Shown one piece after another: positions 1 to 33,569 of a DNA stretch of 33,569 nt. The notes under the pieces were generated by a model. The model saw nothing but the letters and a program-made list of their open reading frames with translations, did no database searches and had not been told where the DNA came from. Numbering within the stretch: the stretch's first letter is position 1; each line of letters begins with the position of its first letter. Where the stretch lies: positions 1-33,569 of the forward strand of contig JAVYMA010000021.1 of NCBI GenBank assembly GCA_038740345.1, read 5' to 3'. The stretch is from Methanomassiliicoccales archaeon. Lineage in GTDB: Archaea; Thermoplasmatota; Thermoplasmata; Methanomassiliicoccales; UBA472. A program made the translations under genes and the position numbers.

Positions 1-176
1 ATTATAGTATATTATAGTCATATGAGATTATAAATTTTTATAAAAAAAATAAATATATGCGTATAATAAATTTACATATTTTTACTTATATATGATGACA
101 ATACTCGATATCCTGATATTGTAAATACCATGAAATTTTCTCAATTTTAGACAAATATGAAATCATTCTATCAATT
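1..176. other. AT-rich edge region without a recognisable gene
   Basis: This stretch is very AT-rich and has stops in all frames. It lies downstream of hisD, which is on the minus strand and ends at 177. I see no tRNA, hairpin or promoter I would defend. T-runs on the minus strand could serve as a hisD terminator, but there is nothing specific to point at. Confidence 0.5.
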
Positions 177-1427
177 TCAATGATCTAATCTAATTTGGAT
201 AGATTGCGCGTGCCCAAATAATCCCTCTGCACTGGCAAGTTTTACGATGGTAGGTTCTAATTTACGCAGCCCATCTTTACTTAACTGCTGAACTGAAGTA
301 GCTTTGCAGAAATGCCTGATGTCAAGACCTGAATAAAGGTTAGCGTAGCCAGATGTGGGTAAAACATGATTTGTCCCTGAGGCATAGTCTCCTGCTGCTA
401 TCGGTGAATAGGAACCTATGAAAATGGAGCCTGCATTACGAACCAATGCTAAGACTTCCTCATATTGCTTGCATTGTATAGAGATATGTTCAGGTGCGAT
501 GCAATTACAAATCTCAACTGCCTTTTCCATATTATCAACTAGAATATATCCTACATTCTTTAAAGAAGATTCAAGAATCACTTTCCTTGGAGAGCATGAT
601 GCGTATTTATCCACAAATTCACCCACTCGTTTGGCAAAATCCTCATCATTAGTTATCAAGAGACAGAACGAATGCGGGCCGTGCTCCGCTTGAGCTACAA
701 TATCTGATGCTACAAAAGAGGGATTAGCGCTATCGTCTGCAATTATCACGGCTTCGCTCGGACCAGCAGGGAAATCGATTTCCACTCTATCCCTAAGTAG
801 CATTTTTGCTTCTGTAACATAAACATTCCCTGGTCCAACCACCTTGCGAACAGCCTTTATGGTTTTTGTGCCAAATGCCATGGCAGCTATCGCCTGAGCC
901 CCGCCTATCTTATATATCTCATCAACTTCAGCTATATCCAAGGCTACCAAGGTCAGAGGATTAATCGGTGGAGGTGTGCACACTACCGTCTCACTTACGC
1001 CCACCACTTTTGCTGGAATAATGCACATAAGCGCTGTTGATGGATAAGACGCTCTTCCTCCAGGTACATATGCCCCAACACGGTCCAAAGGAAGAAGTTT
1101 GACACCTAGGCATATCCCCTCTTCTATCTCCTCCAGCCAATTTTGTTTCTGATATTGAAGACTGTGAAATCTACGTATGCGATCAGATGCTTCCTTTAGG
1201 GCTTTGACTAATGATTCATCTACTCTTTCATAAGCAGCCTTAATTTCTTCACTGCAAACTTTTAGAGAATCTAGGCTTACGCCGTCGAAACGCTCTGTAA
1301 GCTCCAACAAGGCGTCGTCACCACGGTTTCGGACCGCTTCTATTATATTTTCAACGGCTTGGCGTACATTCGCCAATTCTCCTCGTCGCCTGCGCTCCCA
1401 CAAATTAAGGTCAATGGGGCCCCACAT
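177..1427 (-). CDS. hisD: Histidinol dehydrogenase
   Basis: Catalyses the last two steps of histidine synthesis, the NAD-dependent oxidation of L-histidinol to L-histidine through the aldehyde, in the cytosol. At 416 residues it is close to the usual ~430. The family landmarks are present: a VPGGRASYPS segment near 121-130, GPGNVYVTEAK near 198-208, FPAGPSEA near 219-226, and the zinc ligands expected from the E. coli enzyme as Q246/H249 (QAEHGP), D347 (GDYASGTNH) and H406 (FGHAQSI). The catalytic pair E313-H314 lies in APEHISI. The start is the ATG at 1427; no good ribosome binding site precedes it. No other his gene is in the window, so it stands alone, divergent from the parvulin gene across a short shared promoter region. 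Confidence 0.96.
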   Translation of the reverse strand: MWGPIDLNLWERRRRGELANVRQAVENIIEAVRNRGDDALLELTERFDGVSLDSLKVCSEEIKAAYERVDESLVKALKEASDRIRRFHSLQYQKQNWLEEIEEGICLGVKLLPLDRVGAYVPGGRASYPSTALMCIIPAKVVGVSETVVCTPPPINPLTLVALDIAEVDEIYKIGGAQAIAAMAFGTKTIKAVRKVVGPGNVYVTEAKMLLRDRVEIDFPAGPSEAVIIADDSANPSFVASDIVAQAEHGPHSFCLLITNDEDFAKRVGEFVDKYASCSPRKVILESSLKNVGYILVDNMEKAVEICNCIAPEHISIQCKQYEEVLALVRNAGSIFIGSYSPIAAGDYASGTNHVLPTSGYANLYSGLDIRHFCKATSVQQLSKDGLRKLEPTIVKLASAEGLFGHAQSIQIRLDH

Positions 1428-1466
1428 GAGCCAGACAAATGTGGATGGTATCTTTATTCTTTGCCC

Positions 1467-1478
1467 ATTATATACAAT
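1467..1478. promoter_or_regulatory. Near-palindromic TATA element between divergent genes
   Basis: The 12-mer ATTATATACAAT reads ATTGTATATAAT on the other strand, so it is TATA-like in both directions. It lies 41 bp from the hisD start and 49 bp from the parvulin ATG. With the usual archaeal spacing, transcripts would start near 1446 (minus) and 1498 (plus), leaving leaders of roughly 20-30 nt. The assignment is inference from spacing only. Confidence 0.4.
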
Positions 1479-1525
1479 CCTAGCATTGCATAACTATTTC
1501 AAATGAATTGCACGTATCCTTCTTC

Positions 1526-1807
1526 ATGCCAAAGCAGGTTAATTGCTCGCATATCCTAGTAAAAACGGAGAAAGAGGCAAAGGAGATTTTAGCGCGAATC
1601 GCATCAGGGGAAAGATTCGAGGACTTGGCCAAAAAAGTTTCTCAATGCCCCTCTGGAAAGAAGGGAGGCTCTTTAGGTTGGTTTGGCAGGGGTCAGATGG
1701 TCCCTGAATTCGAGAAAGCTGCATTTGAAGGAGAAAAGGGTAAGATTGTAGGACCCGTCAAGACCCAATTTGGTTATCACTTAATAAAAATAGTAGATCA
1801 GAAATGA
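1526..1807 (+). CDS. Small parvulin-type peptidyl-prolyl isomerase
   Basis: A single-domain parvulin (PpiC/rotamase) of 93 residues, the same size as E. coli Par10. It catalyses cis-trans isomerisation of peptidyl-proline bonds and has no signal peptide, so it should act in the cytosol. The fold's active-site positions are all visible: H9 in SHILVK, C41 in CPSGKKGG, M58, F62, F82 and H85 in FGYHLIKI. A TTG at 1508 would add six residues, but the family typically begins at MPKQVNCSHIL-like sequence, so the ATG at 1526 is chosen. No Shine-Dalgarno is seen. It is followed by a separate promoter for the zinc-ribbon gene, so it is probably monocistronic. Confidence 0.93.
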   Translation: MPKQVNCSHILVKTEKEAKEILARIASGERFEDLAKKVSQCPSGKKGGSLGWFGRGQMVPEFEKAAFEGEKGKIVGPVKTQFGYHLIKIVDQK

Positions 1808-1849
1808 AAAAAACTAGAAAAGATTGATAATGATGTCAGGCGTATCAAT

Positions 1850-1858
1850 CTTATAAAA
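1850..1858 (+). promoter_or_regulatory. TATA box for the eight-zinc-ribbon gene
   Basis: CTTATAAAA centred at about 1854 predicts a transcript start near 1880, immediately before the GAGGT ribosome binding site at 1881-1885. Confidence 0.45.
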
Positions 1859-1892
1859 CTATTAAAGGTTAGCCTTCCCTGAGGTAATGAAG

Positions 1893-2906
1893 ATGCCCTT
1901 AAATTTACCTTTCAATAAGCGAAAGCGCATATGCAATGGATGTGGACGCGAGGTATTAGATGAGAATGAATTCTGCCCTTTCTGTGGTACAAGGAAGCAG
2001 GGTGCTGTTCTATCAACTAATACTGATATTTCCAATCAAGTGAAACAAGAAAGCATTCAGCGATTATGTCCTGGATGCGGAAGGCAATCACCTGAAGGAC
2101 TGCGATTCTGTCCTTACTGTGGTAAAGAATTTATTGCACCTTCATCCTCTCAAACCAGCTCTGCCCCATTGGTCGGAACAGAGTCAAGCAGTTCTGCCTC
2201 TGCTCAAATTAAAGTAATATGCATTTCCTGCTCTCGAGAAGTTCCAGATGGTCTCAATTTCTGTCCTAATTGTGGTAGACCAGCCCCATATGGCAGGGCA
2301 TCGGCACAAATGTCTTCAAGCCAGCCAATGCGCAAATGCTTTGGTTGCGGAAGGGATATCCCGATCGGATTAAAATTCTGCCCCTACTGCGGTCGACCGG
2401 ACCAAGCACAGACAAATTCTCCTGCATATGTCTCTAACGCTCAATTAGTAGCAGAAGGGGCAAAAACACGCCTCTGTCCAGGATGCGGGAGGCAATCACC
2501 TGATGGACTGCGATTCTGTCCTTACTGTGGTCGTCCTAATCCCACTCCTCCATCTACACCCTCAACCTCTTCTATACCACAGTCGGGTATTAGGTGCCTA
2601 GGATGTGGGAGAAATTTTGCTGAGAATTTGAACTTCTGCCCTTATTGTGGAAGGCCCAACTCCCGTCCCGCTACTAATGTTAAACCTTCTTCAGAAAGCT
2701 CTCATCGCTTATGCATGGGATGTGGAAGGCAAATCGATGAAAATTTAAAATTCTGCCCTCACTGCGGTAGACCTAATGCCGCACCCCATTCTCCTGCGGA
2801 AACCACTGCGATTGAGACAACGACCAGGATTTGTACAGGATGCGGCAAGACGATTTCATCCTCGCATAAATTTTGCCCTGAATGTGGGAAGGCGAAAGAA
2901 GGATGA
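1893..2906 (+). CDS. Protein built of eight tandem zinc ribbons
   Basis: I do not know a function for this protein. It consists of eight CxxC-x(13-14)-CxxC zinc ribbons of the zinc_ribbon_2 type (for example CPGCGRQ...FCPYCG), joined by 15-30 residue linkers rich in Ser, Pro, Thr, Ala and Gln. Every ribbon keeps all four cysteines. There is no membrane segment and no other domain, so it could be a flexible scaffold or nucleic-acid/protein binder; that is inference. Two in-frame ATGs exist. The second, at 1893, lies 7 nt after GAGGT, whereas the first (1887) almost touches it, so 1893 is chosen (337 residues). Ribbons two and five are nearly identical in DNA, pointing to recent internal duplication. 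The next gene carries one more ribbon of the same type. Confidence 0.85.
   Translation: MPLNLPFNKRKRICNGCGREVLDENEFCPFCGTRKQGAVLSTNTDISNQVKQESIQRLCPGCGRQSPEGLRFCPYCGKEFIAPSSSQTSSAPLVGTESSSSASAQIKVICISCSREVPDGLNFCPNCGRPAPYGRASAQMSSSQPMRKCFGCGRDIPIGLKFCPYCGRPDQAQTNSPAYVSNAQLVAEGAKTRLCPGCGRQSPDGLRFCPYCGRPNPTPPSTPSTSSIPQSGIRCLGCGRNFAENLNFCPYCGRPNSRPATNVKPSSESSHRLCMGCGRQIDENLKFCPHCGRPNAAPHSPAETTAIETTTRICTGCGKTISSSHKFCPECGKAKEG
2067..2123 (+). repeat. 57-bp intragenic repeat, copy 1 (second zinc ribbon)
   Basis: Encodes one zinc ribbon. It matches 2475-2531 at 54 of 57 positions by eye, far closer than the other ribbons in the gene match one another. Confidence 0.85.
2475..2531 (+). repeat. 57-bp intragenic repeat, copy 2 (fifth zinc ribbon)
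   Basis: Second copy of the 57-bp unit at 2067-2123, 408 bp downstream and in the same frame. Three substitutions separate the copies, two of them silent. Confidence 0.85.
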
Positions 2907-2975
2907 TAAAAATCTTTTCTATCTAAAATAAGCTTATAATTATCAACTTTTTAGCTTTCCTCAGACACAGAATGG

Positions 2976-2984
2976 TTTTATATA
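2976..2984 (+). promoter_or_regulatory. TATA box for the zinc-ribbon membrane protein gene
   Basis: TTTTATATA centred near 2980 predicts a start site near 3006. The resulting leader of about 48 nt contains the strong AGGAGG ribosome binding site at 3040-3045. Confidence 0.6.
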
Positions 2985-3053
2985 TTGAAAATCAGCTTTA
3001 TGCTAATCACTTTGGGGGGCCAGACCTCACCAGAGACTTAGGAGGAAAAAGAG

Positions 3054-3407
3054 TTGACCGACAATACACGCATGTGTACAGGCTGCGGCAGACAGATCCC
3101 TGTCGAATATAATGTTTGCCCGCATTGTGGTAGGCCACAGAACCAACCACAGTATGGACAGCCAGCACCACCTTATGGACAGCCTCAGCAGTATGAGTCG
3201 TTAGGAGCATTGAAGTACATATTGTATATTCTATCCTTCCTCAGCCTGCTGATAGGAATTGTAATATTCCTAATATGGATGAACGATCCAAACCCTGAGA
3301 AGCGACATGTAGGTAAGAATTGTCTTCTCATCAGCTTGGCCGCGATCGTGCTATCGATTTTGTGCTATGCTGTGATATTCGTCGCTTTGGGCTTAGCCTT
3401 CATGTGA
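3054..3407 (+). CDS. Zinc-ribbon protein with two membrane helices
   Basis: A 117-residue protein of unknown function. It has an N-terminal zinc ribbon (CTGCGRQ...CPHCG, about residues 8-26), a Pro/Gln/Tyr-rich linker with repeated YGQP motifs (about 29-47), and two hydrophobic segments (about 53-74 and 89-114) separated by a short charged loop. The ribbon probably faces the cytosol on a two-helix membrane anchor. The start is TTG at 3054, chosen because AGGAGG lies 8 nt upstream and no ATG precedes the ribbon. The ribbon closely resembles those of the preceding eight-ribbon protein, so the two may be related in origin and perhaps in role. Confidence 0.8.
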   Translation: MTDNTRMCTGCGRQIPVEYNVCPHCGRPQNQPQYGQPAPPYGQPQQYESLGALKYILYILSFLSLLIGIVIFLIWMNDPNPEKRHVGKNCLLISLAAIVLSILCYAVIFVALGLAFM

Positions 3408-3451
3408 AGGCTAAATCCTTTACCTTTTTAATTCCATTTCCTTTTGTTATT

Positions 3452-4192
3452 ATGTCTTCGTTCGATTGTATGTCCTTATTAAATTCTTTTAATCTAATTT
3501 TGCAGAGTTCATCAGGACCTGTTGAAGCATGGGCTGATTTGTTATGGGAGATAGGTTATGCCCTTTGTCATCAGATATCATCCCGCTCTTTGTTCATGGG
3601 CGGAATGCAGTTTCCTGTATGCGCTCGGGACACAGGTACGATGTTGGGATTCGGTATTGTGCTGCTGTTTTTCATTTTTAACCACAGAAAAAAGCGATCT
3701 GGTTTACCAGATATCCCCACGCTGATTGTTTGCGCATTTGGTTTAATGATTTTTGCCTTCGATGGGGTCTCTTCCTATTTAGGCTTCAGAGAAACGAATA
3801 ACGAATGGAGACTTACATCAGGTCTCATTATGGGATTGTCCTTAGGAATCATGCTTTTAACTGTAATGGCGAGATTATTAGGAGGAAAGGAGGATAAAAG
3901 ATGTTTTACTTTTAAGGATCTTTTCATATTGGCACCTTTCTTTTTCTTAGCATATTTCGCAACGAAAATTGATCTTGGGGGATTGGGTTGGTATTTAATA
4001 TCGAGCTTCATCATAATCTCCTTGATATCTCTAATTCTAATCATCATGCAAATATTCTTGAGATCGATATTATGGGGTAAAAAGGAATGGAGCGAACAAA
4101 GAATAATGCTGTTCTCGGTCATATTGACGGCAGGAACTATTTTCTTACTCTGGCTCTTTCATCGACTTACAGAAACTAGTATACCGCATTAA
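3452..4192 (+). CDS. DUF2085-like multi-pass membrane protein
   Basis: Function unknown. The DUF2085 signature is visible: CHQ at 39-41, an RS pair at 45-46, a GG pair near 50, and CARDTG at 57-62, with one conserved cysteine at each end. About six hydrophobic helices follow (approximately 63-78, 88-110, 120-141, 155-172, 177-204 and 217-237). The reading frame is open back to 3320, but that extension lies inside the previous gene. The ATG at 3452 is preferred because a T-rich TATA-like stretch near 3423-3431 lies about 26 bp upstream and no Shine-Dalgarno is present, which would make the mRNA leaderless. The ATG at 3470 is an alternative. Confidence 0.7.
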   Translation: MSSFDCMSLLNSFNLILQSSSGPVEAWADLLWEIGYALCHQISSRSLFMGGMQFPVCARDTGTMLGFGIVLLFFIFNHRKKRSGLPDIPTLIVCAFGLMIFAFDGVSSYLGFRETNNEWRLTSGLIMGLSLGIMLLTVMARLLGGKEDKRCFTFKDLFILAPFFFLAYFATKIDLGGLGWYLISSFIIISLISLILIIMQIFLRSILWGKKEWSEQRIMLFSVILTAGTIFLLWLFHRLTETSIPH

Positions 4193-4278
4193 AACAATTT
4201 CAATTACATTCGTTCAGAGTTCAAAAATTAGGAAAACGATATTTGAACACCACAGCATCCATTAAAAGGGCAGGCAAG

Positions 4279-4542
4279 TTATGGTGTGTTCAGATACTCC
4301 TCCAACAGAACCTTGCGATATTCCCCCTCCTTGGAGCGTGGTACGAAGTCATTTTTCTTCACACGCAATAGCAGTTCGTCGGCTATCTTTTCATTGTCCT
4401 TGAGCCCTAAAGCCCTAACTTCTTCCACAACCTTGCTCCAATTGCTTATTCCGACGTTAGCTCCAGCTACCCAAATTTTTTTCGACTCGTCTACCGAGGC
4501 TCCACCACAGGCTCCACCACTCGTCCTAACCTTCTCAGTCAT
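4279..4542 (-). CDS. Small conserved-looking soluble protein, function unknown
   Basis: An 87-residue protein I cannot assign. The N-terminus is Gly-rich with a single cysteine (TSGGACGGA). The rest looks like a compact helical domain with a short strand (KIWVAGANVGI), then amphipathic helices ending in a KKNDFVPRSKEGEYRKVLL segment. It feels like a family of small proteins from anaerobes, but I cannot name it. The start is ATG at 4542: AGGTG lies 7 nt upstream. A TTG one codon earlier is less well spaced. It lies tail-to-tail with the DUF2085 gene, with about 85 bp between the two stops. Confidence 0.7.
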   Translation of the reverse strand: MTEKVRTSGGACGGASVDESKKIWVAGANVGISNWSKVVEEVRALGLKDNEKIADELLLRVKKNDFVPRSKEGEYRKVLLEEYLNTP

Positions 4543-4604
4543 CAATCTGCACCTGCAGTGGAATCAGCCGGGGGGTGGTTCTTAATATTTTTTCTAAAAT
4601 AACC

Positions 4605-4845
4605 TTACAGATACGAAATAATTATAAGCCATGGGCTAATTTTACAGCAAGCTTGAATTGATTCGCATGCATGGTTCAGAAAAGCCCCAGGTTTGCTTCT
4701 CAACTCCTCATACATAGCTATAGGATTTTTTTTCTTTTAGTTGATATATTTCATGAATCCCTAGATCCTATAAAACCTGAGCTGCCTTCTCAGATATTCC
4801 TAACTTACTTCTTGCTTTCCTTATGAAATCATCTTTGTCGCTCAG
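4605..4845 (-). pseudogene. Decayed helix-hairpin-helix (Cdd1-like) gene
   Basis: Reading the minus strand from a well-placed ribosome binding site (AGGTGA, at 4849-4854) gives LSDKDDFIRKARSKLGISEK, then AAQVL, a TAG, and DLGIHEIYQLKE. After a run of eight A's the frame must shift by one to continue NPIAMYEELRSKPGAFLNHA. The joined product resembles the 'pathogenicity locus' Cdd1 helix-hairpin-helix family, in which a hairpin motif is followed by an LGI...L...(D/N)P..(L/M)YE.L pattern. Three lesions are seen: CTG where a start codon is expected, an in-frame TAG, and one extra A in the homopolymer. The total is 241 nt, that is 80 codons plus one. The family call is from memory of its pattern. 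The A-run could be a sequencing slip, but the other two lesions are not explained that way. Confidence 0.6.
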
Positions 4846-4959
4846 TGAATCACCTTTTTATTCCTATTAAACATTTTTTAAAATTTCACTGAATATTATT
4901 ATTTTAAAAATTGAATGTATTTAAACACGCATAAAAGGATTCATTTTTTAATATCTTAT

Positions 4960-5571
4960 TTATAGAAATAGGATTACTAAAGGATGCGTTCCTATCCAAT
5001 CGTGTATACCCTGAAGGATAAACTCCACTGCTAAAGCAGCCAATAGCAATCCGATTATTTTTGAAAATATCTCGATTGTATTCGTTCCGACTTTGCGAAG
5101 TATTAGAATTGAATTGCGCAACAATCCCCAAGTTATCGCAAGTGATATGACTCCTGCAATTATTGTCGTGAACCAGCCTACTCGTGAAGTTAGTAGAATG
5201 GCGGTAGATATAACACCTGGCCCTGTCAAAATAGGAGTAGCAACGATCACCCAAGCAACGTTGCCTTGTTCATTCGTTCTAGTAAAACTCAAAGAGAAAA
5301 CTATTTCAATCGCCATGAGAAGTAAGACTAAACCTCCAGCGATACGAAAGGCATCAAGACTTATACCAAATAAGTCTAATATGGCAGTGCCCAATAGGGT
5401 GAAAATGACGAAAAGTGTCGCTGCTACCATTATGGCATATAAAGCACTCTTTTCTTTTTCTTTATCGTCCATATTTTTTGTTAGGGAAATGAATATAGGT
5501 AAAGAAGCGAAAGGATCAAAGATGAAGAATAGGAGAGCCACGGAATAAATCAACTGGTCTAATCCTTCCAT
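4960..5571 (-). CDS. MarC/UPF0056-family integral membrane protein
   Basis: A 203-residue membrane protein with about six helices, the usual size for the MarC family, whose transport role, if any, is not established. Signature segments are DPFASLPIFISLT near 19-31, LFGISLDAFRIAGGLVLLL near 67-85 and ATPILTGPGVISTAI near 111-125. The central loop is polar. The start is ATG at 5571 with GGTGAT four bases upstream. The gene is divergent from the ferredoxin:disulfide reductase gene and downstream it meets the decayed HHH gene on the same strand. Confidence 0.9.
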   Translation of the reverse strand: MEGLDQLIYSVALLFFIFDPFASLPIFISLTKNMDDKEKEKSALYAIMVAATLFVIFTLLGTAILDLFGISLDAFRIAGGLVLLLMAIEIVFSLSFTRTNEQGNVAWVIVATPILTGPGVISTAILLTSRVGWFTTIIAGVISLAITWGLLRNSILILRKVGTNTIEIFSKIIGLLLAALAVEFILQGIHDWIGTHPLVILFL

Positions 5572-5694
5572 ATAATCACCTTGGAGGACTGATAGGTCCG
5601 GGCCCTATTTTATCATTCCTCGGCTCTATAATTTTTACTTAGACCTTTGATAGAACATAGAATTTCATTTTTATTGCTGGCAGGGATGAAAGGG

Positions 5695-5702
5695 ATTATA
5701 AA
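5695..5702 (+). promoter_or_regulatory. Possible TATA box for the FTR-Trx-lplB-lplA operon
   Basis: ATTATAAA centred near 5698 predicts a start near 5724, leaving a short leader that holds the GGGAG ribosome binding site at 5726-5730 before the ATG at 5735. It would place the start after the alternative ATG at 5711. Confidence 0.4.
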
Positions 5703-5734
5703 GGGAAGCGATGTGTTCATTGTATGGGAGCTTG

Positions 5735-6310
5735 ATGAACGAAAAAAAGCGTTTTTGGCGATGCCACGTCTGCAATGACATCCATTACGGCTTGAGACCG
5801 CCAGAGGTATGTCCTACCTGCGGAATGAAGAATGCCTTCGTCAATTGCAACAGAAAGGAAGCAAACAAAGTTACTGAACTATCTAAGGATAAAAGTTTTC
5901 TGCGTTGCAATAATTGCGGCGATTGGCATTTTGGAGCTAAACCATTGCGTCATTGCTATTCTTGCGGTTCAGACGAATCTTATTCACCCTCCGCGGCTTC
6001 AGATTTCAGAGAATTGAACGTACAAATGGACTCATATCCTGCTACCCCTGATGAGGTCTTAGAGGTTTGGAAGGATTTCGTTCAAAGGAATGGACGAATA
6101 AGGCTATGGGAAGAGGAAGATAGTGTGAGGCAGTTGGCAAACGGCGTGCTTGAAAATGATGTTAATAAAGGCTTAAAATATTGTCCCTGCCGCATCCCAA
6201 CAGGAGATGCTAATAAAGACTTAAAGCTCATATGTCCATGCAATTTTCTTGCTCAACAGACATGGAAAGAATTCGGAGAATGCTGGTGCGGGCTTTTTCG
6301 AAAGAGGTGA
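5735..6310 (+). CDS. Ferredoxin:thioredoxin reductase-like protein with two rubredoxin-like ribbons
   Basis: The C-terminal domain is the catalytic (beta) chain of ferredoxin:thioredoxin reductase. It uses a [4Fe-4S] cluster and an adjacent disulfide to pass electrons from ferredoxin to a thioredoxin. The six cysteines are C150/C152 (CPCR), C167/C169 (CPCN) and C183/C185 (CWC). By analogy with the plant enzyme, C152-C185 is the active disulfide and C150, C167, C169 and C183 hold the cluster. The histidine usually found between the last two cysteines is a tryptophan. Two rubredoxin-like CxxC pairs precede it (C10/C13...C26/C29 and C58/C61...C74/C77), as in the archaeal ferredoxin:disulfide reductases. 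Start: ATG 5735, five bases after GGGAG; an ATG at 5711 has a poorer site. The thioredoxin gene follows 7 bp after the stop. Confidence 0.88.
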   Translation: MNEKKRFWRCHVCNDIHYGLRPPEVCPTCGMKNAFVNCNRKEANKVTELSKDKSFLRCNNCGDWHFGAKPLRHCYSCGSDESYSPSAASDFRELNVQMDSYPATPDEVLEVWKDFVQRNGRIRLWEEEDSVRQLANGVLENDVNKGLKYCPCRIPTGDANKDLKLICPCNFLAQQTWKEFGECWCGLFRKR

Positions 6311-6317
6311 TTAAAGA

Positions 6318-6626
6318 ATGGCAGAAAATGATTCATATGAGGAAGGAAAAAGACTGATTTGGTTCTATGGAAGAGAGTGCCCTCATTGTAAGAAATTGCA
6401 CCCTGTAGTTGATCAATGGGAGGCCCAAACAGGAATTAAAATTGTAAGATTGGAGGTATGGCACGACGAGAAGAACGCGCAGTTAATGCGCAAGTATGGA
6501 GAATCAATTTCGGCAGCATGTGGGGGCGATCTCGGCGTTCCAGCTTTCTATAATGAGAGGACTGGAAAAGCCATATGCGGATCCCGTGTGGATGCTGAAA
6601 AGTTAACCGCTTGGGCTAAGGGTTGA
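6318..6626 (+). CDS. Thioredoxin-fold protein, CPHC active site
   Basis: A 102-residue thioredoxin-like protein with the redox motif CPHC at 21-24 after a WFYGRE strand, and the cis-proline motif GVPAFYN near 74-80. The Pro-His pair between the cysteines differs from classical thioredoxin (GP) and is closer to DsbA/glutaredoxin-type sites. No signal peptide is present, so it is cytosolic. It starts 7 bp after the FTR-like gene with GGTGATT before the ATG, so it is the natural substrate of that reductase (inference from adjacency). A third cysteine in the SAACGGD segment near residue 63 and a fourth near the C-terminus (AICGS) may be structural or regulatory. The downstream partner is lplB, 7 bp away. 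Confidence 0.88.
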   Translation: MAENDSYEEGKRLIWFYGRECPHCKKLHPVVDQWEAQTGIKIVRLEVWHDEKNAQLMRKYGESISAACGGDLGVPAFYNERTGKAICGSRVDAEKLTAWAKG

Positions 6627-6633
6627 TAATAGC

Positions 6634-6909
6634 TTGTCGGGCAGAACGGTGGTGCGAAAAATCGATGGAGGTAAGCTGTTCCGCCTAACTTTATTGCCCA
6701 CTGGTAAAGTTCGGTTACATGGAGATTTCTTCCTTTATCCTGAAGAACGCATAGAAGCAATTGAGGAATGGCTAGAGTGTTGTTTGACTATGCCTGATAA
6801 GACAAGTGCGAAAAGGTACTTAGAAAAGGAGATTGATGAAGAAAAAATAACCATTCTCGGTGTTGATGTTCAACACTTGATAGATGCTCTCTGGAGGGCC
6901 AAGGAATGA
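6634..6909 (+). CDS. lplB: Lipoate-protein ligase accessory subunit, LplB-like
   Basis: A 91-residue protein corresponding to the detached C-terminal accessory domain of lipoate-protein ligase. In Thermoplasma acidophilum this domain is a separate subunit that the catalytic subunit needs to form lipoyl-AMP. The sequence starts with a GGKLFRLTL...GKVRLHGDFFLYPEE pattern, typical of this domain, and then becomes helical. Its stop overlaps the lplA start by four bases (ATGA), so translation is probably coupled. The start is TTG at 6634; a weak GGTTGAT lies upstream and overlaps the thioredoxin stop. The order lplB-lplA places the accessory subunit first. Confidence 0.85.
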   Translation: MSGRTVVRKIDGGKLFRLTLLPTGKVRLHGDFFLYPEERIEAIEEWLECCLTMPDKTSAKRYLEKEIDEEKITILGVDVQHLIDALWRAKE

Positions 6910-7652
6910 GGTGGAGGTTCGTGGACTTCGAGTATTGGAGTGCAGCCATGAATATGGGCATAGATGAGGCGGTATGCGAGGGAGTCATGAAAGGTACTAG
7001 CCCCCCCACCATCAGACTATATGGCTGGAAGCCTAGCGCCGTGAGCATCGGAGCTTTTCAAAGCATGAATCAAGAAGTCGATTATCGCACATGCGTCCTT
7101 TTGGGTATTGATGTGGTTCGTAGGCGAACTGGCGGGGGAGCGGTTTACCATGATCAGCATGGAGAGATAACCTATAGTGTGATATGTCCTGAGGAGCTTA
7201 TGCCTCTAGACATAAATGCCGCCTATCGCGAAGTATGTGGGCGTATTGTGGATGCCTTAGCGATTTTAGGAGTTAAAGGTGTTTTTGCTCCAGTAAATGA
7301 TGTTCTAGTCGACGGGAGAAAAATCTCTGGAAGCGCTCAAACCCGCAGGAATGGCGTATTCCTTCAACATGGAACCATACTTCTTAGCGTGGATAGGAAA
7401 ACTATGTTTCGGGTGCTTAAAGTGCCCTCGCAGAAACTGGAAGGAAGAAAACTAGCTTCGCCAGAAGATAGAATAATATCTCTTAAGGAGGTCTGTCACG
7501 CAAGCAAAGAAGAGGTCCTTAATGCTATGAAGACATCTTTTTTAAAAGGCCGTACGTGGGATGAAGGGACTTGGCGCGATGATGAACTGGTTAGGGCGAA
7601 AGTGTTGGCCGAGCAGAGATACGCCTCAAGAGATTGGAACTTTTCGCGTTAG
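6906..7652 (+). CDS. lplA: Lipoate-protein ligase catalytic subunit
   Basis: The 248-residue catalytic domain of the biotin/lipoate ligase (BPL_LplA_LipB) fold. It carries the ligand-binding motif RRTGGGAVYHD near 73-83 and the conserved lysine K139 in GRKISGSAQ. It lacks the C-terminal accessory domain, which is supplied by the preceding gene. It activates lipoate with ATP and transfers it to the E2 lipoyl lysine. Because a lipoyl synthase gene is also nearby, octanoate attachment or octanoyl transfer is an alternative substrate. Start ATG 6906, coupled to lplB. It converges on the E2 gene: the two stop codons share two base pairs (TTAG at 7649-7652). Confidence 0.92.
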   Translation: MRWRFVDFEYWSAAMNMGIDEAVCEGVMKGTSPPTIRLYGWKPSAVSIGAFQSMNQEVDYRTCVLLGIDVVRRRTGGGAVYHDQHGEITYSVICPEELMPLDINAAYREVCGRIVDALAILGVKGVFAPVNDVLVDGRKISGSAQTRRNGVFLQHGTILLSVDRKTMFRVLKVPSQKLEGRKLASPEDRIISLKEVCHASKEEVLNAMKTSFLKGRTWDEGTWRDDELVRAKVLAEQRYASRDWNFSR

Positions 7653-8902
7653 TGCATGGCCAATATCAATTCAGGATTCTCTAAATAGCGCCGGAATTCC
7701 CCCATGAACTTCGCTGCATGCGCACCATCCATAATTCGATGATCCCAAGTCAAGGAAAGGGGCATTATTTTCCTAAGTTTAATCTCGCCATCATGTGCCC
7801 AGGGCATCTCTCTTATCCTTCCTATACCTAGAATTGCGGCTTCTGGATAATTGATTATGGGATTGCCGTAAGTTCCTCCCAGGGTCCCATAGTTCGTTAT
7901 TGTGAAAGTCCCTCCCTTTAAATCTCCTAGATCTATCTTCCGTTCCATTGCCTTCTTAGCTAAGTCCTCAATCTCTGCAGCGATTTCCATAATCTCCTTT
8001 TGATCCGCCGCCTTTATCACTGGTACCATCAAACCCTCATCTGTGGCCACTGCCACACCTATATTGTAATATTTCTTCAGGATTATCTCACCTGAATCTT
8101 CGTCTAGACTGGAATTAAGGTACGGATTGTTCTTTAAAGCCATCACTGTAGCCTTGACGATGAAAGGCATATAGGTTAATTTCACCTTCTTCTGCTCTAA
8201 GGCAATAGACTTCAAACGCTCTCTCATGGCGACAAGGTCTGTAACGTCAGCATCGTCCATCATGGTCACCATGGCAGTTTTCAAAGTGGATTCCATCATC
8301 TTCTTGGCTGTGGTTTTGCGAATGCCTTTAACTGTTTCGCGGTCGATATAACCATAAAGATCAAATTTCGCGATTTTGCGAGGGCGAGCAGTAATAGTAG
8401 TCTGTGAAGCTTGACGCACATCCTCTTCGGTGATCCGACCGGAGGGGCCTGTGCCTTTAATTTTACTTATCTCCACCCCCAAATCCTTTGCTAACTTTCG
8501 CACCGCCGGCGTGGCAAGAATGTTTGAAGGGGTGACCTCCCCAAGCGACTTGGAGCTCACTATAATCTCTTCTTCAGGTAATTCGCCAACTACGGAAACT
8601 GATGGTTTTCTATCCGCTTCGTTGGAGGGAGCTGTGATAGGGGAAGATATAGCCATTTCTTCCCCTGGTGTTGCGATTGTGGCCAAGATTTCGCCTACTT
8701 TCACCGTCTCCCCTTCCTTATGATAAAGACGTAAGACCTTTCCAGTGACTGGTGATGGCATTTCCACCACTGCTTTGTCCGTCTCAACCTCAGCTATTGA
8801 TTGGTCTTGCTTTACCTCATCCCCTTCTTTGATAAGCCACCTTTTAATCTCTCCCTCGGTTACACCCTCCCCCAGATCTGGAAATTTAAAATCCGTCGGC
8901 AT
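7649..8902 (-). CDS. pdhC: 2-Oxoacid dehydrogenase E2 (dihydrolipoyl acyltransferase)
   Basis: The core acyltransferase of a pyruvate/branched-chain 2-oxoacid dehydrogenase complex. Domains in order: one lipoyl domain (1-78) with the lipoylated lysine K43 in ETDKAVVEMP; an acidic, Ser-rich linker; a peripheral subunit-binding domain (about 129-163, ATPAVRKLAKDLGV); a second linker; and the catalytic domain (about 190-417) with H388 and D392 in the DHRIMDG motif. At 417 residues it has the normal one-lipoyl-domain length. GAGGTG lies five bases before the ATG and the E1beta stop is 9 bp upstream, so it is the last gene of the lipA-E1-E2 operon. Substrate specificity cannot be read from the sequence. 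Confidence 0.95.
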   Translation of the reverse strand: MPTDFKFPDLGEGVTEGEIKRWLIKEGDEVKQDQSIAEVETDKAVVEMPSPVTGKVLRLYHKEGETVKVGEILATIATPGEEMAISSPITAPSNEADRKPSVSVVGELPEEEIIVSSKSLGEVTPSNILATPAVRKLAKDLGVEISKIKGTGPSGRITEEDVRQASQTTITARPRKIAKFDLYGYIDRETVKGIRKTTAKKMMESTLKTAMVTMMDDADVTDLVAMRERLKSIALEQKKVKLTYMPFIVKATVMALKNNPYLNSSLDEDSGEIILKKYYNIGVAVATDEGLMVPVIKAADQKEIMEIAAEIEDLAKKAMERKIDLGDLKGGTFTITNYGTLGGTYGNPIINYPEAAILGIGRIREMPWAHDGEIKLRKIMPLSLTWDHRIMDGAHAAKFMGEFRRYLENPELILAMH

Positions 8903-8911
8903 GCCAACACC

Positions 8912-9889
8912 TCAGAAGCTCATAACTCGTTTAACTGCTTTCACTACTCTATCAGGTTCGATGTAATAATAATTCTCCCCTTTAGGAAGAGGAACAGTTA
9001 TGTCAGGAGCAGTTACCCTCTCAACTGGAGCTTGTAAAGAAAGTAAAGCGCCTTCCATTATTCTGGCTGAAATCTCCGCCCCTAAACCGCAGTTCTTTGG
9101 AGCCTCATGAACAACCACGCATCTACCCGTTCGTTTTACTGAGTTCAAAATGGAGGAATAATCCATAGGGGACAAAGTCCTCATATCTAGGATATCAGCG
9201 CTTATGCCTTGATTATCCAGTTGCACCGCTGCTTTCTCTATTACAGCCATCATGGCTCCCCAGCCAACGATTGTCACATCCTTTCCTTGACGGACCTTTC
9301 TAGCTTGCCCCAAGGGAATGGTGTATTCACCATCTGGAACTTCCTCTTTTATCATTCGATAAAGGCGTGTAGGTTCAAGGAAAATAACTGGATCGGGGTC
9401 CCTTATGCTAGAAGTGAGCAATCCTTTAGCCTCAAGAGGGGTTGAAGGCACAACGACTTTTAAACCAGGAATATGACAGAATACTGCTTCGGTGCTCTCC
9501 GAATGGTGCTCCAAAGCTTTCACGCCAGCTCCATAAGGTGTGCGGACCACGAGTGGTAGGCCAATTCGACCCCGTGTCCTATTGCGCATCCTTGCCGCAT
9601 GAGATACTAATTGTTGGTACGCTGGATATATAAATCCCATGAATTGAATCTCCGCTACTGGTCGTAGGCCATTCATAGCCATACCTATGACCGTGCCAAC
9701 AATACTGGATTCAGCCAGCGGCGTGTCTATGACTCTATCTCCACCGAATAGATTATACAATCCTTCGGTGACGCGGAAAACTCCCCCATTGACGCCTACA
9801 TCCTCTCCCAGGCAAACCACCGATGGATCACGGTCCATTTCTTCACGAAGGGCTGAATTTATAGCGCCAACCATGTTCATCAATGCCAT
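8912..9889 (-). CDS. pdhB: 2-Oxoacid dehydrogenase E1 beta subunit
   Basis: The beta chain of the heterotetrameric, thiamine-diphosphate-dependent E1 component, which decarboxylates the 2-oxoacid and reductively acylates the lipoyl group of E2. It is 325 residues, the family norm. It shows the GED motif at 28-30, DTPLAE at 55-60 with the glutamate that activates the cofactor, an RTPYGAGVKALEHHS active-site segment (about 116-130), and the C-terminal transketolase domain. A GGGAGGG ribosome binding site precedes the ATG. It begins 3 bp after the E1alpha stop. Pyruvate and branched-chain oxoacids are both possible substrates, as reported for the Thermoplasma complex. Confidence 0.95.
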   Translation of the reverse strand: MALMNMVGAINSALREEMDRDPSVVCLGEDVGVNGGVFRVTEGLYNLFGGDRVIDTPLAESSIVGTVIGMAMNGLRPVAEIQFMGFIYPAYQQLVSHAARMRNRTRGRIGLPLVVRTPYGAGVKALEHHSESTEAVFCHIPGLKVVVPSTPLEAKGLLTSSIRDPDPVIFLEPTRLYRMIKEEVPDGEYTIPLGQARKVRQGKDVTIVGWGAMMAVIEKAAVQLDNQGISADILDMRTLSPMDYSSILNSVKRTGRCVVVHEAPKNCGLGAEISARIMEGALLSLQAPVERVTAPDITVPLPKGENYYYIEPDRVVKAVKRVMSF

Positions 9890-9892
9890 CTA

Positions 9893-10978
9893 TCAGCCCT
9901 CCCGTGAAGGCATAAGCTCTGAGCGAAGGAAGCTGAGTTGGGCTTTTAGATCCTCGCTCATGTTTGCATAGGTATGAATGAATACTTCATCTAAAGATGG
10001 TGGAGGAAATGATTCTGCCCTCTTAACCTCCTCCTCTACTATCCTCGTAGCCTCTTCAGTCCACGCACTTTCCTTCTTCTCATTCCATAAAGATTTGGAA
10101 ATAAGATATGTTCTGAATCTTGAGATGGGATCTCTAGCAGTCCAATAGGCTATTTCCTCCTCGCTTCGATAACGGGACGCATCGTCAGAAGTTGTATGAT
10201 CGCCCATGCGATATGTGAATGACTCAATGAGGGTGGGCCCTTCACCTCTTTTGGCCTTCTCTAAGGCTTCCTTGGCAGCGGCATATAGGGCCAGGATATC
10301 ATTTCCATCCACCAGAATCCCTTTGAAACCATAAGCATTTGCCTTTTGTGCCAGAGTTAGCGAAGCGGTTTGTCTTTTTCTCGGAACAGAGATGGCCCAT
10401 TGATTGTTTTGACAAACGAACACTACTGGCAACCGCATAAGTCCAGCAAAATTCAATCCTTCATGGAAATCGCCTTCTGACGTGGCGCCATCTCCGAAGT
10501 AGCAAAGCACCGCTTTTGGTTCTTTGCGATACTTGATAGCATATGCGATGCCTGCAGCATGAGGGATCTGACTACCAACTGGAACAGCAGAGGGAGTGAC
10601 GTTCACGTCCCCCTCTAAAATCGAACCTTCCTCATTACCCATCCAATAGAGATAGAGTCGCCAAAGTGGAATACCCCTCAACAGGAGAGCTCCCAATTCC
10701 CTAAATGCCCATACAATCCAATCTCCTTTTTCTAAAGCGAGGGCGGGCCCTATTTGACTGGCTTCCTGACCTCGAGAAGGAGGATAAGCTCCCAAACGTC
10801 CTTGTCTCTGAAGCTTTACTGCTTTTTCATCCGCTATTCGCGATAATACCATAGTCTTATAGGCATGTATCAGCTTGCTTTCCTCTATTAAAGGTTCAAG
10901 TGACTTGTTCACTACTCCATCCTTGTCCAATATGCTCAGCATTTCCCCTTTTTCTGGATCAAATTCATCTATTAACAC
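9893..10978 (-). CDS. pdhA: 2-Oxoacid dehydrogenase E1 alpha subunit
   Basis: The alpha chain of E1, 361 residues. The thiamine diphosphate/Mg motif is clear: GDG at 162-164 followed by NN at 191-192 (GDGATSEGDFHEG...QNNQWAIS). The conserved MGDHTTSDDASRYR loop lies near 258-271. The start codon is GTG at 10978, immediately after the lipA TGA (TGAGTG), with AGGAGGGG five bases upstream, inside lipA. Together with E1beta and E2 it forms the dehydrogenase complex. No E3 (dihydrolipoamide dehydrogenase) gene lies anywhere in this window. Confidence 0.95.
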   Translation of the reverse strand: MLIDEFDPEKGEMLSILDKDGVVNKSLEPLIEESKLIHAYKTMVLSRIADEKAVKLQRQGRLGAYPPSRGQEASQIGPALALEKGDWIVWAFRELGALLLRGIPLWRLYLYWMGNEEGSILEGDVNVTPSAVPVGSQIPHAAGIAYAIKYRKEPKAVLCYFGDGATSEGDFHEGLNFAGLMRLPVVFVCQNNQWAISVPRKRQTASLTLAQKANAYGFKGILVDGNDILALYAAAKEALEKAKRGEGPTLIESFTYRMGDHTTSDDASRYRSEEEIAYWTARDPISRFRTYLISKSLWNEKKESAWTEEATRIVEEEVKRAESFPPPSLDEVFIHTYANMSEDLKAQLSFLRSELMPSREG

Positions 10979-11854
10979 TCATTCCCCTCCTAAAAGCATG
11001 TCACGAGCTCGATATGAACTCCTCACTAATGGCCCTGCCATAACCTCTTTGAATCCCATTGAGAGCCCCCACTCCCTAAAACGTATGAACTCTTCTGGCT
11101 TAATGTATCGCTGCACTCTCAATTCTACACCCTTAGGCTGTAAATATTGTCCTAAATTAATGAAATCAACTCCAGCTTTTCGTGCATCCATCATAGTTTC
11201 AAATATCTCTTCCTCCGTTTCTCCTAAACCTAGCATTATAGATGTCTTGACTGGGGTTTGTGGCGCATTACTTTTGAGTTCTTTCAAAACAAATAGAGAA
11301 CTTTCATAGCCTGCTTTAGCATCCCTCACCGACTCTTGCAAGCGGCGAACCACCTCTAAATTATGAGCTAATACATCCGCACCGGCCCTGGACACTATTC
11401 TCAAAGCATCCTCATGGCATTGAAAATCAGGCAACAACAACTCAACCTTTACATCTCGATTCATAGACTTTATGGCTTTAACTGTGTTTGCAAAGGCCTT
11501 GGCTCCTCCGTCCTGCAGGTCGTCGCGTGTAACAGAAGTTACCACCACATAATTCAAACCCATTTTTTCCACCGCTTGTGCTACCCTTTCCGGCTCTTCT
11601 TCGTCCAAAACTCCATTAGGGTTTCCTGTAGAAACGGCACAGAATCTACAGTAACGTGTGCATATCTGACCGAGAATAAGAAAAGTCACCGCACCCCTTT
11701 CCCAGCATTGTCCCAGGTTCGGGCATTGAGAAGAGTCGCAAACAGTTCTAACTGAGCATTGGTTTAAAATCTCACGGACACTTCTTACCTTCTGAACATC
11801 ACCAAGCTTGATTTTTATCCATTCTGGTTTGCTTGATTTTGACTGAGTTATCAT
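10979..11854 (-). CDS. lipA: Lipoyl synthase
   Basis: A radical-SAM enzyme that inserts two sulfurs into an octanoyl group already attached to E2. Both cluster motifs are intact: the auxiliary cluster ligands C39, C44 and C50 (CDSSQCPNLGQC), and the radical-SAM CxxxCxxC at C65, C69 and C72 (CTRYCRFC). The C-terminal RSSY segment (about 278-281) that supplies the serine ligand is also present. At 291 residues it is near the family length. It is the first gene of the operon lipA-E1alpha-E1beta-E2 with no gap to the next gene. No ribosome binding site is evident before the ATG at 11854. Confidence 0.95.
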   Translation of the reverse strand: MITQSKSSKPEWIKIKLGDVQKVRSVREILNQCSVRTVCDSSQCPNLGQCWERGAVTFLILGQICTRYCRFCAVSTGNPNGVLDEEEPERVAQAVEKMGLNYVVVTSVTRDDLQDGGAKAFANTVKAIKSMNRDVKVELLLPDFQCHEDALRIVSRAGADVLAHNLEVVRRLQESVRDAKAGYESSLFVLKELKSNAPQTPVKTSIMLGLGETEEEIFETMMDARKAGVDFINLGQYLQPKGVELRVQRYIKPEEFIRFREWGLSMGFKEVMAGPLVRSSYRARDMLLGGE

Positions 11855-11909
11855 CGATAATTCAGCGCACTATTAGAGCAAGAGGTTTTACTACTTTTCC
11901 TGAGAAAAT

Positions 11910-12908
11910 TCAAAAATATTTACCATATGATCTACAACAACGAATCATGGCCTCCACATGGTGCATTGGCATGCCACGGTGAAGAGAGCATGAGCACATT
12001 AATATATAGCCTCCTTCAGCAGCGCATTTATCTATATATTCTCTAGTCTCTCGCTCTATCCTTTCCTCCGGTCCGAACAGCAGCGTGGTGAAGACGTTCG
12101 GTCCTCCTAACACGCACACCTTTCCACGGCATATTTCTTTTAAAAATCTGAGGTCGTTCTCCTCTGCAAATTGGATTCCAACCACTCCTGTAGATATAAT
12201 ATCTTCTACAAGTGAAATATTCTCCGGTGATTGAAAGATGCCATGGGGATGAAAAATGGTCTGCATTCCGAGATTTTTAGCTTTCTTTGTTATCTCACGC
12301 ACCCCTGGTAATGAGAAATGGCGAAAGACCTCGCTGCCGAAAATCGAAGGATTATCCGTGGAAGATGCTAAAAAGCACGTTCCAGCTCCTTTCCTCGCGG
12401 CCTCCTCCAAAAAGGCGATGGATAGTTGAGTGGACAGATAGGTCACATCCTTTGCTGATGACCTGTCTAGCTCGATATCCATGGCAAAACGCTCCAATCC
12501 GCGTAACAGCGCAGCTTTTGTCATCGGCCCCTCCAGATTGCAAACCACCTCAGCTTCTTCTCTTAATGATTTAGAGACTAGCTCATAAGAACGAAGAGCC
12601 TCGCGATACGGGCTATCATTCATCGAAGGCATAACAATGCGTTCTCTCCAATCCCCTCCTTCCAAGGGATGCTTGATCACTGAAGGTATTCCTCGATCAG
12701 GAAATTTCAGCTCCCCACCCAGTGACTGAGCATCAAACCCAACATAATGAATACAGCCAACCACCGCATCTTGGCCCAGACGTTTTTGCAATGATATTAC
12801 CGAGCGAGCAGACTTCTCTGCATCATAAGGCGGAGCGCATACTTCAGGAGTAGAATAATTACACTCATCTAAGCCCAAGGTCAAATCCCGAAGGAATATG
12901 GGAACCAT
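11910..12908 (-). CDS. UroD/MtaA-family protein (methyltransferase-like)
   Basis: Related to uroporphyrinogen decarboxylase and the methylcobalamin:coenzyme M methyltransferases (MtaA/MtbA). Numbering is from the ATG at 12908. The barrel strands LGGPNVFTTLLFG (267-279) and the C-terminal CSLHRGMP loop (307-314) fit the MtaA pattern, with C307 at the zinc-cysteine position. The upstream HxC zinc motif is H220-P-H222-G instead. The substrate is therefore unknown, and heme synthesis is unlikely. The given start is the first conventional codon, but family-like sequence continues upstream (KGRERFLTALNLEIPD) to an ATC at 12959 that sits 7 nt after GGAAGGAG. The real protein probably begins there, overlapping the binding-protein gene by 25 bp. 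It is the last gene of the ABC importer operon. Confidence 0.85.
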   Translation of the reverse strand: MVPIFLRDLTLGLDECNYSTPEVCAPPYDAEKSARSVISLQKRLGQDAVVGCIHYVGFDAQSLGGELKFPDRGIPSVIKHPLEGGDWRERIVMPSMNDSPYREALRSYELVSKSLREEAEVVCNLEGPMTKAALLRGLERFAMDIELDRSSAKDVTYLSTQLSIAFLEEAARKGAGTCFLASSTDNPSIFGSEVFRHFSLPGVREITKKAKNLGMQTIFHPHGIFQSPENISLVEDIISTGVVGIQFAEENDLRFLKEICRGKVCVLGGPNVFTTLLFGPEERIERETREYIDKCAAEGGYILMCSCSLHRGMPMHHVEAMIRCCRSYGKYF

Positions 12909-12934
12909 ATCAGGGATTTCAAGATTAAGGGCTG

Positions 12935-13963
12935 TTAAGAATCTCTCTCGTCCTTTGATAAGATCACTCCTTCCATAATAATAGAATTTCTTGGCTTATC
13001 ATTAAGACAAATATTTGGCGACAATCTTGACGTGAATTCAGGAATTGCAGATATCCTTCCATTTTCAAGTAGGAATTCGGCGGTCTGCTCTAAGCTTTGT
13101 AAATCTGTGTCATCGAAGCCTATGGCAAAAAATTGCTTTTGCATACTTCTCCGGGTATCTTCAATACTTAATCCAATTTTTCTTGAGCAAATATCAACGC
13201 TCTCGTTATAATTTTGATTGATGAAATCAATCGCTCGTTGCAAAGCTCTCATGGCAGCTTTGATTGCCTCAGGCTTCTCTTCCAAGGCTTTACCTGAAGC
13301 CATGAATAGAAGTGGAAAAGTATTGCCAAGACCGCTTGAATCTCCAATCTGATGCACGCTGCCTCCACACAGCCTCTCTACGTTAGTGGGCCATGGCTCA
13401 CTACCTGCCATCGCATCTATCTGCTTGGTATTCATGGCATTAGGCATATCGCTAGGGTTCATAGGTACTAAGGTAACTTTTGACATATTTACGTCGTTCT
13501 TTTTCATCCATTGAAGAAAAGAACCATGAGTGCTAGATCCCATTTGGATACCTACTTTTCGACCTTCCAAGTCCTTTGGTTGAGTGATATAATCTTGAGC
13601 TATGTATCGATGTAGCCCTTCACCTCCTGAGTAACGGCATAAAATTCTGGCACTTGGATTCCTATCTAAAAGGATAATTGCTGGTGCATCTCCCATAGCC
13701 CCCACATCAGCCGATCCAGTTATGATGGCTTCAGCAGACTGTATACCTCCACTGACCACCATGGTAGTAATATTCAGGTTTTCATCAATAAAATAACCCT
13801 TCTCAACGGCCACGATGAATGGCTCATAATTGAACTTGTTGGAATATGTGAGTACTAGGTCCATTTTTTCATCCAATTTATTTTTAAGCAGAAAGGTCGT
13901 TCCAAAGAAACCAATTAGCAACATTAAGACTAGAGCTAATACCACTATCGATGATTTTCTCAT
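12935..13963 (-). CDS. NitT/TauT-type ABC substrate-binding protein
   Basis: A 342-residue periplasmic-binding protein of the NMT1/SsuA family, membrane-tethered by an N-terminal helix (about residues 6-26) with no lipobox cysteine. Typical family elements are EPFIVAVEKGYFIDENLN near 47-64, the GSADVGAMGDAPAIILLD segment near 83-100, the GRKVGIQMGSSTHGS loop near 134-148, and AMAGSEPWP near 184-192. Relatives bind sulfonates, taurine, nitrate, bicarbonate or thiamine precursors, so the ligand cannot be fixed. GGAGGGT lies five bases before the ATG. It is encoded between the ATPase and the UroD-like gene; the last 25 bp probably overlap the latter's true start. Confidence 0.9.
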   Translation of the reverse strand: MRKSSIVVLALVLMLLIGFFGTTFLLKNKLDEKMDLVLTYSNKFNYEPFIVAVEKGYFIDENLNITTMVVSGGIQSAEAIITGSADVGAMGDAPAIILLDRNPSARILCRYSGGEGLHRYIAQDYITQPKDLEGRKVGIQMGSSTHGSFLQWMKKNDVNMSKVTLVPMNPSDMPNAMNTKQIDAMAGSEPWPTNVERLCGGSVHQIGDSSGLGNTFPLLFMASGKALEEKPEAIKAAMRALQRAIDFINQNYNESVDICSRKIGLSIEDTRRSMQKQFFAIGFDDTDLQSLEQTAEFLLENGRISAIPEFTSRLSPNICLNDKPRNSIIMEGVILSKDERDS

Positions 13964-13975
13964 TTTCTACCCTCC

Positions 13976-14797
13976 TCAACCGATTTTCTCATTTTCTTCT
14001 ATGACGACAGGAGTTAAAGTCTCAGGTGATGAAGCGGAAGTCTTAGCACAAGCGCAAATATGTAAATTAGACGAAATTTCCTTCTTCAGTGAGGCGAATT
14101 CCTGAGAGGCGGGATCCCTTGGCCATTCTAAATTTATCTTCCATTCTTTCATTATTCTACCTGGCGAGGGGGACATCAAAACTACTCTTGTCCCTAGAAA
14201 TATAGCTTCCTCAATATTATGGGTTACGAATATAACACCTTTCCTGCCGACTTTCCAGAGGCACAAAGTCTCACTATCTAAACGCCTTCGCGTCTGCTCA
14301 TCCAAACTACCAAAGGGCTCATCCATGAGTAGCACCTGAGGGTCCATAGCCAAGGCTCTGGCTATTGCCACACGCTGTTTCATCCCACCTGAGAGATCGC
14401 TGGGCCTTGCAGCTTGAAAATTTGACAGCCCTACTAAATTCAAATAGAATTTAGCCCTCTTTTCTCGTTGTCTTTTATCTGCTTCAACCGCCCTTAAAGC
14501 GAACTCTATATTTTCAAGGACACTCATCCAAGGAAATAGACTGAACTCTTGGAAAACAACAGCCCTATCCGGTCCTGGACCATCTAATCGACGGCCCTCG
14601 AATAAGACCTCTCCTTTTGTAGGCCTTTCAAACCCAGCAGCCACATTCAAGAGGGTGGTTTTCCCGCAACCACTGGGACCTATTAAGCATACGAACTCGC
14701 CCTTTTCTACCTTAAGATTGATGTGGCTTAGGGCGACAAGACCTTTGCCCCTTTCATAATCTAGGAAAACTTTACTTACATCTCTTAATTCCAGCAT
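13976..14797 (-). CDS. NitT/TauT-type ABC ATPase
   Basis: The nucleotide-binding subunit of the same importer (SsuB/TauB/NrtD type), 273 residues. It has Walker A at 40-47 (GPSGCGKT), the Q-loop at Q83, the signature LSGGM at 135-139, Walker B LLMDEP at 156-161 and the H-loop H193. The start is ATG 14797, one base after the permease stop and matching the usual MLELRDVSKVF beginning; a TTG six codons upstream is rejected. The C-terminus has an extra tail of about 30 residues with a CAC motif (HICACAKTSASS) that I do not recognise. Confidence 0.92.
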   Translation of the reverse strand: MLELRDVSKVFLDYERGKGLVALSHINLKVEKGEFVCLIGPSGCGKTTLLNVAAGFERPTKGEVLFEGRRLDGPGPDRAVVFQEFSLFPWMSVLENIEFALRAVEADKRQREKRAKFYLNLVGLSNFQAARPSDLSGGMKQRVAIARALAMDPQVLLMDEPFGSLDEQTRRRLDSETLCLWKVGRKGVIFVTHNIEEAIFLGTRVVLMSPSPGRIMKEWKINLEWPRDPASQEFASLKKEISSNLHICACAKTSASSPETLTPVVIEENEKIG

Positions 14798-14798
14798 A

Positions 14799-15692
14799 CT
14801 ATACTTCCCTTTCAAGACCCAAGCGGTCTCTTATTTTTTCTTCAATTACTGTGAACAACATCTTTTCCACTGTCAGCCCTATCAAACATATCATCATGAT
14901 GGATACGAATGCTGACACATAATCCAAGCTATATCTTGATTGGATGATGACATATCCTAGGCCAAGGGCTATTCCAACTACCATTTCAGCAGCGATCAGC
15001 ACCCTCCAACCATTAGCAAGTCCTATGCGCAAACCGTCAATTATGGACAGAGCAGAGGCAGGTAAAAAAACCAAACTGAAGGAAAGTAAACGCCCAGCTC
15101 CCGACATTTGAGATACTCTTTTATAAACACAGGATACAGAACGCAATCCCCCCGAAGTATTGATAACTATGGGGGGGAAAGCAGTCATGAAGATCATAAA
15201 AATTGTTGCCGTCTCCCCTAAACCAAATATTAGCATAGCAATTGGTATCCATGCTAGACCAGGTATCATTTGTAAAATGTAGATTGAAACCACTGAAAGC
15301 TGATGCGCCTTCTGGGAAATGCCTAAAAGGAATCCTATACCAATCCCCACGACCACTGCAAGGACGTATGCTACCCCCCATCGATATAGGCTAGCAAATG
15401 TATGGTCATAAATGCTCTTTCCCTGGATTGGGATGCCACTTAATGCATCGGCAAATGCTTGAAAGGTCTCTAAAGGTCTGGGAAAATACACTCCTTTCAT
15501 AGCGGAGACCATTTCCGCAACTACGTACCATAGACTTAATATAATGGCGATGCCAGAAAACATTCCCACCAAATTTCTTCTCAGGCTGGCATATCTATCT
15601 CTAGGAAATTCGAAAAGCGATTCTCCTTTCTCCAATGCCTGAGAGACTCTGAGCAAACCATACTTATGTGCTTTAAGACCCACCCGACTCAA
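14799..15692 (-). CDS. NitT/TauT-type ABC permease
   Basis: The membrane subunit of the importer, 297 residues, with about six helices and the BPD_transp_1 EAA loop visible as AAEMVVGIALGLGYVI (about 234-249). It is the first gene of the operon permease-ATPase-binding protein-UroD-like. The start is TTG at 15692, four bases after GGGAGGA. The N-terminal ~35 residues before the first helix are polar and longer than usual. Its promoter must lie in the 160 bp AT-rich gap shared with the divergent SRP RNA gene. Confidence 0.92.
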   Translation of the reverse strand: MSRVGLKAHKYGLLRVSQALEKGESLFEFPRDRYASLRRNLVGMFSGIAIILSLWYVVAEMVSAMKGVYFPRPLETFQAFADALSGIPIQGKSIYDHTFASLYRWGVAYVLAVVVGIGIGFLLGISQKAHQLSVVSIYILQMIPGLAWIPIAMLIFGLGETATIFMIFMTAFPPIVINTSGGLRSVSCVYKRVSQMSGAGRLLSFSLVFLPASALSIIDGLRIGLANGWRVLIAAEMVVGIALGLGYVIIQSRYSLDYVSAFVSIMMICLIGLTVEKMLFTVIEEKIRDRLGLEREV

Positions 15693-15821
15693 TCGTTCCT
15701 CCCCATCCTCGAAATAATTTTATCAATAATAAAACTATTTGTTAATTAATTTATTTTAAAATCAAATATTAGTTGACTTAATAAAACGTCTTGTAAATGA
15801 AATAGCTTACCGATAGAATAT

Positions 15822-15831
15822 CTTTTTATAG
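15822..15831 (+). promoter_or_regulatory. TATA box of the SRP RNA gene
   Basis: CTTTTTATAG is centred about 26 bp upstream of the first base of the terminal helix of the SRP RNA at 15853, exactly the archaeal spacing. The rest of the 15693-15821 gap is AT-rich and holds no gene; the divergent permease promoter must also lie there. Confidence 0.7.
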
Positions 15832-15852
15832 TATTCATGAATAAGATGCTAT

Positions 15853-16162
15853 GCTAGGCTAGACCGGGACGTTCGGCGTGCCCTTATACACCGCAAATCG
15901 TCGATAGCGGGGGTGACAGCGGAGGGCGGCGTAACTGGAACCGTGCATGCCCAGTCATCAACTATGAGGTTCTGTCCTTCGGGGTTGGTGGCGATCTCGT
16001 GGCGCAGCTGGAGGGCGGCGCCCCTGATCCTAATCAGGGGGAACGGGTCAGGCCCTGACGGGAGCAGCCTTACCCTGGACTACCAGCGCTCGAAGGGGGG
16101 CGGGGCTGAGAAGATGATTGGATCACATGCCCGGGACCAGGCGACAACCTCCGTGGCCTAGC
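15853..16162 (+). ncRNA. ffs: Signal recognition particle (7S) RNA
   Basis: A GC-rich island in AT-rich surroundings. The universally conserved helix 8 core is present at 16045-16068: GGTCAGG, then CCC-TGAC-GGG, then AGCAGCC, which aligns base for base with the E. coli 4.5S RNA core except that the apical tetraloop is UGAC instead of GGAA. A perfect hairpin, CCCCTGAT/ATCAGGGG at 16021-16040, fits helix 6. The ends pair exactly: GCTAGGC at 15853-15859 with GCCTAGC at 16156-16162, forming the archaeal helix 1. The length of about 310 nt and the upstream TATA box agree. It scaffolds SRP54 and SRP19 for co-translational targeting. Its last bases overlap the stop codon of the convergent marker-2-like gene. 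Confidence 0.95.
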
Positions 16163-17168
16163 ACTTATGGTCAGTGTATTTACATCTTTCCGGAAGTAAT
16201 TCTGGACCACAACCAGTAATCTTATCTGTCCTGAAATCGAAAAGTATTTTTGATTCTCCTTCCGATTGGATAATCAGTTTGGAGCTATTATCTACCCTAC
16301 CAACAATCGCCCCATCGACCCCTTCTTTTTGGAATATGGAAATTATCTCCATTGAGTTTCTAGGATCTGCTGTAAGCACGAATCCACAGCCTTGATATGA
16401 TTTCAACCATTGGTTGAAATCGATACCTTTTGGACGTGGGATTTTGTCTAAATCGACTACTCCTCCTTTGCCACTGGTCTCAAGAAGCATCCCTAATGTA
16501 CCGATTGAGCCAGGATTACTCATATCTTTACCAGAATGAGCCAATCGTTTTTTTCCTACCTCATTCATGAGCAGTATCTGTCGGCGGACCTTTTCCGCAT
16601 CTTTCCTGCTAGTAGTATCCCAGGCATAGTTCAATTTTTCAGGATAATATCCATCCAAATCCATAACAAAAATTATGTCATCTCCGATCTGAGCCTTATG
16701 ACTATATATCACTTCTTCCTTCTCCGCAGTCCCTAAAATGGCTACGTCCACTGCATTGTAATTGCAATCTGGATGAGTATGGCCCCCCACTACAGGAACA
16801 CCAAATTTGGTGCTTGCACTCTCCATCCCTTTCATTACCTGACTACATACCTTTTCATCCTTCATAGAAATTATGTCGACAAGGGCTAAAGGTATTCCTC
16901 CCATCGCAGCGATGTCATTTATATTTACTAAAATGGCATAATATCCCGCGAACCAAGGATTAGCTTTCATCAAACTCTCCATAATACCATCAGCGGCTAA
17001 AAGTAAAACAGAACCTTTATGCTCAATTACAGCGGCATCCTCTCCATATGCCGCCAACACTCTATTTTGCGAGGTCTTTGGAAAGAAGCTGAGAACGTCT
17101 GAAATGGTCTTTTTGCGCAATATTCCAGGATAGGACCGCAAATCGTTGACCAACGCCTCAAGATCCAT
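16158..17168 (-). CDS. AIR-synthase-like protein (methanogenesis marker 2 type)
   Basis: A 336-residue member of the PurM/AIR-synthase-related superfamily (HypE, ThiL, SelD relatives). It has the N-terminal nucleotide-binding features GEDAAVI (about 42-48), AADGIMES (58-65), VNINDIAAMGG (81-91) and VVGGHTHPD (125-133), plus a C-terminal domain starting near FVLTADPRNS. The pattern and size match my recollection of methanogenesis marker protein 2, which is of unknown function and is also found outside methanogens. ThiL and HypE are less likely by sequence. A TATA box 26 bp upstream of the ATG and the lack of a Shine-Dalgarno indicate a leaderless mRNA. The stop codon lies inside the 3' strand of SRP RNA helix 1. 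Confidence 0.78.
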   Translation of the reverse strand: MDLEALVNDLRSYPGILRKKTISDVLSFFPKTSQNRVLAAYGEDAAVIEHKGSVLLLAADGIMESLMKANPWFAGYYAILVNINDIAAMGGIPLALVDIISMKDEKVCSQVMKGMESASTKFGVPVVGGHTHPDCNYNAVDVAILGTAEKEEVIYSHKAQIGDDIIFVMDLDGYYPEKLNYAWDTTSRKDAEKVRRQILLMNEVGKKRLAHSGKDMSNPGSIGTLGMLLETSGKGGVVDLDKIPRPKGIDFNQWLKSYQGCGFVLTADPRNSMEIISIFQKEGVDGAIVGRVDNSSKLIIQSEGESKILFDFRTDKITGCGPELLPERCKYTDHKC

Positions 17169-17188
17169 ATGCGAGCGAAAGAGATTGC

Positions 17189-17199
17189 TATTTAAATAT
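17189..17199 (-). promoter_or_regulatory. TATA box of the marker-2-like gene
   Basis: ATATTTAAATA (minus strand) is centred 26 bp upstream of the ATG at 17168, so transcription should start at the start codon itself (leaderless). Confidence 0.65.
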
Positions 17200-17242
17200 G
17201 TTGCTCGCCACTGAATCTTTCATATTTGACCTGCTATATGAT

Positions 17243-17824
17243 TTACAAATTGAGTCTTGTTTGTTTAGTCTCCTTAATTAAATAATTAATATTGAATAAA
17301 TCAGCTAACAGCCTTGCGAGTACTTCGGTATATTCCTTCTCCATTTCGGGATCATCAATTATATACGCTTTGAGAGAATCTGGAACTTTGAAACCCGAAC
17401 GAGTGAGTGCTTGTTTGGCTTGTTGTCTTTCCTCCTTTGAAGCTTCGACGCCTGGGAATGTTTTTATTCCTGCTTTTACCATTTCATCAGAGAAAATAGC
17501 TCTGCGGAATAAACGATTCAATGTGAATAGGATGATTTTATCTGACTTCTCTCCTTCTCCATAAAGCTGTCTTACTTTATCGCCAATTATCTCATAAATG
17601 GTTTGTTCCTTGGTTTTCGATGCAAGAAATATCTTTGCAGGCGGTATATTTTTTTCTCTGAGAACGTTGAGGTCAGTCATAGCTCTGAGATAACCAGTCA
17701 GTATGAGCCTATGTAGGTCGTAGCCCCTTTCTTTCAATTCTCGAGATATGGCGCTAATCGATTTTCCTTCCTCTTTCAATATATCAAGGATTACGAACCT
17801 TAAATCTCTCTCTGGATGAAACAT
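17243..17824 (-). CDS. Winged-helix-like DNA-binding protein
   Basis: A 193-residue protein with an N-terminal helix-turn-helix region (about 5-58): ILDILKEEGKSISAISRELK followed by a putative recognition helix and a wing-like segment (LREKNIPPAKIFL). The rest is a helical, charged domain of unknown role (about 70-185), possibly for dimerisation or ligand sensing. I cannot name the family. No Shine-Dalgarno precedes the ATG at 17824. Two copies of a TTACCATAT motif lie just upstream and could be its own operator. It is divergent from nrdD, whose start is 211 bp away, so control of nrdD is possible but unproven. Confidence 0.75.
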   Translation of the reverse strand: MFHPERDLRFVILDILKEEGKSISAISRELKERGYDLHRLILTGYLRAMTDLNVLREKNIPPAKIFLASKTKEQTIYEIIGDKVRQLYGEGEKSDKIILFTLNRLFRRAIFSDEMVKAGIKTFPGVEASKEERQQAKQALTRSGFKVPDSLKAYIIDDPEMEKEYTEVLARLLADLFNINYLIKETKQTRLNL

Positions 17825-17834
17825 CTGTTCACAA

Positions 17835-17855
17835 ATATGGTAACAGATATGGTAA
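17835..17855. promoter_or_regulatory. Direct repeat upstream of the winged-helix gene
   Basis: ATATGGTAA occurs at 17835-17843 and again at 17847-17855, 12 bp apart (about one helical turn), 11-31 bp upstream of the regulator's ATG and within its likely promoter. This arrangement suggests an autoregulatory operator; nothing else supports it. Confidence 0.4.
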
Positions 17856-18035
17856 ATAATAAGCCTTTTTCAGGTATTAACAGGCATTTAAAATGTTAGC
17901 AGATTATTGCCCAAAAAATAGTTTATCGGCACCGCGCAATCCCCTTTTTTGCCTGTAATATGATGATGCACGGGATGGGGTAGATTAACATTAACCCTTT
18001 GAAATTTCAGGCCTTAAATTTAATGGGGTGTAGAC

Positions 18036-20153
18036 ATGAAGTTTGTAGAGTCGTCAGCAGATGTTCGAGACACTGAACCAGGGTTAATATGGTCGGATGA
18101 AAAGGAGTCTACAGAACTCTCACTCTTCGTGAGAACTTCGGATGAGGAGATTAAGAAATGGGATAGAAGCAGAATATACGAGGCTTTGATCAGAGAGACT
18201 ACTATTAGCGAGGACGCCGCTTCCATTGTGGCTAGGGAGGTTGAGAAGCTTATAGCATCTTTGGAGTTGGACGTGGTGACAGCTCCTTTGATACGCGAAC
18301 TTACCAATGCCAAACTGGTAGAGTACGGTCTAGCCAAAATACGCCGTCAGCATACTCGTTTGGGCGTCCCCCTTTATGATGCAAGACAAATAATAATGAA
18401 TCCAAATAAAGAAAATGCTAACGTTCCACATGGACCTGAAGCCACGAATCTCACGCTTTCTGAAAGGATAAAGAAAGAGTTTGCTTTATTGGAGGTCTTT
18501 AGTCAAGACCTTGCTGATGCTCATATGCGCGGAGACATTCATTTACACGATCTTGGAATGATTGATAGACCTTATTGCTCCGGTCAGTCAATCGAGTATG
18601 TTAAAAAGTTTGGACTTAACCTACCAAATGCAATCAGTATCGCTAAACCTGCAAAACACCCCGAGGTTTTGATAGAACAAATAATCAAATTCTCCGCTGC
18701 GCTTCAAGGGCATTTTGCAGGTGCCATTGGATGGGACGCGGTAAATCTCTTTCTAGCTCCTTATTTAGAGAATGTCGATGATAGACGAATGAAGCAGCTG
18801 GCTCAGATCCTGATTTTCGAATTCGCGCAACAAGCTGTGGCCCGAGGTGGCCAATCCATTTTCAGCGATCTCAATTTATATTGGGAAGTTCCAGACCATT
18901 TTGTTGGTGTGCCTGCTATCGGACCCAAAGGGGAATTCACTGGTGCCAATTATGAAGACTATCAGGAAGATGCACAAAGGTTCGTCTCTGCTCTCTTCGA
19001 TGTATATATAGAAGGAGATGCCATGGGGCGACCATTTTTCTTCCCCAAGCCAAACGTGCATATGACGGAAAAGTTCTTCAAAACTGATGGACACGAAGAG
19101 TTCATGCACAAGATTTGCTCTGTTGCTTCAGAAAAGGGGAATACTTATTTTGTATTTGATCGCGGAAATACGGCTAAAATTTCAGAGTGTTGCCGTCTTA
19201 CATTTAAACTTGATAGGCAGGATCTCGAAGATGCAAAGACGCCTTGGAAGATGCGCTACTCAGCGATGCAGAATGTGACGCTTAATCTTCCGAGGATAGC
19301 CTATGAAGCTCATCAGGACGATTCTCGTCTATTTGATATTCTAAAAGAAAGACTTGACATGGTAGCCCAGGCACATATGCAAAAGAGGGAGTTCATTTCT
19401 AAGCTATTGGCCATGGGCAAACATGGGCCACTCGCTCTTCTAACCATGGAACTCGACGGAGAGCCTTATTATCGTCTACACAAAGCTTCTTTTTTGGTCG
19501 GAATGGTGGGATTGAATGAAATGGTGCAATATCATACTGGCAATCAATTGCATGAGTCGAAAGATGCGTTAAAATTCGGCCTTAAAGTAATAGCTGAAAT
19601 GAAGAAAGAAGCCGAGCGATTAGGTGAGCATTATGGAATTCGAATGCCTCTTGAACAAACACCTGCTGAGTCCACGGCGTATCGATTCGCAAAATTGGAT
19701 ATGAAGTATTATCCCTTGCAGGCACCGACTGTTATCCGGGGTAATCGCAATAATGGGGAGATATATTATACAAATTCGACGTACTTGAACGTGGGGGCCC
19801 CAGTGAGCGCGATAGAACGCACCAAAACAGAAGGGATGTTCCACCCCCTCATCGATGCGGGAGCCCTCACTCATGTTTGGCTTGGTGAGCATAAACCAGA
19901 TCCGGAAAGTGTTGCCTCATTCGTTCGTAAGACTTTTGAAAATACGCAAAATGCGCAGATTGCCTTCAGTCCCGAATTCACATCATGCCTGGACTGTGGA
20001 AGGACTGCGCGTGGCCTCTATCCTTCATGTCCTCAATGCTCCTCCACGAATGTAGAAGGTATCACTAGGGTTACAGGGTTCTTCTCGAAGACTAATAGTT
20101 GGAATAAAGGAAAGCTTGGGGAGTTAAAGGACCGCGTAAGAAATAAAATTTAA
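18036..20153 (+). CDS. nrdD: Anaerobic (class III) ribonucleoside-triphosphate reductase
   Basis: Reduces ribonucleoside triphosphates to deoxynucleotides using an oxygen-sensitive glycyl radical. It is 705 residues. An ATP-cone-like N-terminus (about 27-105) is followed by the ten-stranded barrel; the paired cysteines in ISECCRLTF carry the expected active-site cysteine. A zinc site near the C-terminus is C-x2-C...C-x2-C (CLDCGRTARGLYPSCPQCSS). The glycyl-radical motif is RVTGFF, with the radical glycine at 681, 24 residues from the end. The start is ATG 18036 after a GGGGTG. The activating radical-SAM enzyme NrdG is not adjacent and not in the window. Presence of this enzyme indicates anaerobic growth. 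Confidence 0.95.
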   Translation: MKFVESSADVRDTEPGLIWSDEKESTELSLFVRTSDEEIKKWDRSRIYEALIRETTISEDAASIVAREVEKLIASLELDVVTAPLIRELTNAKLVEYGLAKIRRQHTRLGVPLYDARQIIMNPNKENANVPHGPEATNLTLSERIKKEFALLEVFSQDLADAHMRGDIHLHDLGMIDRPYCSGQSIEYVKKFGLNLPNAISIAKPAKHPEVLIEQIIKFSAALQGHFAGAIGWDAVNLFLAPYLENVDDRRMKQLAQILIFEFAQQAVARGGQSIFSDLNLYWEVPDHFVGVPAIGPKGEFTGANYEDYQEDAQRFVSALFDVYIEGDAMGRPFFFPKPNVHMTEKFFKTDGHEEFMHKICSVASEKGNTYFVFDRGNTAKISECCRLTFKLDRQDLEDAKTPWKMRYSAMQNVTLNLPRIAYEAHQDDSRLFDILKERLDMVAQAHMQKREFISKLLAMGKHGPLALLTMELDGEPYYRLHKASFLVGMVGLNEMVQYHTGNQLHESKDALKFGLKVIAEMKKEAERLGEHYGIRMPLEQTPAESTAYRFAKLDMKYYPLQAPTVIRGNRNNGEIYYTNSTYLNVGAPVSAIERTKTEGMFHPLIDAGALTHVWLGEHKPDPESVASFVRKTFENTQNAQIAFSPEFTSCLDCGRTARGLYPSCPQCSSTNVEGITRVTGFFSKTNSWNKGKLGELKDRVRNKI

Positions 20154-20180
20154 AAGCTTTTAGAACCCCTCCCCCAATTA

Positions 20181-20193
20181 CTTTTTTTATTTC
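20181..20193 (+). terminator. T-rich terminator after nrdD
   Basis: A run of seven T's followed by ATTT lies about 30 bp after the nrdD stop, in the form expected for archaeal intrinsic termination. A short palindrome (AAAAGCTTTT) sits between the stop and the run. Confidence 0.4.
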
Positions 20194-20253
20194 ATCGTCA
20201 AGTCGTAATATGACTTGTCTACCCCTTCGATATATCGTAATAGGTTTGATAAA

Positions 20254-20263
20254 GTATAAATTA
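20254..20263 (+). promoter_or_regulatory. TATA box of the small cysteine-rich gene
   Basis: GTATAAATTA centred near 20258 predicts a start near 20284, giving a ~19-nt leader containing AGGAG at 20290-20294. Confidence 0.5.
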
Positions 20264-20302
20264 TAGTTAATTCTGAGAAAGAATGGAATAAGGAGATACA
20301 AA

Positions 20303-20578
20303 TTGACTCGAATACGCATCAGTAAACATGTAATCATTAATATTAGCCGAAGGTCTCTTTGCGATAGTTGCATTGCATCTTCTTGCTCGAAGAATAATTC
20401 TAAAAGAGTGTTGAGTTGTGAAGACTATCTCCCTCCTTTTTTAGTGCTACGACGTTGTGAAAAATGTGAGGAACTATTTGATGTGCATCAAAATATTGGG
20501 TATTTGCATGAGGATCTGTGCCCCCGTTGCAATGCGTTGATTAGTGGATTCAAATTCGAAATTGAACGCAGAGTTTAA
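20303..20578 (+). CDS. Small cysteine-rich protein with zinc ribbon
   Basis: A 91-residue protein of unknown function with eight cysteines in two groups: C20-x2-C23-x4-C28-x10-C39 in the N-terminal half, and a zinc ribbon C52-x2-C55-x17-C73-x2-C76 in the C-terminal half. The first group could bind zinc or an iron-sulfur cluster. The start is TTG 20303, with GGAG eight bases upstream and its own TATA box. It follows nrdD by 150 bp but has a separate promoter. It is not the NrdG activase: no CxxxCxxC radical-SAM motif is present and it is too short. Confidence 0.72.
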   Translation: MTRIRISKHVIINISRRSLCDSCIASSCSKNNSKRVLSCEDYLPPFLVLRRCEKCEELFDVHQNIGYLHEDLCPRCNALISGFKFEIERRV

Positions 20579-20646
20579 TTATATTGCACATTAGAATCAC
20601 CTTTCACACCACGTCAATTAATTATTTTTTTAAAATAGCGTTTAAA

Positions 20647-22260
20647 TTAGAGTAATCTTGGACCGATGAACTGCCACACGATAAGTAGGAGCACCAGGAC
20701 TGCAAATAGATATGTTATCAATGCGACATAATAAGCTCTTTCCTTTTCCGAAGCATTTCTTTTAAGCTTTTGTACTATTGAGTCCACAGCGTCTTTGAAC
20801 AAATACCCCCCATCGAGAGGAACCGCTGGAAGGACGTTAGTCATTCCTACCATTATATTTATCCAAAATATCCAGTAGATGGAGTTGGAAATGAACCAGA
20901 AAAGATCATTAGGCATCCAGGCTAAAAGACCATCAGGAACGAAAAGATCCTTCAGTGGTGATTCGATTGGCGCTAATCCTTGGAATGGAAGGGCTATAAA
21001 TCTCAAAGAAGCTCCAAAGAAATCTAAAGGCGTTTTTATATTAGCTAAGGGATCTGCTAGCGATCTTATTAAAGCTCTTGGGGATCCCACGAGCATTCCC
21101 ATATACGCTGAATTGATCCCCATAAAACCCCTATCTGGCTCACTCTCATTCACCAAGTTAGGGTCTATATCCTTTAGGTAAGCTTTCCGACTTGTCAAAG
21201 TAATCGATGTGACAGGATATATCTGATATTTCTCAGAGTCTTGATCATAATATAAAGCCTCAAGACTCACTGTTTGACCTGGATGGGTTAAAGCGAGTAC
21301 CTCTTCTAGTTCGTGCTGGTTGCGTATTATGGTGCCATTCAACATAGATAAAATCATACCCGGCCGAAGTCCCGCCTCATAAGCTGGTAAGCCTTTTGAG
21401 ACATCCACTAATGTCAAACCAGCCGTAACTGATGCTCTCCTTAGCTCTCCTGAAAGATAATAGGATACATCCACCAAGCTTCCCGGCTCAAAAGAAAGGG
21501 TATTGAAGTCATCTATAGTTTCTATTTCTATTCCACCTATCTCGACCAACTGAGCGCCAAATGATAACCCTGCGTGTATCGCTGGACTATCCTCACCAAT
21601 GGCTAAAATTACAGGATTTTCTCTTATAGGTACGGCCGAAGCCATCAAAATATTGCAAAAAAGCAGCACACAAAACAATGCTAAGAAAATATTAGTCGCT
21701 GGCCCTACTGCATATAGACTTGTCCTTCGCTTGCGGTCCGCATTCGCGATTTGTTGCTCATCGGGCTCCACAAAAGCGCCTATAGGTACGATGAATAGTA
21801 GTAAGCCTAATGATTTGATTCTCATCTGGCCAACACGTGTTAGTATGCCGTGTGCGTATTCATGAACAAAAATGGCTACTATCAAGCCGATTATACCATA
21901 AATCACCGGTATAATCGGATTCACACCAGGGATCCCTAGCATCATTTCCAGGGTGGGCGCGCTGTCATCCGGGATGCGAGAGACTATGGTGGCTTCCCAA
22001 ATAAGTAATGCCATTATGAATACGCCAACGGCCAAACAAGTAATTTTAGCTGCAAATGCATAAGCATGCCAAAAACGAGATGGTCTTGCGAGGCGATCAA
22101 TCAGGTTCTTTCCACCTTCTGTCCTCCACATTATTAGTGGCCCATATGTCGAGATGCCACGTTCTGCCAGCCATTTTTTCTTTCTAATAATATAAATTAA
22201 AGCTAAGTAGATGGAGATTATAGAAATTAAAGAAACCCACCAAGGTATTATTACAGTCAT
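20647..22260 (-). CDS. Site-2-type membrane metalloprotease (M50) with PDZ domains
   Basis: An intramembrane zinc protease, 537 residues. The zinc motif HEYAH lies at 133-137 within a membrane helix, and the third ligand is the aspartate of LPAVPLDGG at about 483 in a late helix. Between them are two PDZ-like segments, about 213-285 (VILAIGEDSPAIHAGLSFG) and 286-350 (GLPAYEAGLRPGMILSMLNG). Helices flank them at about 5-25, 68-92, 116-140, 148-160 and 185-210, plus three to four at the C-terminus. Such proteases cleave transmembrane segments of regulators or clear membrane-protein remnants; the substrate here is unknown. The start is ATG 22260, with a weak purine-rich site upstream. It is not clearly in an operon. 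Confidence 0.9.
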   Translation of the reverse strand: MTVIIPWWVSLISIISIYLALIYIIRKKKWLAERGISTYGPLIMWRTEGGKNLIDRLARPSRFWHAYAFAAKITCLAVGVFIMALLIWEATIVSRIPDDSAPTLEMMLGIPGVNPIIPVIYGIIGLIVAIFVHEYAHGILTRVGQMRIKSLGLLLFIVPIGAFVEPDEQQIANADRKRRTSLYAVGPATNIFLALFCVLLFCNILMASAVPIRENPVILAIGEDSPAIHAGLSFGAQLVEIGGIEIETIDDFNTLSFEPGSLVDVSYYLSGELRRASVTAGLTLVDVSKGLPAYEAGLRPGMILSMLNGTIIRNQHELEEVLALTHPGQTVSLEALYYDQDSEKYQIYPVTSITLTSRKAYLKDIDPNLVNESEPDRGFMGINSAYMGMLVGSPRALIRSLADPLANIKTPLDFFGASLRFIALPFQGLAPIESPLKDLFVPDGLLAWMPNDLFWFISNSIYWIFWINIMVGMTNVLPAVPLDGGYLFKDAVDSIVQKLKRNASEKERAYYVALITYLFAVLVLLLIVWQFIGPRLL

Positions 22261-22327
22261 TTCTCAGCTCTTCCTCAGGTAATTAGGGTGTGCTATAAAA
22301 CAATTGGCTAAATGAAATTCATACAAG

Positions 22328-22717
22328 TCAATCATGAGTAAACCTGTTGCATTGATTTCGGCTATTCCAGATATCATCTGAGATATCTTCATAGACCGCT
22401 GAGCATTCATCCCTTATTTTCGATCTCTCTTCTTCCCTTCTCGCCAGGCGAAGTATTTGATCTTTTTTGAGAATCCAATAATGAATCCGCCAAAGCTTAC
22501 CTTTCTTTAGATGTACTTCTTCTTGCGTCGTGGTGAGAAAACCTTCTTCTTCGAGCATATAAAAAACGTCTCTATCTTCCGAGGTCAGTTTATTATCGAT
22601 GACTTCATCAGTGAATCCAAAGAAGGACATAATGTACTCTGCTAGCTTGGATATGTCCTCTGATGACATGCCTTTTCTGCCAAGTGTATTCTGCAGAGCG
22701 AGAATCACGTCCTCCAT
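22328..22717 (-). CDS. DUF6015-like archaeal protein
   Basis: A 129-residue soluble, helical and highly charged protein. The VILALQNTLGRKGMSSEDIS opening and an EEEGFLTTTQEEVHLKKGKLWRIHYW segment look like the archaeal DUF6015 family, whose function is unknown; this is recollection of pattern. The layout (helices, then a winged-helix-like beta region, then a charged tail) suggests nucleic-acid or protein binding, but nothing is specific. The reading frame is open to a TTG at 22750; I prefer ATG 22717 because MEDVILAL is the natural beginning, with a GTG at 22723 as an alternative. A TATA box near 22769 predicts a leader of about 25 nt. Confidence 0.65.
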   Translation of the reverse strand: MEDVILALQNTLGRKGMSSEDISKLAEYIMSFFGFTDEVIDNKLTSEDRDVFYMLEEEGFLTTTQEEVHLKKGKLWRIHYWILKKDQILRLARREEERSKIRDECSAVYEDISDDIWNSRNQCNRFTHD

Positions 22718-22763
22718 GCTCACGACGGTCACACTTTCCCCGCACCCCAATCACACTTCTTGG

Positions 22764-22774
22764 CAATATATGTA
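22764..22774 (-). promoter_or_regulatory. TATA box of the DUF6015-like gene
   Basis: TACATATATTG on the minus strand, centred near 22769, predicts a start near 22743, about 25 bases before the chosen ATG. Confidence 0.5.
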
Positions 22775-22824
22775 TTGAATGTTTTTCATAATATGGAAGA
22801 TGCTCAAGATACCCAAGTAGAATT

Positions 22825-23502
22825 TTAGGCATCGTGTTCTATAATAGGCTGAATACCAATGGAATTAGTTATGTAATGAATTGCACCTACAAATGCAACC
22901 GCTAAAATTCCGCTAAGAAATATAAAGTCCAGCAAACCACTAAACCCGAATATGAAAGTCCCCATGGATTCTTGGTATTCATAAAGGTGCATTACGTCAC
23001 CACCAAACAGCATTCCAAGGGAAGCCGACACATAAGACAAAGCTAGAGACTTTCGAAGATTAAGGCCCGCAAGGATATAGGAAATGAACGCGCAAGCAAG
23101 TATGATTAAAAACCAGTGGTTGATATTTATATGAACGCCATTGGCATTAAAATCGGTAGTTAGATATGCAAGAGCAGCCATCATTATAAAAGAAATGGAA
23201 TACTTATTCCATCCAACAGGAACATGAACCAAAAGATATGAAGAAACCAAAACAGGGACAAATGCGCCTGTAACGTTCATCTCCAGAGATACGGGCTCTT
23301 CTATCAAACGCAGATTGAACCATGAAAGAAACCCCAACAAAGAAACAATAATAAACGCATTGAAAAAAGGCTCTATCCATCCATCACTATCATCATCCAT
23401 AAAAAAATCTTGACTGGTTAAAGACCTGAAGGCTAATATCAATATTACGATGATAGCTGCAGCAGCTATCGCCAGAGCTGTAAGTGGCGCACCCGCTGCC
23501 AT
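22825..23502 (-). CDS. DUF1614-like membrane protein
   Basis: A 225-residue membrane protein with about seven helices and an acidic loop after the first helix (DFFMDDDSDGW). The conserved-looking C-terminal pattern GGDVMHLY...FGFSGLLDFIFLSGILAVAF resembles DUF1614 proteins, which have no known function; the assignment is from memory. An ATG at 23502 with no Shine-Dalgarno and a TATA element 27 bp upstream make a leaderless transcript likely. The neighbours are the DUF6015-like gene downstream and, 47 bp upstream, the last gene of the peptide-importer operon on the same strand. Confidence 0.65.
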   Translation of the reverse strand: MAAGAPLTALAIAAAAIIVILILAFRSLTSQDFFMDDDSDGWIEPFFNAFIIVSLLGFLSWFNLRLIEEPVSLEMNVTGAFVPVLVSSYLLVHVPVGWNKYSISFIMMAALAYLTTDFNANGVHININHWFLIILACAFISYILAGLNLRKSLALSYVSASLGMLFGGDVMHLYEYQESMGTFIFGFSGLLDFIFLSGILAVAFVGAIHYITNSIGIQPIIEHDA

Positions 23503-23524
23503 GCTGAAGATGAGGTGTTATGCG

Positions 23525-23533
23525 CTATAATAA
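23525..23533 (-). promoter_or_regulatory. TATA box of the DUF1614-like gene
   Basis: TTATTATAG on the minus strand is centred about 27 bp before the ATG at 23502, fitting a leaderless start. It separates this gene's transcription from the upstream peptide-importer operon. Confidence 0.55.
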
Positions 23534-23549
23534 CCCTTTTTTCTTTGTT

Positions 23550-23825
23550 TCACTCCTCCTTGATATTTTCTTTTGGCCAAATTTTATTAAAAAGAATAAT
23601 CTGTAAAATCACCAGGATTAACAGTGAGAGCAAAGATAAGATCCAACCTCCTATAGCGCTCCTTCGCAGCTCAAGGAAAATCGCTACATCGGCAAACATG
23701 CAGGCTACAGCATACCAATACTTCGCATAAGTCTGGTGAAGCCATTGCCTCCATGTTTTCTCTTGAATTTCTGCTTTCTTCTCAACAGATGTTACAGTTC
23801 GTGAAATAACTCGTTTCTTGGCCAT
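23550..23825 (-). CDS. Small membrane protein at the end of the peptide-importer operon
   Basis: A 91-residue protein of unknown function. A basic N-terminal region (about 1-30, rich in Lys/Arg/Glu) is followed by two hydrophobic segments (about 34-52 and 60-80) and a charged tail. It begins 6 bp after the stop of the second ATPase gene with GAGGT three bases before the ATG, so it is cotranscribed with the importer. It could be an accessory subunit or simply a passenger. I do not recognise a family. Confidence 0.72.
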   Translation of the reverse strand: MAKKRVISRTVTSVEKKAEIQEKTWRQWLHQTYAKYWYAVACMFADVAIFLELRRSAIGGWILSLLSLLILVILQIILFNKIWPKENIKEE

Positions 23826-23831
23826 CGTACC

Positions 23832-24917
23832 TCAACGGAAATGACACGCCACTAGATGATCGCCCCCTTTGTCTTCAAGGGCAGGCTCTTGCATTTCGCA
23901 GATGGCTTCACGATAGCGACAGCGTGTGTGGAATCTGCAGCCTGGAGGCGGTCGAGCTGGACTAGGGACATCCCCCGATAGCACAATTCTATTTCGTTTT
24001 AAATCTGGATCGGGGACTGGAATAACGCTTAGCAATGCTTCAGTATATGGGTGCATGGGGCGCTTGAACAATTCTTCCTTGGTTGCTGATTCCACTACTT
24101 TTCCCAAATACATAACATTGATCCGATCGCACATATATCTGATAGTGCTTAAATCATGAGATATGAAAAGATAAGTAAGGTCTAGTTCCTCCTGTAGATC
24201 ATTCAACATGTTTAGAACCTGCGCCTGCACACTTACATCTAATGCAGACGTAGGTTCATCCAGAACTATGAAATCAGGATTCAGAGCTAGAGCTCTTGCG
24301 ATGCCTATTCTCTGACGTTGACCTCCCGAGAACTCATGCGGATAGCGATAAAGATGCTCAGGATTTAGGCCAACTTTTTCCATCAATTGTATTACTCGCT
24401 CCCGCAATTCCTCTCCTTTGGCTACGCCATGCACCATAAGCGGTTCTCCGATAACGTCGCGTATTAACATTCTAGGATTGAGTGATGAAAAGGGATCCTG
24501 GAATACTATTTGCATCTCTCTTCTGAGTTTGCGCAACTCCTCTGGATCTTTACGGTTTAAGGCATATCGTGATAACAATTCTTCCATCTCACTCTTTAAG
24601 TTCTCGGGGATTCCCCCATTAGCCTTGAATCTGGAAGCTTCCTCCTCTAATTCTAACCAATGCTTTCTTGCCTCTTGAGGCATTTTAAAAAAGATGTTCC
24701 CTTCAGTTGGGGATAATAGCATTAAAAGGCATCTTCCAGCGGTCGTTTTCCCACAACCACTTTCCCCTACCAATCCTAAAGTTTCTCCTTTTCTAATCGC
24801 GATGTCTACTCCATCTACGGCTTTTACACTACCAGTGGAGCGCCTTAACAGGCCTCCTCTTATTTCAAAATGCTTTTTTAACCCTCTCGCTTCAATAAGA
24901 ATTTGATAGTCATTCAT
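23832..24917 (-). CDS. dppF: Oligopeptide ABC transporter ATPase, second subunit
   Basis: The second nucleotide-binding subunit of a Dpp/Opp peptide importer, 361 residues. It has Walker A GESGCGKT (51-58), Q-loop Q140, signature FSGGQ (196-200), Walker B IVLDEP (217-222) and H254. The oligo_HPY C-terminal region follows, with cysteines C327, C333, C340 and C358, a pattern reported to hold a [4Fe-4S] cluster in some DppD-type ATPases. Between Walker A and the Q-loop there is an extra charged helical insert of about 45 residues (80-127), absent from ordinary DppF. The start is ATG 24917, overlapping the preceding stop by one base (TAATG), with GGAGG upstream. An open extension to 25043 lies inside the preceding gene and is not credible. 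Confidence 0.93.
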
Positions 24918-26458
24918 TAGACGGCGCCTCCTATCGTGTAAAGATGACAAGCAACTGAATGCCCCGGTCCGACCTCGAGCATGGGAGGCTTTTCTATTTT
25001 GCAAATATCCATGGAATAAGGGCACCTTGGATTGAAGCGGCAACCAGATGGCGGTTTTATCAAGTTCGGAACGCTTCCTTCAATTATATCCAGTCTCTTT
25101 GCACCTGAAGTGATTCTAGGTATTGAATTAAGTAATCCTTGAGTGTAAGGATGGAGGGGCTCCTTGAATATGGATGTCACATCTCCTATTTCAGCCATCA
25201 CACCAGCATACATTATGCCTACACGGTCGCAAGTCTCAGCCACAACTCCCAGATTATGCGTAATCAGAAGTATTGAAGTCCCTGTCTCCTTCTGAAGATC
25301 TTTCATGAGTTTCAAGATCTGAGCTTGTATAGTGACATCTAGAGCGGTAGTCGGCTCATCCGCGATAAGCATCTGAGGCTTACATGCTAAGGCCATAGCA
25401 ATCATTACCCTTTGCTGCATTCCACCAGACAACTCATGAGGATAAGAGCGGACCACATTCTTTGGGTCTGGGATTCGAACCAATCGCAGCATCATCTCTG
25501 CCCTTGTTAAGGCTTCCTTCTTCATCAATTTTTGATATCTTCTAATTATGGGGATTTTGGCAGCCAAGCGAAGCGACTTAGCATCAGGGTTCTTCACCAT
25601 TGTGACATAAAATCTACGGTAAAAGCTCAGAGCCATCGATTCTAAAGGCCGGAGGCGTTTAATGCTTTTGAATTGCGCTTTACATTGAGGGCATTGATCT
25701 TCTTCTGCCACCATTAAAGCGCCGCATTGGTCGCATTTGAATTCGCCTTTCTCAGTTTTCGTATATGAACTCATTTTGATTTGTTGAAGATCTTTTTTAT
25801 GGGCATCGATGTTACGAAGAACTGCTTGAGCCAACTCTTTTCTTTCATGGAGCAGCAGAACCTCCGCTATTTGCTCTCCAGCTGGAAATACTGGATTGAG
25901 CGCAGACATAGGTTCTTGGAAAATCATGGATATGTATTTGCCACGAATTTTACGCATATATTCTTCAGAACGAGCTAAAAGATCATAGCGGGAGAATATT
26001 TTGTCAAGCCTTTCTTTCAATTTTTTATAATCAGGATCTTCTAAAGAAAAGCCCGGTGTTGATTTCTTCTCTTCCATTTCCTTCTTCAATCTTCTGATTT
26101 CGCGAACTTCTTCCAATTCAGCTTCCAGCGATTTAACCGTTGGATCGTCTTTTTTGAAATCTGGACTGGAACGTAACTTATGTAATCTTGCCTCAAGATC
26201 TGATATTTCCTTGTCAGAACCTGAGGGTGGCATGAAAAGGATTCTTCCTTTCTCGATTTTCCCTGGTGGTGTAGGTATTAAACGCAAAATGCAATTTGCT
26301 GTAACACTTTTTCCACATCCTGTTTCCCCAACAAGGCCAAAGGTTTCTCCTTTGCATATTGAGAGATTGATTCCATCCAACGCTTTAACGACTCCTTGAT
26401 AGGTATAGAAATTCGCATAGAGGTCCTCGATTTTTACGAGTACTTCACTCTCATCCAT
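24917..26458 (-). CDS. dppD: Oligopeptide ABC transporter ATPase with zinc-ribbon insertion
   Basis: The first ATPase subunit of the peptide importer, 513 residues against the usual ~330. Numbering is from ATG 26458, which lies five bases after GAGGTG. Core motifs are intact: Walker A GETGCGKS (44-51), Q181, LSGGM (343-347), Walker B LIADEP (364-369), H401, and C-terminal cysteines C473, C479, C486 and C504 of the oligo_HPY/iron-sulfur type. Two insertions explain the length. The first, about 78-170, is a highly charged coiled-coil-like stretch between Walker A and the Q-loop. The second, about 205-314, lies between the Q-loop and the signature motif and holds a zinc ribbon, C242-x2-C245-x10-C256-x2-C259, followed by basic helices. 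The frame and motifs are uninterrupted, so this is a real fusion and not an assembly artefact. Confidence 0.94.
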
Positions 26459-26475
26459 TAACACACCTCATGATG

Positions 26476-27474
26476 TCATCTTCGCAACCTTGGATCCATG
26501 ATATCTCTGAGACCATCTCCCAACAGATTAAATCCCATAACAAATATGAAAATCATCAGCCCTGGGAATACCCACATCCACCATGGGTTATAGAATTGGC
26601 CTTTCCAAACAACTTGGCCAGTGAAATAATCATGACCATCAGATACCATTTTTCCCCATTCTGCTGTTCCTGAAGGTGCACCAAATCCTATGAAGGATAG
26701 ACCAGCGGCCACTAGAACGACCACACCTATATCCATTGTTATCTGGACGAGTAGCGGTGCCATACAATTCGGAACAATATGTCTAAAAAGAATTCGACTT
26801 TTCTTCGAGCCTACCGCTCTAGCGGCTTCTACATAAACATTCTCTCTTACAGAAAGAACTTGACCTCGAATGAGTCGAGCATAAGGAGGCCACCAAACAA
26901 CAGTTAAAGCAAGCATAATATTTTCAAGACTTCTGCTCAAAACAGCTGCCACTGCCATTGCCAATATTAGACCTGGTATGGAAAGGAATACGTCCGTGAT
27001 GCGCATCAATGCCTCATCTACCGCTCCTCCATAGTAACCTGCCACCGCCCCAAGTACTATCCCAATGATCGCTGCGGTAAACACAACGAACAAAGAAACA
27101 TACATCGATGTCCTAGCACCCCAGACAATGCCATAATATATGTCTGCTCCCAACTTCCCAGTACCTAAAGGATGTGCAGCGAGTTCTGGGTCATTCACTA
27201 AAATACCGGGTGGCTTAGGCTGCTTGAAATCCACGGGTATCTGCATAGGATCAGCAGGATTTGCAGGTGGACATAGCCAGGGAGCGGCGATAGCTATGAT
27301 AACGACGAAAAGAACTAAAATCAAACCGACCATTGCCAACAAACTTTTTCTGGCCAAATACAACGAATAACGTAATTCTCTCAAGCGAGGAGCCAGGGCT
27401 TTTTTCATTAAGACGATTCTTTCCTTAAATTTAAATCCACTTTGCAAATCCTCACCAGAATAAGCGACCTTCAT
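26476..27474 (-). CDS. dppC: Oligopeptide ABC transporter permease, DppC-like
   Basis: The second membrane subunit of the peptide importer, 332 residues. The N-terminal OppC_N helix (about 43-68) is preceded by a longer polar N-terminus of about 40 residues. A substrate-side segment rich in Pro follows (LCPPANPADPMQIP), then the BPD_transp_1 domain with the EAA loop YVEAARAVGSKKSRILFRHI (about 212-231). The C-terminal NLLGDGLRDIMDPRLRR end is typical of the family. The start is ATG 27474 with GGGGTGA four bases upstream and the dppB stop 4 bp away. Confidence 0.95.
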   Translation of the reverse strand: MKVAYSGEDLQSGFKFKERIVLMKKALAPRLRELRYSLYLARKSLLAMVGLILVLFVVIIAIAAPWLCPPANPADPMQIPVDFKQPKPPGILVNDPELAAHPLGTGKLGADIYYGIVWGARTSMYVSLFVVFTAAIIGIVLGAVAGYYGGAVDEALMRITDVFLSIPGLILAMAVAAVLSRSLENIMLALTVVWWPPYARLIRGQVLSVRENVYVEAARAVGSKKSRILFRHIVPNCMAPLLVQITMDIGVVVLVAAGLSFIGFGAPSGTAEWGKMVSDGHDYFTGQVVWKGQFYNPWWMWVFPGLMIFIFVMGFNLLGDGLRDIMDPRLRR

Positions 27475-27478
27475 TTAT

Positions 27479-28504
27479 TCACCCCAATCTTACTCTTGGG
27501 TCCAGGTACGCATACAATAAGTCCACGATTAAATTCGCCAAAACATATATGAAAGCCACTATCAAAGTAAAGCCTAAAATTGATGCGGTATCATTCATTA
27601 CGATGGCTCGGGTGGACCATTGTCCTAGCCCTGGCCAAGAAAAGATGGTCTCAGTTAGAACTGCGCCTGTAAGCAAACCTCCGAATGCTAATCCCACTAC
27701 CGTGGTAGTGGGGATAAGCGCGTTCTTCCTTGCATGACGATTTATTACAGCTTTTCTGGGCAAGCCTTTGGCCTTAGCTGTTCTAACATAATCCTGATTG
27801 AGAGTCTCAAGCATGCTCGAACGCATTATCCTGGTCAAAACTGCAATGGTCCCAAAAGATAAGGTGACAGCTGGTAGCACTAAATGCCATAGCGCATCTT
27901 TGAATAGCTCCCAATTCCCTGAAAGAGCGGTATCAATCAGCACGAAACCAGTATAATCATTATAGCCGCCAGTGGCGAGGGCAAGCATAGGATCATAACG
28001 TTGCCCTGAGGGGAACCAACCTAATTGGTAATAGAAAACATATTGGAGAATGAGAGCTAGTACGAATATCGGAAGACAAACACCTGAGAGAGCTATTATC
28101 CTCGTAGCATGATCCACAGGTCTATCCTTGCGGACTGCTGAGATGGTGCCTAGGCTTATTCCAACAAAAACGGCGATTAACATGCTGACGACAGTAAGTT
28201 CAAATGTCGCGGGGAACTTTTTCGCAATCACCTCTGTGACTGGAAGATTTTTCTCGGACTTTGCTATTCCCCAATCGCCCTGAATTACACCTCCTAGCCA
28301 ATACCAATATTGTATATAATAAGGCTCGTTAAAGTGATATTTTTGATAAATTTGTGCAATCTGCTGTTCATTCATCTTTTCTGTTATATAAGCAGCTGCT
28401 GGATCGCCTCCTATTCTAGTAAGCGCGAAGACGAAAATTGATACCCCAATGAGCACGGGGATGAGCAGAAGAAGGCGTCGTAAAATATACGTGCTCATTT
28501 TCAT
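27479..28504 (-). CDS. dppB: Oligopeptide ABC transporter permease, DppB-like
   Basis: The first membrane subunit, 341 residues. It shows the family N-terminus (YILRRLLLLIPVLIGVSIFVF), the RIGGDPAAAYI segment that follows, six helices and an EAA loop (YVRTAKAKGLPRKAVINRHA, about 239-258). The C-terminal DLLYAYLDPRVRLG is characteristic. GGGTGA lies seven bases before the ATG at 28504. It is separated from the binding-protein gene by 189 bp containing a T-rich terminator-like stretch, so its expression may be lower than that of the binding protein. Confidence 0.95.
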   Translation of the reverse strand: MKMSTYILRRLLLLIPVLIGVSIFVFALTRIGGDPAAAYITEKMNEQQIAQIYQKYHFNEPYYIQYWYWLGGVIQGDWGIAKSEKNLPVTEVIAKKFPATFELTVVSMLIAVFVGISLGTISAVRKDRPVDHATRIIALSGVCLPIFVLALILQYVFYYQLGWFPSGQRYDPMLALATGGYNDYTGFVLIDTALSGNWELFKDALWHLVLPAVTLSFGTIAVLTRIMRSSMLETLNQDYVRTAKAKGLPRKAVINRHARKNALIPTTTVVGLAFGGLLTGAVLTETIFSWPGLGQWSTRAIVMNDTASILGFTLIVAFIYVLANLIVDLLYAYLDPRVRLG

Positions 28505-28640
28505 TATTCCGTCACCCTATTTTGGGAAAAACGGATTCTTGCTATAAAGCCCTTTTCATGACTGGCTAAAGCAAGGTGAGATGATTAATTTCTGATTATC
28601 CTTCTTTTATCCAGCCATTTTCTCCTTCTAGATTAGTCAG

Positions 28641-28678
28641 TAAAATGAAAAGATAATAAAATTATAAAAATAAAAAGG
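28641..28678 (-). terminator. T-rich attenuating terminator between binding protein and permease genes
   Basis: Just past the stop of the binding-protein gene, the minus strand reads a long T-rich stretch (CCTTTTTATTTTTATAATTT and onward). Partial termination here would give more binding protein than permease, as is common in such operons. No strong promoter for dppB is evident in the remaining gap. Confidence 0.45.
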
Positions 28679-28693
28679 TTTGATGGGCGATGC

Positions 28694-31105
28694 TTAAGCC
28701 TGCTTATTAAGCACGTAATAATACAGGCCGCTAAACATTGGGTTGAAATAGTAGCCTGTCACCCAAGCCCTCTCCACATGGAACTGCGTAGCTTGGGCAG
28801 TCCACATATAGTAGGTCTTGTTGTAGACATACCATTCCATTTCATTATACATCTGGGCTCTCTTAGTAACGTTTAGCTCAACCGCTGCAGCATCTACCAT
28901 CTGTGTGAGCACCGGATCCTTCAGGCTTATTCTCAATGCATATGTTCCGCTCTCGCGGTAGAATGGCTGAGTGTAGTCATCTGGATCGTTGTAGTCAGGA
29001 GCCCACCCCAGGAAGAATATAGGCAATGTTCTTCCACGGACTGCGGGTAGGTAAGCACCAGACCAATCAAGAGCTTGAACGCTTACAGTAATTGTTCCAT
29101 TAACATAGCCCAGTGTCTTTAAGCTCTCCAGACCGTTCTTTAAAAGCTGGCAAGCGGCTTCACGGACGGTATTCCCCGAGTTGTAGTAAAGGACTATTCT
29201 AAAGCCCTGTTCCGCGTAAGAAACACCTGTTCGATTATCTATAGCCAGCTTGAGATAGTTCGCTGCTTCTTGGAGGTTGAACTGATACTTTGGCGCGTTG
29301 CTGTGGCCGAACATACCTAATGGAATAACTCCATTCGGTTGTATCGCTGTGCCTAACAGAACATCATTTATGAACTTATCATAGTCGAAGCAACGCACGA
29401 AAGCATTCCTGACGTTCTGATCAGCGAAGAACCATGCAGGAACATCACCCTGGTCCAACGTAGTACTCTTCCTTATGTTCTGGTTAAATCCCACGAAATC
29501 TAAGTTGAATGTTGGATTTCCTTCCACGATCCTTAAGTCAGGTCTTCCTCTTACATCACCAGTCTGTTGCCGAGGCACATATATGCAGTCGGCATCACCA
29601 GAGAAGAGCATCATCTCCCGCGTGCCCACATCCTCAACCTTCTTATACAATACGTACTTCAGAGGAGCAGGTCCAAGATGATATTCTTCATGCCTCTCAA
29701 GTAGCCAATATTGACCAGTTACCCATTCTTTGAGCTTGTATGGTCCTGTTCCCATCGTGTGGGTGTTAGCATACTCGTTAAAGGCTTCGCCCCGGACAAC
29801 GCCTCCATGAGCATTGATCCAAGCTTCTGACATTACTGATGCTACTGTATATGCCATCACTTGGTTGAAGGCCGGATATGGAGTTACTAGATGGATTGTG
29901 ACCGCATTGCCGCTCACGGTGACCGATTGTTCAATAAGATCCTGAGGTGGAACATCATAGTCATAATAGTTCGGTATCATGACCTGTCCAAGCATCCAGG
30001 CAGGTGACCACGGATCGTTCATCATTAGGACTCGCTCTAAAGAGAATTCTACATCTCTTGGAGTCATGATGCTTCCATCGTGGAACTTCACGCCCTGCTT
30101 TATATAATATGTATAATTCTTTCCATCAGGAGAAACGCCACCATTAGCTATCGTCGGCACATTTGTGGCCAAGACAGGTTTTAGATCATTGGGGCTTGCT
30201 CCGTCGTACCAGACTAGCGTCTCATAAACATTCTGCAACACTTCTCCACCGGCACTCTCATAGTTATAAGCTGGATCCAAAGACTCCGGCTCTCCGATAG
30301 AAACCATGACGAATGTATCAGGATTCTTTACTCCAGTGGTAGTCGTCGGTGGGATGACTATCGTGTTATAATACCTCTGCTGGACGGCCCCCTCACCTTT
30401 CACAATGCAGTAGGTAGGGAACAACGACTTAGCTGCACCAGTGAAAGTGTGATTCACCTGTGCTTTCTCTTCGAAACTGCCCTCAATTGGTGAAGATCCA
30501 TCGTTGAAGTTCCAAATGAGACCAGAAATAAAATCAGATGATAATACTGGTCCCTCTTCGGTCTCTCCCCATGCCTTGGAGTCTCCTGCATTGAAATCGA
30601 CCTTCGTACCACTTGTTATGCTGTCAGCTGATGTAGCAACCATTGCAAAGGGTACTGATGTCGAGCTTGGCTCCTCTGGGGCTGGTGGATTTGTAACCTC
30701 TATCTTCACCAATCTGCTCCATGTATCAGCTCTTGCTCCTTTGTCATCCTCTACCTCGAGAATGGCAATATATTTACCGGGGAAGAGATAGGTATGAGAC
30801 ACAATTGCCGTGGTAGTTTCTTGCGGTGTCACACTATCTCCGAACCACCAAATATACTTCGCAATGCTTCCATCAGAGTCCGAGCTAGCTGAGCCATTGA
30901 ACACGACCGGTGTTCCCAATGAGACGAAATTCGAACTCACCGAAAAACTGGCCGTGGGGCCCTTATTTCCCCCTCCCATCAATAAGACAGCCGCCAGGAC
31001 CACCGCCAAAACCAGAATGACGGCGATGACAATGACCAAAGTCTTGTTCATCGCACCTTTAGGCTTATCTTCAGATGGAAGAGGCTTCGCGCCTTCACCT
31101 TCCAT
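28694..31105 (-). CDS. dppA: Membrane-anchored oligopeptide-binding protein with PKD domains
   Basis: The extracellular solute-binding protein (SBP_bac_5 family) of the peptide importer, 803 residues against the usual 500-600. It starts with a cytosolic tail (1-18) and one membrane helix (about 22-43), with no lipobox. A PKD domain follows (about 50-137), with WWFGDSV and HTYLFPGKY motifs. A second PKD-like domain (about 152-252) contains LIWNFNDGSSP and VNHTF. The binding domain runs from about 263 to the end, including the usual SLDPAYNYESAGG start and a GTGPYKLKEW segment. AAGGAGG lies seven bases before the ATG. It is the first gene of the operon with its own TATA box. The PKD domains probably act as spacers or surface adhesives. 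Confidence 0.94.
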   Translation of the reverse strand: MEGEGAKPLPSEDKPKGAMNKTLVIVIAVILVLAVVLAAVLLMGGGNKGPTASFSVSSNFVSLGTPVVFNGSASSDSDGSIAKYIWWFGDSVTPQETTTAIVSHTYLFPGKYIAILEVEDDKGARADTWSRLVKIEVTNPPAPEEPSSTSVPFAMVATSADSITSGTKVDFNAGDSKAWGETEEGPVLSSDFISGLIWNFNDGSSPIEGSFEEKAQVNHTFTGAAKSLFPTYCIVKGEGAVQQRYYNTIVIPPTTTTGVKNPDTFVMVSIGEPESLDPAYNYESAGGEVLQNVYETLVWYDGASPNDLKPVLATNVPTIANGGVSPDGKNYTYYIKQGVKFHDGSIMTPRDVEFSLERVLMMNDPWSPAWMLGQVMIPNYYDYDVPPQDLIEQSVTVSGNAVTIHLVTPYPAFNQVMAYTVASVMSEAWINAHGGVVRGEAFNEYANTHTMGTGPYKLKEWVTGQYWLLERHEEYHLGPAPLKYVLYKKVEDVGTREMMLFSGDADCIYVPRQQTGDVRGRPDLRIVEGNPTFNLDFVGFNQNIRKSTTLDQGDVPAWFFADQNVRNAFVRCFDYDKFINDVLLGTAIQPNGVIPLGMFGHSNAPKYQFNLQEAANYLKLAIDNRTGVSYAEQGFRIVLYYNSGNTVREAACQLLKNGLESLKTLGYVNGTITVSVQALDWSGAYLPAVRGRTLPIFFLGWAPDYNDPDDYTQPFYRESGTYALRISLKDPVLTQMVDAAAVELNVTKRAQMYNEMEWYVYNKTYYMWTAQATQFHVERAWVTGYYFNPMFSGLYYYVLNKQA

Positions 31106-31168
31106 TCGCTTTCCTCCTTATCCCTGCAATCAATGCGAGGGAAACTGCCTAAGAATAACCATTTGTTG

Positions 31169-31180
31169 CTATAAATAACT
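31169..31180 (-). promoter_or_regulatory. TATA box of the peptide-importer operon
   Basis: AGTTATTTATAG on the minus strand, centred near 31175, predicts a start near 31149 and a leader of about 44 nt that contains the strong AAGGAGG site. Confidence 0.6.
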
Positions 31181-31298
31181 TATCGACATTTGCATAAATA
31201 GCCAGTAAGCTTAAAAGAGATAAATAAAGCTCATTCTTTCATCAGTTAAAGCTTAAAATTGTCAAATTATTGTTCATTGATGTTCTATATGAAAGGCG

Positions 31299-31306
31299 CA
31301 TATATC
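31299..31306 (+). promoter_or_regulatory. TATA box of cutA
   Basis: CATATATC is centred 25-26 bp upstream of the ATG at 31327. With no Shine-Dalgarno present, this indicates a leaderless mRNA and supports the chosen start over the ATG-less upstream extension. Confidence 0.6.
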
Positions 31307-31326
31307 GCAATAAAGATTGCTCTCCC

Positions 31327-31653
31327 ATGATTTACTGTTCAATATATTTGACCTTTCCCGATATGGAGTCAGCTAAAAAGATTTCCAAGCAATTAGTAGA
31401 AAATAGGTTAGTCGCTTGCGCAAATTTGTATCCTATTGAGTCAATTTATAGATGGGAAAATGAAATAGAAGAAGGGCAAGAGTTTGCCGTTCTGCTGAAA
31501 GCGCGAGTGGAAGATTTTCCTTTAATTGAAAAATTTGTAAAGAAAAATCATCCATATAAAATCCCGTGCATTGTAATGTATTCTATAGATGATGGTTTTC
31601 CCCCATATTTAGAATGGATTAAGGAATCGACAAACAGAAACCAGGAGGATTAA
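31327..31653 (+). CDS. cutA: CutA1-family divalent-ion tolerance protein
   Basis: A small trimeric ferredoxin-like-fold protein of 108 residues, the family norm. Motifs are ENRLVACANLYPIESIYRW (about 23-41) and NHPYKIPCIV followed by EWIKES. The name comes from copper tolerance in E. coli, but the biochemical role is not settled. The open frame extends upstream to 31270, but the family begins at MIYCSIYLTFP-like sequence and the TATA box sits 26 bp before this ATG, so 31327 is chosen. Its last 35 bp overlap the convergent mptE gene. Confidence 0.92.
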   Translation: MIYCSIYLTFPDMESAKKISKQLVENRLVACANLYPIESIYRWENEIEEGQEFAVLLKARVEDFPLIEKFVKKNHPYKIPCIVMYSIDDGFPPYLEWIKESTNRNQED

Positions 31654-32284
31654 GATCAAAAATAAGTCTTCTAGCCCATGCTAATTTTTGTAATTTAATG
31701 TTAATATCTTTTCCTATCTTCTTTTTCGGGTTCGCGAAATCGAAGCCTAATAAATAAATATGCTTGGCTCCGAAACTTCTAGCTAGAATTACAGCTCTAT
31801 CTCCATCCGTGAACCCTCCATAATTACGTAAAGGTGCAAATGGTTTGCATTGAACGGTTGGGATAATCGGGAAAGAGAACAGACTTATCCAATCACGAAT
31901 TTTGCTGATATTATCTCCATGAGCGTGAACAACTAATATCGAACCCTTAATGTTTGCCTGCAACAACGTTGGCAAATCACCATCCAAATCGGTTACAATA
32001 AAATCTGGGACAAAACCTTCTCTAATGAGAACACTGGTAGCGTCATCGGCAGCGATCAAAGTACCATGAATACCGAATTTTTTTAGATGATGAGGCAAAG
32101 AATCAGCATCGCCACATATAGTTGCAATCTTTCTCATCTTTTTCGCGATTAACTCTTCATAATCAAATTCAAATCGAGAAACTGCAGATGCTAGTATTTT
32201 AGCTGCTAATTCATCATTTTGTTGAGAAAAACCGAATTCGCTAATTATCTCGTGATAAATAGGTTCCCAATCTTCGAAATTCAT
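31619..32284 (-). CDS. mptE: 6-Hydroxymethylpterin diphosphokinase, MptE-like
   Basis: A 221-residue member of the DUF115 family. In archaea MptE activates 6-hydroxymethyl-7,8-dihydropterin with ATP for tetrahydromethanopterin or folate synthesis. Recognisable segments are WEPIYHEII at the start, ATICGDADSLPHHL (about 55-68), a DDATSVLIREGFVPDFIVTDLDGD stretch (about 81-104), VVHAHGDN (118-125) and the C-terminal YLLGFDF. The start is ATG 32284, with GGGTT/GAA just upstream and MNFEDWEPIY as the natural beginning; two ATGs further upstream lie within or against the DUF373 gene. It follows that gene by 7 bp and is probably cotranscribed with it. Confidence 0.88.
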   Translation of the reverse strand: MNFEDWEPIYHEIISEFGFSQQNDELAAKILASAVSRFEFDYEELIAKKMRKIATICGDADSLPHHLKKFGIHGTLIAADDATSVLIREGFVPDFIVTDLDGDLPTLLQANIKGSILVVHAHGDNISKIRDWISLFSFPIIPTVQCKPFAPLRNYGGFTDGDRAVILARSFGAKHIYLLGFDFANPKKKIGKDINIKLQKLAWARRLIFDLNPPGFCLSIP

Positions 32285-32291
32285 TTCAACC

Positions 32292-33440
32292 CTATTCCTC
32301 ATTCCCTTTGGCGACATTGTTTGTATTTTTCATACTTTGATTTGATTGCGCCCTGAGCGTGGCTCCGAGCAATCCGCTAAATCCTGCAAGAAGAAATCCA
32401 GCCAATATCTCTAACATAAGAAAAATCTCATCAAAATCCTGAAAGCCAAGGAAGAACATCGTTGAATCAATCGCACCTTGAATTATAAACGCTATAGCAA
32501 AAATGGATAACGTGGTCACGAGATAACCCCAATGCATCTTTCCTTCCGAAAGAAATAAGTTCACGAACTTCCCCGCTGCGTACGAAAGAGCAGCGAATGC
32601 CCAGAGCCAAAGGACACCACCCAAGAACAACAGCGATTTCAATACCAAACTTTCATCCTCAGCTGTATTAGCAGCATTTGAACCTGCCGCAATTCCTGCA
32701 ATAAGAAAAATGAATGAAAGGACAGCGAAAGGTATCATTTGGCTTCCAGATCTAATCGCTCTAGCTATTTTCTTAGCCCCGTTTATCGACCTTTCCCCCA
32801 CGTGATAGGCATAGGAAATTAGATAAATACCCAACGCCAAGCCTAAAAAGCCAAAACTCATACCTGAAATTATTTCCCAGGAGGGGGATTCTAAATATTG
32901 TATTACCATAGGAAGAAGTGAGAAGAGACCTAATATCGTAAAAACCAGACCTATTGGAAAAAGAATACGTTTTCGGATCTTATCATCTTTCAGCATTTTA
33001 ATTATGACATAATATGTACCTTCCACAGAAGGTGCTTGTTTCACGAATACCCTTTTGACAGAGTCTACTTTTACTCTAGAAGCTACCATAGGAAAGATAT
33101 ATTCGTCTTCAGCTCCGTCAGATACCAATACAACTCGCTCAGGTTTCACTACTTCCAATACATTTTCTAATTCCTGTCCTAATGCAACGTCAGATTCATA
33201 TCCAACCCTATGACTTCCACAAATAGTTGCGATCTCAGCATCAATTCCTTTTTTAATCATTTCTTCATAGATACTAATAGCTGCAAAGATGGTGTTAATA
33301 TCTGAATCCTCTGGATCCTTAAGACCTAAAGCGATAGCGGCGTCCAAATTCTCCTGTCGTCCGATAAACGGGCTATCTAACCCCGCTTTGACACCGAAGT
33401 CATCGTCGCGATCGACACTTAGGACAAGGACTTTCATCAT
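32292..33440 (-). CDS. DUF373-family membrane protein
   Basis: A 382-residue archaeal protein of unknown function. The N-terminal cytosolic DUF373 domain (about 1-150) starts with the characteristic KVLVLSVDRDDDFGVKAG and contains EIATICGSHRVGYESD and RVVLVSDGAEDEY, which look like a Rossmann-type nucleotide or sugar-binding fold. About six to seven membrane helices follow (158-182, 190-212, 235-257, 267-290, 300-320 and 340-365). A TATA box 26 bp upstream of ATG 33440 and no Shine-Dalgarno indicate a leaderless start; a second ATG follows directly. It is the first gene of a pair with mptE, an association that hints at a shared pathway but proves none. Confidence 0.88.
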   Translation of the reverse strand: MMKVLVLSVDRDDDFGVKAGLDSPFIGRQENLDAAIALGLKDPEDSDINTIFAAISIYEEMIKKGIDAEIATICGSHRVGYESDVALGQELENVLEVVKPERVVLVSDGAEDEYIFPMVASRVKVDSVKRVFVKQAPSVEGTYYVIIKMLKDDKIRKRILFPIGLVFTILGLFSLLPMVIQYLESPSWEIISGMSFGFLGLALGIYLISYAYHVGERSINGAKKIARAIRSGSQMIPFAVLSFIFLIAGIAAGSNAANTAEDESLVLKSLLFLGGVLWLWAFAALSYAAGKFVNLFLSEGKMHWGYLVTTLSIFAIAFIIQGAIDSTMFFLGFQDFDEIFLMLEILAGFLLAGFSGLLGATLRAQSNQSMKNTNNVAKGNEE

Positions 33441-33460
33441 TTTCTCTATCCAGTATGAAT

Positions 33461-33470
33461 CTATTTATAC
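33461..33470 (-). promoter_or_regulatory. TATA box of the DUF373-mptE operon
   Basis: GTATAAATAG on the minus strand, centred 26 bp upstream of the ATG at 33440, fits a leaderless start of the operon. Confidence 0.65.
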
Positions 33471-33527
33471 CTTATTTGATAAACTATGAAATATCGAATC
33501 AAAATAGCAATTAGTTTGGATTGAACA

Positions 33528-33553
33528 TAATAAATCAAAATAATAAATCAAAA
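33528..33553. repeat. 13-bp tandem repeat in AT-rich intergenic DNA
   Basis: TAATAAATCAAAA occurs twice in a row. It lies at the edge of the window in the non-coding DNA upstream of the DUF373 gene and may be a chance feature of AT-rich sequence. Confidence 0.7.
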
Positions 33554-33569
33554 GCGGGACTAAGTTTGC

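Follow-up and report, generated by a model that had tools for sequence, protein, structure and literature searches.

The window analysed here, i.e. a stretch of 33,569 nucleotides from a Methanomassiliicoccales genome of 1.79 Mb, carries four minus-strand genes between positions 15692 and 11910, which encode in this order a permease, an ATPase, a binding protein and a UroD-fold protein (Table 1). Neighbouring genes overlap or nearly touch, and this spacing, together with the shared strand, bears out the claim of an earlier note on this DNA that the four genes form one operon. As the same four-gene order recurs in several families of the order, the arrangement is more than chance. All four proteins match Pfam families above the respective cut-offs (BPD_transp_1, ABC_tran, NMT1/NMT1_2 and URO-D).

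The UroD-like protein probably comprises 349 residues, read from an ATC start, rather than the 332 residues counted from the ATG at 12908. This ATG is an internal Met codon as the family alignment begins 17 codons upstream, at the in-frame ATC (12959), and between the preceding stops and 12908 there is no in-frame ATG, GTG or TTG. The ATC is preceded by GGAAGGAGTG, which may serve as ribosome-binding site. Residue numbers of the UroD-like protein (H220, H222, C307) are counted from the ATG at 12908.

Table 1. Features of the importer-enzyme locus (positions in the window; model scores in bits).
Feature	Position	Strand	Remarks
ABC importer permease, NitT/TauT type	14799..15692	-	PF00528 57.4; top NCBIfam models SaoP 121.0 (cut-off 295) and TauC 115.3 (cut-off 342)
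ABC importer ATPase	13976..14815	-	PF00005 120.7; top NCBIfam models SaoA 257.4 (cut-off 360) and taurine ATPase 240.2 (cut-off 357)
Substrate-binding protein (SBP)	12935..13963	-	NMT1 78.6; SsuA_fam 130.5 (cut-off 163.5)
N-terminal hydrophobic helix of the SBP			residues 3-30 in the predicted structure
GGAAGGAGTG, candidate ribosome-binding site of the UroD-like gene	12964..12973	-	inside the SBP gene; putative function, based on sequence
UroD/MtaA-fold protein	11910..12959	-	URO-D 115.4; mtaA_cmuA (TIGR01463) 110.8 (cut-off 235.4)
His-Pro-His (H220-P221-H222)	12243..12251	-	H220 12251-12249, H222 12245-12243; replaces the HxC motif seen in MtaA
Distal Cys (C307)	11988..11990	-	matches the MtaA distal Cys in the alignment
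Lipoyl synthase gene lipA, next gene downstream of the UroD-like gene	10979..11854	-	TIGR00510 334.8, above cut-off

The predicted structure of the UroD-like protein (pLDDT 93.6) has its nearest fold in the methyltransferase MtaA (4ay7; Z 38.8, 330 aligned residues, rmsd 2.3, full length), and MtaA-type models match the sequence. Together with the URO-D match this upholds the earlier assignment to the UroD/MtaA family, as does the alignment with MtaA 4ay7 in the case of the metal site, where H220-P-H222 and C307 indeed coincide with the HxC motif and the distal Cys. HPH is invariant (38 of 38 rows of the clade), the distal Cys is found in 36 of the 38 rows, being missing from two members, and the EGP and DNP motifs are mostly retained, all of which argues that the gene is not decaying. 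The protein thus retains a complete candidate metal site that is altered from His-Cys-Cys, the state of thiol methyltransferases according to PMC10418091, to His-His-Cys. With the soluble coenzyme M (CoM) methyltransferases MtaA and MtbA (TIGR01463) it shares the UroD fold, the first metal His and the distal Cys, but its second ligand is His instead of Cys, it scores below every MtaA-type cut-off (e.g. MtaA 68.5 against 400 and MtbA 53.4 against 600), and it comes with importer genes and without a corrinoid gene. That the metal site of the superfamily can change or even vanish is shown by CdmB and the O-demethylases, which have the same fold: CdmB does not need zinc and contains an aromatic cavity without metal (PMC13222342).

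The importer is best viewed as sulfonate-type, which is favoured by the SBP model (pLDDT 89.0). Its closest fold matches are SsuA (2x26, Z 32.2), SsuA with MOPS or MES (Z 29.8 and 29.5) and TauA (Z 29.7), as compared to Z 24.4 for a thiamin-precursor binder and 22.4 for a thiamin binder, and no SBP clade with a firmly known, unrelated ligand turned up. Sulfonate uptake, one of the options proposed earlier, is thus supported at the level of the fold, whereas the ligand itself is not fixed by this likeness since the sequence identity to the solved sulfonate binders SsuA and TauA is below 20%. The three-gene layout, too, resembles SsuABC and TauABC, but the SBP stays below the SsuA_fam cut-off and the partner is a UroD-fold enzyme. 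The partner enzymes of SsuABC and TauABC are a monooxygenase or a dioxygenase. Among curated models the Sao importers (NCBIfam SaoA, SaoP, SaoX) rank top for ATPase and permease, all far under their cut-offs (SaoX 40.3 against 300; Table 1).

In the tree the window protein belongs to a clade of its own (support 100/99, 38 rows), which was found in 24 of the 61 genomes sampled around the window. A full importer lies on the UroD strand within 6 kb in 22 of 34 clade loci and any importer part in 25, leaving nine in which nothing of the importer is found close to the UroD gene; an importer without adjoining UroD gene was encountered once (genome G054, locus L130). A corrinoid gene is present in none of 35 loci of the clade, i.e. 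the absence that the earlier note had described for the surroundings of this one locus extends clade-wide. The link between importer and enzyme is conserved, and it is conserved without an accompanying corrinoid gene. In a sample of 389 genomes of the phylum all 19 matches at E 1e-40 fall within the order, with no relative outside it at this threshold, and one scan of genome contigs yielded as sole match a Methanomassiliicoccales record of the same genus. Viral contigs contained no relatives, and the plasmid matches, CmuA and an unannotated Acetoanaerobium gene, are just 21-22% identical. A literature search, with most subscription journals outside its reach, returned no paper that deals with this cassette or with a UroD clade of the His-x-His type.

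Based on these findings we tentatively favour, at somewhat less than even likelihood, a take-up-and-process cassette in which a sulfonate-type importer is coupled to a His-His-Cys metal enzyme acting on the imported compound or a product of it; the UroD-like enzyme, which looks intact, probably processes the imported compound. Points against this reading are the nine clade loci and the lone importer in which the two parts are not linked, the two clade members without distal Cys, the low identity of the SBP to SsuA and TauA, the departure from His-Cys-Cys and a distribution that does not track CoM auxotrophy. The importer would bring in a small anionic sulfonate, and H220, H222 and C307 of the cytoplasmic enzyme may bind Zn2+ or another divalent ion. 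Fold and family suggest that the enzyme would act on the imported compound or its product by methyl or alkyl transfer at a heteroatom. As no dedicated corrinoid protein is encoded, the group might be transferred directly, or a methyl-corrinoid protein encoded elsewhere might be borrowed. Our best single guess for the substrate is CoM, an S-substituted CoM or another relative, because CoM is the sulfonate used by MtaA-type enzymes and the window genome lacks matches to ComD and cysteate synthase, the two CoM-synthesis genes searched for. Methanomassiliicoccales, methanogenic archaea that have received little study, live by methyl transfer to CoM, and many of the sampled genomes lack known genes for its synthesis (ComD above cut-off is absent from 52 of 61, cysteate synthase above cut-off from 53 of 61). 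An importer tied to an MtaA-like enzyme with an altered metal site is a concrete and readily assayed candidate for CoM or sulfonate supply, and the cassette would show the UroD fold shifting between B12-linked thiol chemistry and other chemistry.

A rival to this scheme is CoM salvage, with HS-CoM or methyl-CoM as the imported compound and an enzyme that adds or removes the methyl group in the service of methyl-CoM reductase. The presence of McrA in the window genome, the two missing synthesis genes and the MtaA-like fold are in line with it, and ssuABC is named as CoM importer in PMC10658910. Yet the idea that the cassette tracks CoM auxotrophy had to be rejected, as there is no anti-correlation with CoM synthesis (the UroD gene is carried by 4 of 9 ComD-positive and 20 of 52 ComD-negative genomes). 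Moreover, the genome already encodes two His-x-Cys MtaA-type proteins above the PRK06252 and mtaA_cmuA cut-offs, and the His-His-Cys site is unlike the thiol-methylating state, which makes plain salvage rather unlikely.

The enzymes of the clade may represent a corrinoid-independent branch of the MtaA/UroD superfamily, with the His-His-Cys enzyme moving a methyl or alkyl group directly from or onto the imported sulfonate; we consider this unlikely, and if true it would provide a way to feed or drain the CoM pool independently of vitamin-B12 proteins. About equally unlikely is a corrinoid-dependent methyltransferase of the ordinary kind, using a shared corrinoid protein from elsewhere in the genome. 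The sister clade (support 97/94) is also His-x-His and has a corrinoid gene adjoining the enzyme gene in all three of its loci, and four corrinoid proteins are encoded in the window genome. However, each of these four genes lies about 40 to 1,400 bases from another UroD gene, and none of the 35 clade loci has a corrinoid gene. CdmB and the O-demethylases pair with their own corrinoid protein, unlike the cassette described here (PMC13222342). Methyltransferase-like members of the UroD family that fall outside simple CoM methylation are also found in the type 1 mlp gene clusters (PMC10418091). These clusters encode two or three Mlps with His-Cys-Cys sites along with a reductive activase and a corrinoid protein, whereas here the corrinoid gene is absent, the site is His-His-Cys and an importer is present.

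The cassette might also be the trimmed form of a cofactor or organometal/metalloid pathway, a fuller version of which occurs in a deeper subclade. There, 9 of 11 loci contain at least one of three additional genes, encoding a BioB-like radical-SAM protein, a CobW-related GTPase and a C_GCAxxG_C_C protein, and in locus L062 CobW and radical SAM are even fused. SaoA and SaoP, the closest curated importer models despite their scores far under cut-off, point in the same direction, Sao standing for 'selenocysteine-assisted organometallic operon' in the legend to Fig. 5 of PMC10418091. We nevertheless regard this pathway as about equally unlikely, as the three genes occur in none of 23 main-clade loci, the radical-SAM partner has no match elsewhere in the window genome at E 1e-12 and the SBPs of the deeper subclade share just some 22-33% identity with the window SBP.

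It is very improbable that the importer supplies lipoate or octanoate to the products of the LipA and pyruvate dehydrogenase (PDH) genes next in the operon. Although lipA and the genes for PDH E1a, E1b and E2 lie directly downstream with lplA close by, and stop/start overlaps occur at loci L044 and L048, 6 of the 24 cassette carriers have no lipA match, genome G016 keeps lipA-PDH while its permease and UroD genes are fragments, and the SBP fold points to sulfonate binders. lipA/PDH is thus separable from the cassette, the lipoate link was rejected as general explanation, and we judge lipA not to be part of the functional unit. A porphyrinogen decarboxylase, finally, is extremely improbable: decarboxylases share the fold and reach Z values up to 37.0, but MtaA models match the sequence whereas the hemE model TIGR01464 yields nothing up to E 0.001, and the protein lacks the N-terminal motif of HemE and has a conserved site of the metal type (HPH...C). 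In the tree, where HemE has a single row on a long branch, the window protein was not seen to group with decarboxylases and lies in its own clade.

The window genome contains a second SsuA-family importer (contig C2, 103622-104581), which has no adjoining UroD gene and could be the CoM importer, a point against the main reading.

The four-gene cassette combines a sulfonate-type ABC importer with an MtaA-fold enzyme whose ligand set is unusual and which lacks a corrinoid partner. The earlier note placed its genes correctly: all lie on the minus strand and each gives a Pfam match over the cut-off. For the UroD-like gene the extent down to 11910 held, but the start is probably 17 codons further upstream, at an in-frame ATC (12957-12959) preceded by GGAAGGAGTG, a strong Shine-Dalgarno-like run inside the gene of the substrate-binding protein (SBP). 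No ATG, GTG or TTG is in frame at the expected start, and in most relatives a Met stands at this position or no more than about two residues away; the ATC may be a true start or an assembly error.

Features of the cassette and the adjoining lipoate cluster
Feature	Coordinates	Strand	Remark
Permease	15692-14799	minus	Pfam match over cut-off
ATPase	14815-13976	minus	Pfam match over cut-off
Binding protein (SBP)	13963-12935	minus	Pfam match over cut-off
UroD-like gene	12959 (probable start)-11910	minus	Pfam match over cut-off
Lipoate cluster	6634-11854		lplA, probable lplB, lipA, PDH E1 alpha, E1 beta, E2
lplA	6906-7652
lplB (probable)	6634-6909

The UroD model (pLDDT 93.6) best matches the coenzyme M (CoM) methyltransferase MtaA (Z 38.8), with decarboxylases reaching Z 37.0. 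The SBP model (pLDDT 89.0) best matches SsuA (Z 32.2), followed by SsuA with MOPS or MES and TauA (Z 29.5-29.8), ahead of a thiamin-precursor binder (Z 24.4) and a thiamin binder (Z 22.4). The model favours a sulfonate ligand, one of the options in the earlier note, but is not proof of it; identity to the matched SsuA/TauA sulfonate binders is below 20%.

The motif H220-P-H222 and C307, correct in the numbering of the earlier note, fall on the HxC and distal Cys columns of MtaA (4ay7; phmmer alignment). His-Pro-His is present in 38/38 clade rows and the distal Cys in 36; L050 and L063 have CSGS instead and keep only an earlier Cys. His-x-Cys occurs in 5/7 aligned UroD paralogues of the window's genome (7 extracted of 8 found). 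According to PMC10418091, UroD S-methyltransferases have a His-Cys-Cys site and O-methyltransferases carboxylates or non-ligands instead of Cys; the clade's His-His-Cys fits neither of these patterns. We infer metal binding at this site; CdmB shows that members of the UroD superfamily can function without zinc (PMC13222342). In genus g18 (L053, L051, L054, L055, L056) the C-terminus of the UroD protein is extended by a Cys-rich stretch that matches no Pfam family; a similar-looking free-standing Cys-rich protein in the window's genome (L126, 7307-7612) adjoins a DUF169 gene.

In agreement with the earlier note, tblastn with five corrinoid-protein queries found no corrinoid gene in 35 clade loci (window, 33.6 kb; L042-L066, L070, L096-L103, 6.5-20 kb), spans beyond which a gene would escape notice. 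The same queries found one adjoining the enzyme in 3/3 sister loci (L067-L069), where the UroD protein has His-Thr-His and its gene is followed by one of 312-320 residues (membrane-protein-like in L067); this looks like another methyltransferase-like system. In the window's genome the corrinoid-protein model TIGR02370, which more distant proteins would escape, gives four matches, each near another UroD gene (three within 60 bases, one at about 1.4 kb).

In a tree of 51 rows one branch (support 100/99) separates the 38 clade members, with L067-L069 nearest (97/94); the deeper order is unsure because HemE and CmuA are single and several rows have long branches. The cassette is conserved yet patchy. 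A UroD relative (E 1e-40 or better) occurs in 24/61 genomes, the window's own and the frame-broken copy of G051 included. Among 34 clade loci, which take in additional genomes, 22 have the whole importer on the strand of the UroD gene, no more than 6 kb away, and 25 some part of it; the other nine are L053-L056 and L064, all from g18, and L066, L098, L099 and L101, with L099 and L101 close to contig starts. L130 has an importer without adjacent UroD gene, and in L102 (G399) one in-frame TGA was reported within the UroD copy (about 7915-8961).

The genome to which the window belongs as contig 21 spans 1.79 Mb at 99% completeness and is very probably that of a methanogen because McrA is present; the window's UroD protein is 74% identical to that of one Methanomassiliicoccales metagenome-assembled genome. 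Neither ComD (E 1e-10) nor cysteate synthase (E 1e-30) has a match in the window's genome. Since 52/61 genomes lack ComD and 53/61 cysteate synthase over the cut-off (the eight carriers of the latter all being among the nine of the former), CoM auxotrophy, or a route of another kind, is suggested to be widespread in the sampled Methanomassiliicoccales; PMC4153887 reports comABC absent from three sequenced members. The UroD gene occurs in 4/9 ComD-positive genomes vs 20/52 others; it is therefore not restricted to CoM auxotrophs, and not all of these carry it. PMC10658910 describes ssuABC as CoM importers of methanogens and a CoM requirement of some Methanomassiliicoccales isolates; the window's genome encodes a second SsuA-family importer elsewhere. 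The cassette importer would take up a sulfonate, on which the UroD-like enzyme would then perform methyl- or alkyl-transfer chemistry, and our best guess is a CoM-related substrate.

Genes for lipA and PDH lie downstream in most cassette loci of the window's family and in family f3, and lipA has a match in 18/24 UroD carrier genomes (none in 6). G016 keeps lipA-PDH beside fragments of permease and UroD, which argues for co-location without a general functional tie. The window's lipoate cluster is itself found in what is very probably a methanogen. Radical SAM, CobW-like or C_GCAxxG genes accompany 9/11 deeper-subclade loci and 0/23 of the window's main clade. In L062 (6923-9508) a CobW-type GTPase and a BioB-like radical SAM protein share one frame directly before the UroD gene; in L096 a short gene (12008-12412) between importer and second UroD gene seemingly retains both ends of a radical SAM protein, the core being gone. 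Elsewhere in the window, an 803-residue protein (28694-31105), by eye with PKD-type repeats and an OppA-like part, precedes an oligopeptide-type ABC transporter.
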